DNA from: Pseudarthrobacter sp. NBSH8
GTDB taxonomy: Bacteria > Actinomycetota > Actinomycetes > Actinomycetales > Micrococcaceae
Direction of reading: 5' to 3'
DNA length: 64,000 nt
Assembly: GCF_014217545.1 (NCBI RefSeq)
Contig: NZ_CP043178.1
Location: 1,054,001 to 1,118,000 of the forward strand
The notes beneath the pieces are model-generated. The model was not told where the DNA came from. It did no database searches and was given only the letters and a program-made list of their open reading frames with translations. The position numbers were made by a program, and so were the translations under genes. Positions 1 to 64,000 of the stretch are shown piece by piece; position 1 is the first letter of the stretch, and the number at the start of each line of letters is the position of its first letter.

Positions 1-1255
1 CCCGGTTGGCGTCGAACTGCACGCGGTCCGCCGGGGCCTGGAGGCCAAGATCGGCCGCAGCTTCGGCGTACTTCTCAAAGCGGACCCGCTGCGACCGGGA
101 CTCCTCGCCCAGCCGCGCAGCCTCGGCCTCGATGGCCGCCAGCCTGCCGCCGCCGTTGCTGCGGATATCTTCCTTGACCGCAGCCAGGTCGAGGCGGAGC
201 TGGGTGATTTCGGTGGCCAGTTTGCCGCTGTCCTCCTGCAGCCGCAAGCCGGTGTTCCGCAGTTCCGCCTGGTGCTCGATGCTCAGCTGCAGCTTCTGGT
301 CCGTGAACCACGGGTGCAGCTGGTCCCGCTGTTGGCGGGCGAATTCATCGTCCCGGCTCAGGGCGGCATGTTGGGCCGCGCCCTCGGTGATGGGGGTGAG
401 CAGCCAGATCTGGTCTTTGGCACGGAGGACGGCGTCGTGGGCCTTCTTCAGGTCGTCGAAGTGGTGGATGAGGTTGCCGATCCGGGCCTCGACGTCGTCT
501 TCCTCGAGCATGTTGGTGCGCACAAAGTTGGTGATGTTCTCCACTTGCTTCATGGACACCGTGCGGTGGAACAGCTCCATGGCCTGGTTGCCGCTGATGC
601 CGAACTGCCGCTTGAACGCCGCCGCGTATGGCTCGAAGGTTTCATGGATGGACGCCCCGGCAGCCCGGAGCTGTTTCTTCAGCTTCGCGGGGTCCTGGCC
701 GAAATTGCCGAAGTCTCCGGCGATGGACTGCTCGCCCTCCACCAGCGAGTAGAAGCGGTTGGGCTGGCCGGCTTCCTGGGTGGCCCAGAGGGTGATGGCC
801 AGCGTGATGGATTTGCCCAGGACGGCGTTGTGGAAGACGCCGAGGACCACCGTGAGCTTACCGGTGCCGCGCAGGGCAACGGGCTTCGAGTATTCGCCGC
901 CGGCGCTCCGGGTGCTCTTGTGGAAGCCCCGCACATAGGACATCAGGGTGCGTTCCTTCTTCTGTGCACCCGCGGCCTTGTTGTATTCGATCCTGTTGGC
1001 CGGCAGCAGCAGGGTGGTAATGGCATCCACCACTGTCGACTTCCCGGAGCCGATGTCGCCGGTGAGCAGGCTGTTGGACCCGTCAAGCCGGAAGGTGCGC
1101 ACTTCCTGATGGAAGGTGCCCCAGTTGAGCAGCTCCAGTCGGTGCAGCCGGAAGCCCGGGGGAGTACCGGCGTCGTCCGCTTTTTCGTCCAGGCTGAACA
1201 GCATCTCCTGCTGGTCCGTCCCGTCACTGACTGCTGCCGCCGTCCCGGTGGTCAT
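1..1255 (-). CDS. jetC: Wadjet SMC-like ATPase JetC, partial (N-terminal part)
   Basis: This is the N-terminal ~418 residues of a large SbcC/MukB-like SMC ATPase; the rest lies beyond the left edge. The start ATG overlaps the jetB stop in an ATGA. A Walker A motif, GDIGSGKST, sits near residue 70 and is preceded by a typical strand reading LELLNWGTFH. From about residue 290 the sequence becomes Glu/Gln/Arg/Leu-rich, which fits the start of a long coiled-coil arm. In type I Wadjet systems JetC dimerises, binds DNA with JetA and JetB, and extrudes loops using ATP so that the JetD nuclease can cut small circular plasmids. JetD is expected just outside the window. The assignment rests on the P-loop plus the JetA and JetB neighbours; alone it could be called a generic SbcC-like ATPase. 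Confidence 0.9.
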   Translation of the reverse strand, partial: MTTGTAAAVSDGTDQQEMLFSLDEKADDAGTPPGFRLHRLELLNWGTFHQEVRTFRLDGSNSLLTGDIGSGKSTVVDAITTLLLPANRIEYNKAAGAQKKERTLMSYVRGFHKSTRSAGGEYSKPVALRGTGKLTVVLGVFHNAVLGKSITLAITLWATQEAGQPNRFYSLVEGEQSIAGDFGNFGQDPAKLKKQLRAAGASIHETFEPYAAAFKRQFGISGNQAMELFHRTVSMKQVENITNFVRTNMLEEDDVEARIGNLIHHFDDLKKAHDAVLRAKDQIWLLTPITEGAAQHAALSRDDEFARQQRDQLHPWFTDQKLQLSIEHQAELRNTGLRLQEDSGKLATEITQLRLDLAAVKEDIRSNGGGRLAAIEAEAARLGEESRSQRVRFEKYAEAAADLGLQAPADRVQFDANR

Positions 1256-1869
1256 GCGCTGTCCTCTTCCTTTGTGCTGGTGCCGCTGAGCGAGGCGCGG
1301 TAGTCGGCCAGCCGCGCCTCGAATTCCTCCAGCCACTGGGCATCCACATAGGCCTTCAGGATCCGTGCTACCTCGTACGTCCCCGCCTGGCCGCGCAGTT
1401 TCCGCAGGAAGCCCAGCTCCACCACTTTCTTGATGTTGGTGCCGAGCTGGTCCAGGATCCGCGCCTCGTTGCTCGATTCGGGCAGGAAAACGGCCACCAT
1501 GTCCGCGATGTCCTGATCCGTCATGATGAGGCGCAGTTCGCTGCTGTTGGTGTCGAATTCGAGCATCCGGCCGCGGAGCAGCGCCAGGAGGAGGCTGACG
1601 TTGAAGGTGAGCGGGCGCCGGGGGATCAGCCGCGGCAGCGTGCCGTCCGGATCCTCGCGCGATTTGAGGAACGCGTATCCCTCGGATTCGTCCAGGATGA
1701 GGTCAAGGCCCAGGACGGCCACATAGTCGCGGACGTGGGAGGACAGGACCAGCAGCGACTGCCAGACCTTTTCGTCGGCCTCGGCGTACACCACGCCTTT
1801 GAAAAGCTTCGTGACGACGCCGGGAAGTTCCCCGGGCGTGTGTGTTTCCGGTGCGTCTGTGGTGGTCAT
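1252..1869 (-). CDS. jetB: Wadjet protein JetB (DUF4194, MksE/MukE-like)
   Basis: This 205-residue protein has the DUF4194 pattern, with a segment reading FLKSREDPDG followed by RLIPRRPLTF and a winged-helix-like stretch that includes LGTNIKKVVELGFLRKL. In the family it is the KITE-type subunit that bridges the JetA kleisin and the JetC ATPase, equivalent to MukE/MksE. The length is normal for JetB. Its start ATG overlaps the jetA stop by 4 nt and its stop overlaps the jetC start by 4 nt, so the three genes are probably co-translated in fixed ratio. No damage is visible. Confidence 0.92.
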   Translation of the reverse strand: MTTTDAPETHTPGELPGVVTKLFKGVVYAEADEKVWQSLLVLSSHVRDYVAVLGLDLILDESEGYAFLKSREDPDGTLPRLIPRRPLTFNVSLLLALLRGRMLEFDTNSSELRLIMTDQDIADMVAVFLPESSNEARILDQLGTNIKKVVELGFLRKLRGQAGTYEVARILKAYVDAQWLEEFEARLADYRASLSGTSTKEEDSA

Positions 1870-3308
1870 GCGGGCCTCACGAAGATGATCTGTTCGACGG
1901 TGGCTTCCCGGATGCTGCCGTCCGGGAGCTGCCAGGACAACTGCTGTGACTCGTCCGGGTTGATGGAGGCCCAGTCCGATTCGGTGGCCAACTGGTAGTA
2001 GGCGACGATTTCGGCCAGCCCCTGGGAGAGCGGATGTGCGGATGCTACTTCGCCGAGCGTGGCCTGTTCGGTGCCGGCCAGGACGTCGTCAATGTTGGAC
2101 TTGAGCCGCTCCGTGTCCACATGGAACTGGCTGAAGAGGGCGCCGGCGTCGACTTCAGCATCATTTGCAGCCACGACGACGTCGTCCACCATGATCCGCC
2201 GGCTCGGCTCATACAGCGGCCGCTCAAAAGGCAGTGCCACATCCACAGACTGCGCGGCGATCTCCATAAAGACGCCCGACGGCGGCACCTCCCGGGTGCC
2301 CAGCGCGCCGGATTCGATGCTCCGGACGAGCTGCATGATGCGCTTGTTCTCCAGGAACACCTTGTCATCGAGGAGCCGGCGCATCTGCTGCGAGAGCTGG
2401 CGGACTGTGGCCTGGGTCTGCTCGACGGCGGGCAGCCAGTCCTGGTGCAGGTTGGTCACGGCGTGCAGATTGTCCAGTTTGGCGAGGGCGTCGATCCGGG
2501 TGGCCCGGTGAAGCAAGTCCCGCAGTTCGGTACGGAGCTGCGGGGACATCAGGTAGTCCCAGAAGCCCTGGAACGTGCGGCCCTGGAGCGAGCCGCTGAT
2601 GTCCTGTTGGTTGGCGAAGATGGAGGCCAGCAGCTCGCCCTGGGAGCCGTCCCACGTGGCGATCTGTTCGCGGACCTGGCGGTCAAGCTTCCGGAAGTTC
2701 TGCTCTACCTCCCGGAAATCGGAGAGCAGGTCCTTGGCCAGGGTGGTCAGCTGCTGGAAATGGTCCAGAGCTTCGGGTCCGGTCATTACCCGGATGTTGC
2801 CGTCCTTGATCCGTTGCATCTCGGCGTCGATCCCGTCCCGCTGGCGCTGGAGCTCGGCGAGCCTTACCTCCGGGTCGGTTTCGGACTGCTGGACCAGGGC
2901 CTTCAGGACGGCGAAAATGCTGGTCAGCCTGGACTGGGTGGCCACGAAGTCCCGGCCGCTCAGGCTCTCCACCCAGCGGACTACGTCCTCGGCGGCGGCC
3001 GTGAGATCGTAGCGCGGCTCGTCCTGGCCCGGGATGTAGTATTTTCGCAGCCACGCGCGTTCCGGGGCAGCCCACTCGTCCAGATATTCCCCGGCCGGGC
3101 GGGGGTATTTGTCTTCGCCGAAGACTTCGCGGAGGCCGAACAGGACATCATCGAGGTGGTCGATGAGTTCTTGCCGGCCGATGTCCCGTTGGTTGGGCCC
3201 GGTGAAGGCTTTGATGAAGAAACTCACGGCCAGCGGGGCGTTCTGAGCGCGGAGCAGAGACCACCCCGCGTGGTTCTCGCGCAGTGCGTTGATGGCGTAG
3301 AAATCCAT
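1866..3308 (-). CDS. jetA: Wadjet protein JetA (DUF3375, kleisin-like)
   Basis: This 480-residue protein matches the DUF3375/JetA family in length and in its N-terminus (MDFYAINALRENHAGWSLLR). A long central helical section around residues 180-310 is rich in Gln, Glu and Arg. JetA is the kleisin of the Wadjet condensin-like complex, related to MukF/MksF, and it joins the two JetC heads and recruits JetB. It is the first gene of the operon. The ATG at 3308 has a GAGGA ribosome-binding site 4 nt upstream. A possible promoter lies on the minus strand, with a TTGTCA-like box at 3356-3361 and a TAGAAA-like box at 3334-3339 spaced 16 bp apart. Confidence 0.93.
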   Translation of the reverse strand: MDFYAINALRENHAGWSLLRAQNAPLAVSFFIKAFTGPNQRDIGRQELIDHLDDVLFGLREVFGEDKYPRPAGEYLDEWAAPERAWLRKYYIPGQDEPRYDLTAAAEDVVRWVESLSGRDFVATQSRLTSIFAVLKALVQQSETDPEVRLAELQRQRDGIDAEMQRIKDGNIRVMTGPEALDHFQQLTTLAKDLLSDFREVEQNFRKLDRQVREQIATWDGSQGELLASIFANQQDISGSLQGRTFQGFWDYLMSPQLRTELRDLLHRATRIDALAKLDNLHAVTNLHQDWLPAVEQTQATVRQLSQQMRRLLDDKVFLENKRIMQLVRSIESGALGTREVPPSGVFMEIAAQSVDVALPFERPLYEPSRRIMVDDVVVAANDAEVDAGALFSQFHVDTERLKSNIDDVLAGTEQATLGEVASAHPLSQGLAEIVAYYQLATESDWASINPDESQQLSWQLPDGSIREATVEQIIFVRPA

Positions 3309-3629
3309 GGTGTCCTCGGTGCGGGGGCTGTTGTTTCTAAGCTACACGGGGGCGGTGACAATTTCCGTGGAGGGCATCCGGGCAAGGCAAGTTTTGCATC
3401 GTCGGAGGCCTGAATCCCCGCACTTTGGCGGCTTCCGCGAGCCCCGACGTTGCAAATGCACCGCAGGTAGGTGTCCGGACGGGGGCAAGGGCCGCCGATG
3501 AGACAGTGTGAACCTCTTTCAACGGCTGGCGGTTGTGCGGATGTTCGAAGGGCCGGGTCTTAGCATTGGACGTATGAAGGGACATATGAAGGTCGATCAA
3601 GTCCACGGACGCCCAGGGCGGAAACTGCA
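3309..3629. other. intergenic region upstream of jetA with an inverted repeat
   Basis: This 321-bp gap separates the Wadjet operon from the rightward DUF309 gene. It should hold the promoters of both. It also contains an imperfect inverted repeat, TTGCATCGTCGG at 3394-3405 against CCGACGTTGCAA at 3444-3455 (11 of 12 pairs), with a 38-nt spacer. No convincing coding region is seen. Confidence 0.6.
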
Positions 3630-4061
3630 ATGACCGGTGACAGGGACCGGGATGCTTCAAGGCGCCCCCGGCAGGCCCGGCCACGTGACGCTCTTGGGCG
3701 GCCGTTGCCGTACGGAAGCGCTGGCGTCGAGCCGGTCTCGGAGGAGCCGCTGCCACCGGCGCAGACGTTGGTCTCGGCCCGGAGTCTGGTGGACGCTGGC
3801 CGGCCTTTCGCCGCCCACGAGGTACTCGAGGCCCGCTGGAAGGCTGGGCCGGCCGAAGAACGCAACCTTTGGCAAGGTCTCGCCCAGATCTGCGTCGGGC
3901 TTACCCACGCCGCTCGGGGGAACAGCGTTGGCGGGCACCGGCTCTTCGAGCGCGGTGCGGCCCGCCTCGAGGAGTACGGTTCCGGCGACGGGCCGGCCTA
4001 CGGGCTCGACTTGTCCGCCGTTGTGAGTTGCGCACGTGATCGGATGCGCACCGGCCGCTGA
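3630..4061 (+). CDS. DUF309 domain protein
   Basis: This 143-residue protein carries the DUF309 signature, with AAHEVLEARWK followed by RNLWQGLAQ and then GLTHAARGN and LFERGAARL. The family folds as a small helical bundle and has no established biochemical role. The first ~45 residues are Arg/Pro-rich and not conserved in the family, so a later start is possible. The gene stands alone, transcribed away from the Wadjet operon, and its 3' end faces a dehydrogenase remnant on the other strand. Confidence 0.8.
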   Translation: MTGDRDRDASRRPRQARPRDALGRPLPYGSAGVEPVSEEPLPPAQTLVSARSLVDAGRPFAAHEVLEARWKAGPAEERNLWQGLAQICVGLTHAARGNSVGGHRLFERGAARLEEYGSGDGPAYGLDLSAVVSCARDRMRTGR

Positions 4062-4249
4062 GGAGCAAGCAAGACGTGGCCGAACACTTCACCGCCGATT
4101 TGAACGTGGTCGACTCCCTTACCGACTGCCGCGACTATACCGGCGACATCGCGGCCGAGAACTACCGGGTAGTTGTGCGGCACCACCGAGGCGAGCAGCC
4201 CGGCGGCGGGGAACTTCTGGCCGAGCCCTACGTCAGGGTCGGGTGAGGC
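4056..4249 (-). pseudogene. remnant of a medium-chain (zinc/quinone-type) dehydrogenase
   Basis: The minus strand encodes a stretch typical of the N-terminal GroES-like domain of MDR alcohol dehydrogenases and quinone oxidoreductases, including YPVVLGRDVAGIVAAVGKGV followed by GGEVFGHVL. Upstream, the frame begins just after a TAG with no start codon. Downstream, the homology stops at about 4060, where the frame enters the antisense of the DUF309 gene. Neither a catalytic nor a Rossmann domain is present, so this is a short leftover of a deleted gene. Confidence 0.6.
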
Positions 4250-4533
4250 GGGTGTCCCCGCTGCCTCCTATAACCAAGGTAGGTCTGTCAGTCCTAGGAA
4301 AAGCAGGGCGGGGCTAACGTGCTGACATGAACCCATAACGTGCGTAGCGTCTTCCTCGTACACCTCACGACAGCGGATCCCGGGCTGGAATCCTTCAGCG
4401 GCTGGAACGGGCGGGTAATGCCGCAGGGTGCCATTTGATCCGCTGCGAATGAGCTGCCGCGAGGGGGTTTTCGAGCCCCGGACAGGGCATTATGCGGCCT
4501 GGTTTGGTGCCCTTAAATGACAGGAAGATGACT
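4250..4533. other. intergenic, no recognisable gene
   Basis: I see no credible coding sequence here. The stretch follows the dehydrogenase remnant and probably holds further decayed DNA plus the promoter for the small ORF and SDR that follow. Confidence 0.4.
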
Positions 4534-4764
4534 ATGGATTACTCGCTGCTTGCTTACACCCTCATAAATGACCTGAATCAGGAGAGTCGCAGTGCGTTGC
4601 CGGATGCGCCGGTAGTGCGTGCGCGGCGCACCGGTCGCGCACGCACAAGGCTGTCTGCCCTGCACACAGGCAGCAGGGTTGTCCCGATGCGCTGGGACTT
4701 AGAGCGCTGGCGGCAGGCCAGATCGGACTGCCGAGTAATACCATCTGAAGGAGTAACCCCATGA
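4534..4764 (+). CDS. small basic hypothetical protein, coupled to the next gene
   Basis: A 76-residue Arg-rich protein with no family I recognise. In favour of it being real, an AGGAAG ribosome-binding site lies 6 nt before the ATG at 4534, and its stop codon overlaps the start of the downstream SDR gene in an ATGA, as do many true gene pairs in this window. The central part reads RARRTGRARTRLSAL, then a Trp-containing segment, MRWDLERWRQ. Against it, there is no homology I can name and the ORF is short. It could be a leader peptide for the SDR gene. Confidence 0.4.
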   Translation: MDYSLLAYTLINDLNQESRSALPDAPVVRARRTGRARTRLSALHTGSRVVPMRWDLERWRQARSDCRVIPSEGVTP

Positions 4765-5633
4765 GAATTGCAGTGACCGGCGGAAGCGGAAAATTGGGGC
4801 GGCATGTGGTCCGCAGGCTGACCGGCGATGGCCACCAGGTGTTGAACCTTGATCGTGCGGGGGAGCGGGGCCACGGGTTGGCGATCGTGGATCTGCGCAA
4901 CTATGGCGAGGTCCTTGACGTGTTTCTGGGTCTCGACGACCGGCACTCGGGGTTTGACGCGGTCGTCCATCTCGGTGCTGTTCCGGCGCCCGGCATCATT
5001 CCGGATGCCGCCACGTTCGAGAACAACATGCTCTCCACGTACAACGTCTTCCAGGCGTGCCGGCGGGCCGGGATCAAGAAGGTGGTTTATGCCTCCAGCG
5101 AGACGGTGCTGGGACTGCCGTTTGACGTCGATCCGCCTTACATTCCGGTGGATGAGGATTATCCGGCCCGGCCCGAAAGCACGTACTCCCTGGTGAAGCA
5201 CCTTGAGGAGCAGATGGCCATCCAGCTGACGCGCTGGGATCCGGAGTTGAGTATTACGGGCCTGCGGTTCTCGAACGTGATGGATCCTGAGGACTATGAA
5301 CGGTTCCCGTCGTTCGATGCCGACGCCGCGCTGCGCAAGTGGAACCTCTGGGGCTATATTGACGGGCGCGACGGCGCGCAGGCTGTGGCGCGTGCGCTGG
5401 AAAACGGGCAGCCTGGATTCGAGGCTTTCATCGTCGCGAACGCGGACACCGTGATGACGCGTTCCAGCGCCAGCCTTGCCGCGGAGGTGTTCCCCGACGT
5501 CACGGTGACCAGGGAGTTGGGCGAACACGAGACCATGCTGTCGATCGACAAGGCCCGGCGCCTGCTGGGCTTCGAGCCTGAACATACGTGGCGGACTTAC
5601 CACACCAACCGCAGCACGACCACCGAAAACTGA
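4761..5633 (+). CDS. NAD-dependent epimerase/dehydratase family protein (extended SDR)
   Basis: This 290-residue extended short-chain dehydrogenase has the nucleotide-binding loop TGGSGKLG at residues 6-13 and the catalytic pair in YSLVK (Tyr142, Lys146), with ASSE upstream supplying the serine. Members act on nucleotide sugars or related carbonyl compounds with NAD(P), and the substrate cannot be read from the sequence. The C-terminal ~20 residues are polar and probably disordered. A GAAGGAG ribosome-binding site precedes the start. The next gene, an aldo/keto reductase, begins 15 bp downstream, so the two probably form an operon in carbonyl or sugar metabolism. Confidence 0.85.
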   Translation: MRIAVTGGSGKLGRHVVRRLTGDGHQVLNLDRAGERGHGLAIVDLRNYGEVLDVFLGLDDRHSGFDAVVHLGAVPAPGIIPDAATFENNMLSTYNVFQACRRAGIKKVVYASSETVLGLPFDVDPPYIPVDEDYPARPESTYSLVKHLEEQMAIQLTRWDPELSITGLRFSNVMDPEDYERFPSFDADAALRKWNLWGYIDGRDGAQAVARALENGQPGFEAFIVANADTVMTRSSASLAAEVFPDVTVTRELGEHETMLSIDKARRLLGFEPEHTWRTYHTNRSTTTEN

Positions 5634-5648
5634 TCACCGAGGAGCACC

Positions 5649-6680
5649 ATGCAATATCGAACCCTGGGCCACAGCGGCGCAGTCGTTTCCGCCTATGCGC
5701 TGGGAACCATGACATTCGGTGCCGAAGCCACGGAAGAGGCTTCGCACGCAGTGCTGGACAGCTACTTCGACGCCGGTGGGAACTTCATCGACACCGCTGA
5801 CGTATACAGCGCGGGCGCATCGGAGGAGATTGTGGGCCGCTGGCTGGCGCGGCGCCCGGAAGTAAGGGACAAGGCGGTGCTCGCCACCAAGGGCCGCTTT
5901 CCGATGGGAACGGCACCGAACGACGTCGGAACGTCCCGCCGCCGCCTCACCCGCGCCCTGGATGATTCCCTCCGCCGTCTGGGCGTGGACCAGATCGACC
6001 TTTACCAGCTGCACGCGTGGGATCCGATCACTCCGTTGGAGGAGACGCTCCGCTTCCTGGACGACTCCGTCAGCCGCGGCAAGATCGCCTATTACGGCTT
6101 CTCCAACTTCCTCGGGTGGCAGCTGACCAAGGCCGTCCACGTCGCCAGCGCCCACGGCTGGAGCCCGCCGGTGACCCTGCAGCCCCAGTACAGCCTGCTG
6201 GTCCGGGAAATTGAATCGGAGATTGTCCCGGCTGCGCTCGACGCCGGGATTGGTTTGCTGCCGTGGTCCCCGCTGGGCGGCGGCTGGTTATCGGGCAAGT
6301 ACAAACGGGACCAACCTCCTTCAGGTGCCACGCGGCTCGGCGAGAACCCCGAACGCGGCATGGAGGCCTGGAAGGCACGCAATGACAATCCCCATACCTG
6401 GGCCGTCATCGCTGCGGTGGAAGACATCGCCGCGGCCCACGATGTGAGCCCCTCCCAGGTAGCCTTGGCGTGGCTGGCTGACCGGCCGGCTGTCACGTCC
6501 GTGATCCTGGGTGCCCGGACTAAAGAGCAGCTCGCCGACACCCTTGCTGCGGCAGACCTGCAACTCAGCCCGGACGAAACCAAACAGCTGACTCAGGCCA
6601 GCCAGCCTCAAGTCGGGGTCTATCCGTATGGGCCAATGGCGCAGGAGCAGCGCAGCCGCAAAATTGAGGGGGGACGGTAG
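5649..6680 (+). CDS. aldo/keto reductase
   Basis: This 343-residue protein of the aldo/keto reductase superfamily has a TIM-barrel pattern. The catalytic tetrad is visible as Asp and Tyr in DTADVYSAG, Lys in LATKGRF and His in QLHAWD. A C-terminal NADPH-binding segment reads VILGARTKEQL. The N-terminus, MQYRTLGHSGAVVSAYALGT, is typical of the YhdN/Tas-like subgroup. The start has a GAGGAG site. It lies 15 bp after the SDR gene and is probably co-transcribed with it. The substrate is unknown. Confidence 0.9.
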   Translation: MQYRTLGHSGAVVSAYALGTMTFGAEATEEASHAVLDSYFDAGGNFIDTADVYSAGASEEIVGRWLARRPEVRDKAVLATKGRFPMGTAPNDVGTSRRRLTRALDDSLRRLGVDQIDLYQLHAWDPITPLEETLRFLDDSVSRGKIAYYGFSNFLGWQLTKAVHVASAHGWSPPVTLQPQYSLLVREIESEIVPAALDAGIGLLPWSPLGGGWLSGKYKRDQPPSGATRLGENPERGMEAWKARNDNPHTWAVIAAVEDIAAAHDVSPSQVALAWLADRPAVTSVILGARTKEQLADTLAAADLQLSPDETKQLTQASQPQVGVYPYGPMAQEQRSRKIEGGR

Positions 6681-6935
6681 TCGCCATAGGTCCCTACGCT
6701 GCCATCCTGGTATGGCGCTACGGGCGGGGGAAGGGCGCTCCTTCGCACCGAGTGGTAAGCGGTCGCCAAAATCTCCTGTACAGTTGATTTTGTTGTTGTG
6801 TTTATGCAGTTGGTAATTCAGGCAGTACGCGCGGTCGAAAGTCCGCGTCTTTCTGAAGTAGCGGTTTTGAACACCCCACACCGGAGGACCCGAAAGTCGG
6901 GACTTTTCCTCCACCTTCACGAAGGACAAAAAATA

Positions 6936-7139
6936 ATGGCTACTGGTACCGTCAAATGGTTTAACGCTGAAAAGGGCTTCGGCTTCATTTCCCCCGATGA
7001 CTCCTCACAGGACGTTTTCGCTCACTACTCCGCGATCGCCTCTTCCGGCTTCCGCTCACTCGAAGAGAACCAGAAGGTTTCCTTCGAAACCGAGCAGGGC
7101 CCCAAGGGTCCCCAGGCCGTCAACATCCAGGCACTCTAA
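6936..7139 (+). CDS. cspA: cold shock protein (CspA family)
   Basis: This is a 67-residue single cold shock domain. It begins [18 protein letters not shown], which contains the RNP1 motif KGFGFI, and the RNP2-like motif reads VFAHY. It binds single-stranded RNA and DNA and acts as an RNA chaperone. The ATG at 6936 has a GAAGGA site 9 nt upstream. The AT-richer upstream region of over 150 nt fits the long leader usual for these genes. A near-perfect terminator follows within 40 nt, so the gene is monocistronic. Confidence 0.97.
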
Positions 7140-7176
7140 TTCTTTAGAGATTCTGGGGCCTTAGGGTTTCATTTTC

Positions 7177-7215
7177 AAAGCAGGGCCGGTCTAATTGACC
7201 GGCCCTGCTTTTTGT
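7177..7215 (+). terminator. strong rho-independent terminator after cspA
   Basis: A perfect 15-bp stem, 7177-7191 paired with 7197-7211, has a 5-nt loop TAATT and runs into a T tract. A-rich sequence on the other side could also end leftward transcription from the convergent NTF2-like gene. Confidence 0.95.
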
Positions 7216-7243
7216 TAACCCAGGTGTGCTGCCAAGCGTTCCC

Positions 7244-7642
7244 TCACTCGGTCACAGTATCGGCGTGCCGGTGGGCTACCTTCCATTCGCCGTCTTCGCG
7301 CCGGTAAACCTGCGTGGCCCGCAGCGAATACGTGCGGGCTGCACCGTCGACGGATGTCGAAGTGTGTTCCCGCCCGGCTGTGTAGGCCATGTTGCCCACC
7401 ACGTCGTACGCCAGCACTTCAAAAGCGTAGGAAGTGCAGTCAGAAAAACTTTTCGCCAGCGCCGTGAAGAGTTCGTCGAGTTCCTGCTGCCCGTGGGTAT
7501 TACGCCATGCCCCGAGGACGCTTACCGGTTCCCTGCGCGACCAGAGCGCGCGGCGAGGGTTAGAGTCGCCATTGTGCAGGGCCAGTTCTGCCTGGTGGAG
7601 CGATGAATTTACCCAGGCCATAAAATCGTCGCGGTCGCTCAT
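7244..7642 (-). CDS. NTF2-like (SnoaL/DUF4440 type) protein
   Basis: This 132-residue protein has the alpha+beta cone pattern of the NTF2-like superfamily: an N-terminal helix, a central segment ending AYDVVGNMAYTAGRE, and a C-terminal strand, ATQVYRREDGEWKVAHRHAD, which is highly characteristic. Such proteins serve as small isomerases, hydrolases or ligand-binding modules, and the role here is not known. It starts 21 bp after the ctaD stop on the same strand, so it may be co-transcribed with cytochrome oxidase subunit I, though no functional link is evident. Confidence 0.75.
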   Translation of the reverse strand: MSDRDDFMAWVNSSLHQAELALHNGDSNPRRALWSRREPVSVLGAWRNTHGQQELDELFTALAKSFSDCTSYAFEVLAYDVVGNMAYTAGREHTSTSVDGAARTYSLRATQVYRREDGEWKVAHRHADTVTE

Positions 7643-7663
7643 GATTCGTCGCCGGCCAGCCGG

Positions 7664-9418
7664 TCACACGTCCGGGTCTGGGCTGCGGACATCCTGTTCG
7701 CCGATATCGGCAGCACCCAGGGCGGCCGCGGCAGGGCTGTGCGTGGTTTCGTGCTCGCGGACGCGGAGCTCGGGGTGGTGGAGGTCCAGGGCGGGACGTT
7801 CCGAACGGATCCGGGGCAGCGAGGTGAAGTTGTGTCGGGGCGGCGGGCAGGACGTGACCCACTCGAGCGAGGCGCCGAAGCCCCATGGGTCATCCACCTC
7901 AACGCGTTCGGAGCTCCGTGACGTGATGTAAATGTTCCAGAAGAACGGAATCATGGAGGCGCCGAGCAGGAAGGAGCCGATGGTGGAGAACTGGTTCATC
8001 CAGGCGAAGTTGTCCTCCACCAGATAGTCGGCGTAGCGGCGGGGCATGCCCATGACCCCTAGCCAGTGCTGGATCAGGAACGTGCCGTGGAAGCCAAGGA
8101 ACAGCATCCAGAAGTGGATCTTTCCGAGGCGCTCGTTGAGCATCTTGCCGGTGAATTTGGGCCACCAGAAGTAGAAGCCTGCGAACATCGCGAACACCAC
8201 CGTGCCGAAGACCACGTAGTGGAAGTGTGCCACCACAAAGTAGGAGTCGGACACGTGGAAGTCCAGCGGCGGCGACGCCAGGATGATGCCGGTCAGGCCG
8301 CCGAAGAGGAAGGTGATGAGGAAGCCCAGGCTCCACAGCATGGGGGTCTCGAACGTCAGGGACCCCCGCCACATGGTGCCGATCCAGTTGAAGAACTTTA
8401 CGCCGGTGGGGACCGCGATGAGCATGGTCATGAAGGAGAAGAACGGTAGCAGGACCGAGCCGGTCACGTACATGTGGTGCGCCCACACGGTCATGGACAG
8501 GGCTGCGATGGAGATGGTGGCATAGATAAGGCCCTTGTAGCCGAAGATCGGCTTCCGGCTGAAGACCGGGAAGATCTCGGACACGATGCCGAAGAACGGC
8601 AGCGCAATGATGTACACCTCGGGATGGCCGAAGAACCAGAACAGATGCTGCCACAGCACCGCGCCGCCGTTCTCCGGATCATAGATGTGTGCCCCAAACT
8701 TGCGGTCGGCCCCCAGGGCAAACAGGGCCGCCGCGAGCGGCGGGAAGGCCATGATGACCAGGATGGATGTCACCAGGGCGTTCCAGGTGAAGATGGGCAT
8801 CCGCCACATGGTCATGCCCGGAGCACGCATGCAGATAATGGTGGTGATGAAGTTGACCGCACCCAGGATGGTGCCGAAGCCGGACAGCGCCAGGCCAAAG
8901 ACCCACAGGTCACCGCCCACGCCGGGGGTGAACGTGGTGTTATTCAACGGCGCGTAGGCGAACCAGCCGAACGCGGCAGCGCCCTGCGGGGTGATGAAGC
9001 CCGCGACGGCGATGGTGGAGCCGAACAGGAAGAACCAGAAGGCCAGGGCGTTCAGCCGTGGGAACGCGACATCGGGGGCACCGATCTGCAGCGGCATGAT
9101 GAAGTTGGTGAAGCCGGCGAACAGAGGGGTGGCGAACATCAGCAGCATCATGGTGCCGTGCATCGTGAACAGCTGGTTGTACTGCTCCTTGGTCTGCAGG
9201 ATCTGCATGCCAGGTTCGAAGAGCTCGGCCCGGATGAGCAGGGCCATAACGCCGGCCAGCATGAAGAACACAAATGAGGCGATCAGGTACATGTACCCGA
9301 TGACCTTGTGGTCGGTGGAGGTGAGCCAGCCGACCACCATGGAGCCTTTACGCAGCGGTACCACCGGGGGAGCGGCCGTTGAAGCGGTCCCTATTCGTGA
9401 ATGTCCGGTGATGGCCAT
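7664..9418 (-). CDS. ctaD: cytochrome c oxidase subunit I (aa3 type)
   Basis: This is the 584-residue catalytic subunit of the aa3 oxidase, with twelve membrane segments. It reduces oxygen to water and pumps protons. Signature segments are [15 protein letters not shown] at the N-terminus, [15 protein letters not shown] (CuB histidine and the cross-linked tyrosine), [10 protein letters not shown] (two CuB histidines) and [11 protein letters not shown] (haem ligands). The start at 9418 matches actinobacterial homologues. No other oxidase subunit lies nearby, so this may be a second or stand-alone ctaD copy. The C-terminal ~50 residues are polar and variable. Confidence 0.97.
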
Positions 9419-9512
9419 TTTTCACCTCACAGATTAGTCTGCACGGCATGTTTGGACCCTTTGCATGAGCCCCTAAGTGCAGGCTACTCACTTACGCGGC
9501 GTCCCGGAAGAG

Positions 9513-10247
9513 TCAGTGCAGGCCCATCGCGTTCCGGACCTCGTCCAGGATGTGGTGGACTGCGGTCTCCGCCGCCACAGCGTCACCGCGGGCCACCGCT
9601 GCCGCAACATCCTCGTGGGCCTGCAACGCTTCGTTCCGCGGCTTGAAGGGCATGAGACCCTGTTTGGTCCGGCTGGTGAGCACCTCGGCCACCATGCCTT
9701 CCAATGCGGTAAACATCTCGTTGCCACAGCTTTCGAGCAGCAGGCAGTGGAACTCGATGTCCACCGACAGGAACGCCTCGAGTTCGCCGGCTTCACCCAG
9801 CCGCCGCAGCTCTGCAGCCAGAAAAACCAGCCTTGTCCGTTCAGCCGCGCTTGCCCGGCGGGCAGCACCTGCAGCCGCAATCGGCTCGACGGCGATGCGC
9901 AGCTCCGTGAGGCTGCCGTACTGCTCGGCGCGGTTGGCCGATGCGAGGCGCCACCTCACCAGCTTGGGATCGTAAACGTTCCACAGCCCGCGCTCCTGCA
10001 CCACGATGCCCACCCGCCGCCGTGAGTACACCAGGTTCATGGATTCGAGCACTTTCATAGTGTCCCGCGCGACAGTGCGGGAAATCCCGTACTCCAGCTG
10101 GATGCCCTCAAGCGTAAGCCGGCTTCCCGGTGGGAGGCTCCCGGATGCGATGGCGACGCCAACCGACTCCAGAACGCGTTCATGCATCGCGGGGGAAGCC
10201 CCGCCGTCGTCCGCGGTATCCGCGTGGTCCACTGTCGCCGTCGACAT
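9513..10247 (-). CDS. gntR: GntR/FadR-family regulator of gluconate genes
   Basis: This 244-residue regulator has an N-terminal winged helix, including SGSLPPGSRLTLEGIQ and GISRTVARDTMKVLE, followed by an FCD ligand-binding domain whose metal-site pattern (RIAVEPIAA, DIEFHCLLLESCGN, HHILDEV) is clear. It is divergent from gntK-gntP and is therefore very likely their gluconate-responsive repressor. The start at 10247 was chosen because AGGCAGGAAAC lies just upstream and the family begins at about this point; an in-frame start at 10322 would add 25 non-conserved residues. Confidence 0.9.
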   Translation of the reverse strand: MSTATVDHADTADDGGASPAMHERVLESVGVAIASGSLPPGSRLTLEGIQLEYGISRTVARDTMKVLESMNLVYSRRRVGIVVQERGLWNVYDPKLVRWRLASANRAEQYGSLTELRIAVEPIAAAGAARRASAAERTRLVFLAAELRRLGEAGELEAFLSVDIEFHCLLLESCGNEMFTALEGMVAEVLTSRTKQGLMPFKPRNEALQAHEDVAAAVARGDAVAAETAVHHILDEVRNAMGLH

Positions 10248-10326
10248 GTTTCCTGCCTCTCTATGCGCCGCAGCGCACTCACAGGATACCGAAGATTGAA
10301 CCAAAGGTATGACTTGTGACACTCAA

Positions 10327-10337
10327 AGATAGTATCT
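10327..10337. promoter_or_regulatory. candidate GntR operator in the gntR-gntK intergenic region
   Basis: The palindrome AGATA-G-TATCT lies midway between the divergent gntR and gntK genes. A second related half, GGTGATACC with TTATC, follows at about 10350-10362. The position suits autorepression and control of gntK-gntP. The site is inferred from symmetry only. Confidence 0.4.
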
Positions 10338-10435
10338 ATGGTTCCAAATGGTGATACCTTATCTCCCGGCGCAGTTCCCTGTGAGGTGCGCTTAAAGCGT
10401 TCTTCACTTAGCCAACGGCGTCTTCGGAGGTAAAC

Positions 10436-10981
10436 ATGCAGTATCCAGCCACGCACCTGGTGGTGATGGGCGTTGCCGGTTCCGGCAAGTCCACCATTGC
10501 GGCAGCTCTTTCCCGGCAGCTTGGCTGGGCCTGTGCCGAAGCGGACGAGTTTCACCCCCAGTCCAACATCGACAGGATGACCCAGGGCATTCCCCTGCAG
10601 GACGAGGACCGCTGGCCCTGGTTGCAGGAAATCCAGAACTGGATGAGCGCACATGCCGCTGCCGGGGAAAGCACCGTGCTCACCTGCTCCGCGCTCAAGC
10701 TCAGCTACCGCCGCCTGCTCTCCGAAGCACAGGGCCGGGTCCTGTTCATCCACCTCGACGGCGGCGCCGACCTGATCGGCCAGCGCATGCAGGGCCGCGA
10801 AGGCCATTTCATGCCGCCTACCCTCCTGCCCAGCCAGCTGGCCACCCTGGAACCTCTGACCGACCGAGAACTTGCCGCCGGCAGCCTCCGCCTGGACATC
10901 TCCAACTCCCCGGAACAGATCGTCGCCGCCGTGCTGGCAGGCCTCACGCTTCCCGCCCAGGCGGAACTCACCGACTGCTGA
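10436..10981 (+). CDS. gntK: gluconokinase
   Basis: This 181-residue P-loop kinase phosphorylates gluconate to 6-phosphogluconate and so feeds the pentose phosphate pathway. The Walker A motif VMGVAGSGKSTIAAAL is near residues 10-25. The family-typical ADEFHPQSNIDRM and GIPLQDEDRWPWL follow, then the lid segment REGHFMPPTLLPSQLATLEP. The start is preceded by a GGAGG site. The gntP permease begins 51 bp downstream, forming a two-gene operon under the divergent GntR. Confidence 0.95.
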   Translation: MQYPATHLVVMGVAGSGKSTIAAALSRQLGWACAEADEFHPQSNIDRMTQGIPLQDEDRWPWLQEIQNWMSAHAAAGESTVLTCSALKLSYRRLLSEAQGRVLFIHLDGGADLIGQRMQGREGHFMPPTLLPSQLATLEPLTDRELAAGSLRLDISNSPEQIVAAVLAGLTLPAQAELTDC

Positions 10982-11032
10982 GCCCGCCCAAATTTTCACA
11001 AACCCCAATAAATTCTGTTTCGAAGGAGAACC

Positions 11033-12436
11033 ATGGTCATCGAAGGATGGACCCAGACGCTGGGCGCAGGCCCGCTGCTGCTCATCGCAACAGCAGCGAT
11101 CGTCGTACTGCTGTTCCTGATCATCAAGCTGCGGATGCACGCGCTGATCGCCCTGATCGCAGTCAGCCTCGCGACGGCATTTTCCACCGGAATCCCTGCC
11201 AACCAGGTGGTACCGGTGCTGATAAACGGGTTCGGCACAACCCTGGGCACCGTGGCCCTCCTCGTTGGCCTGGGCGCAATGCTCGGCCGCATCGTTGAAA
11301 CCAGCGGCGGTGCCAAAGTGCTGGCGGACTACCTGATCGGTGTCTTCGGTGAAAAGCGTGCCCCGTTCGCCCTGGGCCTCGCCTCCCTGATCTTCGGCTT
11401 CCCCATCTTCTTCGACGCCGGCCTGGTAGTTATGCTGCCCGTGGTCTTCGCCGTCGCCCACCGCCTGGGCGGGGGAGTGCTGCGCTACGGCCTCCCGGCC
11501 GCCGGTGCATTCTCCGTGATGCACATCTTCCTGCCGCCGCACCCGGGTCCGGTCTCTGCTGCAGCCTTCTTTGATGCCAATATCGGCCTGGTCCTGATTG
11601 CCGGTCTCATCGCCGCCATCCCCACCTGGTACGTCACCGCCTACCTGTTCGGCCTTTGGACCGGCAAAAAACTGGTCCTCCCGGTACCGGAAATCCTGGG
11701 CCACGCCAGCGCTGAAGCCGAGTCCAACCCGCCGCGTTTCCGCACCATCATCGGCCTCCTGCTCCTGCCGCTCGTCCTGATCTTCATCAACACCGGCCTG
11801 AACACCCTCGCGTCCTCCGGCGTCCTGGACGCAGCCGTCAAGAAGGAGCAGTGGTTCCAGGTCCTGCGCACCATCGGCGAAACCCCGGTGGCCCTGCTGA
11901 TCGCCGTGCTCGTGGCCATGTTTGTGCTCGGTGCCCGCCGCGGCACCGAGGCCGGCGCCCTGGAGAAGCTGCTCGAATCCTCGCTGGGCCCGGTCTGCTC
12001 GGTCATCCTGATCACCGGCGCCGGCGGCATGTTCGGCGGCGTGCTCCGCGCGTCCGGCATCGGTGCCGCGCTGGCAGATGTCCTGGGCAACCTGGGCATC
12101 CCGCTGATCCTGGCCGGCTTCCTTATCGCCGCCATCCTGCGCATCGCCCAGGGTTCGGCAACCGTGGCCCTGACCACCACGGCGGGCCTTATCGCCCCGG
12201 CCGTAGCACTGGCGGGGCTGAACGGCATGCAGGTCGCCGCACTGGTCATCGCCGTGGCGGCAGGCTCCGTGGTGGTCTCCCACGTCAACGACTCCGGCTT
12301 CTGGCTGGTGGGCCGTTTCTTCGGCATGGACGTCAAAACCACGCTGAAGACCTGGACCGTCATGGAAACGCTGATCGGTGTTATGGGCTTCGCCATCGCG
12401 GCGGTCATTTTCCTGCTCGCCGGCGTGGCGGGTTAG
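11033..12436 (+). CDS. gntP: gluconate permease (GntP family)
   Basis: This 467-residue integral membrane transporter of the gluconate:H+ symporter family has around twelve to fourteen hydrophobic segments. Recognisable family features are GLGAMLGRIVETSGGAK, the loop HIFLPPHPGPVSAA, and VVVSHVNDSGFWLV near the C-terminus. It imports gluconate for the kinase encoded just upstream. A GAAGGAG site precedes the start. The operon ends at a strong hairpin before the convergent TfoX-like gene. Confidence 0.95.
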   Translation: MVIEGWTQTLGAGPLLLIATAAIVVLLFLIIKLRMHALIALIAVSLATAFSTGIPANQVVPVLINGFGTTLGTVALLVGLGAMLGRIVETSGGAKVLADYLIGVFGEKRAPFALGLASLIFGFPIFFDAGLVVMLPVVFAVAHRLGGGVLRYGLPAAGAFSVMHIFLPPHPGPVSAAAFFDANIGLVLIAGLIAAIPTWYVTAYLFGLWTGKKLVLPVPEILGHASAEAESNPPRFRTIIGLLLLPLVLIFINTGLNTLASSGVLDAAVKKEQWFQVLRTIGETPVALLIAVLVAMFVLGARRGTEAGALEKLLESSLGPVCSVILITGAGGMFGGVLRASGIGAALADVLGNLGIPLILAGFLIAAILRIAQGSATVALTTTAGLIAPAVALAGLNGMQVAALVIAVAAGSVVVSHVNDSGFWLVGRFFGMDVKTTLKTWTVMETLIGVMGFAIAAVIFLLAGVAG

Positions 12437-12466
12437 CGATCTGACTCCAGCCACGGCTGACTGAAG

Positions 12467-12519
12467 TACGACGGCGGGGCGTCCAGGGAAATTCTGGCCA
12501 CCCCGCCGTCGTCGTCGTA
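12467..12519. terminator. bidirectional terminator between gntP and the TfoX-like gene
   Basis: A stem of TACGACGGCGGGG (12467-12479) pairs with CCCCGCCGTCGT at 12501-12512. It lies between convergent stop codons and can serve both genes. The T run is weak, as is usual in high-GC actinobacteria. Confidence 0.8.
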
Positions 12520-12532
12520 TTCCTGGGCGCCC

Positions 12533-12904
12533 CTACTTGCGGGGTTTGGCTGCTTTCGGCGCTTTGGGCGGGAGCTCCGCGACGTATTCGAAGGCCTTCC
12601 CCACCCAGGCCTTTGCCCGCGCATCGTCACCGTCGGCGTTCCACATCTCCGGGAGTCCGGTGTAGCCGCCCATGGGCCGCTCCGCCGGGCCGAAAGGGAC
12701 TGTCTGCTCGGCCCCTTCGAGCTCCTGCCGGTCGGCGTCGGCGAGCTTCACACCGATGGTGGCGCCGAACAGGCCGGCGAACATGTTGCCGTTGACGAAG
12801 GCGCCCAGGTTGCCGAACATCGGCTTGACCACCACCTCAGGGATGTCCGGCACTACGGAGTGGAACCGCTCCTTGGCTTCGTCGGACGCTTTGGCCATTT
12901 CCAT
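12533..12904 (-). CDS. TfoX N-terminal domain protein
   Basis: This 123-residue protein contains a TfoX/Sxy N-terminal domain, with the characteristic VVVKPMFGNLGAFVNGNMFA and GVKLADADRQEL followed by GGYTGLPEMW. In proteobacteria this domain belongs to competence activators. In actinobacteria stand-alone copies are common and have no known role. The start at 12904 has a GGGAGAA site 7 nt upstream, and a second ATG two codons later is an alternative. The C-terminus is a Pro/Lys-rich tail. Confidence 0.85.
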   Translation of the reverse strand: MEMAKASDEAKERFHSVVPDIPEVVVKPMFGNLGAFVNGNMFAGLFGATIGVKLADADRQELEGAEQTVPFGPAERPMGGYTGLPEMWNADGDDARAKAWVGKAFEYVAELPPKAPKAAKPRK

Positions 12905-13043
12905 GGTGGTTCTCCCAGGGTCTAGGTGAGATTCTTTGTGCAGCTTATGCCCGTTAGGGCGCCGGCGACAGAATTGCCTACCGCTAGGCTGGCAGGAGTC
13001 CGCACCCACTTCTCAGGTTCCCACCCCAACCAAAGGACATCCC

Positions 13044-13862
13044 TTGACCCAACGCACCATTGTGATCACCGGCGCCAGCGACGGCATCGGCGCGGCAGCC
13101 GCGAAGACGCTGACGCAGGCAGGCGACCGGGTGGTCGTCGTCGGCCGTTCCGAGGAGAAGACCCAGGCCATCGCGAAGGAGCTCAATGCCGATTATTTCG
13201 TCAGCGACTTCGCCGACCTGGGCCAGGTCCGCACCCTCGCCGCGCAGCTGAAAGACGACTACGAACGGATCGATGTCCTGGCCAACAACGCCGGAGGCAT
13301 CATGGGCAAGCGCCAGCTCACGGTGGACGGCAACGAATCCACCTTCCAGATCAACCACCTGGCGCCGTTCCTGCTCACCACCGAGCTGATGGACGTCCTC
13401 ACCGCCAGCAACGCCACGGTCATCAACACCGCCAGCGCCGCCAACGGCTTCGGCAAAATGGATCTCTTCGACCTCAAATCGGAGCACAGTTACTCCACCA
13501 ACCGCGCCTACGGCACGGCCAAACTCGCCAACATCCTCTTCACATCCGAGCTGCACCGCCGCTTCGGCGAGCAGGGAATCACGACGGCGGCGTTCCACCC
13601 GGGCGTAGTCCGCACCAACTTCGCGGCAGCGTCCACCAGCCCCATGCGGCATGCCTACAAGACGCTGCTCAACCGGTTTATGCTCACCCCGGACCAGGGC
13701 GCCGACACCCTGCTCTGGCTCATCAACGGCACCGCCGGAACCGACTGGATCTCCGGCGCCTACTACGCCAAGCGCGCCCTGGCCAAGGCCAACGCTCAGG
13801 CGTACGATGCCGAGCTGGCGCAGGGTCTGTGGGAGGCAAGTGAGGCGCTCGTCGCACGCTGA
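13044..13862 (+). CDS. short-chain dehydrogenase/reductase
   Basis: This 272-residue classical SDR resembles retinol-dehydrogenase-type reductases. It has TGASDGIG near residues 9-16, NNAGG for cofactor-cavity formation, NTASA with the catalytic serine, and YGTAK holding the catalytic Tyr and Lys. The start is a TTG at 13044 with an AAAGGA site about 6 nt upstream; frames that begin further upstream lack family similarity. The substrate cannot be inferred from the neighbours. Transcription runs toward the lipoprotein gene 90 bp downstream. Confidence 0.9.
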   Translation: MTQRTIVITGASDGIGAAAAKTLTQAGDRVVVVGRSEEKTQAIAKELNADYFVSDFADLGQVRTLAAQLKDDYERIDVLANNAGGIMGKRQLTVDGNESTFQINHLAPFLLTTELMDVLTASNATVINTASAANGFGKMDLFDLKSEHSYSTNRAYGTAKLANILFTSELHRRFGEQGITTAAFHPGVVRTNFAAASTSPMRHAYKTLLNRFMLTPDQGADTLLWLINGTAGTDWISGAYYAKRALAKANAQAYDAELAQGLWEASEALVAR

Positions 13863-13952
13863 GCCGCTTTGCCGCGCCCTGTTGGACGGGCAGCTAAAAC
13901 GGCCTAACCTAGCAACCGCAAGTATGCTTCCTATCCTTGAGGAGTGGTTTCG

Positions 13953-14804
13953 ATGCGCAGTACTTCAGCGATTGGCCTGGCCGCAGCAAGCATTCTGGCC
14001 CTGGCGGCGTGCACAGGCGGAGACGGCGGACAGAGCCCCTCACCCACAGGCACCGCCACCACCAGCGCGGCGGCAGCCGACAAGGTCTACAGCGAAGATG
14101 AACTGCGCGAACTCATCGCCGGCATGCGGGATGCGGAAGGCAACGAACTAAAGCTCTATTCCCAGGACCAAGTGGCTCAGGGCAGCAACATTGCCAACCT
14201 GCTGCTGAGCACGGCGACGGTGGACCCTCAGGACTGCAAGTCCATCGCCGCTGCCGGGCTCCTCGACAAGGTGGACAACGGCGACGTGGCAGTCGCCCTC
14301 TCCGAGAGCGCCCAGCCGCGCACTTTGTCGGCCCAGTCCGGCAGCGAAGGCCCGGACGCCGTCGAACTGCTCCAGGAAGTGAGCGCCAAGATGAACCAGT
14401 GCGCCAACTTCAGCGTCGAGGCACTGGGCCAGCGCTACGAGGTGTCCAGCGAGGAACTGCAGGCGGAAACGGATGGTGCGGAGACCTTCGCCACCCTGAG
14501 CACGCGCGGCCAGGGTACCAACGAGAATCTGATGCAGGTCTCCGCTGCGGAGGGCAGGCTGCTGGTGGTGGCCACCAAGGGCGGGTCAGATCTGGGCGAT
14601 GACGACCAGAAAGAGCTTGAGGACCTCGTGAACGAGGTTCTCGCCAAGGCCGACGGCGGCTCAGCTACCTCCTCGCCGACCGGCACCTCGACCGGCTCCT
14701 CGACAGGCACGGCGAGCCCCACCTCGAGTGCATCGCCCACAGCCGCCGAGTCGGAAGAGGACATGAGCCCCTCGCCGACAACAACGTCCACCAGCACACC
14801 GTAG
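13953..14804 (+). CDS. secreted lipoprotein with Ser/Thr/Pro-rich tail
   Basis: A 283-residue predicted lipoprotein of unknown function. Its signal peptide ends with a lipobox, LALAAC, at about residues 14-19, so Cys19 should be lipidated and the protein anchored outside the membrane. A globular domain of about 200 residues follows, containing two further cysteines (DPQDCKS and MNQCANF) that may form a disulfide. The last ~55 residues are low-complexity Ser/Thr/Pro. The GAGGAG site precedes the ATG at 13953. A strong terminator follows. I do not recognise the central domain. Confidence 0.8.
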   Translation: MRSTSAIGLAAASILALAACTGGDGGQSPSPTGTATTSAAAADKVYSEDELRELIAGMRDAEGNELKLYSQDQVAQGSNIANLLLSTATVDPQDCKSIAAAGLLDKVDNGDVAVALSESAQPRTLSAQSGSEGPDAVELLQEVSAKMNQCANFSVEALGQRYEVSSEELQAETDGAETFATLSTRGQGTNENLMQVSAAEGRLLVVATKGGSDLGDDDQKELEDLVNEVLAKADGGSATSSPTGTSTGSSTGTASPTSSASPTAAESEEDMSPSPTTTSTSTP

Positions 14805-14816
14805 ATTTTGCATAGT

Positions 14817-14864
14817 GGACGACGGCGGCACTCATGGGAGTGCCGACGTCGTCCTCTTTTTCGT
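14817..14864 (+). terminator. rho-independent terminator after the lipoprotein gene
   Basis: A 17-bp stem with one mismatch, GGACGACGGCGGCACTC at 14817-14833 against the matching arm at 14838-14854, is followed by TCTTTTTC. It lies directly after the lipoprotein stop and before the convergent PaiB-like gene. Confidence 0.92.
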
Positions 14865-14870
14865 TGCTCT

Positions 14871-15410
14871 TTATTGCGGCCGGGCCCGCTCGATATCGGA
14901 GGCGCTCACCGCCTGCCCCCGTGCGCTGACTCCTGCGACCACGCCGTCCACATCCGCCGCGGATCGGTTCTGGCTCAGCTTGGTCTTCGCCTCGATCCTG
15001 GTGATAACCAGTTCGAGGCCCACGATGGCGCGAAGCTGGCCTGAAATGTAGCGCTCCGGCGCATCGTCCACGCTCCATGGGTGCTCAAAGTCCGCTTCAT
15101 TGACGTTGGTCAGCCGCCTGACCTGGCCTTCAATCCACGCCGGATCGTCATGGATCACGAGGGTGCCGTAAACGTGCGCCGTGGAGTAGTTCCACGTGGG
15201 GACCACGCGTCCGTGCTCGGCCTTGGACGCATACCAGGACGGCGATATGTAGGCGTCCGCGCCCTGGATGATCATCAGGGATTCCCCGATGGCCGGTTCG
15301 GACCACTGGGGGTTGCTCCTGGCGACATGGGTGTGCAACGCGCCGCGTTCGCCCGCCGAGGGGTCGTACACGAACGGCAGCAGCGTGGCGAGCGGGCCCT
15401 GTGAGGTCAT
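14871..15410 (-). CDS. PaiB-like FMN-binding protein, N-terminally shortened
   Basis: This 179-residue protein matches the FMN-binding negative transcriptional regulator (PaiB) family, with HVARSNPQW, then GADAYISPSWYASKAEHG, VVPTWNYSTAHVYGTL, and KLSQNRSAADVDGV near the end. The family is usually about 205-210 residues, so roughly 30 N-terminal residues are missing. In-frame similarity (AVQELLTRPGAANLV) continues upstream to about 15459, but there is no start codon or family N-terminus there. The ATG at 15410 overlaps the stop of the EamA gene in an ATGA, so the shortened form may be translated by coupling. Whether it folds and binds flavin is uncertain. Confidence 0.7.
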   Translation of the reverse strand: MTSQGPLATLLPFVYDPSAGERGALHTHVARSNPQWSEPAIGESLMIIQGADAYISPSWYASKAEHGRVVPTWNYSTAHVYGTLVIHDDPAWIEGQVRRLTNVNEADFEHPWSVDDAPERYISGQLRAIVGLELVITRIEAKTKLSQNRSAADVDGVVAGVSARGQAVSASDIERARPQ

Positions 15411-16378
15411 GGTGACCAGGTTGGCTGCGCCCGGCCGGGTGAGTAGTTCCTGGACGGCGCCGGCTTGAGCCTGACCCGTACCGCGGCGCCGGCGCAGAGG
15501 ATGACGGCCAGGCCGCCCACGATGGTGCTCCACGTCAGCGACTCGCCGAGCAGGAGACCCGCCCAGCAGATGCTCAGCACAGGCTGCACAAGCTGGATCT
15601 GGCTGACCTGGGCCATGGGGCCGATGGCCAGGCCGCGGTACCAGGCAAAGAAGCCGAGGAACATGCTGACCACGCCGAGGTACGCAAAGGCCAACCACTG
15701 GACCGGTGTGCCCGACGGCGGCTGCTGCGCCACGGACACCGCCACCAGGAACACCATCAGCGGCGACGCCAGCAACAGCGCCCAGGACACGGTCTGCCAG
15801 GCGCCCAGCTCGCGGGCCAGCAGGCCACCTTCCGCATAGCCGATGGCCGCGGCCACCACTGCCCCGAGGAGCAGCAGGTCGGACCAGTGCAGCTGTCCGA
15901 ACCCGCCGGACTGCAGGGATCCGAAGGCTATTGCGGCCAGCCCGCCCACGCCGGTGATGAGCCAGAACGCCAGCGGGGGATGCTCGCGCCCGCGCAGAAC
16001 AGCCACGGTCGCCGTCGCGGCGGGCAACAGGGCGATCACCACGGCGCCGTGACTGGCCGGCGTGTTGGTGAGCGCGAAGGAGGTCAGCAGGGGAAACCCG
16101 ACGACGATGCCGCCGGCCACCACGGCGAGGCGCGCCCACAGCGTGCCGTGGGGGAGCCGCTGCCGGGTGAGGGCGAGCGCGAAGGCGGCGAGGATGGCGG
16201 CTACCACCGCACGGCCTGACCCGATAAACAGCGGGGACAGGGACTCGACGGCCACCTTCGTGAACGGAACCGTGAAGGAGAAGGCCGCTACTCCGATGAG
16301 ACCCCACCAGAGTCCGGTGGGCTGGCCGGACGGTATCACTGGCGGTAAAAGCGTAGTAGCGCTACTATTGTCTCTCAT
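15407..16378 (-). CDS. EamA/DMT-superfamily transporter
   Basis: This ten-TM drug/metabolite transporter has two EamA repeats, the first starting at GLWWGLIGVAAFSFTVPFTK and the second near LHWSDLLLLGAVVAAAIGYA. It probably exports an amino acid or a related small molecule. It is divergent from a MocR regulator, a common arrangement for such exporters. The ATG at 16378 overlaps the MocR start on the other strand in CATG. An in-frame GTG at 16339 would leave the operator palindrome outside the coding region and is a credible alternative. The last ~16 residues are encoded by sequence that looks like displaced paiB DNA. Confidence 0.85.
   Translation of the reverse strand: MRDNSSATTLLPPVIPSGQPTGLWWGLIGVAAFSFTVPFTKVAVESLSPLFIGSGRAVVAAILAAFALALTRQRLPHGTLWARLAVVAGGIVVGFPLLTSFALTNTPASHGAVVIALLPAATATVAVLRGREHPPLAFWLITGVGGLAAIAFGSLQSGGFGQLHWSDLLLLGAVVAAAIGYAEGGLLARELGAWQTVSWALLLASPLMVFLVAVSVAQQPPSGTPVQWLAFAYLGVVSMFLGFFAWYRGLAIGPMAQVSQIQLVQPVLSICWAGLLLGESLTWSTIVGGLAVILCAGAAVRVRLKPAPSRNYSPGRAQPTWSP
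16354..16367. promoter_or_regulatory. operator palindrome for the MocR regulator
   Basis: The perfect 14-bp palindrome TAGTAGCGCTACTA lies 10 bp before the MocR ATG. It overlaps a probable -10 box TACTAT (16363-16368) whose spacing suggests a leaderless MocR transcript. No ribosome-binding site precedes either divergent ATG. Confidence 0.65.
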
Positions 16379-17789
16379 GAATAACGATAGCAGTTCCCGG
16401 ATTGTGGCGCACCTGAAGAAATGGATTTCTTCGGCCGCGCCCGGTGCGAAGCTGCCGTCCACGCGCTCGCTGGTGGCCGAGTACCAGGCCAGTCCCGTCA
16501 CGGTGCAGAAGGCCCTGCAGACGCTCTCGGCACAGGGGCTGATCGAGAGCCGGCCCGGCGTGGGGACCTTTGTGCGCGCCGTCCGGAGCGCCCGACCTTC
16601 CGATTACGGCTGGCAGACGGCGGCCCTCCGTTCGCCGCTGGCGCCGCCGCCGCCGGCGTCCAGCACCATGCGCAACGTGGCCAACGATGCCATCTCCTTC
16701 CACTCCGGCTACCCAGACCGCGAACTCCTGCCCGAGCGGCTGGTGCGGGCCGCCCTTGCCCGGGCAGCCCGCGGCGACGCTGCATTGTTCCGTCCGCCCG
16801 CAGCCGGCCTGCCGGAACTGCAATCGTGGTTCGCGCACGAACTCGGTGCCTCGACGCCGGCCGGGACTACTCCGCCGAACCCGAGCGACGTCGTCGTACT
16901 CCCTGGAAGTCAAAGCGGGCTGAGCTCCATTTTCAGCGCACTCGCCGGCCGCGGACAGCCGTTGCTGATGGAATCGCCGTCCTATTGGGGTGCCATCCTG
17001 GCCGCAGCGCAGGCCGGCGTGCGCATTGTCCCGGTGCCCAGCGGACCGGACGGACCGGACCCGGCCGAGCTGGCCCGCGCCTTTGAGGAGTCCGGCGCGC
17101 GGCTGTTCTATGCGCAGCCCAACTACGCCAACCCCACGGGCGCGCAGTGGTCTGCCGAACGGCGTGAACAGGTCCTGGACGTGGTCCGCGCGAAGGGGGC
17201 GTTCCTGGTGGAGGACGACTGGGCGCACGATTTCGGCATCACCTCCAACCCCGTGCCCGTCGCCTCCCGCGACGACTCCGGCCACGTGGTCTACCTGCGC
17301 TCGCTGACCAAGAGCGTGTCACCGTCGATCCGTGTCGCCGCGGTCATCGCCCGCGGTCCGGCGAGGGAGCGCATCCTGGCGGACCGGGCGGCGGAATCGA
17401 TGTACGTCAGCGGGCTGCTCCAGGCGGCAGCGCTCGACGTCGTCACGCAGCCCGGGTGGCAGACGCACCTCCGCAGCCTCCGCCACCAGCTCGAGTCACG
17501 CCGAGACCTGCTGGTCACCAGCCTGTGCCAGCACGCCCCGCAGGCTCATATCGAGCAGGTGCCCAAGGGCGGCCTGAACCTGTGGGCCAGGCTGCCAGAC
17601 GGGACCGACCTCGAACGGCTGACCCGCGACTGTGAAACCGCCGGGGTGATCATCGCCGGCGGCAACGAATGGTTCCCGGCCGAACCGGCAGGGCCGTTCA
17701 TCCGGCTCAACTACTCGGGGACGAATCCGGGCGCCTTTCCTGAAGGCGCCCGGATCATCGGCCAGTCACTGGAACGGAACAGGGCCTAG
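16377..17789 (+). CDS. MocR-type PLP-dependent GntR-family regulator
   Basis: This 470-residue protein fuses an N-terminal GntR winged helix (LPSTRSLVAEYQASPVTVQK and GLIESRPGVGTFVR) to a class I aminotransferase-like domain. The PLP-binding lysine is in SLTKSVSPSIR at about residue 311, with VEDDWAHDF holding the ring-stacking aspartate and NYANPTG typical of fold I enzymes. Such regulators sense amino compounds or vitamin B6 forms and usually control the divergent gene, here the EamA exporter. The protein probably acts through the palindrome just upstream. Confidence 0.92.
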   Translation: MNNDSSSRIVAHLKKWISSAAPGAKLPSTRSLVAEYQASPVTVQKALQTLSAQGLIESRPGVGTFVRAVRSARPSDYGWQTAALRSPLAPPPPASSTMRNVANDAISFHSGYPDRELLPERLVRAALARAARGDAALFRPPAAGLPELQSWFAHELGASTPAGTTPPNPSDVVVLPGSQSGLSSIFSALAGRGQPLLMESPSYWGAILAAAQAGVRIVPVPSGPDGPDPAELARAFEESGARLFYAQPNYANPTGAQWSAERREQVLDVVRAKGAFLVEDDWAHDFGITSNPVPVASRDDSGHVVYLRSLTKSVSPSIRVAAVIARGPARERILADRAAESMYVSGLLQAAALDVVTQPGWQTHLRSLRHQLESRRDLLVTSLCQHAPQAHIEQVPKGGLNLWARLPDGTDLERLTRDCETAGVIIAGGNEWFPAEPAGPFIRLNYSGTNPGAFPEGARIIGQSLERNRA

Positions 17790-17792
17790 GAC

Positions 17793-18287
17793 TCAGCTGG
17801 CCAGTTCGGCGCAGACGTCAACCACTGTGCCGGTACCGGTGAACATGCCTCCGCGTTCGGTTCCGTCGGCGTTGAGGGTCCAGTTGACGGTACCGATGGT
17901 GAAGTACACCCCCAGAGGATGCCCGTTTGCCTTAGGAACGGTGATGATGTTGCGTCCCGTCGCGGTAACGTACTGGCCGCCATCGGAGGCTGGCTTAATG
18001 TGGGTCACGCCCGAGGCGCCCTCGTAGGTTATGGATTCCCCTGATTTTGCCGTGAGAGTGACAGTCAAGCCCGGCCAGATGATCTTGGCTCGGTCACCGG
18101 GCAGGTCGATAACCCCGACCTTGCCGTCAGCCGTCACCAACACTTTGAAGCCCGGGCATGACTCGTAGTATGAGACTGCAATCGGTTGGGGAGCAGCGGC
18201 GGCAATAGCCGGGTGGGCGGGCGCGACGAGGGCACCTGCTGCAAGGGCAGACAAGGCCAAGCTGCGAGTAATGCTGCTGGTTTTCAT
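17793..18287 (-). CDS. secreted hypothetical protein
   Basis: A 164-residue protein with a Sec signal peptide (ALSALAAGALVAPAHPAIAA, cleavage near residue 31). The mature part is beta-rich and has two cysteines at its ends (ESCPGFK and VDVCAEL) that could pair outside the cell. No family is recognised. A segment reading NIITVPKANGHPLGVYFTIG suggests a small beta-sandwich. It is divergent from the AfsR-type regulator 250 bp away and convergent with the MocR gene. A GGAAAT-type site lies close to the ATG. Confidence 0.7.
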   Translation of the reverse strand: MKTSSITRSLALSALAAGALVAPAHPAIAAAAPQPIAVSYYESCPGFKVLVTADGKVGVIDLPGDRAKIIWPGLTVTLTAKSGESITYEGASGVTHIKPASDGGQYVTATGRNIITVPKANGHPLGVYFTIGTVNWTLNADGTERGGMFTGTGTVVDVCAELAS

Positions 18288-18537
18288 GGGATTTCCTTTC
18301 GGACGTATTTCGGGTTGGTTTTCTCAGCGTGGCCCGCAGGGCTTAACCGGTCCTTAATCGCCCGCGGACTACTGGACCCTTCGCCTGCCTCGGGAGCATG
18401 ATGGGGTTGTTGTGGCCGGAACTTCCAGGCCGCATCGGGTGTCAGGGCGGGCGCTATGGGGTCGCTGGTCGATGAGCTCCGCGGTACAGGGCCGACCAGG
18501 TCCGGGCCAGCGGCCGGTCGGTGAGGGGTGCTTGGCG

Positions 18538-21507
18538 ATGGGCGCATTGTGGATCAGGACCCTGGGCCCGCTGGAAGTTGTTGCCGACGGGGCGCCGGTC
18601 ATTGTGGGCAGGGGGAAGCTGCGGATCGTTCTTGAATGCCTGGCCCTGCGGGCAAACTCGGTGGTCTCCACTGACTTCCTGACTGAAGCCGTCTGGGACG
18701 GCCGCCCGCCCGCGCGGCCGGGCCTGCAGCTGCAGGTGTACGCTGCCAACCTGCGGCGCCTGCTCCAACCGGACCGGTCCAAGGGGGTTGCTACCCAGCG
18801 CCTGGCAAGCCGGCCGGGCGGTTACCTGCTGACAGTCACCGAGGACGAGCTCGACCTCCTGCAGTTCCGCGAACACGTCACCGCCGGTGAACTGGCCGTG
18901 CAGGCAGGGGATTTGGCCGGAGGCACCGAATATCTGCGCCAGGCTGTAGAGCTCTTCAAAGGGGCCGCTTTCCCGGACCTTGCCGACGTCGAGCTTCTGC
19001 GCCCGGACCTGGACGCACTGGAGGAAGCCCGGCTGGACGCGCACCAAGACCTCATCGACGTAGAGCTCGCTTTGGGCCGACACGGCACTTTGGTGGGGGA
19101 GCTGCAGCGGCTCGTGTCCCGGCATCCATACCGGGAGCGACTGTGGGCCTCACTTGCGCTCGCCTTGTACCGCTCTGACCGGCAGGCCGATGCTTTGGCG
19201 GCATGCCGTAAAGCGCGGAGCATCTTCGTCGAGGAACTGGGTATTGATCCCGGTGCACGCCTCCAGGAACTGGAAGGCCAGGTCCTTCGGCAGGAAGCCT
19301 TGCTTGCGGCCCCCGCCGCTGACGGACACCGCAGGATCAGGCAACGGCTGGACAACCTCCCGGCCGAACTCACCCCGTTCGTCGGGCGGGATGCAGAGGT
19401 AAGAGAGCTGTGCTCAATGTATGCCGCGGAGGGGTGCAGGCTGGTTACCGTAACGGGCGCCGGCGGGACCGGCAAGACCAGGTTGGCCTTGGCAGCAGCG
19501 GCCCAGCTCGGTGAGCGAATGGCCGACGGCGTGGGCTGGGTCAATTTCGCACCGCTCACCCAGACTCAACAAGTGCCGGCCGCCATAGTTGCTGCGCTCG
19601 GCTTGCAGGACCGGGCCGGAGAAGACCCGCTGAAGGTCGCGGCTCGCTTCTTACACTCGCGCCGGCTGTTGTTGGTTTTGGACAACTTCGAACATCTGGA
19701 GGAGGCGTGGCCGGTGGTGCTTGGCATGCTCACCGCCGCCCCCGACCTGCGGATCATGACCACCAGCCGACGAAGACTTGGACTGCGCGCCGAATACGAA
19801 TATGAGCTCGCACCGTTGGCTCTGCCCCCGATTGACCAGCCCCTCCCGCCGCCTCTGCTACGGGAGGTGCCGGCCGTGAAGCTGCTCCTGGCCCGTGGCC
19901 GGGCAGTCCGTCCGCATTTCGATCTCGACCACGGCAACGCGGCTGTTCTGACCCGTCTGTGCCACCGCCTGGACGGCCTTCCGCTGGCAATCGAACTGGC
20001 CGCCGCCCAGTTGCGGGATCGCAGTGAGACTGAGCTCCTGGACGACTTGGAGGTCAGCCTTGCCGCGCTGCCGGCAGCCTTCCGCGACCTTCCGGACCGC
20101 CAGCGGACAGTCACGGCCACGATCGAGTGGGGCCACCAGCTGTTGCGTAAGGCTGAGCGGCGGCTGTTCGATCAGCTCGGCGTCTTCGCTGGCGATCCGA
20201 CTATAGCGGCAGTCAATAGCATCTGTGCTCAGCCTCCGGGCACGGAAACGATGCCTGAAGACTTGCTCATCTCCCTAGCCCGCCATAGCCTGTTGCATCG
20301 CTATACCGATCCCGCGGGACAAATCCGCGTGTCGATGCTGCATTCGATTCGCGAGTTTGCCCGTGACCGGCTCCGGGTGCTCAACGATGTGTCGGCCGTT
20401 CGGCGCCGGCATGCTGAGTACTACCTCGGCCTCGCTGAGTCTGTCGGCCCACAGCTGTGGGGGCGCGAGCAAGTGGACGCCTTCCGGCTGCTGAATGCTG
20501 ATACACCCGATTTGCGCGCCGCACTGTTGTGGGCAACGGGGCCGGATGGCTCCACGGACCTGGCGCTTCGAATGGTCGGGCAACTCTGGCATTACTGGGA
20601 GCTCACCGAGGACGTGGCCGAGCAATGCGAGATCGCCCTCAAGCTGGTCGCGGGCGCACCCGACGCTCCACCTTCGCTCCAAGCCCCTGCACTCAGTGGA
20701 GCAGCGACTCTGTGTTGGCTCCTCGGTCGCAACGACGCGGCGGCCGACCTTCACCACCGCGCGCTTGAGGCATTCCAGAGGGCTGGCAACGAAGAAGGCG
20801 CCGCCTGGACCACGATGTGCCTGGCCGTGCAGGCGATGGAGCTCAACGACGCCGTCACCGCCCACCAACTCGCTGCCGAAGCATTGGCCATACCTCATGC
20901 CAGCCCCCGGACTCGCGCTGCCGCATTCGTTGTTCTGGAGCGGTTAGCCTTCTACGCCGGTGACCACGCGCGAGCCCTTGACCTGAGTCGCGAGAGCGTC
21001 AGGCTTGTACGACCGCTCGGCGATCGATGGGCCCTCGGGGTGGTTTTGACTAACCTGGCCGAAAACGCAGAGCGGGCCGGCGAATACGACGCCGCGGAAC
21101 GGCTGCTCCTCGAGGCGGTCGACGCCGGATTCGAGTTGGGTGCACAGGGCAACCTCGTGGGTTTCCTCGAGTCATTGGCCGGCGTCTACGTGGCCGGGCA
21201 TGGCGTCGAGCTTGCTATTCGCGTGCTGGCGGCCGCCGACTCCTACCGCACCGACCGGGGCATTCCGCTCTACCCTGCAGAACAGCACCGCATCGAATCG
21301 ATCATTACCAGGGCGCGCTCCGAGGCCGGTGCGATCGGTTTCGGCCTGGCCTGGACGGCCGGGCAGGCTCTGACCCTCACCCAGATCGTCAAGGACTTGC
21401 TCCGCACCAGGCAAGAGGGCAGGCAGCAGGAATCCGTCGCCGACCAGCACATTCATTCACGTTCTGACCAATCTGCAGAAAGTGCCCTGAGCGCGGCGCC
21501 GTGGTGA
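18538..21507 (+). CDS. AfsR/SARP-type regulator with BTAD, NB-ARC-like ATPase and TPR-like region
   Basis: This protein of about 989 residues begins with an OmpR-like winged helix (LGPLEVVADGAPVIVGRGK), then a bacterial transcriptional activation domain, with PYRERLWASLALALYRSDRQ near residues 200-220. A STAND/NB-ARC ATPase follows, with P-loop GAGGTGKTRLAL near residue 306 and Walker B LLLVLDNFEHLEEA near 377, and then an alpha-helical repeat region to the C-terminus. Such proteins activate target genes in response to an unknown signal. The start at 18538 gives the family-typical N-terminus; the frame is open to 18412 with upstream sequence that does not resemble the family. The target is unknown; the divergent secreted protein is the nearest candidate. 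Confidence 0.88.
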   Translation: MGALWIRTLGPLEVVADGAPVIVGRGKLRIVLECLALRANSVVSTDFLTEAVWDGRPPARPGLQLQVYAANLRRLLQPDRSKGVATQRLASRPGGYLLTVTEDELDLLQFREHVTAGELAVQAGDLAGGTEYLRQAVELFKGAAFPDLADVELLRPDLDALEEARLDAHQDLIDVELALGRHGTLVGELQRLVSRHPYRERLWASLALALYRSDRQADALAACRKARSIFVEELGIDPGARLQELEGQVLRQEALLAAPAADGHRRIRQRLDNLPAELTPFVGRDAEVRELCSMYAAEGCRLVTVTGAGGTGKTRLALAAAAQLGERMADGVGWVNFAPLTQTQQVPAAIVAALGLQDRAGEDPLKVAARFLHSRRLLLVLDNFEHLEEAWPVVLGMLTAAPDLRIMTTSRRRLGLRAEYEYELAPLALPPIDQPLPPPLLREVPAVKLLLARGRAVRPHFDLDHGNAAVLTRLCHRLDGLPLAIELAAAQLRDRSETELLDDLEVSLAALPAAFRDLPDRQRTVTATIEWGHQLLRKAERRLFDQLGVFAGDPTIAAVNSICAQPPGTETMPEDLLISLARHSLLHRYTDPAGQIRVSMLHSIREFARDRLRVLNDVSAVRRRHAEYYLGLAESVGPQLWGREQVDAFRLLNADTPDLRAALLWATGPDGSTDLALRMVGQLWHYWELTEDVAEQCEIALKLVAGAPDAPPSLQAPALSGAATLCWLLGRNDAAADLHHRALEAFQRAGNEEGAAWTTMCLAVQAMELNDAVTAHQLAAEALAIPHASPRTRAAAFVVLERLAFYAGDHARALDLSRESVRLVRPLGDRWALGVVLTNLAENAERAGEYDAAERLLLEAVDAGFELGAQGNLVGFLESLAGVYVAGHGVELAIRVLAAADSYRTDRGIPLYPAEQHRIESIITRARSEAGAIGFGLAWTAGQALTLTQIVKDLLRTRQEGRQQESVADQHIHSRSDQSAESALSAAPW

Positions 21508-21523
21508 CGGCCGCGTTTGCCCG

Positions 21524-22075
21524 TTATTCGCCCAGCAGGCCGTAGGTGCTGATGACGTTGCCCTTCGTGGTCCGGTACTGGTCCTTCAGGGCGAGCCGCG
21601 TCACGGGGTCCCCGTCCTCGAACAGCTTACTGCCGCTGCCGGCCACCACAGGGTGGGTCATCAGGGTCAGCTCATCCAGCAGCCCGGCGAACAGCAATTG
21701 GCGCACCACCGAAATGCTGCCGGTCACGGCGATCTCGCCGCCGTCGCGCGCTTTCAGGCCGGCCACGAATTCCTCCAGCGGTCCCTCGACCAGGTGCGAG
21801 TTCTGCCACTCGAGCGGCTCGGACAGGGTCCGGGAGGCCACAAACTTCTCCACCGGGTTGATGAAGCCGGCGAAGTCATTGTCCGCGGAGGCTGTTGGCC
21901 AGTAGCCGGCCCACTCCTGGTAACTCACGCGGCCCAGCACCACGGTGTCCACGCGTTCCATCATGCCGGTCAGGCCCCGGCCGAGGTCGTCGTCGAAGCT
22001 GTCGAACTGCCATCGGAATGGGTCTGACACCACGCCATCAACGGAATGGAACAGGCCGGACGTGACTTTGCGCAT
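21524..22075 (-). CDS. dihydrofolate-reductase-like (RibD C-terminal domain) protein
   Basis: This 183-residue protein belongs to the DHFR-like/RibD C-terminal family common in actinobacteria, with MRKVTSGLFHSVDGVV at the N-terminus, VDTVVLGRVSYQEWAGYWP in the nucleotide-binding region, and GGEIAVTGSISVVRQLL then ELTLMTHPVVAGSG further on. It is probably an NADPH-dependent reductase of unknown substrate and is not a true folate enzyme. The start at 22075 has a GGAGGA site; an upstream ATG at 22099 is less likely. It is convergent with the AfsR-type gene. Confidence 0.9.
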   Translation of the reverse strand: MRKVTSGLFHSVDGVVSDPFRWQFDSFDDDLGRGLTGMMERVDTVVLGRVSYQEWAGYWPTASADNDFAGFINPVEKFVASRTLSEPLEWQNSHLVEGPLEEFVAGLKARDGGEIAVTGSISVVRQLLFAGLLDELTLMTHPVVAGSGSKLFEDGDPVTRLALKDQYRTTKGNVISTYGLLGE

Positions 22076-22327
22076 AAGGTCCTCCAAGGTCAAGGTCAAG
22101 GGCAGATGGCGTCCACAGTATTGGCTGTGCCCTTAAGTACGGAAGCCCCAGCCGGTGCATGAGGCTGTCGAAACCCTGGATCACGATGGGCTGGATCACC
22201 GGCCCCAACCTTGCCGCAGTTACGTTCGTCACCACCGCCTGCGTGTTGCGCAAATCCACGGTCCGGCAGCCGCATACTGGTGTTCATGCGGCCTCTCGCC
22301 GCACCCCGGCCAGACAGGAGGAAATGC

Positions 22328-22747
22328 ATGGAAACCCTGAAGAAAATCCTACGCAACCAGTACTTCCCGGCGGCCGCGGTGCTGACGGCAGTGTTGCTGT
22401 TCTGGGTGATTGCCATGTTCGGCGGGCTCTCGCTGCTGAACAACAACCAGCCGCCCATGGCCACCCTGACCTGGATGCTGTTCGTCTACGCCGCGGCTGT
22501 CCTGACGCCGCTGGCAGGCGTCCTGGCCGGCATGGACCTGGTCCGCCGCTGGCGCCGCAACCGCATGTACGCGTTGGTTGAGTTGGAGCAGCCCGCCGAG
22601 CCTGAAGCCCCGAAGCAGTCCGCCCCCAAACAGCCCGCGCCGCACCGCCCGGTCACTCAGCAGCAGCCCGTGAAACGCCATCCGGTGCAGCAGCAGCCCG
22701 GCAAGAAGCAGCCGGCTCAAACGAAGCAGCGAAAAAAAGCGGCGTAG
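22328..22747 (+). CDS. small two-TM membrane protein with basic Gln/Pro/Lys tail
   Basis: A 139-residue protein with two hydrophobic segments (PAAAVLTAVLLFWVIAMFGG and a second at about residues 50-72) followed by an acidic patch (ELEQPAEPEAP) and then a Pro/Gln/Lys-rich tail of about 50 residues ending in basic residues. It has no enzymatic motif and no recognised family. The tail is probably cytoplasmic and disordered. AGGAGGAA precedes the ATG at 22328. Its stop is 3 bp from the stop of the convergent GGDEF gene. Confidence 0.7.
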   Translation: METLKKILRNQYFPAAAVLTAVLLFWVIAMFGGLSLLNNNQPPMATLTWMLFVYAAAVLTPLAGVLAGMDLVRRWRRNRMYALVELEQPAEPEAPKQSAPKQPAPHRPVTQQQPVKRHPVQQQPGKKQPAQTKQRKKAA

Positions 22748-22750
22748 CCG

Positions 22751-23658
22751 CTACTGCAGCGCCAGCTCCACCCGGTTCCGGCCGGCCGCCTTGGCAGCAT
22801 AAAGTGCCGCGTCCGCTTCGCCCAGGAGGGTGGCGGCGTCGGCCCGGTGCTCGGCGGTGAACGCGGAAATCCCGGCGCTTAGCGTCAGCTGCCCCAGCGG
22901 GTCCCCGGAGTGGACAATCTCCAGCTCGCGCACGCTGTCCAGTGCCCGCTCCATAAAGGCCTTGGCGCTCAGCTGCGACTGGTTCGGCAGCACCAGCAGG
23001 AACTCCTCGCCGCCGTACCGGTACACGCCGTCGCTCCTCCGGGCCGCACCCACCAGCGCCTTCGCCACGGCCCGCAGCGCGAGATCGCCCGCCTGGTGCC
23101 CGTAGATGTCGTTGTAGCTCTTGAAGTTGTCCACGTCGCACATGGCCACGCAGTACCCCTCCGTGTACCGCTGGCTGCGCGCATGCAGTTGCCCGAGATC
23201 CTCGGAGAGCTTGAGCCGGTTGTGCAGGCCGGTGAGCGGATCGGTCCGCGCCTGCTGCGAAAGCACTTTCCGGTAATGCGCCAGGTCCGCATGCAGCGTA
23301 GTCACCCGGAGTGCCACAAGGAGACGCGCATGCAGGACGAACGGGTCCAGCGGCTTCGTGACGTAGTCGTCTGCCCCGGCTTCGAGTCCGGCGAGCACAT
23401 CGTCCCGGGATCCCTGCGATGTCAGAAGCACGATATACGTGTACAGGTCAGCCTCGCGCGCCCGGATGGCCCGGCACAACGCCAGTCCGTCCATGCCGGG
23501 CATCATCCAGTCCGTGACCACAACATCGGGCTGGTGTTCCAGGTACAGGGCCCACGCCTCGTCACCGTCCGCCGCCGTCAGGCAGTCATGCCCGGAGCGT
23601 TCGACGGCGGCGCGTGCCACCAGGAGCGAGCCCGGATCGTCATCTGCCACCAGGACTT

Positions 23659-23662
<4 letters not shown>
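22751..23662 (-). CDS. response regulator diguanylate cyclase (REC-GGDEF)
   Basis: This 303-residue protein has an N-terminal receiver domain (VLVADDDPGS acidic pocket, phospho-acceptor Asp in VVVTDWMMPGMDG near residue 52, Lys in DYVTKPLDP) and a GGDEF domain with an active-site GGEEF (YRYGGEEFLLVLP near residue 220). It should make cyclic di-GMP when phosphorylated. An inhibitory RxxD site is not obvious before the GGEEF. The GTG start overlaps the stop of the upstream hybrid kinase in a GTGA, so kinase and output are made together. Confidence 0.95.
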
Positions 23663-27162
<3,500 letters not shown>

Positions 27163-27264
27163 GCGGATCCCTCCCCATAGGTGCGCCCGTCACCCACAAA
27201 AAAGCGAGACCTGGGCCCGCCCGAGACCTGGGCAGAGACGCATCCCTATGATATCCCTCACAAG

Positions 27265-28590
27265 TCAAGAAGGACCGTACTTCGCGTCCACATGAACTAC
27301 CTCCCGGCCCGCGCGCTGCAGCAGGCTTGCCGCCACCCCGGAGCGGTATCCGGTGGCGCAGTGCACCCACACCGTGCCCGCCGGAATCTCGGCCATCCGC
27401 GGCAGCAGCTCATGCAGCGGGATGTTCACCGCCCCGGCGAGGTGGCCGGCGTCGTACTCATCCGTCCGGCGAACGTCCAGCACCACGTCCGCGGGCCCGC
27501 GCCCGTGCAGCATTTCGGTCCAGTCCACACGCGGATAATGCACGACCGCGGTGCCCGGGGCGAGTTCCGACGGGTCCGTTCCGAGGGCGGCATCGGGGGA
27601 GTCAATGCCGATGCGGGTCAGGTCCCGGATGGCCTTTTCGACGTCCTCCACTGGTCCCACCAGCGTCAGCCCTTGGTTCCAGGGCAGGACCCAGCCCAGG
27701 TATGCGGTGAAGCTGGAGCCGCGGCCGTACTCGAAACTCACCGAGCCCTGCAGATGGCTGCTGGCGAAGGCCACGCGGTGGCGCAGGTCCACCACCCATT
27801 CGCCGTCGGCAAGCCGGCGGCTGAGCTCCACCGGATCTACGGATTCCGGTACGGTGAGGTCCGCCGGCCCCGGTCCCGTCCGGTTCGCGGGGGCCATATG
27901 CGCGTAGTAGGACGGGTAGGCGGTCAGGTTGTTGATGAGCTCCCGCACAAAGTGGTCCTCATCGGCGTCCGTAAACGCGTGGTTAGCCTCCTGCTGTTCG
28001 GCAATCGTGGAGGCGTGGACGCTCGACGCCGGCCCGGACGAACAGAACGAGCCGAACCCGTGCGTGGGGTACAAAGCTGCGTCCGGCTTGGCCTCGGCGG
28101 CCAGACGGCGGACCGAGGAGTACTGGGCGTGGGTGAGCCGTTCCGTGTCCTCGCCGCTGACCAGATCGGTGCGCCCCACCGACCCGTACAGCAAGCTGCC
28201 GCCCGAGAACACGGCCTGCTGCTCGCCGTCGCTGACCACATAGCTGAGGTGGTGGTGGGTGTGGCCGGGAGTGGCCAGGGCCTTCACGGTGAGCCGTCCC
28301 ACCTGGGCCGTGCCGCCGTCGGCTATTGGTGTGCGTTCAAACCCGACGTCGTCGTTTGCGCTGACCAGATACTCGGCACCGTGCGCCCGGGCCAGGATGA
28401 GCCCGCCAGTGAGGTAGTCGTTGTGCAGGTGGGTTTCAGCAACGTGGGTGATCCGGACGTTGGCGTCCGCGGCCGCGGCCTCCACCCGGTCCGTGTCCCG
28501 CTGCGGATCGATGACCAGGGCCACCTCGCCGTCGTGGACCAGGTAGCTGCGGTCCCCGAGCGGCCGTGTTTCGATGACAACGACGTCCAT
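27265..28590 (-). CDS. MBL-fold persulfide dioxygenase-rhodanese fusion
   Basis: This 441-residue protein has an N-terminal metallo-beta-lactamase domain of the ETHE1/CstB type (ETHLHNDYLTGG metal motif, ATPGHTHHHLSYVV, FSGGSLLYGSVGRTDL) and two rhodanese domains. The first, near residue 265, lacks a catalytic cysteine. The last has an active-site Cys in WVHCATGYRSGVAASLL. Such enzymes oxidise persulfides or move sulfane sulfur, protecting against sulfide. The iron-site motif has Asn-Asp-Tyr where classical MBL proteins have x-Asp-His, as in other MBL-rhodanese fusions. It is transcribed toward the hybrid kinase gene, with no sulfur regulator nearby. Confidence 0.88.
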   Translation of the reverse strand: MDVVVIETRPLGDRSYLVHDGEVALVIDPQRDTDRVEAAAADANVRITHVAETHLHNDYLTGGLILARAHGAEYLVSANDDVGFERTPIADGGTAQVGRLTVKALATPGHTHHHLSYVVSDGEQQAVFSGGSLLYGSVGRTDLVSGEDTERLTHAQYSSVRRLAAEAKPDAALYPTHGFGSFCSSGPASSVHASTIAEQQEANHAFTDADEDHFVRELINNLTAYPSYYAHMAPANRTGPGPADLTVPESVDPVELSRRLADGEWVVDLRHRVAFASSHLQGSVSFEYGRGSSFTAYLGWVLPWNQGLTLVGPVEDVEKAIRDLTRIGIDSPDAALGTDPSELAPGTAVVHYPRVDWTEMLHGRGPADVVLDVRRTDEYDAGHLAGAVNIPLHELLPRMAEIPAGTVWVHCATGYRSGVAASLLQRAGREVVHVDAKYGPS

Positions 28591-28629
28591 AGGTTCATTG
28601 TCCTCCCGCAGGCGGATAACATGCTCCGG

Positions 28630-29058
28630 TCAGCCGGTCTTTGGCCGCCGTGCCGCCAAGGCTGCCAGGGCGTCTTCCGCCTGCCGCCCGGCCAGCTCCA
28701 GCCGATGGCCGGACTCCGGCAGCGAGAAAAGGTATCCCTGCAACGAGTCGCGTGCTCCGGGACGAGACCAGCAAGACCTGGGATCCGCCGTTGTCCAGCC
28801 GTGCGCCTGCCACCTCGGCGGCGAACTCTGTACCGTCCCGGTGCAGTCCGTATTCCGGAACCCGTCCGACAGGAGCAGCCCGTGGTCGCTGCCGATCAGC
28901 TGATGGCGCGTGTAGCCAAACAGCTTGCTGGCCGCCGCGTTGGCCATTTTGATGGTTCCGTCCGCGTTGACCGTTATGAGTGCGTCCGGGCTGGCATCAA
29001 GAAGCGCGCCGAAGTTTTGCGCGCCCACATCTTCGTCCCGCCGCCTGGAACCCCCCAT
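28630..29058 (-). pseudogene. decayed PAS...EAL signalling gene
   Basis: The minus strand starts with a PAS domain (NFGALLDASPDALITVNADG, NAAASKLFGYTRHQLIGSD). At about 28855 the PAS similarity moves to another frame, where EYGLHRDGTEFAAEVAGARL continues it with part of the domain missing. The original frame then ends with LQGYLFSLP plus an Ala-rich tail, which is the typical C-terminus of an EAL phosphodiesterase. I read this as a former PAS-(GGDEF)-EAL cyclic-di-GMP protein that lost its middle by deletion and has a frameshift. No functional product is likely beyond a partial PAS. Confidence 0.7.
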
Positions 29059-29192
29059 GCGCTACCACCCCCACGCACATCATAAAGGGCGGGTTGTGAT
29101 CCCGGTACAAAAAATGCGTGACTTTTGAGTGGCCCTTGGGAATGGAGGCCCGGGAATTCAGGCTTCTGCTGGGCCGCGGCGGTGGAAACGGG

Positions 29193-30587
29193 CTAAGAGT
29201 TACGCATTCCCGTCAGGCCAGGCGCGGAAACCTGACCCGCAGCGGCAGCGGCGTTGGTGCCCAGGCCGCGGACCACCCAGCCCTCCGCCTGCCAAGCCAC
29301 AACGTCCAGTACGTTTCGCGCATCCAGGACCACCCGGCGTCGGACCAAAGCGCCCGCAGCGGCAGGGTCGAGGTGACGGTATTCGTCCCATTCCGTGAGC
29401 AAGAGCACCAGCTCCGCACCTTCCAAAGCCCGCGTTGCGGAGGCTTCGAACCGCAGTTGCGGATACCGCAGCCACGCGTGGTTCACGGCTTTCGGATCGG
29501 TCACCGTGACGTGCGCGCCGGCGGCTGCCAGTTGGGCCGCGACGTCCAGGGCGGGGGAGTCGCGGATGTCATCGGTTTCTGGCTTGAAGGAGGCGCCGAG
29601 GATGGTAATGGCGCGTCCGGAGAGCCCGCCGCCGCACAGCTCCGCGGCAAGCGACACGGTCCGGGTCCGCTGACGGACGTTGATGGAATCCACCACGCCC
29701 ATCCAGTCGTTGACCGGGTCCACGCCCAGCGCGGCGGCCTGGCTGCGGAGGCTGCGGATGTCCTTGGGCAGGCACCCGCCGCCGAAGCCCAGCCCGGCAT
29801 GCATGTAGCGGTTGCCGATCCTCGGGTCCATGCCCATAGCCTCGCTGAGTTCGGCCACGTCCGCGCCGGACGCGTCGCACAGTTCGGCGATGGCGTTGAT
29901 GAAGCTGACCTTCGTGGCCAGGAAGGCGTTGGCGGCCGACTTGATCAGCTCCGCGGTGGCAAAGTTGCACACCAGTCGCGGAATGCCGGCGTTCAGCAGC
30001 GGCTCATATACGGCATCCAGCGCAGCCGTCACCCCACGCGGCGCCCCCGTCCTGGGGTTGAACGCCGCGGTGCGTCCGCCCGCCACGCCGTAGACCAGCC
30101 GGTCCGGCACCAGCGAGTCCTTCACCGCGGTGCCTTGGCGCAGGAACTCCGGGTTCCAGCCCAGCTGCACGTCCGGCCGCCCTGCAAGGACGCCCTGGAG
30201 CATGTCCACCGTGCCCACGGGCACCGTTGATTTACCGACGACGACGGCGCCCCTCGCCAGGTGCGGGAGCAGCGCCTCGGTGGCTGAAACGAGAAAGGTG
30301 AGGTCGGCGCCGTCGGACGTTTTGGACTGCGGTGTCCCGACGCACAGGAAGTGGACCTGGGCGCCGGCGGCAGCGGCGACGTCGGTGGAGAACGTGAGGC
30401 GGTCGGTGCTGCGTCCGTCACGGAGCAGTTCGTCCAGGCCGGGTTCGAAGAAGGGGGCCAGGCCGCGCCCCAGCTGGTCCACTTTGGCGGCGTCCACGTC
30501 GATGCCCACCACGGTGTGGCCCATGGATGCGAGCGTGGCGGCGTGCACTGCGCCGAGGTAGCCGCAGCCGATCACCGATATTTTCAC
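29193..30587 (-). CDS. ugd: UDP-glucose 6-dehydrogenase
   Basis: This 464-residue nucleotide-sugar dehydrogenase oxidises UDP-glucose to UDP-glucuronate with NAD. It has an N-terminal Rossmann loop, VIGCGYLGAVHAA, FLCVGTP and KSTVPVGT. The catalytic Cys is in GFGGGCLPKDIRSL near residue 272, and the C-terminal NAD-like domain contains ILGASFKPETDDIRDSPAL. The start is a GTG at 30587 that overlaps the stop of the upstream mannosyltransferase gene (GTGA). GDP-mannose dehydrogenase is a weaker alternative. The pairing with an MgtA-type transferase points to glycolipid synthesis that uses UDP-glucuronate. Confidence 0.9.
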   Translation of the reverse strand: MKISVIGCGYLGAVHAATLASMGHTVVGIDVDAAKVDQLGRGLAPFFEPGLDELLRDGRSTDRLTFSTDVAAAAGAQVHFLCVGTPQSKTSDGADLTFLVSATEALLPHLARGAVVVGKSTVPVGTVDMLQGVLAGRPDVQLGWNPEFLRQGTAVKDSLVPDRLVYGVAGGRTAAFNPRTGAPRGVTAALDAVYEPLLNAGIPRLVCNFATAELIKSAANAFLATKVSFINAIAELCDASGADVAELSEAMGMDPRIGNRYMHAGLGFGGGCLPKDIRSLRSQAAALGVDPVNDWMGVVDSINVRQRTRTVSLAAELCGGGLSGRAITILGASFKPETDDIRDSPALDVAAQLAAAGAHVTVTDPKAVNHAWLRYPQLRFEASATRALEGAELVLLLTEWDEYRHLDPAAAGALVRRRVVLDARNVLDVVAWQAEGWVVRGLGTNAAAAAGQVSAPGLTGMRNS

Positions 30588-31738
30588 AGGGACGCTACAC
30601 TTCCGGAGATAGAGGACACAGACAGTACTTCGCGGTATTGCTCCTCGAGCTGGGCACACAGCACCGGCCAAGTCCGTGCCTGGACCGAGGCGTGCGCTGC
30701 CGTGGCGAACGCGCGGCGCTTGGCGTCGTCGCCCATCAGGTCCATCACCCGGGCTCGGAAGCCGGCCAGGTCGCCGGGCCGGTACAGCCAGCCCGTGCGG
30801 GAGTTTTCCACCAGGTCCAGGGGCCCGCCGCGCCCGGTGGCCACCACCGGTACCCCCGATGCCATTGCCTCCTGGATGGTCTGGCAAAACGTTTCGAACT
30901 CGCCGGGATGGACAAAAAGGTCGAAGGACGCCAGCGCCCTCGCCAGCTCCTCACCGCCGAGGAACCCCGTGAACACGGCGTCCGGCAGGGCTTCCTGCAG
31001 CGCGGACTGCTGGGGTCCGTCGCCCACAATCACCAGCCTGGAATTCGGGACACTGGCGAGCGCGGCGAGGTCCTCCACCTGTTTTTCAACAGCCAGCCGG
31101 CCCACGTAGCCGATGATCCGCTCACCGCCGGGGGCAACCGTTGCCCGCCACCCGGCGTCGCGCTTTTCCGGCGAAAACCGCGCGGTATCCACACCGCGCC
31201 GCCACATGCCTACCCGCGGAATCCCGCGGCCGCGCAACTGGTTCAGCGCGAAAGTGGACGGCACCAGGGTCCGGGTGGCCAGCAGGTGGATGTTTTCCAC
31301 CCGGTTCCACGCCCAGTTCTCCAAGTACGGCACACCATACCGGGCGGCGTAGCTGGGAACCTCTGTCTGGTAGATGGCTATGGTGGGGATCCCCAACTGA
31401 TGCGCGGCCTGCACTGCACGCCACCCGAGGATGAACGGCGATGCGAGGTGGACAACGTCGGGTGCGTAGTCGGCAAGGATTCGCTTGACCCGGTACACAC
31501 CGCCCATCGCCACTCGCACGTTGGTGTAGCCGGCCAGCGGAACGGCAGGAACCCGGTGTACCGTTGCGCCGTGAACCACCTCGGCGGGTCCCGCGAACTC
31601 GGCGACCGCATGGGTGGAAGGGGCGATGACCAGGACCTCGTGACCCTGGTCCTTCAGGTGTTCAAGCACCCTCAGGATGGAGTGGGTCACCCCGTTCATC
31701 AGCGGCAGGAATGACTCGGCAACAATTGCGATCCTCAC
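30584..31738 (-). CDS. GT4 glycosyltransferase, PimB/MgtA-like mannosyltransferase
   Basis: This 384-residue GT-B fold glycosyltransferase family 4 enzyme begins MRIAIVAESFLPLMNGVTHS, as actinobacterial GDP-mannose-dependent alpha-mannosyltransferases do. Other family segments are DVVHLASPFILG, IAIYQTEVPSYAARYG and GYVGRLAVEKQVEDL. The C-terminal nucleotide-sugar site includes EFETFCQTIQEAMASGVPVV (E-x7-E). In corynebacteria the MgtA member mannosylates glucuronosyl-diacylglycerol. The coupled ugd gene downstream would supply the UDP-glucuronate for that acceptor. The exact acceptor is inferred and not shown. Confidence 0.88.
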   Translation of the reverse strand: MRIAIVAESFLPLMNGVTHSILRVLEHLKDQGHEVLVIAPSTHAVAEFAGPAEVVHGATVHRVPAVPLAGYTNVRVAMGGVYRVKRILADYAPDVVHLASPFILGWRAVQAAHQLGIPTIAIYQTEVPSYAARYGVPYLENWAWNRVENIHLLATRTLVPSTFALNQLRGRGIPRVGMWRRGVDTARFSPEKRDAGWRATVAPGGERIIGYVGRLAVEKQVEDLAALASVPNSRLVIVGDGPQQSALQEALPDAVFTGFLGGEELARALASFDLFVHPGEFETFCQTIQEAMASGVPVVATGRGGPLDLVENSRTGWLYRPGDLAGFRARVMDLMGDDAKRRAFATAAHASVQARTWPVLCAQLEEQYREVLSVSSISGSVASL

Positions 31739-31946
31739 CCCTCCACGGTGGGCGCGCCGCCTGACGGGGCGGGGTCACGCGGGTTGAGCGGAGGGAAAGG
31801 TTGGGTTAACAGATCAGCCCTCGAGGTCAGCCGCCTTCGCAGTGCCGCAGCTGCAGCAGCGGTGGCGTTCGCCTGCGCAGTCAGCTCCGTCCGGCGGGCG
31901 TTGGCCGTTCGCACCCGCCCAAGAGTCCAGAGCCCGGGCTGTTTGA

Positions 31947-32783
31947 TTATTTGCCGAGGATCTCGCGGGCAACCCGCTGGGCCTCGATCTCCTCAGGGGC
32001 AACGGTGGTTCCGCGGAGGAAGCCCGCGGTGGCCATGAGTTGCCGCAGCTCCGCTTCCGTGCGGGGCGTGGTCACCCCGTGGTGCGCCATGGCGTGGCAG
32101 TTGGCGCACAGCGGAACCAGGTCCGTGAGCGGGTCCAGCAGATAGCCGATGCCAAGCTGGGACGCCGGCACCACATGGTGGACATCGATGAAGTCCTTGC
32201 CGAGCTTCCCGTACGCCAAATCGAAGGAGAACCCGCAGGCCGCACAGTTGGTGCCGCGGTGCGCGATGCAGGCCCGCCGCGCCTCGGGATCGTGCTCGTA
32301 ACGGTTGGCGCTGACGCGCACGACGGCGGTCTCCGGGTACGTGCCGGGCACAGGCTGGGTGGGGTCCGGTCCTTGCATTGGCCCGTGTGTGGCCCAAACG
32401 CTGCGGATGGCCGCCGCATCGCCAGGTCCGAGCGCCATGCTTTCGGTTTCGGCGCTATCCCATGCGACGCCAGGCACCGCTTCGTCGAGGACCGCGGCGG
32501 GCACGTGGTCGCCCAGCGGCATGAGCGCATCGAACGCCACCTGCACGGTGCATTCAGGCTGATCCGGGGTGGGCGCGGACTCCGACAGGACAACGCCATG
32601 GCCGATCAAACCGGGACCGTGGGCTCCCATCAGGACCAGCCACACGCCGGTGCCGGCGGCAACGCTTCGGCCCACGCTCCAGGGCTCCGGGTGCAGCCCT
32701 GTCGCGGCGACCTGTTCGATAACGGCCGCGTAGTTCCAGCGGTTCCGGCCGGCCGGGTCCCAGCCCAGGATGATGTCGCTCAT
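31947..32783 (-). CDS. HNH endonuclease with N-terminal reader-like domain
   Basis: This 278-residue protein has a C-terminal HNH nuclease (NCAACGFSFD, FIDVHHVVPASQLG, DLVPLCANCHAMAHH at about residues 185-250) with its zinc-binding CxxC pairs intact. The N-terminal ~100 residues (WNYAAVIEQVAATG, then GTGVWLVLMGAHGPGLIGHG) resemble a PUA-superfamily/EVE-like base-reading module. Such fusions are suspected type IV restriction enzymes that cut modified DNA. The start at 32783 is preferred, since MSDIILGWDPAGRNRWNY looks like the true N-terminus, though no clear ribosome-binding site is present. It stands alone, without a methyltransferase. Confidence 0.75.
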   Translation of the reverse strand: MSDIILGWDPAGRNRWNYAAVIEQVAATGLHPEPWSVGRSVAAGTGVWLVLMGAHGPGLIGHGVVLSESAPTPDQPECTVQVAFDALMPLGDHVPAAVLDEAVPGVAWDSAETESMALGPGDAAAIRSVWATHGPMQGPDPTQPVPGTYPETAVVRVSANRYEHDPEARRACIAHRGTNCAACGFSFDLAYGKLGKDFIDVHHVVPASQLGIGYLLDPLTDLVPLCANCHAMAHHGVTTPRTEAELRQLMATAGFLRGTTVAPEEIEAQRVAREILGK

Positions 32784-32858
32784 GGGGCCATTGTTGCAGG
32801 CCCAAAGGCCTGTGACGCCTTTGGCGCGGACAGCCACTTGCGGCCCTGACTTCCACGT

Positions 32859-32916
32859 GCGAACCGGCAGCTAATACCCGCAAAACCGAATTTTGACGTT
32901 AGTACTGCCGGTTCGC
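32859..32916. repeat. 12-bp perfect inverted repeat (hairpin)
   Basis: GCGAACCGGCAG at 32859-32870 pairs perfectly with CTGCCGGTTCGC at 32905-32916. An inner hairpin, CAAAA...TTTTG, and a CTAA/TTAG pairing continue the structure. It lies upstream of the HNH gene and is not followed by a T run. Confidence 0.7.
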
Positions 32917-33013
32917 GTCAGCGGGTGGGCCTCGTTTCCGGACCTCCACGCCCGCTAGCCGCGTACCGTCGGGGCCCCGCGTCGCCGTCGGCGGGTTGCG
33001 TGGGCGCAAAGAA

Positions 33014-33053
33014 GCCGGTGCAGCTGTTCGCGGAACGCGGCAACTGCACCGGC
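33014..33053. repeat. 10-bp perfect inverted repeat (hairpin)
   Basis: GCCGGTGCAG at 33014-33023 pairs with CTGCACCGGC at 33044-33053. It lies between the HNH gene and the DUF4383 gene, close to a second hairpin. It may end leftward transcription of the DUF4383 gene, but there is no T tract. Confidence 0.6.
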
Positions 33054-33127
33054 AGTAGGACGAAAATTCAGAACTTATGGATCATTTCTCATTCGCGGCT
33101 CCTGTATCCCGGCCTGTCATTTCCGGG

Positions 33128-33589
33128 CTATTTCCTCTCGCCGGACATGTTCCGTGAGAACAGCCAGCCAGCAGCAACCATCACTGCGCCCAGCACCAAG
33201 TGGGTCCAGTTGTCAGCCATGTTGAGCGACAGGAAATTGGCCGCCGAACCCACACCGACACTGAGACCGAAAATGGCGAGGACGATGTACAGTGCGCCTG
33301 CCCCGATGAGGAAGTTCCGTGCGCCATGTTCGGTCCGGGCCATCGCCCAGCCCGTGGCACCAATGGCCAACTGCACGATATTGAGCAGCATGGACACCTG
33401 GAAGAGGCCAAGGAACATCGCATGGGAATCAGGTCCCAGGAACATCAATTCGCTGTACTGGGTGGTGACGCCGGGGATAAATCCCAGGACACCCACCAAC
33501 AACAAGACAATACCTGCTCCCATGCCGGCGTTCTGGACGTCTGCGCGCCCAAAATGAACGCCGTGTGCATGTGGGGATGCGGTAGTCAT
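33128..33589 (-). CDS. DUF4383 four-TM membrane protein
   Basis: This 153-residue protein of the actinobacterial DUF4383 family has four hydrophobic helices with the family-typical GIVLLLVGVLGFIPGVT, then FQVSMLLNIVQLAIGATGW, and a final helix, THLVLGAVMVAAGWLF. It is located in the cytoplasmic membrane and its function is unknown. The start at 33589 has a GGAGG site; an in-frame ATG ten codons upstream is less likely. Orthologues often sit singly, as here. Confidence 0.85.
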   Translation of the reverse strand: MTTASPHAHGVHFGRADVQNAGMGAGIVLLLVGVLGFIPGVTTQYSELMFLGPDSHAMFLGLFQVSMLLNIVQLAIGATGWAMARTEHGARNFLIGAGALYIVLAIFGLSVGVGSAANFLSLNMADNWTHLVLGAVMVAAGWLFSRNMSGERK

Positions 33590-34122
33590 TTTTCTGCCTC
33601 CAACCGTGATTGCGGACATTCCAATTTTACGGCGGTCCTGTGAAAAAAGCGCCGGATCAAGCCTGGACAGACTGGACTCCCGATGTCGGCGCCATCACCG
33701 GCGGGGGCCTTACCGCCGTCGTCGTCCGCTGCTTCGCCGGGGACTCCGCCGGGGACTCCGCCGGGGACTCCGGCTGCTGGAACTCCGCCTACCTCGTCGC
33801 CGGGAACGCCCGCGGGCCGGCCCCTGAACCGCGCCGAGGAGCTCCTGCCCGCGGTGAATGTGAAGCCGTGGCGGGCCACACTCCCGGTGGTGGTGCAGTC
33901 GGTGAACAAGGACATGCAGTGCTCCATCGGGGCCGTAGGTGCGTCCTGCCATCTCCTCAGCGACGTGGCACCGCGGGACGCATGGGCTGCGCGCACCTCA
34001 GCACCGGACGCGGGTTCATGATCAGCACCGCGGACTACGAACTGTGGTGAGGCACGTCTCGCAGGGAAAATGAGCCAGTCGAAGCCCGGTCCGACGGCCC
34101 GGCCGTGACACCATGGGACACG
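33590..34122. other. region without a confident gene; two competing low-complexity reading frames
   Basis: This 533-bp gap has long open frames on both strands with similar high-GC third positions, so neither can be chosen safely. The plus-strand candidate, 33683-34021, is Pro/Thr-rich. A minus-strand candidate ending at 33586 is Gly/Val/Pro-rich, begins at an ATG with a GGAG site (MSLFTDCTTT), and overlaps the DUF4383 start by ATGA. Both frames cross the 12-bp tandem repeat. Neither shows a known domain or a clear signal peptide. Confidence 0.5.
33736..33771. repeat. three tandem copies of a 12-bp unit
   Basis: GCCGGGGACTCC is repeated exactly three times in a row. The unit is a multiple of three, so copy-number change would not break either overlapping reading frame. 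The minus frame reads Val-Pro-Gly-Gly repeats. Confidence 0.9.
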
Positions 34123-35439
34123 ATGAAACTGCGCGCTGATCAGACCGGAGACCGTGGCCTTCCCATGCCCTTGTGGCTGCAGGGAGGCCTCGAAACGGCG
34201 CAGGCCGCCATCATCTCCGCGCTCCTGGCGGTGGTACCCATTGTGGCCGTCTGGGCCACAGCCGGGTTCCAGAACACCGCCTTTGATGCCCTGGCCCGCC
34301 TCGCCGGCCAGGGCTGGCTGCTGATTCACGGGGTGCCGCTGCAGCTCACCGTTGTCTCCGGTGAGGCTGGCGTAGCCGGCAGTTCAGGCTCCGGCCTGCT
34401 GACCCTGGTGCCCCTCGGCCTGACCTTGATTCCATTCCTGCTCGCCTGGCGCGCGGGGCGACGCCTTGCCCGGGCCTCCTATACGGACCAGCTGTGGCAG
34501 GCGCTGCTCGGGTCCTGGCTGGTCTACTCGGCGTTCGGCGCGGCCACCGGCTTTGTATGCCGCACCGCCGACGTCGTCATCAACATCTGGTTCGCCATGC
34601 TCATCCCGCTGATCCCGTTCGCCCTCGGCATGGTGATCGGGGCCCGACGTGAGGCAGGCTCATGGAGCCGGCTGATCGGCGTCGACGCCGTGGTCTGGAT
34701 CTCGCGCACCAGTCAGCATTCCCGCTGGGCCGGCTCGTATTTCGGCTCCGCGGCCAAGGCGGGCTGTGTCGCGTTACTGGCGGCGTTTGCGCTCGCAGGT
34801 GCGCTTCTGGCGGTGGACCTCTTCATCCACTGGAACCTGGTTATTGCCGTCTATGAAGCGCTCGACGCCGGCGCGGTAGGAGGTGCGGCGCTCACCATCG
34901 CGCAGCTTGGGTACCTGCCCAACCTGGTGGTTTTTGCGCTGGCCTGGGTCTCGGGCTCGGGTTTTGCCCTGGGCGTTGGCTCGCAGGTGGGTCCGCTGGG
35001 CACCGCCACCGGGCCGCTCCCGTCCATCCCGGTCTTCGCTGCCATCCCGTCGGGTCCGCTGGATTACGGGTTCGTGGCCCTGGCAGTGCCGGTATTGGCG
35101 GGTATCCTGGCTGGCTGGTGGTTCCTGCGCGAAGGCGAAAACCACTTTGACGAATGGCTCTCCATCAAGATTGACGCGCGCTGGTTCACGGCCACGGTGT
35201 CCACGCTTGCCCTCGGCGCGCTGGTAGGGGTTGTGTCCGGGCTGCTGGCCGCGGGGCTGGCCTGGCTGGCCCGCGGCTCTGCCGGCCTCGGCCGCCTCAC
35301 CTCCATCGGACCGGACCCCTTGTGGATGGGACTCTGGATTGCCGCGGAGGTGGGCATCGGCGTCGTGATCGGTTACGCGGCCGGACCGTGGCTGGAACGC
35401 CAGCAGCACGTGGATGAGGAATCTCAGCTGAGCCGCTAG
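34123..35439 (+). CDS. DUF6350 polytopic membrane protein
   Basis: This 438-residue membrane protein has about ten hydrophobic segments and is typical of DUF6350 (GLETAQAAIISALLAVVPIV at the N-terminus, then GFALGVGSQVGPLGTATGPLPSIPVFAAIP-like loops). In actinobacteria this family is regularly encoded just before purN and purH, as here, but its role is unknown. The ATG at 34123 was preferred because the family begins near this Lys-Leu-Arg sequence; a GTG at 34105 is in frame. No strong ribosome-binding site is seen at either. Confidence 0.85.
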   Translation: MKLRADQTGDRGLPMPLWLQGGLETAQAAIISALLAVVPIVAVWATAGFQNTAFDALARLAGQGWLLIHGVPLQLTVVSGEAGVAGSSGSGLLTLVPLGLTLIPFLLAWRAGRRLARASYTDQLWQALLGSWLVYSAFGAATGFVCRTADVVINIWFAMLIPLIPFALGMVIGARREAGSWSRLIGVDAVVWISRTSQHSRWAGSYFGSAAKAGCVALLAAFALAGALLAVDLFIHWNLVIAVYEALDAGAVGGAALTIAQLGYLPNLVVFALAWVSGSGFALGVGSQVGPLGTATGPLPSIPVFAAIPSGPLDYGFVALAVPVLAGILAGWWFLREGENHFDEWLSIKIDARWFTATVSTLALGALVGVVSGLLAAGLAWLARGSAGLGRLTSIGPDPLWMGLWIAAEVGIGVVIGYAAGPWLERQQHVDEESQLSR

Positions 35440-35481
35440 TCTTTCCTGGCTGCCGCTGGGGCTGGCGTTGGCTTGGGGATG

Positions 35482-35910
35482 CTACGGGAGCCCGGGCAGC
35501 GAGTTTTCCAGCTGGATCCGGCATTTGGAGAGCGCCTGGTCCGTGATGGCCTGCCGCGAGCAGGTCTGAAAGTCCTGGACCTGGCGGAAGAACAGTGCCG
35601 TCGTCAGGATGACCAGCAGCAGGATCAGCGACACCACCAGTCCCGAGATGGTGCCGAACAGGACAAGTTTGGACTCCTTGAGCCTGACCGACCGGACCAG
35701 CAGGAGGATACCCAGCCCAAAGCTCGCGGCGGTCAGGATGCCGGTGAGCCAGAGGTAGCTGACGTCGAGCTGGTAGACGAAGAAGGCGCCCAATACGGTA
35801 ACAATAAAGGTCCGGAACAGGTTGCGGGTTTTGGTGAGCGAGTCCTTGGCGGCCTCGCTGAGCGGCTGTTTGGTCCGTTGCTGGCCAGCCGGTTCCGGGG
35901 TGTTGTTCAT
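35482..35910 (-). CDS. small three-TM membrane protein
   Basis: A 142-residue protein with a polar N-terminus and about three hydrophobic helices (LFRTFIVTVLGAFFVYQL, YLWLTGILTAASFGLGILLL, LVVSLILLLVILTTALFF), followed by a short C-terminal segment with two cysteines (FQTCSRQ and SKCRIQ) that could form an external disulfide. It occurs between DUF6350 and purN in related genomes as far as I recall. No function can be assigned. It is divergent from purN, 39 bp apart. Confidence 0.75.
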   Translation of the reverse strand: MNNTPEPAGQQRTKQPLSEAAKDSLTKTRNLFRTFIVTVLGAFFVYQLDVSYLWLTGILTAASFGLGILLLVRSVRLKESKLVLFGTISGLVVSLILLLVILTTALFFRQVQDFQTCSRQAITDQALSKCRIQLENSLPGLP

Positions 35911-35949
35911 GTTTTCCAGCCTACGCGAGCGTGCCCATAAGCTAGACCC

Positions 35950-36513
35950 ATGCGCATCGTAGTCCTCGTTTCCGGTACCGGGTCCAATCTCCAGTCAGTC
36001 ATCGACGCCGTTATGGCAGGGGAGCTGGACGTGGAAATCGCGGCGGTGGGTGCCGACCGGGAGGGGACCTACGGCGTCGAACGCTCCTCGGAAGCCGGGC
36101 TGGAGACATTTGTGGTCAACTTCAACTCCTTCCCCACGCGCGACGAATGGGATGCCGCGCTGACCGCCCGGGTGGCATCCTACGCCCCGGACGTGGTGGT
36201 CTCCTCCGGCTTCATGCGCATCGTCAGCGCCGACTTCATCGCAGCTTTCGACGGCAAGTACCTCAACACCCACCCGGCCCTGCTGCCCGCCTTCCCCGGC
36301 GCCCACGGCGTCCGCGATGCCATGGCCTACGGTGTCAAGGTCACCGGCTGCACGGTGCACTGGGCCGACGCCGGGGTGGATACGGGGCCCATCATCGCCC
36401 AGGAAGCCGTGGCGATTGAACCGGGGGACACCGAAGAATCCCTGCACGAACGCATCAAGGTCGTGGAGCGCCGCCTTCTGGTCAACACGCTGGCTGCCCT
36501 GGCGGCCGCCTGA
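35950..36513 (+). CDS. purN: phosphoribosylglycinamide formyltransferase
   Basis: This 187-residue GAR transformylase transfers a formyl group from 10-formyltetrahydrofolate in step 3 of purine synthesis. Signatures are VLVSGTGSNLQ for phosphate binding and the catalytic block NTHPALLPAFPGAHGV, with TGCTVHWADAGVDTGPII containing the essential Asp. Its length is typical. The ATG at 35950 has no ribosome-binding site, and a TAAGCT -10-like box 7 nt upstream suggests a leaderless transcript. purH follows on the same strand but is separated by an opposing transporter gene. Confidence 0.96.
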   Translation: MRIVVLVSGTGSNLQSVIDAVMAGELDVEIAAVGADREGTYGVERSSEAGLETFVVNFNSFPTRDEWDAALTARVASYAPDVVVSSGFMRIVSADFIAAFDGKYLNTHPALLPAFPGAHGVRDAMAYGVKVTGCTVHWADAGVDTGPIIAQEAVAIEPGDTEESLHERIKVVERRLLVNTLAALAAA

Positions 36514-36532
36514 TTTTCGGGCGACGACGGGG

Positions 36533-37885
36533 CTACTCGAGGCGGCGCTGCTTGGTCTCAGGGGAGAAGAACGCCATCCACAGGACAGCCACCAGCACCA
36601 GCCCGCCGGCCAGGGCGAAGGACGTGGCCAGACCTAGCTCGGGCCAGAAGTAGTTCGCGAAAATGAGCGGCCCAAAACCTGCCCCCAGCCGCGAAAACGT
36701 CGATGCCCAGCCGAAACCAGTGCCGCGGAGCTCGGTCGGATAGAGCTCTGACACATAGGCGTAGAGCACCGGAATCGCTATCTGCACCACAAAGCCGAAC
36801 ACCAGCAGCCAGAACACCGCCGCCGTCGGGATGTCCACCACAATCGCCACGATCACCAGGGTCAGCGCGGACAGCGGGCCCGTGATGGCAAGGATCCATT
36901 TGCGGCCCACACGCTCCACCAGCAGCGCGGCAACAACAACACCCAAAAGCCCAACCGCCGCCATGGACGCCGTGGTCACAAATGCCTTGTATTCGGCGAA
37001 ACCCGCACCGATCAGGATCCGCGGCATCCATGTCAGGGACAGGTAGTAGACCAGCAGGATGCTGAAGAACAAAGCCCACGCCGCGGTGGTGATCTTCCAG
37101 TTGAACTGCCACACCAGCCGCAGCTGGTGCCAGGCGCTGCCCACGGAGAGTCGCGGGACTTCCTGGGCGTCGGGAAGGCTGTAGGCACGGGGTTCGGCAC
37201 CGGTAGCGGCCACGAGGGCGTCGATGACCTTGGCCGCTTCGTCGCGGCGGCCCTTGCGGATGAGAAACAGCGGTGACTCCGGAACGCTGCGCCTGATCCA
37301 GAACACGAGAAGAGCAGGCAGCACCATCACCAGCATGGTCAGCCGCCAGTCGCCGAACACGGCCACGAGCCCGGCTGAGACAAAGCCGGCAAGGGCCGCG
37401 CCCATCGGCCACCAGCCGTCCATCGCGGTGAGGACTTTCCCGCGCTGCTTGCGTGGTGTGAACTCTCCCACCAGCGCGTAGTCCACTGGTATGCAGCCGC
37501 CCAGACCGAAGCCGGCCATAAATCGGAACACGCAGAACCAGATGAAATCGGGGGAGAACGCGCCCAGCACGGTGAAGAGCGAGAAGATCAGCAGCGTGGC
37601 CGTAAACGCCTTCTTCCGCCCGATCGTGTCCGCGATGGTGCCCCACACAAACGCGCCCACGGCCATGCCGATCAGGTTGGACGTACCCACCCAGGCCACT
37701 TCGCCGGGGGCCAGGGCCCAGTGCGTCGAGAGCAGCGGAATCAGGATGCCGTTGAGCGTCACGTCCCACGCATCGAACATAAAGCCGAGGCCGCCGATCA
37801 CGAAGATCCTGCCCTGGACTTTCCAACGCCAGGGCAGTTCCTGGACCACCTGTTCGCCGCTGGGCACAGTGGTGTAAGTATTCAT
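36533..37885 (-). CDS. MFS transporter (sugar-porter/metabolite-H+ symporter type)
   Basis: This 450-residue twelve-TM major facilitator has motif A-like loops (GTIADTIGRKKAFTATLL and LVERVGRKWILAI), PVDYALVGEFTPRKQRG between TM4 and TM5, and VPESPLFLIRKGRRDEA in the central loop. Its overall pattern is close to NiaP/aromatic-acid symporters, and the substrate is not known. AGGAGG lies 6 nt before the ATG at 37885. It lies between purN and purH on the opposite strand and is divergent from purH, which is unusual because those genes are normally adjacent. Confidence 0.88.
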   Translation of the reverse strand: MNTYTTVPSGEQVVQELPWRWKVQGRIFVIGGLGFMFDAWDVTLNGILIPLLSTHWALAPGEVAWVGTSNLIGMAVGAFVWGTIADTIGRKKAFTATLLIFSLFTVLGAFSPDFIWFCVFRFMAGFGLGGCIPVDYALVGEFTPRKQRGKVLTAMDGWWPMGAALAGFVSAGLVAVFGDWRLTMLVMVLPALLVFWIRRSVPESPLFLIRKGRRDEAAKVIDALVAATGAEPRAYSLPDAQEVPRLSVGSAWHQLRLVWQFNWKITTAAWALFFSILLVYYLSLTWMPRILIGAGFAEYKAFVTTASMAAVGLLGVVVAALLVERVGRKWILAITGPLSALTLVIVAIVVDIPTAAVFWLLVFGFVVQIAIPVLYAYVSELYPTELRGTGFGWASTFSRLGAGFGPLIFANYFWPELGLATSFALAGGLVLVAVLWMAFFSPETKQRRLE

Positions 37886-38027
37886 CGCAGCCTCCTGTGA
37901 AAACTCTAACCGTGCCCACTGACGTTCACACTGCCGCCGGCAAGCGGGGCAACCTGCGCAACACGATAAACTGGGCCTATCCCCACCAACCGCGGCACTG
38001 TTCCGCGAGATCAGACGGAGACTTTTT

Positions 38028-39713
38028 GTGAGCGTCACGCAGCCTGACCGTGTATCCATCGACCGTGTTCCCATCCGCCGGGCGCTGATCTCGGTTTACG
38101 ACAAAACCGGTCTGGAGGAGCTCGCGAAGGGCCTGCACGCGGCCGGCGTGAAGATCGTCTCCACCGGTTCCACGGCCAAGAAGATCGCCGCGGCCGGCAT
38201 CCCGGTCCAGGAGGTCGAAGAAGTCACCGGGTCCCCCGAAATGCTGGATGGCCGCGTCAAGACCCTGCACCCGCGCGTCCACGGCGGCATCCTGGCCGAC
38301 CGCCGCGTCCCGGCCCACATGGACACGTTGACCAAAATGGAGATCGAAACCTTCGACCTGGTGGTGGTGAACCTCTACCCGTTCGTTGAGACCGTGAAGT
38401 CCGGCGCCCCGCAGGACGATGTCGTTGAGCAGATCGACATCGGCGGCCCCGCGATGGTGCGATCGGCAGCCAAGAACCACGCCGCCGTCGCCATTGTTGT
38501 TGACCCCACGTTCTACGGATCCGTGGTCATCGCCGCCGCGGAAGGCGGCTTTGACCTGAAGACCCGACGCCGGCTCGCCGCCAAGGCGTTCGCCCACACC
38601 GCCTCCTACGACAACGCCGTTGCCACCTGGACTGCCAGCCAGTTCCTGGATGAAGACGGCGACGGCATTATCGACTGGCCTGCCTACGCCGGCCTGTCGC
38701 TGGAGCGCTCCGAGGTCCTCCGCTACGGGGAAAACCCACACCAGCAGGCTGCGCTGTACGTGGACAAGGCAGCCCCGGCCGGCATCGCGCAGGCCGACCA
38801 GCTGCACGGCAAGGCCATGAGCTACAACAACTTTGTGGACGCCGACGCCGCCCTCCGCGCCGCGTTCGACTTCGCCGAGCCTGCCGTCGCCATCATCAAG
38901 CACGCCAACCCGTGCGGTGTCGCCGTTGGTTCCGCGGGTGCTGCAGACCCGATCGCTGATGCCCACGCCAAGGCACACGCCTGCGATCCCGTTTCGGCCT
39001 TCGGCGGTGTCATCGCTGCCAACCGGACGGTCACCGCCGCCATGGCACAGACCGTCGCCGGCATCTTCACCGAGGTTGTCATTGCCCCGGACTTCGAGCC
39101 CGAGGCCGTTGAGATCCTCGCCAAGAAGAAGAACATCCGCCTGCTGGCCCTGCCCGAAGGCTACGGCCGCTACCCGGCAGAAATGCGCCAGGTTTCCGGC
39201 GGCGTCCTGGTACAGATGAGCGACAAGGTGGACGCCGACGGCGACGACCCCGCCAACTGGACCCTCGCCGCAGGCGAAGCCGCTGACGAAAAGACCCTCG
39301 CGGACCTCGCCTTCGCCTGGACCGCCTGCCGCGCCGCAAAGTCCAACGCCATTCTGCTCGCGAACCACGGTGCCGCAGTTGGCATCGGCATGGGCCAGGT
39401 CAACCGCCTGGATTCCTGCAAGTTGGCCGTGGAGCGGGCCAACACACTGGGCGTTTCGGTGGAGTCCGACGTCGAAGGTGCTGGCGGTGCGTCAAACGCC
39501 AACGCCAGCGGCGCACCGCAGCGCGCTCTCGGTGCCGTCGCTGCTTCCGACGCATTCTTCCCGTTCGCTGACGGCCTGCAGATCCTGATCGACGCGGGAG
39601 TCCGCGCCGTGGTGCAGCCGGGGGGTTCCGTCCGGGATGAGGAAGTCGTGGCCGCAGCCAACGCGGCCGGCGTCACCATGTACTTCACGGGTGCACGCCA
39701 CTTCTTCCACTAG
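38028..39713 (+). CDS. purH: bifunctional AICAR transformylase/IMP cyclohydrolase
   Basis: This 561-residue enzyme catalyses the last two steps of IMP synthesis. The N-terminal MGS-type cyclohydrolase domain ([41 protein letters not shown]) is followed by the transformylase domain ([34 protein letters not shown]) and the C-terminal [10 protein letters not shown] and [11 protein letters not shown]. The start is a GTG with a CGGAG site 8 nt upstream. A probable -10 box, GATAAACT, lies near 37963. A 16-bp hairpin terminates the gene. Confidence 0.97.
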
Positions 39714-39773
39714 TCCCCACCGGGTCCCTCGCCGGCGTGGGCCCACCCACCGGCTCCCGCCCACGGTTAACGT

Positions 39774-39817
39774 CGACGGCGCCTGTCCCCAGCAAGGGAC
39801 AGGCGCCGTCGGGCTTT
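39774..39817 (+). terminator. rho-independent terminator after purH
   Basis: A perfect 16-bp stem, 39774-39789 paired with 39796-39811 (CGACGGCGCCTGTCCC), has a 6-nt loop and is followed by GGCTTT. Confidence 0.9.
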
Positions 39818-39826
39818 AATGGGCAG

Positions 39827-40024
39827 CTACGAAGGACGTTGTATGGGGTCCGCGCCCCCCTGCATGAGGCGCGGACCTCCTTCCGGAAGCCGGAGCTCCC
39901 GGGGCTTTGCGTCGGCCATTCGCTGTTTGGTCCAGTACTCGAGGATCTCCTCGTGCGACGCGGCAAGCTCGCTGTGGCTGACGGATTCGCCGCCTGGCGA
40001 GGTTTCCTTAGGAAGCGGCCGCAC
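39827..40024 (-). CDS. small hypothetical protein sharing a motif with the upstream protease
   Basis: A 65-residue ORF directly downstream of, and overlapping by 17 nt, the trypsin-like protease gene. Its centre reads EILEYWTKQRMADAKPREL, close to the YWTSDRMRAAIPGD found after the signal peptide of the protease. The C-terminus reads LPEGGPRLMQGGADP. It has no signal peptide and no catalytic region. It could be a small conserved protein translated from a start nearer the protease stop, or a remnant of a duplicated protease N-terminus. The start is uncertain. Confidence 0.5.
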   Translation of the reverse strand: MRPLPKETSPGGESVSHSELAASHEEILEYWTKQRMADAKPRELRLPEGGPRLMQGGADPIQRPS

Positions 40025-40994
40025 TGGCGTAGGTCTGCTGGATGACGGTGCCCCAGTATGGGCCGTACATTACGGCGGAACCGCTGTTGTATCCGTAGCT
40101 GTTGATGGAGTTCTGCAGGCCGTTAGAACCGCTGGTTTCGGGGGTGCTGCCCTGGATGAACCAGGGACCGCCGGAGGATCCGCCGGTCATATCGCAAGCT
40201 ATGCCTTGCGAGTTGAACTGGGGATTGCGCCTGTCGTCCGACGCGGTGCCGTAGCAGCTCTTGAGCGTCTCGCCGTTGAAGGGCGAAGCTGCGGGGTAGC
40301 CGTAGGACTTGTATGTCAGGCCGCGGGCTGCGTTGAATTCGACGCCGGATCCGGTCACGACGTCAGAGAGGTACTGGCCGTTGAGCTGGTTGACGACCGC
40401 GAAGCCGGTGTCGTACTGCATGTCGCCTGAGCCACTCCACTGGCCGGGGGCGTAAAGGGCGTTGGCGGTCCACTTGCCGTAGGGGGCGGCGCCGTTCAGG
40501 TAGGCAGGAACAAAAATGAAATTGGCAGCAAAAGTTCCGGGACCCTCGTTGAGGCAGTGGCCGGCCGTGGCGACGGTGCTCTTGTTGGCCGAAACCACGG
40601 CGTTGCCTGAACAGACATAGTTGGTGCCGCCGAGGGTGAAGAACACCTTGCCGATGTGGTCGACGGGGTTTTCGTTGACGGCGATGGTGGTCTTGCCCTT
40701 GGCGGCCGGGACCTTGGTGTTTTTGCCCTTCTCCACCGTCGCGGCGCTGGACGTGTTGCCGCGCTCCAGTGCCTTGCTGGCCAAGACGTCACCGGGAATC
40801 GCGGCGCGCATGCGGTCTGATGTCCAGTAGTCTGCCGCACCGGTGCTGTCCACTGCAGTGCTGGTGACGGAGGCTTGCCCTTTGTCCCCGGATGGGGTCG
40901 GTGCTGCCGATGCTCCGCCGGCCGTGGTCAACGCCAGGAGCGCGGCTGCGGAAAGGCTCAGAAGGCTGGTAGCCAGAGACCTCGTACGTGTCAT
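40008..40994 (-). CDS. secreted trypsin-like serine protease (S1 family, V8-like)
   Basis: This 328-residue secreted protease has a signal peptide ending near LLALTTAGGASA, then a pro-region of about 100 residues containing YWTSDRMRAAIPGD. The catalytic domain has His in ATAGHCLNEG (about residue 142), Asp in QYDTGFAVV (about 194) and Ser in DMTGGSSGGPWF (about 272). Cysteine pairs fit disulfides outside the cell. It resembles glutamyl-endopeptidase-like enzymes of actinobacteria. The leftward promoter lies in the 280-bp gap upstream of 40994. Confidence 0.92.
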   Translation of the reverse strand: MTRTRSLATSLLSLSAAALLALTTAGGASAAPTPSGDKGQASVTSTAVDSTGAADYWTSDRMRAAIPGDVLASKALERGNTSSAATVEKGKNTKVPAAKGKTTIAVNENPVDHIGKVFFTLGGTNYVCSGNAVVSANKSTVATAGHCLNEGPGTFAANFIFVPAYLNGAAPYGKWTANALYAPGQWSGSGDMQYDTGFAVVNQLNGQYLSDVVTGSGVEFNAARGLTYKSYGYPAASPFNGETLKSCYGTASDDRRNPQFNSQGIACDMTGGSSGGPWFIQGSTPETSGSNGLQNSINSYGYNSGSAVMYGPYWGTVIQQTYASAAAS

Positions 40995-41104
40995 GGTTGT
41001 CCTGTCTAAACGGGTGGGGGAGGGCTCCAGTCAAGCCCGCCGAGTGACCTACCGAATTTATCCGGCTATGACAACTTTGTAAATAGTAGTGACGTCTCAT
41101 GTAT

Positions 41105-41119
41105 GGTCAGGCCCTGACC
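41105..41119. promoter_or_regulatory. palindrome in the intergenic region upstream of the protease
   Basis: GGTCAGG-C-CCTGACC is a perfect 7-bp inverted repeat around a single base, in the gap between the protease gene and the small rightward ORF. It may be a regulator site; the regulator is unknown. Confidence 0.35.
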
Positions 41120-41274
41120 TGCACGAAAGCCGCAGCGTGACCACAAAAATCCCGCAGACCGCCTTTAGATCGGGCGCCGGTTCTGGCGGGGACTGACGTT
41201 CAGGACTAATTTTGAAGCACAGCAATGATTGTCCGACTGGGCTCCGGACACGTAAGAGATTTGGGGCCCTCGCC

Positions 41275-41499
41275 ATGTTTTCCTTCCGTAGACCAGCCAA
41301 GAAGTCCGCCGCCCGTGGCCGTCACTTCTCCGCCGCCGACCCGCAGGAGGCTGCCAACGGCCTGGCAGCCCAGGCTGAAGCCTTACGGCTACGAGACGTT
41401 GACCCGGTTCACACTTTCACCGCAACCTCGGAGCTTCGCCGCCGCGATCCCAAGTATGCGCAGATCTGGCCCAGTGATGTTCCCCACAGGAGGCGCTGA
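41275..41499 (+). CDS. small basic hypothetical protein
   Basis: A 74-residue basic protein starting MFSFRRPAKKSAARGRHF and ending with HTFTATSELRRRDPKYAQIW. There is no known domain. An in-frame ATG at 41212 would add 21 residues without improving the case. It lies between the protease and icd genes with no clear ribosome-binding site. It may be a real small protein or a chance frame. Confidence 0.4.
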   Translation: MFSFRRPAKKSAARGRHFSAADPQEAANGLAAQAEALRLRDVDPVHTFTATSELRRRDPKYAQIWPSDVPHRRR

Positions 41500-41735
41500 C
41501 TGAACTGGTGCCCTGGCGGGCTACGCCCGAAACTCCTGTAAGCACCGCGCGACGGCGGCTTGCCGCCCGGTGTGCGCCCCGCCGTCGTGTGTTTTCCAAC
41601 GCTGTAATCCGGCAGTAACGGAGCGGCGCCTACGGCTGTGGGTAGGGTCCAACGGCATGTACTCAGGTAAGTTAGGGGTGGTGAAATAGAACAAATTTCC
41701 AAAAAATCAGCCGACCTCCAGGGAGACGCCCGCGC

Positions 41736-43955
41736 ATGTCCAAGATTATCTATACCCACACCGACGAAGCGCCGCTGCTGGCTACTTATTCGTTCTTGCC
41801 GATCATCGAGGCGTTTGCTTCGACCGCAGGTGTGGAGGTGGAGACCCGTGACATTTCGCTCGCAGGCCGCATCATCTCCGTGTTCGGTGACTACCTCACC
41901 CCGGAACAGCAGATCGGCGACGCCCTTGCTGAACTCGGTGAACTGGCAAAGTCGCCGGATGCGAACATCATCAAGCTGCCCAACATCAGCGCTTCCATCC
42001 CGCAGCTGAAGGCCGCCATCGCCGAGCTCCAGGGCCAAGGCTACAACCTGCCCGATTACCCGGACAACCCCTCCTCCGACGAAGAGACGGCCGTCCGCTC
42101 CCGCTACGACAAGATCAAGGGCTCCGCTGTGAACCCGGTCCTGCGCGAGGGAAACTCGGACCGCCGTGCGCCGCTGTCCGTGAAGAACTACGCCCGCCAG
42201 AACCCGCACTCCATGGGTGCCTGGTCCGCGGATTCCAAGACCAACGTCGCCACCATGACCGCTGACGACTTCCGCGCGAACGAGAAGTCCGTGGTCATCG
42301 GGGCCGACGGAACCATCGCCATCCAGCTGGTCCGCGAAGACGGCTCGGTCAAGGTCCTGAAGAAGGACTTCCCCGTGCTGGCCGGCGAAGTCATCGACGG
42401 CACAGTCATGCGCGCCGCGGCACTGGACGAGTTCCTGGTAGCCCAGGTAGTCCGTGCCAAGGATGAGGGTGTTTTGTTCTCCGCGCACCTGAAGGCCACC
42501 ATGATGAAGGTCTCGGACCCCATCATCTTCGGCCACGTGGTGAAGGCCTATTTCTCCGAACTGTTCGAGACCTACGGCAAGCAGCTCACCGCTGCCGGCC
42601 TGAGCGCCAACAACGGCCTGGCCGCCATCCTGAGCGGCCTCGAGGAGCTGCCGGAGGACGTCCGTGCAGGTGTGAAGGCGCTCATTCAGAAGGGCCTCGA
42701 CGACGGTCCCGCCCTGGCCATGGTGGACTCGGACAAGGGCATCACCAGCCTGAACGTTCCCTCCGACATCATCGTGGACGCTTCCATGCCCGCCATGATC
42801 CGCTCCTCCGGCCACATGTGGGGCCCGGAAGGCCAGGAAGCCGACACCCTGGCGGTCCTTCCGGACAGCTCCTACGCCGGCATCTACCAGGTTGTCCTGG
42901 ATGACTGCCGCGCCCACGGCGCCTTTGACCCCACCACCATGGGCACCGTCCCGAACGTGGGCCTGATGGCCCAGGCCGCCGAGGAATACGGCAGCCATGA
43001 CAAGACGTTCGAGATCCAGGAAGCCGGGACGGTGCAGATCGTGGACGGCTCCGGTGCTGTGCTGATCGAACACGAGGTTGCCCCGGGTGACATCTGGCGC
43101 GCCTGCCAGACCAAGGATGCCCCCATCCGCGACTGGGTCAAGCTTGCCGTCACCCGCGCCCGCGCCTCCAAGACGCCCGCAGTGTTCTGGCTGGACGAGT
43201 CCCGCGCGCACGACACCAACCTCATCGCCAAGGTCAACGAATACCTCAAGGACCATGACACAGAGGGTTTGCAGATCGAAATCATGTCTCCGATGAAGGC
43301 AACGGCCTTCACCCTGGAGCGCATCCGCAAGGGCGAGGACACCATCTCCGTCTCCGGCAACGTGCTGCGTGACTACCTCACGGACCTGTTCCCCATCCTG
43401 GAACTGGGCACCAGCGCCAAGATGCTCTCGGTTGTTCCGCTGATGAACGGTGGCGGACTCTTCGAGACCGGCGCCGGCGGATCGGCCCCCAAGCACGTCC
43501 AGCAGCTGCTCAAGGAAAACCACCTGCGCTGGGACAGCCTGGGTGAATTCCTGGCTTTGGCCGTCAGCTTCGAACACCTGGCCACTACCACGGACAACGC
43601 CCGCGCGCAGGTCCTGGCAGACACTCTGGACAAGGCGACAGGAACCTTCCTGCTGGAAAACAAGTCCCCGAGCCGCCGCGCCGGCGAGCTGGACAACCGT
43701 GGCAGCCACTACTTCCTCGCACGCTACTGGGCCGAGGAACTGGCCAAGCAGACCGAGGACACGGAACTGGCGGCATCGTTCGCGGCTGTGGCCAAGGAGC
43801 TTTCGTCCAACGAGGACACTATCGTCGGCGAACTGGCCGCGGTGCAGGGCTCAGCGGTGGACGTAGGCGGTTACTACCGTCCGGATGAGGCCAAGGCCTC
43901 ATCCGTGATGCGTCCGTCTGCGACTCTGAACAAGGTTATTGCGACCCTGGGCTAA
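41736..43955 (+). CDS. icd: NADP-dependent isocitrate dehydrogenase, monomeric type
   Basis: This 739-residue monomeric isocitrate dehydrogenase converts isocitrate to 2-oxoglutarate in the TCA cycle, producing NADPH. The family is recognised from its N-terminus ([19 protein letters not shown]), the substrate-site stretches [13 protein letters not shown] and [20 protein letters not shown], and the later [20 protein letters not shown] and [19 protein letters not shown]. Its length is normal and no damage is seen. An AGGGAGA site precedes the ATG. A strong terminator follows, so it is expressed alone. Confidence 0.97.
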
Positions 43956-43975
43956 GCGGGACCGAACCTTAGGAG

Positions 43976-44008
43976 GCGGCGCCCCGGGGAACCGGGGCGC
44001 CGCTTTTT
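43976..44008 (+). terminator. rho-independent terminator after icd
   Basis: GCGGCGCCCCGG (43976-43987) pairs with CCGGGGCGCCGC (43992-44003) around a GGAA loop and is followed by TTTTTC. Confidence 0.95.
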
Positions 44009-44070
44009 CGTCTTTTTGATCGTACGGGATGAAGCATGGGTGGGTTAATAACCCTCCACGCCGTCTGACC

Positions 44071-44556
44071 TCAGTCGCCCTTACCCTTGCCTTTATTTCC
44101 CTTGCCTTCATCGGATGCCGGTGCCGTGGCCACCTTGGCGGCCTCAGCCGCAGCGGCATCCGCTTCCGCCTGCTTTTGTGCCGCGGCCGCGTCCTCTGCA
44201 GCCTTCGCGGCTGCGGCGTCGGCTTCGGCCTTGGCCGCTGTCAGGTCTGCGCGGACAGCGGCAGCGGCCGTGGTGATGCTGCGCCGGCGTTCCTCCGTAA
44301 CCTTTCCGCTCCCCACAGCGGACGCGAGATCGACCTCGAGGCTCTCCAAGGCCGCCAGTCCGCCGGAAAGGTCGTTGGCGGCGGCAGCCTGGCTGACGCG
44401 GAGGACCCGTTCCTGGAGTTGGCGGGCGGAATCACGTTGCAGGCCGGTCTCAGCCGGGCCGCACGCTGCCAACGAAACGGCCAGCAGAACGGCTGTGACA
44501 GCTGTGAGGCCCTGGGCTGCCGCAGAACGCCAGCGGTGATTCCGTGCACTGCTCAT
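44071..44556 (-). CDS. Ala-rich lipoprotein coupled to the kinase gene
   Basis: A 161-residue predicted lipoprotein with signal peptide and lipobox VSLAAC (Cys32). The mature part is an Ala/Glu/Lys-rich coiled coil running from about residue 60 to 140, then a Gly/Lys tail (GKGNKGKGKGD). Its ATG overlaps the stop of the serine/threonine kinase gene by 4 nt. It may be an extracellular partner or sensor for the kinase, or a wall-interacting protein. The function is inferred from position only. Confidence 0.75.
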   Translation of the reverse strand: MSSARNHRWRSAAAQGLTAVTAVLLAVSLAACGPAETGLQRDSARQLQERVLRVSQAAAANDLSGGLAALESLEVDLASAVGSGKVTEERRRSITTAAAAVRADLTAAKAEADAAAAKAAEDAAAAQKQAEADAAAAEAAKVATAPASDEGKGNKGKGKGD

Positions 44557-45767
44557 GGTTTCACGCTCTCCTGAAGTTCCTTGAGGTGGTCGCCCAAAGT
44601 GCCGGTGACGGCGGGGTAAGGAACGACGTCGGGCGTTGGCTCAGGTGCCAGGCTGTAGGTCAGCGCCGTTCCGGCTGCTCCAGCGGAGAGAACGCCCAGC
44701 GCGATGACCGTCCAGAACCGCCTCCCGGTGGAGCGAAGACGGGACAAGTCCGGGACCCGGCTGCGCGGGTCGGAACGGCGGGTGGCGTCCCGTTGTGTCC
44801 TGCTGGCCCGGACTACCGGCAGGTCGGATTCAGCGGTGATGGCGATGGACGGTGGCCTGAACGGCATGGCCGGGAGTACTCGGGTTGTCTCCGGTTCAAG
44901 CTCGCCCGGTGCTGACACGGGTGACACCAAGGCCTGACGCAGAACGGATTCAACGTCGGCCGCGACGGGACGTTCCAGCGGTTCGATGGCAGTCATGGAA
45001 CGGATCAGATCAGCCCACTCCGCCGGAAGGTCAGCAGGGATCTCGGGCGTCCGGTGCAACCTGGCCACTGCGGATTCAACTGCGCTGCCCGGGAACTCAA
45101 CGGTCTGCTTGACGCATTCCAGGAGAACCAGACCCAGCGAGTAGATGTCAGTGGCGGCCGACAAGGGAGAACCCATGGCCTGCTCCGGGCTGAGGTACGC
45201 GGCCGTTCCAACCATGGTACCCGTGGCGGTCAGCCGGGCTGCGTCCGCGATCCTGGCAATGCCAAAATCCGTGAGTTTGGGGCGTAAAGGCTCGCCCGGA
45301 CGGATCTGCACGAGCAGGATGTTCCCGGGCTTGATGTCTCGGTGGATAATGCCTAGGCCGTGCACGTAGGCCAGCGCGTCAGCTATGCCTGCCCCGATGA
45401 CTGCAAGTTCGTCCAGGGGAACTGCACTGTGCCTGATCCGGCTGCGGAGGTCCTGGCCCTCCACGAGTTCCATGGTCAGGAAGGGGCGAGGTTCGGCCAG
45501 GACGCGCGTATCGATGCCTGCGTCGAACAGCGTGACCAGGCTGGGGTGGTTGAGCGTTGCCAGCAGCTGGATTTCGGCTTGCTGGCGCTTGAGCTCATTG
45601 GCATCAGGCGCCTGTGGGGCAAAGAGCTTCAGGGCGACATCCCGGCCCAGGTTTTCGTCCCGGGCGCGGTAGACGGTTGACATGCCGCCGCGGCCGACTA
45701 TGTCAGCCAGCCGATAGCGTCCGCCGAGCACTTCATTCTTAATGGAGCTAGGCGAATCCGCCACCAT
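44553..45767 (-). CDS. Hanks-type serine/threonine protein kinase with C-terminal TM
   Basis: This 404-residue membrane kinase has the subdomains GRGGMSTVYRARDENL (P-loop), ALKLF (ATP lysine), IHRDIKPGNILL (catalytic loop near residue 142), DFGIARIAD and the activation segment GTAAYLSPEQAMG. A juxtamembrane Arg/Ser/Pro region precedes one TM (FWTVIALGVLSAGAAGTALTY, about residue 350), leaving only a short outside tail with no PASTA repeats. The start at 45767 has a GGGAGGAA site. The coupled lipoprotein might supply the missing external sensing function. Confidence 0.93.
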   Translation of the reverse strand: MVADSPSSIKNEVLGGRYRLADIVGRGGMSTVYRARDENLGRDVALKLFAPQAPDANELKRQQAEIQLLATLNHPSLVTLFDAGIDTRVLAEPRPFLTMELVEGQDLRSRIRHSAVPLDELAVIGAGIADALAYVHGLGIIHRDIKPGNILLVQIRPGEPLRPKLTDFGIARIADAARLTATGTMVGTAAYLSPEQAMGSPLSAATDIYSLGLVLLECVKQTVEFPGSAVESAVARLHRTPEIPADLPAEWADLIRSMTAIEPLERPVAADVESVLRQALVSPVSAPGELEPETTRVLPAMPFRPPSIAITAESDLPVVRASRTQRDATRRSDPRSRVPDLSRLRSTGRRFWTVIALGVLSAGAAGTALTYSLAPEPTPDVVPYPAVTGTLGDHLKELQESVKP

Positions 45768-46034
45768 GACCAGTTCCTCCCGGTGCGCTGCGGCACTATT
45801 CTTCCCCAATAATACCGGCCGGTAAGGCATCCGTTAAGCCGTCTGCCGGCACGCCGACGGCCCGGCTGAGAAGTGATTGGGACTTTCAGCCAGGCCTTCG
45901 GGCCACAAGGACTACTGCAGGTAGTTGAGTTCTCCGGTGACCACCTCCTATTGGAAAAGCTGGTTATGCCGCGAACGGCCGAGCCGGTGTGTTGACGGTT
46001 TTAGTTCTCGCCGCCCGCTGAGGGCCACGTCCGC

Positions 46035-46874
46035 TTAGGCCTTCCGGCGACGCTTGAGCATCAGCAGTCCGGCAAGCAGCAGGATAAGGGCGAGCGGGAT
46101 AAGGGAAGCATCCATGCCCGTCTTGGCCAGCATGGTGGCGCCGCCCTGGCTTGTGGTGTTGCCCCTGGTGTTCACCGCGGCAGATACCGAACCCGTGGTG
46201 TTGCCGGCGGGAAGAACGGTGATGCCGGTGGTGCCAGCTCCCGTGGTGCCGTCAGTACCGGTTCCCGGGTCGGTGGTGTCAGTGTCACCGGTCGTGCCGG
46301 TTCCCGGGTCGGTGGTGTCAGTGTCACCGGTCGTGCCGGTTCCCGGGTCGGTGGTGTCAGTGTCACCGGTCGTGCCGGTTCCCGGGTCGGTGGTTTCCGT
46401 ACCCGGGGTTCCGCAGCCGTCGGGTCCGCCGCCGATGATGACGCATGCATCAAGACCGACATTCACATCATCAAGGACGCCGGACGTGTCCAGGCCCAGA
46501 TCTACGTCAACCGCAGCGTCGAGAGCGCCGTTGGTGCCGCCGAGGACGTTGTCCCCGAGGTTCACGTCGACCACTGCAGCTACGTCAGCGGTAGTGGTGT
46601 CCGTTCCGCTGCCGTCAGTGCTGCCAAGAAGGCCGTCGCCGAGTCCAAGATTGGCGTCGACTACAGCAGCGACATCCGCTGTATCCGACTGCGTTGGGCC
46701 ACCCAGCAGGCCCAACGACGTCGTGTCAACGGATGCCGCGGCTGAGACCAGGGCGGATGCGGAAAGGTCCGGTCCGTTCGTTGTGTCCGCGGCACTGGCT
46801 GCGGTGGCGCCGAAGGCGAGTAGCCCGCCGGCGAAGAGGGTGCTGAGCAGCCCTCTGCGAAGGTTGCAATTCAT
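46035..46874 (-). CDS. LAKTG-anchored surface protein with 13-residue repeats
   Basis: This 279-residue cell-surface protein has a signal peptide (LLSTLFAGGLLAFGATAASA) and an Asp/Ala/Val-rich region with repeating ADVAAVVD and NLG segments. A stalk follows with repeats of TTDPGTGTTGDTD, then Thr/Gly/Ser-rich spacing. The sorting signal is LAKTG, a hydrophobic helix and KRRRKA. LAKTG-type motifs are handled by class E sortases in actinobacteria. The stalk repeats are encoded by 39-bp DNA tandem repeats. A GGAGAG-type site precedes the ATG. The disrupted neighbour upstream appears to be a related secreted protein. Confidence 0.85.
   Translation of the reverse strand: MNCNLRRGLLSTLFAGGLLAFGATAASAADTTNGPDLSASALVSAAASVDTTSLGLLGGPTQSDTADVAAVVDANLGLGDGLLGSTDGSGTDTTTADVAAVVDVNLGDNVLGGTNGALDAAVDVDLGLDTSGVLDDVNVGLDACVIIGGGPDGCGTPGTETTDPGTGTTGDTDTTDPGTGTTGDTDTTDPGTGTTGDTDTTDPGTGTDGTTGAGTTGITVLPAGNTTGSVSAAVNTRGNTTSQGGATMLAKTGMDASLIPLALILLLAGLLMLKRRRKA
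46258..46396. repeat. 39-bp tandem repeats in the surface-protein gene
   Basis: Three exact head-to-tail copies (46258-46296, 46297-46335, 46336-46374) and a partial fourth of about 22 bp. The unit is 13 codons, so copy changes keep the frame and alter stalk length. Confidence 0.95.
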
Positions 46875-46960
46875 GATGTTCTCTCCTGAGAAATTGATTT
46901 TGGGCGCCGGTCAGCGCCTTGACCGTGTTCTGCCCATGAAGAAGGGCAGGCAGGGCTCAA

Positions 46961-47770
46961 CTAGTCAGGAGAGGAACCCGGGTCGAATGACACCGGTGAA
47001 GGGGCATGCTCAGATGATCCGCTGATGGGAAAGACTGCCAGGAGCGGCACGTTGAAACCGAACTCGTCCAGCCAGGCAGCAGCGCCTGAGGCGCCGGAGG
47101 GCGAAGCGCCGCTCCCTGCCCCCGACGCTGGGCCTGCCGGGGCAGGAGCCGGAGGAGTGGAAGGATCCGTGGTCCAAGGGCTTTCTGCCCGGACTGCGTG
47201 CATTTCTGTGCCGGTTGGAACCGGCAGCGACGACGTTCCCGTAACGGCAAGCAAGTTGTCGGCAGAGCCGGGGGAGTTCGTGACGGCATCAGTTGTGACG
47301 TGCCCTGCTGCAGCGGGGGCGTCTGTGACCGCCAAGGTCTCGCCGGCAACGGCAGTCTCTTCAAGCGGCACCAGCCCGGGTAGCGTGACCGGTGCGGACA
47401 GGACGGTCACCTCTACTAGGTCCACCACGGGTTTCAGAACAGGCTCAGGAACCGGTGCAGCGTCGGTGAGGGGCGGGGCGACTGTCTCAATCAGGTCATC
47501 TGCAGCGGTATCCACCACTGCAGCAACCGGGACGGCCACAGCCGTGACGGTGCCCGCAGGAACCACACTCGTCACGACAGGGACCGCGGCAATCAGCTGA
47601 TCCGCTGTACCCGCCACATTGCGCGCTAGCCCGGATTTTTCATCGGACGGCGGTCGGGGCGCCGGGTCCGGGTTTTTGTCGTCCCGGCGGGCTGGATCGG
47701 ATTTAGGGCGTGGCTGAAGGGCCCCGGGGTCGCGGGGCGGGGCGCGGGCTTCCACTGATCCCGTTGGCGT
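46961..47770 (-). pseudogene. C-terminal part of a surface/secreted protein cut by an IS
   Basis: The open frame of about 265 residues has no signal peptide or real start. It stays open upstream through KSTPTGSVEARAPPRDPGAL into the end of the IS element. It is Pro-rich first (PRPKSDPARRDDKNPDPAP), then an Ala/Val/Thr-rich beta-like region, then a Gly/Ser spacer, and ends AVFPISGSSEHAPSPVSF. It looks like the distal part of an exported actinobacterial protein. The signal peptide of the original gene is probably the one found at 49622, on the other side of the IS. Confidence 0.7.
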
Positions 47771-47773
47771 GCT

Positions 47774-49368
47774 CTTTCCGGCTCGTTGGTTGACGGGGGC
47801 TGCGGTGTCAGGTCCGCAGCAGGTGTGCGGGGCGGTTAGCGGCTGCAGCGATCCGGCTGATCGCTTCGAGCAGTGCGGCGATGAGGGGTTTCTCCGGTGC
47901 GGCGTCGGGCAGCAGCAGGTGGGTCCGGCGGGCGCGGGTGATGATCTTGCCGGCGGTGGCGAAGAGCCGGTAGCGCCAGCGTTTGATGTCCCAGCCCTGT
48001 GCCTTGTGGCCGTCGGGCAGGGCGGTGAGCTGGAGCCAGGAGACCAGGTTCGCGGCCAGGACCGCGAGGTTCGCCCAGGCCTGGTTCGCGGCGAAATCGA
48101 AGAAGGGGAGCTTGCTCAGGCCGGTGTTCTTCAGCGTCTTGATGCGGTTCTCGCAGCGGCCGCGGGCCCGGTGCCGGGCGTCCAGGAACGGTCCGTGCCA
48201 GCGTGGGGCATTCGTCAGGAACGCTGTTACACGGTGACCGTCGATGTCGAGCAGGGTCGGTGTCGCACCGGGGTGCAGCGGTTCGGCGCGCAGGAAGATC
48301 TTCGTCCCGGGCGGGTAGTCCTCGAGCGGGATCACCTGGGTGGCGTTGATGACCCAGGCGTCGTCGCGTTCGTTGCCGTCCTGGTCCAGGGCCGGCTGCC
48401 AGTATTTCTTGTCGTTGATCCAGTCGATCATGTGGGCCTTGCCGACCGGAACCGGGTACGAGACGGAGAACTGCACGCCGCGCGAATGCAGGTACCAGAG
48501 GAACTTCCGGGACGCGCCGGCGCTGTCGGTGCGGACCAGGATTTTCTCCCCGTCCAGTTCGTCGTCTTCACCGTAGAGTGCGTCGGGCAGGACCGCGATG
48601 GCGGCCTCGAAGATGCGGATGTGGTCCTCGGCGTTGTTCGCTGTTGCCCCGCCGTGGCGCAACAGCACCGCGAGTTCCTCCCCGGTGCCTCGGCCGGAAC
48701 CGTAATCGATGCTGGCGGTGAACGGGGCGAATCCAAACCCGCCCTTGTAGTTGCCGGTGGCTCGTTCCTTCTCGGAGTGCGAGGCCACCAGTGTGGCGTC
48801 GAGGTCGATGACCAGCGGGTCCGCGGCCGTCGCCGTCACCGCCGGGCTGCGGTCACCCGCGGCTTCCCATGCCCGGGTCCGCAGTTCCTTGGACAGGGTC
48901 GAAAAACCGTAATCGAAAACGTCCGGGTTCTTCACGGTGCGTTCGAAGAACCGCGAGACTGTCGCGTTCGAGGGCACTTTCCCGAACACTCCGGGCTGGG
49001 AGCGCAGGATGTCCAGGTCGGAGGCGTACTCGCCGCCGGCGGCGAGCATCACCGCCAGCGACCCGAGCAGCCTCCCTGGCCGGTGCGAGGCCATCGCGGG
49101 GACGAACTGGCCCAGCCGGTCCTCGCACAGATCCCGGAACCCGAGGGCGTCAATGAATGAAGTCAGGACCCTGGCACCGGCATGGGAGACCAGCGACTGG
49201 CCGGTGAAAGTGACCGGGACGGATGGGAAGACCTTGGTAGACTGGGGCATCGAAAAGGTGCTCCTTCAAGACACGGAAATAACGGCGTAGACACCCCTAT
49301 TTTCCCTTGTCAGAGCACCTTTTCGTCTCTTAAACACACCCGTCAGCCCAAGACTGATGAAAACCCCG
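47774..49368. mobile_element. IS1380-family insertion sequence
   Basis: The element is defined by its transposase gene and by imperfect terminal inverted repeats: TTGGTTGACGGGGG near 47786-47799 on the left and TTGGGCTGACGGGTG, read on the minus strand, near 49340-49354 on the right. The exact ends and the target duplication could not be fixed by eye, so the limits are approximate to about 20 bp. It interrupts a secreted-protein gene. Confidence 0.7.
47808..49250 (-). CDS. IS1380-family transposase
   Basis: This is a full-length 480-residue transposase of the IS1380 family. It has the N-terminal region GRLLGSLAVMLAAGGEYASD, then DLDILRSQPGVFGKVPSNAT and VSRFFERTV. The DDE core includes PLVIDLDATLVASHSEKE (first Asp), ILVRTDSAGASRKFLWYL (second Asp) and a late Glu in the segment with RCENRIKTLKNTG. 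The gene is intact, so the element may still move. AAGGAG lies upstream of the ATG at 49250. Confidence 0.92.
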   Translation of the reverse strand: MPQSTKVFPSVPVTFTGQSLVSHAGARVLTSFIDALGFRDLCEDRLGQFVPAMASHRPGRLLGSLAVMLAAGGEYASDLDILRSQPGVFGKVPSNATVSRFFERTVKNPDVFDYGFSTLSKELRTRAWEAAGDRSPAVTATAADPLVIDLDATLVASHSEKERATGNYKGGFGFAPFTASIDYGSGRGTGEELAVLLRHGGATANNAEDHIRIFEAAIAVLPDALYGEDDELDGEKILVRTDSAGASRKFLWYLHSRGVQFSVSYPVPVGKAHMIDWINDKKYWQPALDQDGNERDDAWVINATQVIPLEDYPPGTKIFLRAEPLHPGATPTLLDIDGHRVTAFLTNAPRWHGPFLDARHRARGRCENRIKTLKNTGLSKLPFFDFAANQAWANLAVLAANLVSWLQLTALPDGHKAQGWDIKRWRYRLFATAGKIITRARRTHLLLPDAAPEKPLIAALLEAISRIAAAANRPAHLLRT

Positions 49369-49369
49369 G

Positions 49370-49622
49370 GCTAGGGGCTGCAGGAGTCCGGTGAGTGAAA
49401 GAGCCGGCGAGCCGGCGTCAAGAATGGGGGAGAAACCCGGTAATGGCACTGTCAGGGAAGAAACCGGTGAGTTGGCGCCGCCCGGCCGCCCGGAAGGGAC
49501 CTGGAATCCCTCGAAGAGTCCGCCGTTGCGGCAGGCGCGGAGAGTGTCAGCCAGGTAGCGGTTACCGCACCTGCGAGGAGCAGCGGCCGGAGCGCGCGCC
49601 ACGGCGATCGGACTTTAGCCAT
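49370..49622 (-). pseudogene. N-terminal fragment of the IS-interrupted secreted protein
   Basis: From the ATG at 49622 the minus strand encodes a clear signal peptide (ALRPLLLAGAVTATWLTLSA followed by PAATAD). This frame stops after about 60 residues. A second frame then carries a protein-like stretch, NSPVSSLTVPLPGFSPILD to LTGLLQPLA, that runs up to the IS end. The gene has therefore suffered a frameshift as well as the insertion. It belongs with the C-terminal fragment at 46961-47770. Confidence 0.6.
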
Positions 49623-49816
49623 GCGTACCACCCCCAGTACGGTTGAGACCTACGATTTCATCAGCCTAAGACTCCCGCGTGGAGCAAGTCTAGGGAAATG
49701 GAAAATACAACCAGCATATTTACTACTTTGTCACTCACCCATCGATAACTGAATGTCGATCGTCAGACCTGTTTACAAAAGAAGTCACAGTCCCGAAACG
49801 GGAAGAATCCGGTAAT

Positions 49817-50884
49817 TCAGTGGGCATCGTTTGGGTAGCTGACGCCCAGCTGCCCGCGCACTCCGTCAAAGAGTCGCATCGTCTTGATGGAATCCTCCAG
49901 CGGCATAACGGGGCTCTCCGTGAGCCCCTGCTGGAGGCAACGGGTCACCTCGCGCAGTTCGTAGGTATAGCCGATGCCGACGACGTCGAACGTCTCCGTG
50001 CGCAGCCCTTCCCGGCCGATGCCGATCACCAGCTCCCGCGGATTGTTGATTGAACCGACGCTCTGGAGGTAGCCCAGGCTGCCCGCCACGGTTGCCGTCC
50101 GCGGACCGTGGGCCAGGAGCGAGGACGTCAGCTGGGCCTGGGCCCCATGGTTGTAGCCGAGCGTCAGAGCATTCTGGGCGTCTACGCCGTCGTCATTAAT
50201 GCAGCCGGTGGCACTGACGGTCTGTGGGAAACCCAGCGTACCTACCGCCCACAGCAGGGGGTAGACCGAGATGTCCAGGAGGGCGCCGCCACCATCCTGC
50301 CTGGCCCACAGCCTGGACGTCGGGGAATAGGGTGCGGGAAAGCCCAGGTCAGCGGTCACCCAGTGCACGTCCCCGAGCTCCCCGGATGCCGCAATCTCGA
50401 ACGCCCGCTGCATGCCCGGGAGGAAGCGGGACCACACGGCCTCCATGAGGAAGAGCTTCCGTTCCCGGGCAATCGCGGCCAGCTCACTCGCTTCCCTGGC
50501 ATTGATGGTGAACGCCTTTTCGCACAGGACGTGCTTGCCCGCATTGAGCGCAGCAAGCACAATCTCGTGGTGTTGGGCGTGCGGTGTGGCGACGTAGACG
50601 ACGTCCACCGACTCATCGGCGAGCAGCCGCTGGTAGCCGGGCACGCCGTCGTGGTCTCCGTATGCCTTGGTGAAACCGCAGTCCGTGGCGAATTTTTCCG
50701 CGGTGCCCTGTGAACGGGAACTGACGGCGTAGGGCTCGGCGTCAGAAAGCAGTGCCAGGTCCTGCGAAACCGACCGCGCGATCCCTCCTGTGGCTATGAC
50801 GCCCCACCGCAGGCGTTTTCCGGTGGCGGACCGGGGATCCTGGTCGGACTGACTGGACAGCCACGGTGTGGCAATGGGCGCACT
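49817..50884 (-). CDS. Gfo/Idh/MocA family oxidoreductase
   Basis: This 355-residue NAD(P)-dependent sugar or cyclitol oxidoreductase has a Rossmann fold (LRWGVIATGGIARSVSQDL), VYVATPHAQHHEIVLAAL, and the EKP-like motif present as CEKAFTIN (Pro replaced by Ala). A C-terminal alpha/beta substrate domain ends FDGVRGQLGVSYP. It may oxidise a dideoxy sugar, inositol or trans-dihydrodiol; the substrate is unknown. The start at 50884 has GAGAGG about 9 nt upstream, and an ATG four codons earlier is in frame. It lies 35 bp after an ABC ATPase gene on the same strand. Confidence 0.9.
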   Translation of the reverse strand, partial: SAPIATPWLSSQSDQDPRSATGKRLRWGVIATGGIARSVSQDLALLSDAEPYAVSSRSQGTAEKFATDCGFTKAYGDHDGVPGYQRLLADESVDVVYVATPHAQHHEIVLAALNAGKHVLCEKAFTINAREASELAAIARERKLFLMEAVWSRFLPGMQRAFEIAASGELGDVHWVTADLGFPAPYSPTSRLWARQDGGGALLDISVYPLLWAVGTLGFPQTVSATGCINDDGVDAQNALTLGYNHGAQAQLTSSLLAHGPRTATVAGSLGYLQSVGSINNPRELVIGIGREGLRTETFDVVGIGYTYELREVTRCLQQGLTESPVMPLEDSIKTMRLFDGVRGQLGVSYPNDAH

Positions 50885-50919
50885 CATGGTGACCATCCTC
50901 TCATCCAGTACTTCAGACG

Positions 50920-51609
50920 TCAGACCAAGGCGCGTGCCGGTTCTTCCCTCAGTCTGCCCTGCTGGAGCCTGAAGCGGCGGTCCGTCTTGTTGGCCAACGC
51001 CTTGTCGTGGGTGACCACAAGGATAGTGGTGTTGTGGTCACGGCTGAGCGAGCTGAGCAGTTCGATGATGTGATCGCCGGTCTGCTCGTCCAGGTTGCCG
51101 GTGGGCTCGTCCGCAAGGATCAGCTTGGGTTCGTTGGCCAGCGCCCGGGCGATTGCCACACGCTGCTGCTCGCCACCGGATAGCCGGTTGACGCGGCGCA
51201 CCTGTTTCTCCGGGTCCAGCTGCACCTGCTCCAGAAGGTCTGTCGCCCGCTGCCTCCGCTCCGCCCTGGGCACCCCAGCGAACTCCATGGGCAGCATGAC
51301 GTTGTCCACTGCGGAAAGGTTGGGGATCAGGTTGAACTGCTGGAAAACGAACCCGATATCCCGGCGCCGGTACTCGGTCAGCTTGCCGTCCGGCATGCCG
51401 GCCAGGCTCACGCCGTTGACGACGACGTCTCCGCTGGTGGGTTTGTCCAGCGCACCCAGGAGGGACAACAGTGTGCTCTTGCCGCTGCCGCTTTTGCCGA
51501 CGATGGAGGCCGTAGTGCCCTGCTCCAGAACAAAACTGACATCGGTGACCGGCTTGATGGTGCGGTCCCCGGAGTTGAAAGTGCGGACCAGGTTCCTGAC
51601 TTCAATCAT
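50920..51609 (-). CDS. MacB/LolD-type ABC transporter ATP-binding protein
   Basis: This 229-residue ATPase has the complete motif set: GKSGSGKSTLLSLLGALD (Walker A), FVFQQFNLIP (Q-loop), NRLSGGEQQRVAIARAL (signature), LILADEPTGNLDEQT (Walker B) and VVTHDKALA (H-loop). It belongs to the MacB-LolD group, which powers mechanotransmission-type permeases and not solute importers. The cognate permease lies 2 bp upstream but is frameshifted, so the pair may not function. Confidence 0.93.
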   Translation of the reverse strand: MIEVRNLVRTFNSGDRTIKPVTDVSFVLEQGTTASIVGKSGSGKSTLLSLLGALDKPTSGDVVVNGVSLAGMPDGKLTEYRRRDIGFVFQQFNLIPNLSAVDNVMLPMEFAGVPRAERRQRATDLLEQVQLDPEKQVRRVNRLSGGEQQRVAIARALANEPKLILADEPTGNLDEQTGDHIIELLSSLSRDHNTTILVVTHDKALANKTDRRFRLQQGRLREEPARALV

Positions 51610-51611
51610 GG

Positions 51612-53040
51612 CTATTCTCCTCGCAGGACTTCGATGGGACGGATGCGTGCCGTGAGCAGTGCCGGGACCAGTGCGCCGATGATGGCCACGCCGAACACCG
51701 CTGCGATCCCGGCGGCGATGACGCCGGGGGAGGCGCTGGCGGTGACCGATGTCAACAGCTGGGAAGCGCCGCCAAAGGGTCCTCCCTGGCCGCCGGGGAA
51801 GCCGGTACCGCCGCCCGGCATTCCAGCGCCGCCGGCAGCGCCGGCCATGGCGGCCGCGCGACCGGTGGTGGTGGCCGCCGTCGTGGTGGTGTTAGTGCTG
51901 ATCAGTGCGGAAGCGATGCCTCCGCTGGCAAAGGAGGCGACGGCGGCGCCCACCGCGCTGCCCATGGCCACCAGTACCAGCGCCTCCAGCACGAACTGCA
52001 GGCCGATGGTCCGGTTAGGGGCTCCGATCGCCTTCAGGACACCGATTTCCCGGCGGCGCTCGCGGACCAGCATGACCATGATCAGCAGGATGATCAGTCC
52101 AGCGGTGCCCAGGGCTGCGACGAAGGCGATGAAGGGCGGACTCCAGGTTCTGGCCCTGGGTGACGTCGGCCTTGTCGGTGCCCAGGGCAGACGCAAGCGC
52201 GGTCTTGGCGGTCTCGAGGTTTTCCATGCTGTCCACCGTCACGATCATCGATGACAGCTCGCCCGGCAGTTCCGCGACAGTCTGGGCCGTTGGGAGGGTC
52301 AGGTACAGGGCATTGTTGCCGAACGCGGTGCCGGAATCGAACAGGCCAGCCACGGTGAACGTCTGGTCGTTGATGGTGAACGTGGAACCGATGGCCAAGT
52401 TGTTCTTCTCGGCCAGAGTGGTTCCCAGGAGGGCGTTGGCGGATTCAGCCGTGTAGTCGCCGAGCCCCGTGCCTTCGGTGATGGTCAGGGCCTTGCCCGT
52501 GCTGTCCACTTCGCCGCCGATACCGGTTGCGGTGATGGGAAGCGAGTGTACAGGCTGCGCGGTGGTGGTTCCGGTGGTGCCGTTCGCGGCCTGGTTCCTG
52601 CCGCCCAGCGTGCCTGCGTCGATGGCCGCGGTGAGGCTGGTGGTCAGCGTTGTGGCATTCTGTCCGCCGGGACCGCCTTGGCCGCCGCCGGGGCTAACCT
52701 GGCCGCCGGCCGCCGTCTGCGCAGCGGCTTCGGCAGCGTTCCGCAGCCTGAGTGCACTGGTTCCGACGACGGAACTGACGTTGGGGACGGCCGCTGCGGT
52801 GGCGGCCTGTTCGGCAGTCAGCGGTTCGCCGCCGCCTTCGAAGCCCTGGCCGCCGGCCGGGTTGACGGTCAGGACGGTCCCGACGGATGCGTTCAGTTCC
52901 TGGACTTTGGCTCCGACGGCCTGGTTGGCCACCAGCATGGCCAGCGCAAGTCCGATCGCGACGGCCAGGACTGCCACCACCGCAGCCGTTCGAACCTTGT
53001 TTCTGAAGGCATTGCCTACACTCCGGGCAAGGACGCTCAC
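51612..53040 (-). pseudogene. MacB-like ABC permease, frameshifted
   Basis: The first frame (53040 to about 52140) encodes an N-terminal TM helix (TAAVVAVLAVAIGLALAMLV) and a large Gly/Thr-rich periplasmic-type MacB domain ending GTDKADVTQGQNLES. The second frame (about 52140 to 51612) continues FIAFVAALGTAGLIILLIMV, then LVRERRREIGVLKAIGAPNR and two more TMs to ARIRPIEVLRGE. Around 10-15 residues expected between the parts are missing, so a small deletion, more than a one-base error, probably caused the shift. If the shift is real, no intact FtsX-type permease is made. It sits 2 bp before its ATPase gene. Confidence 0.8.
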
Positions 53041-53160
53041 TGTACTCCTAGGATCTGGGCCGGCGGAAGGCCTGCATCTGCTCCAACCCTCCCTTCCAGG
53101 CCTGTGCAGGAGACGGGCGAACCTATGTTTACGCTGTGAAGGCTGGCCGCTTAAGGCAGA

Positions 53161-53191
53161 ATGCCCCGGCTCCCTGTGGGGGCCGGGGCAT
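53161..53191 (-). terminator. hairpin terminator after the sugar ABC operon
   Basis: ATGCCCCGGC (53161-53170) pairs with GCCGGGGCAT (53182-53191), 15 bp past the binding-protein stop on the minus strand. The T tail is poor. Confidence 0.7.
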
Positions 53192-53205
53192 GTCCGCGTT
53201 CGGTG

Positions 53206-54303
53206 TTACTTGGTGATCGGGCCGAGTACCGGATCGTCGGTGTAGGCCGTCTTGACGTTTTCTGCCGTCACGATGACCGGCTCCAGCAGGAACGCCGGAA
53301 CCACCTTCGTACCGTTGTCGTAGGACTTGTCATCGTTGACCTCGGGCGTCTTGCCTGCCTGCAGGTCCTTGACCATGGTGATCGCGTGCTCAACGAGCTT
53401 GCGGGTGTCCTTATTGATGGTGGAGTACTGCTCGCCGGCCATGATGGACTTGACGGACTCAACCTCGGAGTCCTGGCCCGTGATGACCGGAAGCTGCTTG
53501 CCGGCGGCCTTGACGGAGGTCAGGACTGCCCGGGCCAGCGTATCGTTCGGGGACAGCACGCCATCGAGCGTCGCGGAACCGTAGGTGCCTGCGAGCAGGG
53601 TGTCCATACGCCGCTGGGCGTTTTCAGCCTTCCAGCCCTGGGTGACGGCCTGTTCGAACGAGGTCTGTCCGGACATGACCGTGAGGGTGCCGTCGTCGAT
53701 CTTCGGCTGCAGGATGCTCATGGCGCCGTCGAAGAAGACCTTCGCATTGGCGTCATCCGGGGAACCGGCGAAGAGCTCGATGTTGTACGGACCCTCGGGC
53801 TTCTTGGCCTTCATTCCGTCCAGCAGTGCCTGGCCCTGCAGCTCGCCGACCTTGAAGTTGTCGTAGGCCACGTAGTAGTCCACGTTTTCGGTGTTCAGGA
53901 GCAGACGGTCGTACGCGATGATGGTCGCGCCAGCGTCTTTGGCCTGCCTGAGCTGGGTGCCGAGCTGGGCACCGTCGATGGCACCGACGATGATGACCTT
54001 GGCGCCCTTGGTGACCATGGCACTGATCTGGTTCTGCTGCTCGGAAACGCCGCCGTTGGCAAACTGCACATCGGCCTTGAAACCGGCTCCGCTGAGGCCG
54101 TCGTTGAACAGCTTCTCGGCCAGGACCCAGTTTTCACTGGTTTTCTGCGGGAGCGCGACGCCGATCGAGGAGTCCTGCGGGAATCCTGCTGCGCCTGAGG
54201 CGCCGCCGGGGGTGGTGGGTTCCGTGCGGCCGCAGGCCGTCAGCGCCAGTGCTGCGATGGCGGCGATCGCCGCTACCTTTCCTGCTTTACCAATCATTTG
54301 CAT
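53206..54303 (-). CDS. chvE: multiple-sugar ABC transporter substrate-binding lipoprotein (ChvE type)
   Basis: This 365-residue periplasmic-binding-protein-like lipoprotein has signal and lipobox LALTAC, then a type I sugar-binding fold (IGVALPQKTSENWVLAEKLF, VIIVGAIDGAQLGTQLRQAK, GATIIAYDRLLLNTENVDYY). It matches the ChvE group that binds xylose, arabinose, glucose or galactose. AGAAGGAG precedes the ATG at 54303. It is the third gene of the mmsA-mmsB-chvE operon under the ROK regulator and is the component that sets substrate specificity. Confidence 0.92.
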   Translation of the reverse strand: MQMIGKAGKVAAIAAIAALALTACGRTEPTTPGGASGAAGFPQDSSIGVALPQKTSENWVLAEKLFNDGLSGAGFKADVQFANGGVSEQQNQISAMVTKGAKVIIVGAIDGAQLGTQLRQAKDAGATIIAYDRLLLNTENVDYYVAYDNFKVGELQGQALLDGMKAKKPEGPYNIELFAGSPDDANAKVFFDGAMSILQPKIDDGTLTVMSGQTSFEQAVTQGWKAENAQRRMDTLLAGTYGSATLDGVLSPNDTLARAVLTSVKAAGKQLPVITGQDSEVESVKSIMAGEQYSTINKDTRKLVEHAITMVKDLQAGKTPEVNDDKSYDNGTKVVPAFLLEPVIVTAENVKTAYTDDPVLGPITK

Positions 54304-54352
54304 TGCTTGGTTCTCCTTCTATAGGTGGTGTGGGGGAATGTGGGGGAGCCGA

Positions 54353-55621
54353 TCAGGCTTCGCGGTGGATGACTTCTTTGGTGCTGGTCGTCTCGTCGGG
54401 CTTGATCTCGTTGTTCCGGCCGAAGTTCTTCATCATCAAGCCGATGATGGACTTCTTGCCCTGGGACTTGTTGTAGACATCGAAGGCCACCGCGATCAGC
54501 AGGACGAGGCCCTTGATGATCTGGGTCAGGTCGGCGCCGATGCCGAGCAGCTGCAGGCCGTTGTTCAGGACGGCCATCACCAGGCCACCGACTATCGAGC
54601 CGATCACGGTGCCGACGCCGCCGGTGACTGCTGCGCCGCCGATGAACACGGCCGCGATGGCGTCCAGTTCCCAGCCGACGCCGTCGAACGGCCCGGATGC
54701 GGTGGAGCGGCCAACGAAGATCATGCCCGCAAGGCCGGCGAGGACTGACATGTTCATCATCACCAGGAAGTTGATCTTCTTGGACTGCACACCGGACAAT
54801 TCGGCCGCATGGCGGTTGCCACCGACGGCATAGACGTGGCGTCCGACGATCGTCTTGGAGGAGACGAAACCGTAAATCAGCACGAGGAGCGCCAGGATGA
54901 GCCCCGGGATGGGGAACGAAGTGCCGGGACGGCCGGTGGCGAACAGGTACGTGGCGAAAAGGATGGCGCCGCACACCAGGACCAGCTTGGTGATCACGAC
55001 CCAGGCTTCGGGGACGTGGGCGCCGATGGCCTTGGCATGGGAGCGGGAGCGCACGGCACTGAAGATGACGAACGCAACTCCGGCGAGGCCAAGCAACAGA
55101 GTGAGATTGTTAAAGCCGGTGTCCGGCCCCACCTCCGGGAGGTAGCCGGAGCCCAGATACTGGAAATCGCGGGGGACCGGGATGGTGTTGGACTTGCCGA
55201 TGAACTGGTTCAAGCCGCGGAACAGCAGCATGCCGGCCAGCGTCACGATGAAGGCGGGGATACCGACGTAGGCCGTCCAGAAGCCTTGCCACATCCCGAT
55301 CAGCGCGCCGAGGGCCAGGCCCAGCAGCACGCCGGCGTACCAGGGAATTCCCCAGTCCCGCATGGCCATGGCCACCGAAACGCCCACGACGGCGGCGACG
55401 GAACCGACGGACAGATCGATGTGTCCGGCGATGATCACCAGCACCATGCCGATGGCCAGGATCAGGATGTAGGAGTTGCCGTTGAAGAGGTTGATGACGT
55501 TGCCTGAGGTGAGCGTATTGCCGCCGGTGGCCACCTGGAAGAAGATGATCAGTGCCACGAGGGCAAAGATCATGCCGAATTGGCGGGTGTTGCCGCCAAA
55601 GAGCTTCTTTAACGCGTTCAT
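54353..55621 (-). CDS. mmsB: multiple-sugar ABC transporter permease (GguB/MmsB/XylH type)
   Basis: This 422-residue permease has about ten to twelve TM segments. Family marks are NVINLFNGNSYILILAIGMV, VIIAGHIDLSVGSVAAVVGV, GIPAFIVTLAGMLLFRGLN and the late GGAAVTGGVGTVIGSIVGGL. It forms the membrane channel for sugar import with the adjacent ATPase and binding protein. It lies 49 bp upstream of the binding-protein gene and 45 bp after the ATPase gene, all on the same strand. Confidence 0.94.
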   Translation of the reverse strand: MNALKKLFGGNTRQFGMIFALVALIIFFQVATGGNTLTSGNVINLFNGNSYILILAIGMVLVIIAGHIDLSVGSVAAVVGVSVAMAMRDWGIPWYAGVLLGLALGALIGMWQGFWTAYVGIPAFIVTLAGMLLFRGLNQFIGKSNTIPVPRDFQYLGSGYLPEVGPDTGFNNLTLLLGLAGVAFVIFSAVRSRSHAKAIGAHVPEAWVVITKLVLVCGAILFATYLFATGRPGTSFPIPGLILALLVLIYGFVSSKTIVGRHVYAVGGNRHAAELSGVQSKKINFLVMMNMSVLAGLAGMIFVGRSTASGPFDGVGWELDAIAAVFIGGAAVTGGVGTVIGSIVGGLVMAVLNNGLQLLGIGADLTQIIKGLVLLIAVAFDVYNKSQGKKSIIGLMMKNFGRNNEIKPDETTSTKEVIHREA

Positions 55622-55666
55622 TGTGTCAGTCCTTGTGTCTGGAAGGGTCTGGAATGTTCCAGAAAG

Positions 55667-57223
55667 TCAGGCGGCCTTGCGGGCGGAGGTCATCAGTTTC
55701 ATCAGGCTTTCCTGGCTGGCTTCCTCCTTGTTGAGGACACCGGTGATGGCGCCCTCAAAGATGGTGTAAATGCGGTCCGAGAGGCCCAGCAGTTCCGGCA
55801 GCTCGGAGGAAATGACTATGATGCCCTTCCCTTGGTTCGCCAGCTGCTGGATGATGCCATAAATCTCATACTTTGCGCCGACGTCGATCCCGCGGGTCGG
55901 TTCGTCAAGGATCAGCAGGTCCGGATCGGTGAACATCCATTTCGCCAGCACCACCTTCTGCTGGTTGCCGCCCGAGAGCTTCGCGACGCCTTCCTCCACG
56001 GACGGGGTCTTGGTGCGCAGCGACTTCCGGTAATCCTCGGCAACGGCAAATTCCTGGTTGTCATCGACGACCGAGCGCTTGCTGATCTTTTCCAGGTTGG
56101 CGGACACCGTCGTGGTCTTGATGTCGTCGAGCAGGTTCAGCCCGAGCGACTTCCGGTCTTCGGTGACGTAACCGAGGCCGGCGTCGATGGCCTGCCGGAC
56201 GCTCTTCAGGGTGATTTCCTTGCCCTCTTTGTAGAGGTGGCCGGAAATGAAACGTCCGTAGGACCGGCCGAAGATTGACCTGGCAAGCTCGGTCCGGCCG
56301 GCACCCATCAGGCCGGCAAAACCGACGATCTCGCCGCTGCGGACGTGGAAGTTCGAGCCCTTGCAGACCAAGCGGTCCTCGATCTGCGGATGGCCCACGG
56401 TCCAGTTTTTGACTTCGAAGAGCACTTCGCCGATTTTCGGTTCATGTTCCGGGAAACGTGACTCCAGGGTCCGGCCGACCATGCCCTTGATGATCCTGTC
56501 CTCGTCGACACCGTCGGCCTTGACATCAAGGGTCTCGATCGTCTTGCCGTCGCGGATGATGGTGATGGAGTCCGCGATCTGTTCGATCTCGTTGAGCTTG
56601 TGCGAGATGATGATTGAGGTGATCCCTTTGCCCTTCAGGCCCAGAATCAGGTCCAGCAGGTGCTGGGAGTCGGACTCGTTCAGGGCCGCCGTGGGCTCGT
56701 CAAGGATGAGGATCTTCACGGACTTATTGAGCGCCTTCGCGATTTCCACGAGTTGCTGCTTGCCGACGCCGATTTCTTTGATCGGGGTGTCGGGATCCTC
56801 GCGGAGCCCGACGCGGGCCAAGAGCTCGATGGAGCGGCTGCGGGCCTCATCCCAATTGATGACGCCACGCTTGGTGGGCTCGTTGCCGAGGAAGATGTTC
56901 TCCATGATGGAGAGCTCCGGGATCAGGGCGAGCTCCTGGTGGATGATCGCAATTCCGGCGTGTTCGCTGGCCCTGATGTCCTTGAACTGCTGGACTTCGT
57001 TCTGGTAGACGATGTCGCCGTTGTAAGTGCCGTGGGGGTAGACGCCGGAGAGGACCTTCATGAGGGTCGACTTGCCGGCGCCGTTTTCGCCGCAGATGGC
57101 GTGGACTTCTCCGGCTTTGACCCGGAGGCTGACCTGGTCGAGTGCCTTGACTCCGGGGAATTCCTTGGTGATGGAACGCATCTCGAGAATGATCGGATCG
57201 CTGTGTGTGGTGTGGGACGTCAT
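55667..57223 (-). CDS. mmsA: multiple-sugar ABC transporter ATP-binding protein (GguA/MmsA type)
   Basis: This 518-residue protein has two ABC domains in tandem. The first is complete: [31 protein letters not shown] and [15 protein letters not shown]. The second has a degenerate Walker A ([20 protein letters not shown]) but a good signature, [15 protein letters not shown], and Walker [21 protein letters not shown], as in all sugar ATPases of this class. It is the first gene of the operon. A conserved motif shared with the ROK regulator lies about 95 bp upstream of the ATG. Confidence 0.95.
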
Positions 57224-57315
57224 ATGCCCTTACGCCTCCCATGGTGACTTCTTTGTCCGCCCAGCAAAGCGCAAGGTGGTCTGATGGAAAAGTAAACTGG
57301 ATCACACCGGTTATC

Positions 57316-57333
57316 GTCAAGTCTTTAACGCAA
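57316..57333. promoter_or_regulatory. ROK-regulator operator candidate before mmsA
   Basis: GTCAAGTCTTTAACGCAA lies about 95 bp upstream of mmsA. It matches 15 of 18 bases with the site in front of the ROK gene. On the minus strand it overlaps a TTGACG -35 box followed at 18 bp by TTTACT, so binding there would block the promoter. Confidence 0.7.
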
Positions 57334-57353
57334 CTTCGGGGATAACGAAACGG

Positions 57354-58544
57354 CTACGTACGCCGGATGCCGGCGTACTGGAACACCAGCGCGGCTGCTC
57401 CCAACGCCTCCGCGCGGTCCCCGAGTGAGGACATTGTCAGTGTGGTGGTCTCGCCGATCACCGGCACTGCATGCCGGATCAGCCCCCGTCGGATGGGGTC
57501 GAGCAGCAGCTCACCCAGGCCCGCGAGCGGGCCTCCCACCACGATGACTTCAGGGTTGATCAGGTTCGCTACGTTGCCCAGGGCGCGCCCCACTGCCAGG
57601 CCTGCATCGTCCACCACGCGCAGTGTCGCGGAGTCGCGTGCCAGGGCCTTCCGGACGATGTCCGCAGGCGTGAGGGGAGGGTCTTCCCCGCGTCCGAGCA
57701 GCTCGATCATGGTGGTGGTGGAGGCGATGGTTTCCAGGCAGCCACGGTTGCCGCAGCGGCACACGAGACCGTGTTCATGGATGGTGGCATGGCCTATTTC
57801 GCCGGTGATGCCTACTGTGCCGTAGTAGGGGGCACCGTTGAGGATCAGGCCTGCGCCGATGCCAGAGCCGATCTTGAGGAACATCAGGTTACTGACCCCC
57901 GTATGCGGCCCCCACGTGACCTCCGACCAAGCACCAAGATTGGCGTCGTTGTCAACAAAAATGGGGATTTTGAGGGTGTCCTCCAGGTGTTGGAGGATGT
58001 TGATGCCCACCCATTCCGGGAGGATGGCGCCCTGCGCGACGGTGCCGGTCCGGCGGTCGATGGGTCCCGGGATTCCGACGCCGGCACCTACCACCAGGCT
58101 CCGGTCCACGCCGCCTTCCTGGAGCAGTTTATCCAGCAGCCCAACAGCCGCCTGGATGCCTTCCTCGGCCTGGTGGCCCAAGGGGAGCAGGACGGATTCC
58201 TCGGCGATCACGTGGTAGCTCAGGGACGCCAGGACCACACGGAGATGCCGCCTGCCGAAGTCGATACCCACGGCGACCGCGCCGTTGCTGTTGAGCCTCA
58301 CGTTGAGCGCCCGGCGGCCGGAACTGGTGATCGGTTCGGTTGACGCCAGGCCCGCGTCCTGCATGATTTTGACGATGTTGGACACCGTTGCAGTGGACAG
58401 CCCGGTCTGGCGCGCAAGCTCGGCCTGCGTGGACGGGCCGCTCATGAGGGTCTCGATGATCCGTTGCTGGTTCAGTTGCCGGAGAGCTGACTGGGATCCC
58501 GGATTCTTTGGCTTGCTCCTCGTCGAGCGCGGTGTGGCGGACAT
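57354..58544 (-). CDS. ROK-family transcriptional regulator
   Basis: This 396-residue regulator has an N-terminal winged helix (QAELARQTGLSTATVSNIVK) and a ROK/ASKHA sugar-kinase-like domain with GIDFGRRHLRVVLASL, IPIFVDNDANLGAWSEV, and the zinc and ligand motif GEIGHATIHEHGLVCRCGN then RGCLE. It is of the XylR/NagC type and binds a sugar. It sits directly upstream of the mmsA operon on the same strand and is almost certainly its repressor. A motif and a palindrome before its own ATG point to autoregulation. Confidence 0.92.
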   Translation of the reverse strand: MSATPRSTRSKPKNPGSQSALRQLNQQRIIETLMSGPSTQAELARQTGLSTATVSNIVKIMQDAGLASTEPITSSGRRALNVRLNSNGAVAVGIDFGRRHLRVVLASLSYHVIAEESVLLPLGHQAEEGIQAAVGLLDKLLQEGGVDRSLVVGAGVGIPGPIDRRTGTVAQGAILPEWVGINILQHLEDTLKIPIFVDNDANLGAWSEVTWGPHTGVSNLMFLKIGSGIGAGLILNGAPYYGTVGITGEIGHATIHEHGLVCRCGNRGCLETIASTTTMIELLGRGEDPPLTPADIVRKALARDSATLRVVDDAGLAVGRALGNVANLINPEVIVVGGPLAGLGELLLDPIRRGLIRHAVPVIGETTTLTMSSLGDRAEALGAAALVFQYAGIRRT

Positions 58545-58562
58545 GAAAAGAAGATTGCCCTA

Positions 58563-58593
58563 CTTGACTCTTGTAGTCAAGAAGTTAACGCAA
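58563..58593. promoter_or_regulatory. palindrome and ROK operator candidate before the ROK gene
   Basis: CTTGACT-CTTGT-AGTCAAG (58563-58581) is a perfect inverted repeat. It overlaps GTCAAGAAGTTAACGCAA (58576-58593), the partner of the motif before mmsA. It lies 19-49 bp before the ROK ATG. Confidence 0.7.
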
Positions 58594-58750
58594 GGAGTCT
58601 GCCGGATGAGACAAATAGCTATGGGACGAACCGTCCGTCCTGTGGCGTGGGTGGTGCAATTGGCCCCGGAACTGATCGCGGCCGGTGGTTAGGCTGGACA
58701 AAGCGGCCGCATACTTCCTTCGGCTGTCCCGATCATGTGAGGTGGAAACG

Positions 58751-59545
58751 GTGCTGCTGGCCCTGATGCAGGCGAACGCCCGAGTACTGGACGTGGATGC
58801 AAACTGCGCTGCCCTGGAGGCGGCTGCCCAGGCGGCCGCTGCTGACGGCGCAGCGGTCCTGGTCACCCCGGAGCTTTTTCCCGTGGGCTATGCGCCGCTG
58901 CGGCTCCGCACGGAGCTTGACCCCTCCGGGCTTCCCGCCATCAGGGAAACGCTGTCGGGGATCGCCCGCCGCCACGGGATCGGACTGGCCTACAGCCTGC
59001 CGGCAGTCACGGCCGGGGGCAATTGGCACATCACCTCCACGCTGGTGGACGCCACCGGCACTGAGCTTCTCAACTACGCTAAGGTGCACCTCTTCGGTGA
59101 TGGCGAACGCGAGGCGTTCAGCCCCGCGGAGACGGGTCCCGCCGTCGTCGACTTCAACGGGTTCCGAACGTCGATGGTGATCTGCTACGACGTGGAATTT
59201 CCGGAGGCGGTCAGGGCGGCGGCACTGGCTGGAGCAGAGCTGCTCCTGGTGCCCACTGCGCTGGCGCACGGATTCGAGACCGTCCCCCAGGTCCTGCTCC
59301 GGGCCCGCGCGCTCGAGAGCCAACTGACCATCGCCTATGCCAACCACTCCGGAAACGAGGACGGCTGCGAATTCCTGGGCGGTAGTGTCATCGCCGGGCC
59401 GGACGGTTCGCTGCTGGCCGCGGCGGGACCGGGAGCCGAACTCCTGTATGCCGAGGTGGATCCGGACGCTGCCCGAAATGCCCGTGGCGTGGTGCCCTAT
59501 CTCCGCGAACGCCGCCCGGAGCTCTACCGGTCCTGGGGTATCTGA
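58751..59545 (+). CDS. davA: nitrilase-superfamily amidase, DavA-like 5-aminovaleramidase
   Basis: This carbon-nitrogen hydrolase of about 264 residues has the triad Glu in VTPELFPVGY, Lys in NYAKVHLFGDGERE and Cys in MVICYDVEFPEAVR, the last very close to Pseudomonas DavA (LICYDIEFPEN as I recall it). DavA hydrolyses 5-aminopentanamide to 5-aminovalerate. The DavB-like gene and a permease nearby support this role. The start is taken as GTG at 58751 because GAGGTGG lies just before it; the frame is open from 58685. Its 3' end overlaps the convergent pucR-type gene by 22 nt. Confidence 0.8.
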   Translation: MLLALMQANARVLDVDANCAALEAAAQAAAADGAAVLVTPELFPVGYAPLRLRTELDPSGLPAIRETLSGIARRHGIGLAYSLPAVTAGGNWHITSTLVDATGTELLNYAKVHLFGDGEREAFSPAETGPAVVDFNGFRTSMVICYDVEFPEAVRAAALAGAELLLVPTALAHGFETVPQVLLRARALESQLTIAYANHSGNEDGCEFLGGSVIAGPDGSLLAAAGPGAELLYAEVDPDAARNARGVVPYLRERRPELYRSWGI

Positions 59546-61206
59546 GGCACCCCGCCCTCAAGGCCGTCCACGTACTGCAGCGCAATCCACAGTTCAGCGC
59601 GCACTTGGGCGGAGTCCAGGTCCATGGCCAGCAGCTCGGCCAGTGCATTGATCTGGCGCCGCACGCTGTTCCGGTGCATCCCGAGGGCTTTGGCGGTGGC
59701 ATCCCAGTTGCCGTTTTCGCCCAGCCATGACTTCAGGACGTTCAGCTGGGAGTTGCGGCGGTCAGGCTCCTGCGCCAGGACCGGTTCCAGCAGCCGGGCG
59801 GCAAGCATGGTGCCGGCGCTGGGGCCCAACAGTCCCGCGACTGACCACGTGACGTCATCCACTCGCACGCTTTCTCCGCTTGCCTGGACGCGGGATCGCA
59901 GCGACGCCGCGCGCTGGTAGGCGGCAGGAAGGCCGGCCATTTCGGTGGGATCGCCCACCACCAGGCGCCAGCCCAGGTCCTCCACCTCGTGCAGCAGCGT
60001 GTCGTCCACTTTGAACCGCGTGACGGCGGCAAACCCGTATTCCGTCAGTTCCACCATCTTCGTGTCGAACAGCCTGCGCCACTGCAGCAGTTCCCGGACC
60101 GGCCCGTCCGCCGACGCGGTCGGCGCAGCATCCGCGCGGACGCCCTGAACCACCCGCAGGGCACCGGACCGGGTTCCGGAAACGCTTTGGGCCAGGAGGT
60201 CCCTAAGGACGTTCAGCCGTCGGCTTGATCCGGAGGCCAGGCTCTCCGGTCGCAGCAGGAGTGCCGTTGCCAGCTGGCTGGGGGCGAGCGAGCCGCTGGT
60301 GCGTTGTCGCACCAGCAGTTCCAGCAGCCCCACCACCGAGGACACCACGCTGTTCTGCGCCGGGGTCAGCGGCTTGTCCGTGCCCAGGATGAGGGCCCCG
60401 AGGGTGGCGTCTTTGGTGCTCCGGAGGGGATGGCCGAAGACGAAGGCCGAACCGTCCGTCGGAAACGAGTCTGTCTCCACCCGCGGGCCGTTGCCTGCCA
60501 GCAGCCGCTTGAGCATGGGTTGCAGGGCAGAAGGCTCGACGGCGGCGGCAGGGCCGGTCCCGCCGGTCCCGGCCGCTGCCGCACGGGCCCGCACGCGTCC
60601 GTCCGCCCCGAAAAGCTGGGCCCACGCCGGAACCTGCTGTGCCAGCGCGGACAGGAGCTCGTGCTCGGGCCTGGCCGACAGCACAGCCCGCATCAGTCGT
60701 CGATTGGTCTCCGCCAGCTGGCGGAAGACCCGGGCATTTCCGGATTCCAGGAGCTGGGAGAACTCCAGGCCGATGGCGGCGAAGGGGACGCTGCTGGGGA
60801 TCTGCACCAGGGTGAGCTGATGGGTTTGGCAGGCTGAAAGCACGTGGTCCGGGACGTCGTCGAAGTAGGGCTCCAGGCCAAATCCCAAGGCGGCGACGCC
60901 TGCGCCGACCAGCCGCCGGACGTACGCTTCCGCCCGCTCCTTGGTGCCGCCGTCGTCCAGGAACGGCAGTCCCGCCGTGAGGACGAACTCCCCGTCCAGC
61001 AGGTAGGGCGTGGGATCCTCCAGCTCGCTGGGTTCCACCCAGCGCAACGGCGCGCTGGAGTTACCAGCATCGTGCAGGACCCTGAGGTCCCGGGGGAGTG
61101 CTGCCAAAAACTGGCCCAGGGTCACCGCATCCAGGTGGTCCGCGGCATCAGGCTGCACGGAAGGAGCCCTCGCCGACGTGTCCGGCGCTGGCAAAGTTTG
61201 GTGCAT
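59524..61206 (-). CDS. PucR-family transcriptional regulator
   Basis: This 560-residue regulator has an N-terminal PucR ligand-sensing domain (FVLTAGLPFLDDGG and LGFGLEPYFDDVPDHVL), a central GGDEF-like/CdaR-type domain, and a C-terminal HTH (WDATAKALGMHRNSVRRQIN near residue 520). PucR regulators typically activate purine or amino-acid catabolic genes. Here it sits between the DavA-like amidase and the divergent permease-DavB operon, so it is the likely lysine-pathway regulator. The start at 61206 is the only good ATG in front of the conserved domain. Confidence 0.9.
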   Translation of the reverse strand: MHQTLPAPDTSARAPSVQPDAADHLDAVTLGQFLAALPRDLRVLHDAGNSSAPLRWVEPSELEDPTPYLLDGEFVLTAGLPFLDDGGTKERAEAYVRRLVGAGVAALGFGLEPYFDDVPDHVLSACQTHQLTLVQIPSSVPFAAIGLEFSQLLESGNARVFRQLAETNRRLMRAVLSARPEHELLSALAQQVPAWAQLFGADGRVRARAAAAGTGGTGPAAAVEPSALQPMLKRLLAGNGPRVETDSFPTDGSAFVFGHPLRSTKDATLGALILGTDKPLTPAQNSVVSSVVGLLELLVRQRTSGSLAPSQLATALLLRPESLASGSSRRLNVLRDLLAQSVSGTRSGALRVVQGVRADAAPTASADGPVRELLQWRRLFDTKMVELTEYGFAAVTRFKVDDTLLHEVEDLGWRLVVGDPTEMAGLPAAYQRAASLRSRVQASGESVRVDDVTWSVAGLLGPSAGTMLAARLLEPVLAQEPDRRNSQLNVLKSWLGENGNWDATAKALGMHRNSVRRQINALAELLAMDLDSAQVRAELWIALQYVDGLEGGVPQIPQDR

Positions 61207-61316
61207 TACGTCTCATGATTGAAAACTATAGGTCACTTTGCACATCCCTGAGATGCGGCTCACACCCCTACGCTGGATGAGGGAAACCGACAACTACTCA
61301 CGAACGGACGTCAACG

Positions 61317-62855
61317 ATGACTGTGCCAACACTCTCCGGACCTGCCACAGGCCGTGCAGCCGGCCGTCCCGGGCTGGGCGCGCAACTGCTTCGCCGGAAG
61401 CCGATCGGACAGATGGCCAGCGAAGCGGAAAGCGGCCATGGCGGACCGAAGCTGGTCCGCAGCTTCGGGGTCCTGCAGCTGACCATGATCAGCGTCGGCG
61501 CCACCCTGGGGACCGGCATCCTGGTGATCCTCGGCGAATCTGTTCCGCTGGCCGGGCCCGCCATCTGGATCTCGTTCGCCATCGCCGGGTTCGCCGCGCT
61601 GCTTTCAGCCGTCTCTTATGCAGAAATGGCGGGCATGGTCCCCGTCTCCGGTTCCAGTTATTCGTACACCTACGCCACGATGGGCGAAGGCATGGCCTGG
61701 ATCTGCGGCTGGTGCCTGGTCCTCGAGTACGCCGTCTCCGTCGCGGCTGTTGCCGTGGGCGCGGGCCAGTACGTGAACGAGGCCCTGGCCGTGTTCGGGC
61801 AGGTCCTGCCTGACGCCGTGTCCCAGCCCCCGGGCGGCGGCGGCCTGGTCAATATCCCTGCCATGGTCATCGTGGTGCTGGCAACCATCCTGCTGGTCCG
61901 CGGAGCCAAGGAAAGCGCCTGGATCAACACGTCCATCGTTGTGGTGAAGGTGGGCATCCTCCTCTTTTTCTGCGTCGTGGCCTTCACCGCTTTCAACGCG
62001 GGCAACTTCGAACCGCTCATGCCGATGGGCGCCGCCGGAGTCTCCGCGGCCGCGTCCCGGGTCTTCTTCTCCTACATCGGCTTCGACGCCGCCTCCACCG
62101 CCGGCGAGGAAGCCCGCAACCCCAAGCGCGACCTGCCCCGCGCCATCATGCTCTCCATGGTCATCGTCACCACCATCTACGTCCTGGTGGCCGTCGCAGC
62201 CATCGGCGCCCGCCCCTGGGGCTGGTTCGACGGCACCGAAGCGGCCCTCGTGAAGATCCTGGAAGAAACCACCGGCCAGCCCTGGGTCGCCTTTGTCTTC
62301 GCCGTCGGCGCCGTGCTGGCGATCGCGAGCATCGTCCTGACTGTGCTGTACGGCCAGACCCGCATCCTGCTCTCCATGTCCCGCGACGGGCTTATTCCGA
62401 AGGTCTTCGGCCGCGTCTCCCGCCGTACCGGCACCCCCGCGGTCGGCACGCTCCTGGTGGGCACCGCCGTCGCCCTCACCGCCGGGCTGGTCCCGCTTGG
62501 TGCCCTGGCCGACGCCACGAGCATCGGAACCCTGTTCGCCTTCGCCCTGGTCAATGTGGCCGTGATCTACCTGCGCCGCACCCGGCCCGAGCTGGAGCGT
62601 ACGTTCCGCGTGCCGCTTTTCCCCCTGACCCCGATCCTCGGCGCCCTGATGTGCGCGTACCTCATGGCCAATCTCGGGGCCGAGACCTGGGTGACCTTCG
62701 GAATCTGGATGCTTGTGGGCCTGGCGGCCTACTTCGGCTACGGGCGCCGGAACTCCAGGGTGGCGGCGCTGAGCCTGGAGGAATACCGTGAGCTGAGCAG
62801 GCCGGAATCTTCAACGCTGTCCACCCCCGAACGAACGAAGGCAGAGCTTTCATGA
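61317..62855 (+). CDS. APC-family amino acid permease
   Basis: This 512-residue transporter has twelve TM segments of the amino acid-polyamine-organocation family, with the conserved TM1 break MISVGATLGTGILVILGE, then GFAALLSAVSYAEMAGMVPV and SSYSYTYATMGEGMAWICGW. A later block reads FFSYIGFDAASTAGEEARNP. It resembles cationic amino acid transporters, which fits lysine uptake for the coupled monooxygenase. Its stop overlaps the start of that gene by 4 nt. It is divergent from the PucR-type regulator, 110 bp away. Confidence 0.93.
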   Translation: MTVPTLSGPATGRAAGRPGLGAQLLRRKPIGQMASEAESGHGGPKLVRSFGVLQLTMISVGATLGTGILVILGESVPLAGPAIWISFAIAGFAALLSAVSYAEMAGMVPVSGSSYSYTYATMGEGMAWICGWCLVLEYAVSVAAVAVGAGQYVNEALAVFGQVLPDAVSQPPGGGGLVNIPAMVIVVLATILLVRGAKESAWINTSIVVVKVGILLFFCVVAFTAFNAGNFEPLMPMGAAGVSAAASRVFFSYIGFDAASTAGEEARNPKRDLPRAIMLSMVIVTTIYVLVAVAAIGARPWGWFDGTEAALVKILEETTGQPWVAFVFAVGAVLAIASIVLTVLYGQTRILLSMSRDGLIPKVFGRVSRRTGTPAVGTLLVGTAVALTAGLVPLGALADATSIGTLFAFALVNVAVIYLRRTRPELERTFRVPLFPLTPILGALMCAYLMANLGAETWVTFGIWMLVGLAAYFGYGRRNSRVAALSLEEYRELSRPESSTLSTPERTKAELS

Positions 62856-64000
62856 CCGTCGCCACCGAACTCCCGGCTTCCGACCCGGCCAGCACCCAGG
62901 CTGGCCCCATCACTATGCTGAACCCCGATTTTCCGTTCAGCTACGACCAGTACCTGGCCCACCCGGCAGGGCTCGGCTCGGTTCCGCCGGAGCTTTACGG
63001 CACCGAAGTCGCTGTTGTCGGGGCAGGCCTTTCGGGCCTCGTCACGGCGTACGAACTGATGAAGATGGGGCTGCGTCCTGTTGTCTATGAAGCGGACCAG
63101 ATCGGCGGCCGCCTGCGGACCGCCAGTTTCACGTCCGCTCCCGGCGTGGTGGCCGATCTTGGCGGGATGCGGTTCCCCGTGTCCGGCAGGGCCTTTTACC
63201 ACTACGTTGACCTGCTGGGACTGGACACCCAGGATTTCCCCAACCCGCTGGCACCCGTCACCTCCAGTACCGTGATCGAACTGGCCGGTCAGAAGTACTA
63301 CGCCGAGACCCCCCGGGACCTGCCGCCGTTCTTCCGCGAGGTTGCCGATGCCTGGAAGGCCGCAGTGAACGACGGCGCGAAGTTCGTCGAAATGCAGGAG
63401 GCCATCCGGGCCCGCGACACCGGCCGGATCAAGGACCTGTGGAACGAACTGCTGCCACTCATGGACGAGCAGACCTTCTACGGGTTCATCGCCGGGAGCG
63501 AGTCCTTCAAGGAAGCAGGCTTTGCGCACCGGGAGGCCTTCGGCCAGGTGGGCTTCGGTACCGGCGGCTGGGACACAGACTTCCCCAATTCCATCCTGGA
63601 AATTCTCCGCGTGGTCTACACCGACGCCGATGACCAGCACCGGCTCATCAGCGGGGGAGCCCAACGGCTCCCCGAGGCGCTGTGGCAGCACGCGCCGTCG
63701 GGCATGGCCCACTGGCCGGACGGAACGTCCCTGGCTTCGCTCCACTCAGGCTCGCCCCGCGGGGCTGTGGGCAAGATCAGCCGCGATGCCGACGCCGACC
63801 TCCGGATCCGGGAGCGCTGGGGCCGCGAGGCAAGCTACCCTGCCGTGGTGACCACGTGCCAGTCCTGGCTGCTGTCCACGCGAATCCACACCGAGGAGGC
63901 ACTGTTCCCGGCCGAACTGTGGACCGCGATTGAGCGCTCACACTACATGCAGTCGTCCAAGACGTTTGTGATGGTGGACCGGCCGTTCTGGAAGGACATC
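62852..64000 (+). CDS. davB: flavin amine oxidase family, DavB-like L-lysine 2-monooxygenase, partial
   Basis: The first 383 residues are present and the C-terminus is beyond the right edge. The FAD-binding GxGxxG is VVGAGLSGLVTAYELMKMGL near residue 54, followed by EADQIGGRLRT and GGMRFPVS. The stretches PDFPFSYDQYLAHPAGLGS, FGQVGFGTGGWDTDFPNS and YMQSSKTFVMVDRPFWKD agree closely with Pseudomonas lysine 2-monooxygenase as I remember it. That enzyme turns L-lysine into 5-aminopentanamide. Tryptophan or phenylalanine 2-monooxygenase is the main alternative. The ATG overlaps the permease stop (ATGA). Confidence 0.85.
   Translation, partial: MTVATELPASDPASTQAGPITMLNPDFPFSYDQYLAHPAGLGSVPPELYGTEVAVVGAGLSGLVTAYELMKMGLRPVVYEADQIGGRLRTASFTSAPGVVADLGGMRFPVSGRAFYHYVDLLGLDTQDFPNPLAPVTSSTVIELAGQKYYAETPRDLPPFFREVADAWKAAVNDGAKFVEMQEAIRARDTGRIKDLWNELLPLMDEQTFYGFIAGSESFKEAGFAHREAFGQVGFGTGGWDTDFPNSILEILRVVYTDADDQHRLISGGAQRLPEALWQHAPSGMAHWPDGTSLASLHSGSPRGAVGKISRDADADLRIRERWGREASYPAVVTTCQSWLLSTRIHTEEALFPAELWTAIERSHYMQSSKTFVMVDRPFWKDI

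Follow-up and report, generated by a model that had tools for sequence, protein, structure and literature searches.

The chromosome of Pseudarthrobacter sp. NBSH8, an Arthrobacter/Pseudarthrobacter relative, very probably carries a complete and intact type I Wadjet (JetABCD/MksFEBG) operon. The window, i.e., the stretch of 64,000 nucleotides under analysis, corresponds to positions 1054001-1118000 of the single contig of the 4.06 Mb genome (G000:C1). It cuts the operon at its left edge, so we read on into the adjoining chromosomal stretch (L002) and found the four genes on the minus strand, in the order A-B-C-D, with overlaps of 4, 4 and 8 nt. The features are listed below in window positions, negative numbers lying to the left of position 1.

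1866..3308, minus strand: jetA, kleisin subunit, 480 aa, DUF3375 (PADLOC JetA1 5e-197; Pfam DUF3375 9.8e-135)
1252..1869, minus strand: jetB, KITE (MukE-like) subunit, 205 aa, DUF4194, without N-terminal extension (PADLOC JetB1 1.2e-91; Pfam DUF4194 1.3e-40)
1..1255, minus strand: first 418 of the 1140 codons of jetC, SMC-like ATPase; the gene runs to -2167 (PADLOC JetC1, E 0; Pfam)
-2160 to -3419 (L002:11840-10581), minus strand, outside the window: jetD, 419 aa, GTG start (PADLOC JetD1 1.9e-132; Pfam)
1866..1869, minus strand: ATGA overlap of the jetA stop and jetB start (sequence)
1252..1255, minus strand: ATGA overlap of the jetB stop and jetC start (sequence)
1034..1060, minus strand: JetC Walker A GDIGSGKST, residues 66-74 (sequence)
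1184..1210, minus strand: JetC N-terminal motif QEMLFSLDE, residues 16-24, conserved in the lineage (sequence, relatives compared)
3308..3370, minus strand: leader directly upstream of jetA (blastn)

Operon anatomy

An earlier note on the window had read jetA, jetB and jetC in this order, with 4-nt ATGA overlaps and an intact JetC P-loop, and both junctions and the P-loop are indeed found at the positions above. It had placed jetD beyond position 1, within about 5 kb, and had expected there the C-terminal, Walker B-bearing part of JetC and a jetC free of frameshifts. These expectations were borne out: jetC stays open without internal stop to a TAA at L002:11833 (window -2167), giving 1140 aa with Walker A, SGGQ signature and Walker B all present, and a gene with DUF3322 and JetD_C begins ~2.2 kb beyond the left edge and has 8 nt in common with jetC (GTGCCTAA). 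On the chromosome, the SbcC_Walker_B domain spans C1:1051998-1052288 and DUF3322 spans C1:1051268-1051804 (the window starts at C1:1054001).

The gene overlaps suggest coupled translation of the jet genes. Such overlaps are usual in the lineage: among 67 loci of named relatives (Arthrobacter, Pseudarthrobacter, Paenarthrobacter, Specibacter and Paeniglutamicibacter), the jetA/jetB junction is ATGA in 58, GTGA or TTGA in 7 and other in 2, and the jetB/jetC junction is ATGA in 40, GTGA in 19 and other in 8. A simple scan of window 3200-3750 for promoters of sigma-70 types found none. Over 53-63 bp, the leader is 81-85% alike to the spacer that separates jetA from a toxin-antitoxin pair in two relatives. 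Of 26 in-genus loci examined, 10 (e.g., L032:4920-5575, L098:4908-5563) have such a pair, a Phd/YefM antitoxin with a PIN toxin, immediately before jetA and co-oriented with it; the 18 loci from outside the genus all lack it. The window has no such pair either, and of this arrangement it keeps just the jetA-side leader. A DUF309 gene (window 3630-4061), present in 9 of 37 genus genomes, diverges from jetA and has a 96% identical second copy at C1:1753214-1753639. Defence models gave no match to six neighbouring or relative genes.

Protein identity and catalytic residues

The earlier note's assignment to type I Wadjet is supported by the profiles, PADLOC type I models being the best matches for all four proteins. 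The coverage is near full length, and the E-values listed above exclude a chance match of the operon. All the Jet models matched at E up to 1e-3 were JetA1, JetB1, JetC1 or JetD1, in a PADLOC library whose content in type II and III models was left unchecked. Pfam assigned DUF3375 to JetA, DUF4194 (and MksE) to JetB, AAA_29 and SbcC_Walker_B to JetC, and DUF3322 and JetD_C to JetD, the last two domains each occurring once in the NBSH8 genome, in this jetD. NCBIfam had no match for any of the four.

The solved systems (8dk2, 8as8) have the same four subunits as the window operon and are distant from it in sequence. JetC matches them nearly end to end (1.4e-53 for 8dk2, with residues 35-1129 on 31-1100; 6.2e-51 for 8as8, with 33-1136 on 11-1089). 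In JetD, the C-terminal half and the catalytic positions align. The window JetB aligns to PDB JetB only from residue 41-44 of that chain (weakly, E 0.0099-0.013), i.e., by this weak alignment it misses some 33-37 N-terminal residues of solved JetB. The window JetC carries LFS near its N-terminus.

Among PDB relatives of JetD, which include JetD 8q72 and 7til, the best match is MksG (8b7f, 3.9e-19) of Corynebacterium glutamicum MksBEFG, which has been called a Wadjet type I system (PMC10123090); the comparison covers MksG alone, and the metal-binding residues are common to both proteins. By the PDB-match alignment and spacing, the counterparts of JetD E286 and D329 are MksG E236 and D279, and those of E402/E404 are E349/E351. 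In MksG, the former pair is described as Mg-binding, alanine mutants having drastically impaired nuclease activity, and the latter is discussed as alternative nucleophiles (PMC10123090). Together with D331, these four JetD residues are invariant in an alignment of 21 JetD. The JetC positions G66, K72, S73, S1023-G1025, D1067 and E1068 (Walker A, signature and Walker B) are likewise invariant in 30 aligned JetC. An AlphaFold2 model of JetC from a close relative (P0001, 32 sequences) was uninformative (mean pLDDT 55.7, head and N-terminus below 50).

Distribution of the operon and a second operon lacking jetD

At least 71 of 206 genus genomes have a match to jetC at 68% identity or more, and DUF3322 is present in 82 of 206. 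In an order-wide sample, JetC was matched with E no higher than 1e-130 in 24 of 396 genomes, including NBSH8 and four others of its genus. The neighbours of the operon vary among genomes. In NBSH8, G083 (L033) and G015 (L098), it lies beside a cold-shock gene and a second copy of ctaD; in G016 (L091) and G021 (L093), the same site keeps both anchor genes and has no operon. These five genomes were hand-chosen. In several other genomes, the operon and the second ctaD copy are far apart. The patchy presence at this site and across the genus marks the type I operon as accessory, which is what one would expect of a defence system.

Some genomes carry two type I jet operons, or one and remnants, within ~20-25 kb (L045, L046 (G032:C165), L039/L040 (G185) and G167:C5), and G032 has three DUF3322 matches in 21 kb. 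A JetA relative (80%) is encoded on a 1.35 Mb Arthrobacter replicon recorded as a plasmid (NZ_AP024648.1), and of 72,556 plasmid records, 8 contain JetA relatives (E up to 1e-20).

NBSH8 itself encodes a second jetABC operon (L031:12314-6557, i.e., G000:C1:3874557-3880314). It resembles the window operon in having DUF3375, DUF4194 and SMC-like ATPase genes, overlapping and in the same order; it differs in that its JetC is ~28% identical and no DUF3322 or JetD_C is present, a periplasmic-binding-protein gene standing in the place of jetD. The PADLOC type I models that recognise the window operon also match this one, so that by model search alone it would pass for a Wadjet. JetC homologues (E up to 1e-50) are present in 200 of 206 genus genomes, and the remaining six also lack DUF3322, so that in 118 of 206 a JetC homologue is present without any DUF3322 gene; the JetD-less operon itself was read in three genomes (L031, L069, L070). 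The idea of a JetABC without JetD is not new, as it already figures in a review (PMC10586767).

The second operon bears on whether the window operon might instead encode a chromosome-organising Mks condensin. JetABC are MukFEB relatives, and an operon of this kind, matched by the same type I models, does exist without jetD in this very genome (L031:6557-12314). Yet MksBEF is defined by having no nuclease subunit, and the window operon has a jetD with its nuclease residues; it is also patchy in the genus, against 200 of 206 for JetC homologues taken together. We thus regard a condensin role for the window operon as highly improbable.

Type I operons do decay in the genus: among the 71 genomes with a jetC match, 65 have it in one piece over at least 968 of 1140 residues, and 6 (G030, G036, G123, G183, G028, G168) have it only split or partial. 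That the NBSH8 operon is such an inactive remnant is nevertheless hardly credible, given that all four frames are open, full length against the models and intact in their catalytic motifs; the earlier note, to which the visible part of the locus had seemed complete and undamaged, was right on this point. Broken or split jet genes were seen in jetC of G030 (L049) and in jetD of G179 (L062) and G184 (L065).

The N-terminal tails of JetB and JetC

The proteins of the window lineage have distinctive N-termini. JetB starts directly with the KITE domain, and the IFDR-type N-terminal extension is absent from the window JetB by sequence, PDB alignment and motif table. JetC starts with Q-x-x-L-F-S-L-[D/E], at position 6 to 16 from the start codon and with variable flanks. 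Among the best 120 of 3582 matches, 118 have it; the two exceptions begin MLFSLDE and MFSLDE, which suggests that their starts were annotated too late. The motif is found in 66 of the 67 named loci, the exception (L127) encoding it in another frame than the head. Across 19 stretches from other genera and families, 14 have LF[S/T/P] near the JetC start, 4 are without it and 1 is truncated.

The other type I lineages that we read, and the JetD-less operon, have [FW]x[GDS]DxG in JetB before the KITE domain, and their JetC is without LFS. Within NBSH8, the JetB of the JetD-less operon keeps an N-terminal LFxGDTG and its JetC has no LFS, whereas the window pair is the reverse. Under the strict pattern, this JetB motif is present in 119 of the 120 relatives listed for that JetB, the last differing only at the final position; absence of jetD was not confirmed for each of these 120.

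We tabulated 56 operons, using motif patterns written after the sequences were seen, and dropped three (L045, L047, L078) whose JetC was unpaired or incomplete. In the 53 assessable operons, the JetB motif alone occurs in 12 (9 with jetD, 3 without), the JetC motif alone in 37, neither in 4 and both in 0. On a tree of 55 JetC, the motif labels need only 3 changes, approximately one switch and two losses; this is a quick tree with flagged long branches, on which L045, L047 and L078 were labelled by default (the motif was seen for L045 and L078 only). So few changes point to one evolutionary event, not many, behind the difference in tails.

For another type I system, the JetB N-terminus has been reported to contact JetD through IFDR (PMC10586767), and as that region is missing here, recruitment of JetD may differ in this lineage. 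This leads to a bold reading, in which a tag that recruits or activates JetD would have moved in this actinobacterial lineage from the JetB N-terminus ([FW]xGDxG lost) to that of JetC (LFSxx[DE] gained), and the JetD-less JetABC of the same genus, with its JetB tail, would be a natural control for what that tail does. We consider this reading possible though rather doubtful. Two observations argue against it: the JetB motif is retained in the JetD-less operon, and the 4 operons with neither motif all have jetD. A PDB search with two other JetB proteins, run to place IFDR, found no JetB.

That retention (in the same 119 of 120 relatives listed) also speaks against the JetB motif as a dock for JetD: either JetD is not all that this tail serves, or the tail is used by a different partner.

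The JetC motif might alternatively be a putative site for the replication sliding clamp, which would steer Wadjet to replicating DNA. QxxLF is the general clamp-binding consensus, its positions 1, 4 and 5 mattering most (PMC12309361), and the three residues kept in the 118 of 120 relatives listed and in 66 of 67 named loci are precisely Q, L and F. Beyond close relatives the pattern breaks, however: all 3 motif-bearing loci from the same family have Q..LF, and none of the 11 from other families does, their core being LF[S/P] without Q. Because Q is confined to the host's own family, it is not what the wider lineage keeps, which weakens the clamp reading; we set it aside as very unlikely. In the portions of text that a literature search returned, no paper linked Wadjet with the sliding clamp (both terms were met in a haloarchaeal virus study), and nothing was found on JetC or Wadjet N-terminal or short linear motifs.

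Discussion

The window operon is an ordinary member of a known and frequent system, as 42% of actinobacterial genomes are reported to encode a Wadjet (PMC10482375). In published descriptions, type I JetABC forms a dimer whose two loop-extruding motors reel in DNA; on a small circle, extrusion reaches its end, and JetD is activated and cuts (PMC12647877, PMC10586767, PMC12287153). By analogy, JetC (SMC ATPase), JetA (kleisin) and JetB (KITE) of NBSH8 would form such a loop-extruding motor; on small circular DNA, extrusion would run to completion and the motors would stall, upon which the JetD nuclease (CAP and Toprim) would cut the circle. A size limit of ~50-100 kb is quoted for Wadjet, and in Clostridium cellulovorans, conjugation became more efficient by orders of magnitude once jetABCD had been deleted (PMC12287153). 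From this literature, loop extrusion, size sensing, cleavage and plasmid protection would be the expected activities of the NBSH8 system. Nothing in its anatomy (gene order, completeness, type I relationship, and intact ATPase and nuclease motifs) appears to contradict the extrusion-then-cleavage mechanism as described.

The step at which JetABC acts on JetD was called not yet elucidated in a 2023 review (PMC10586767), and the difference between the JetB and JetC tails offers a precise and testable guess as to how JetABC holds JetD or switches it on. This difference and the JetD-less sister operon are points of possible specialist interest, and the presence of JetD-bearing and JetD-less operons in one genome allows condensin and defence complexes to be compared inside a single genus. 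For the organism and its relatives, the locus is a candidate barrier to the transformation of Arthrobacter and its kin.
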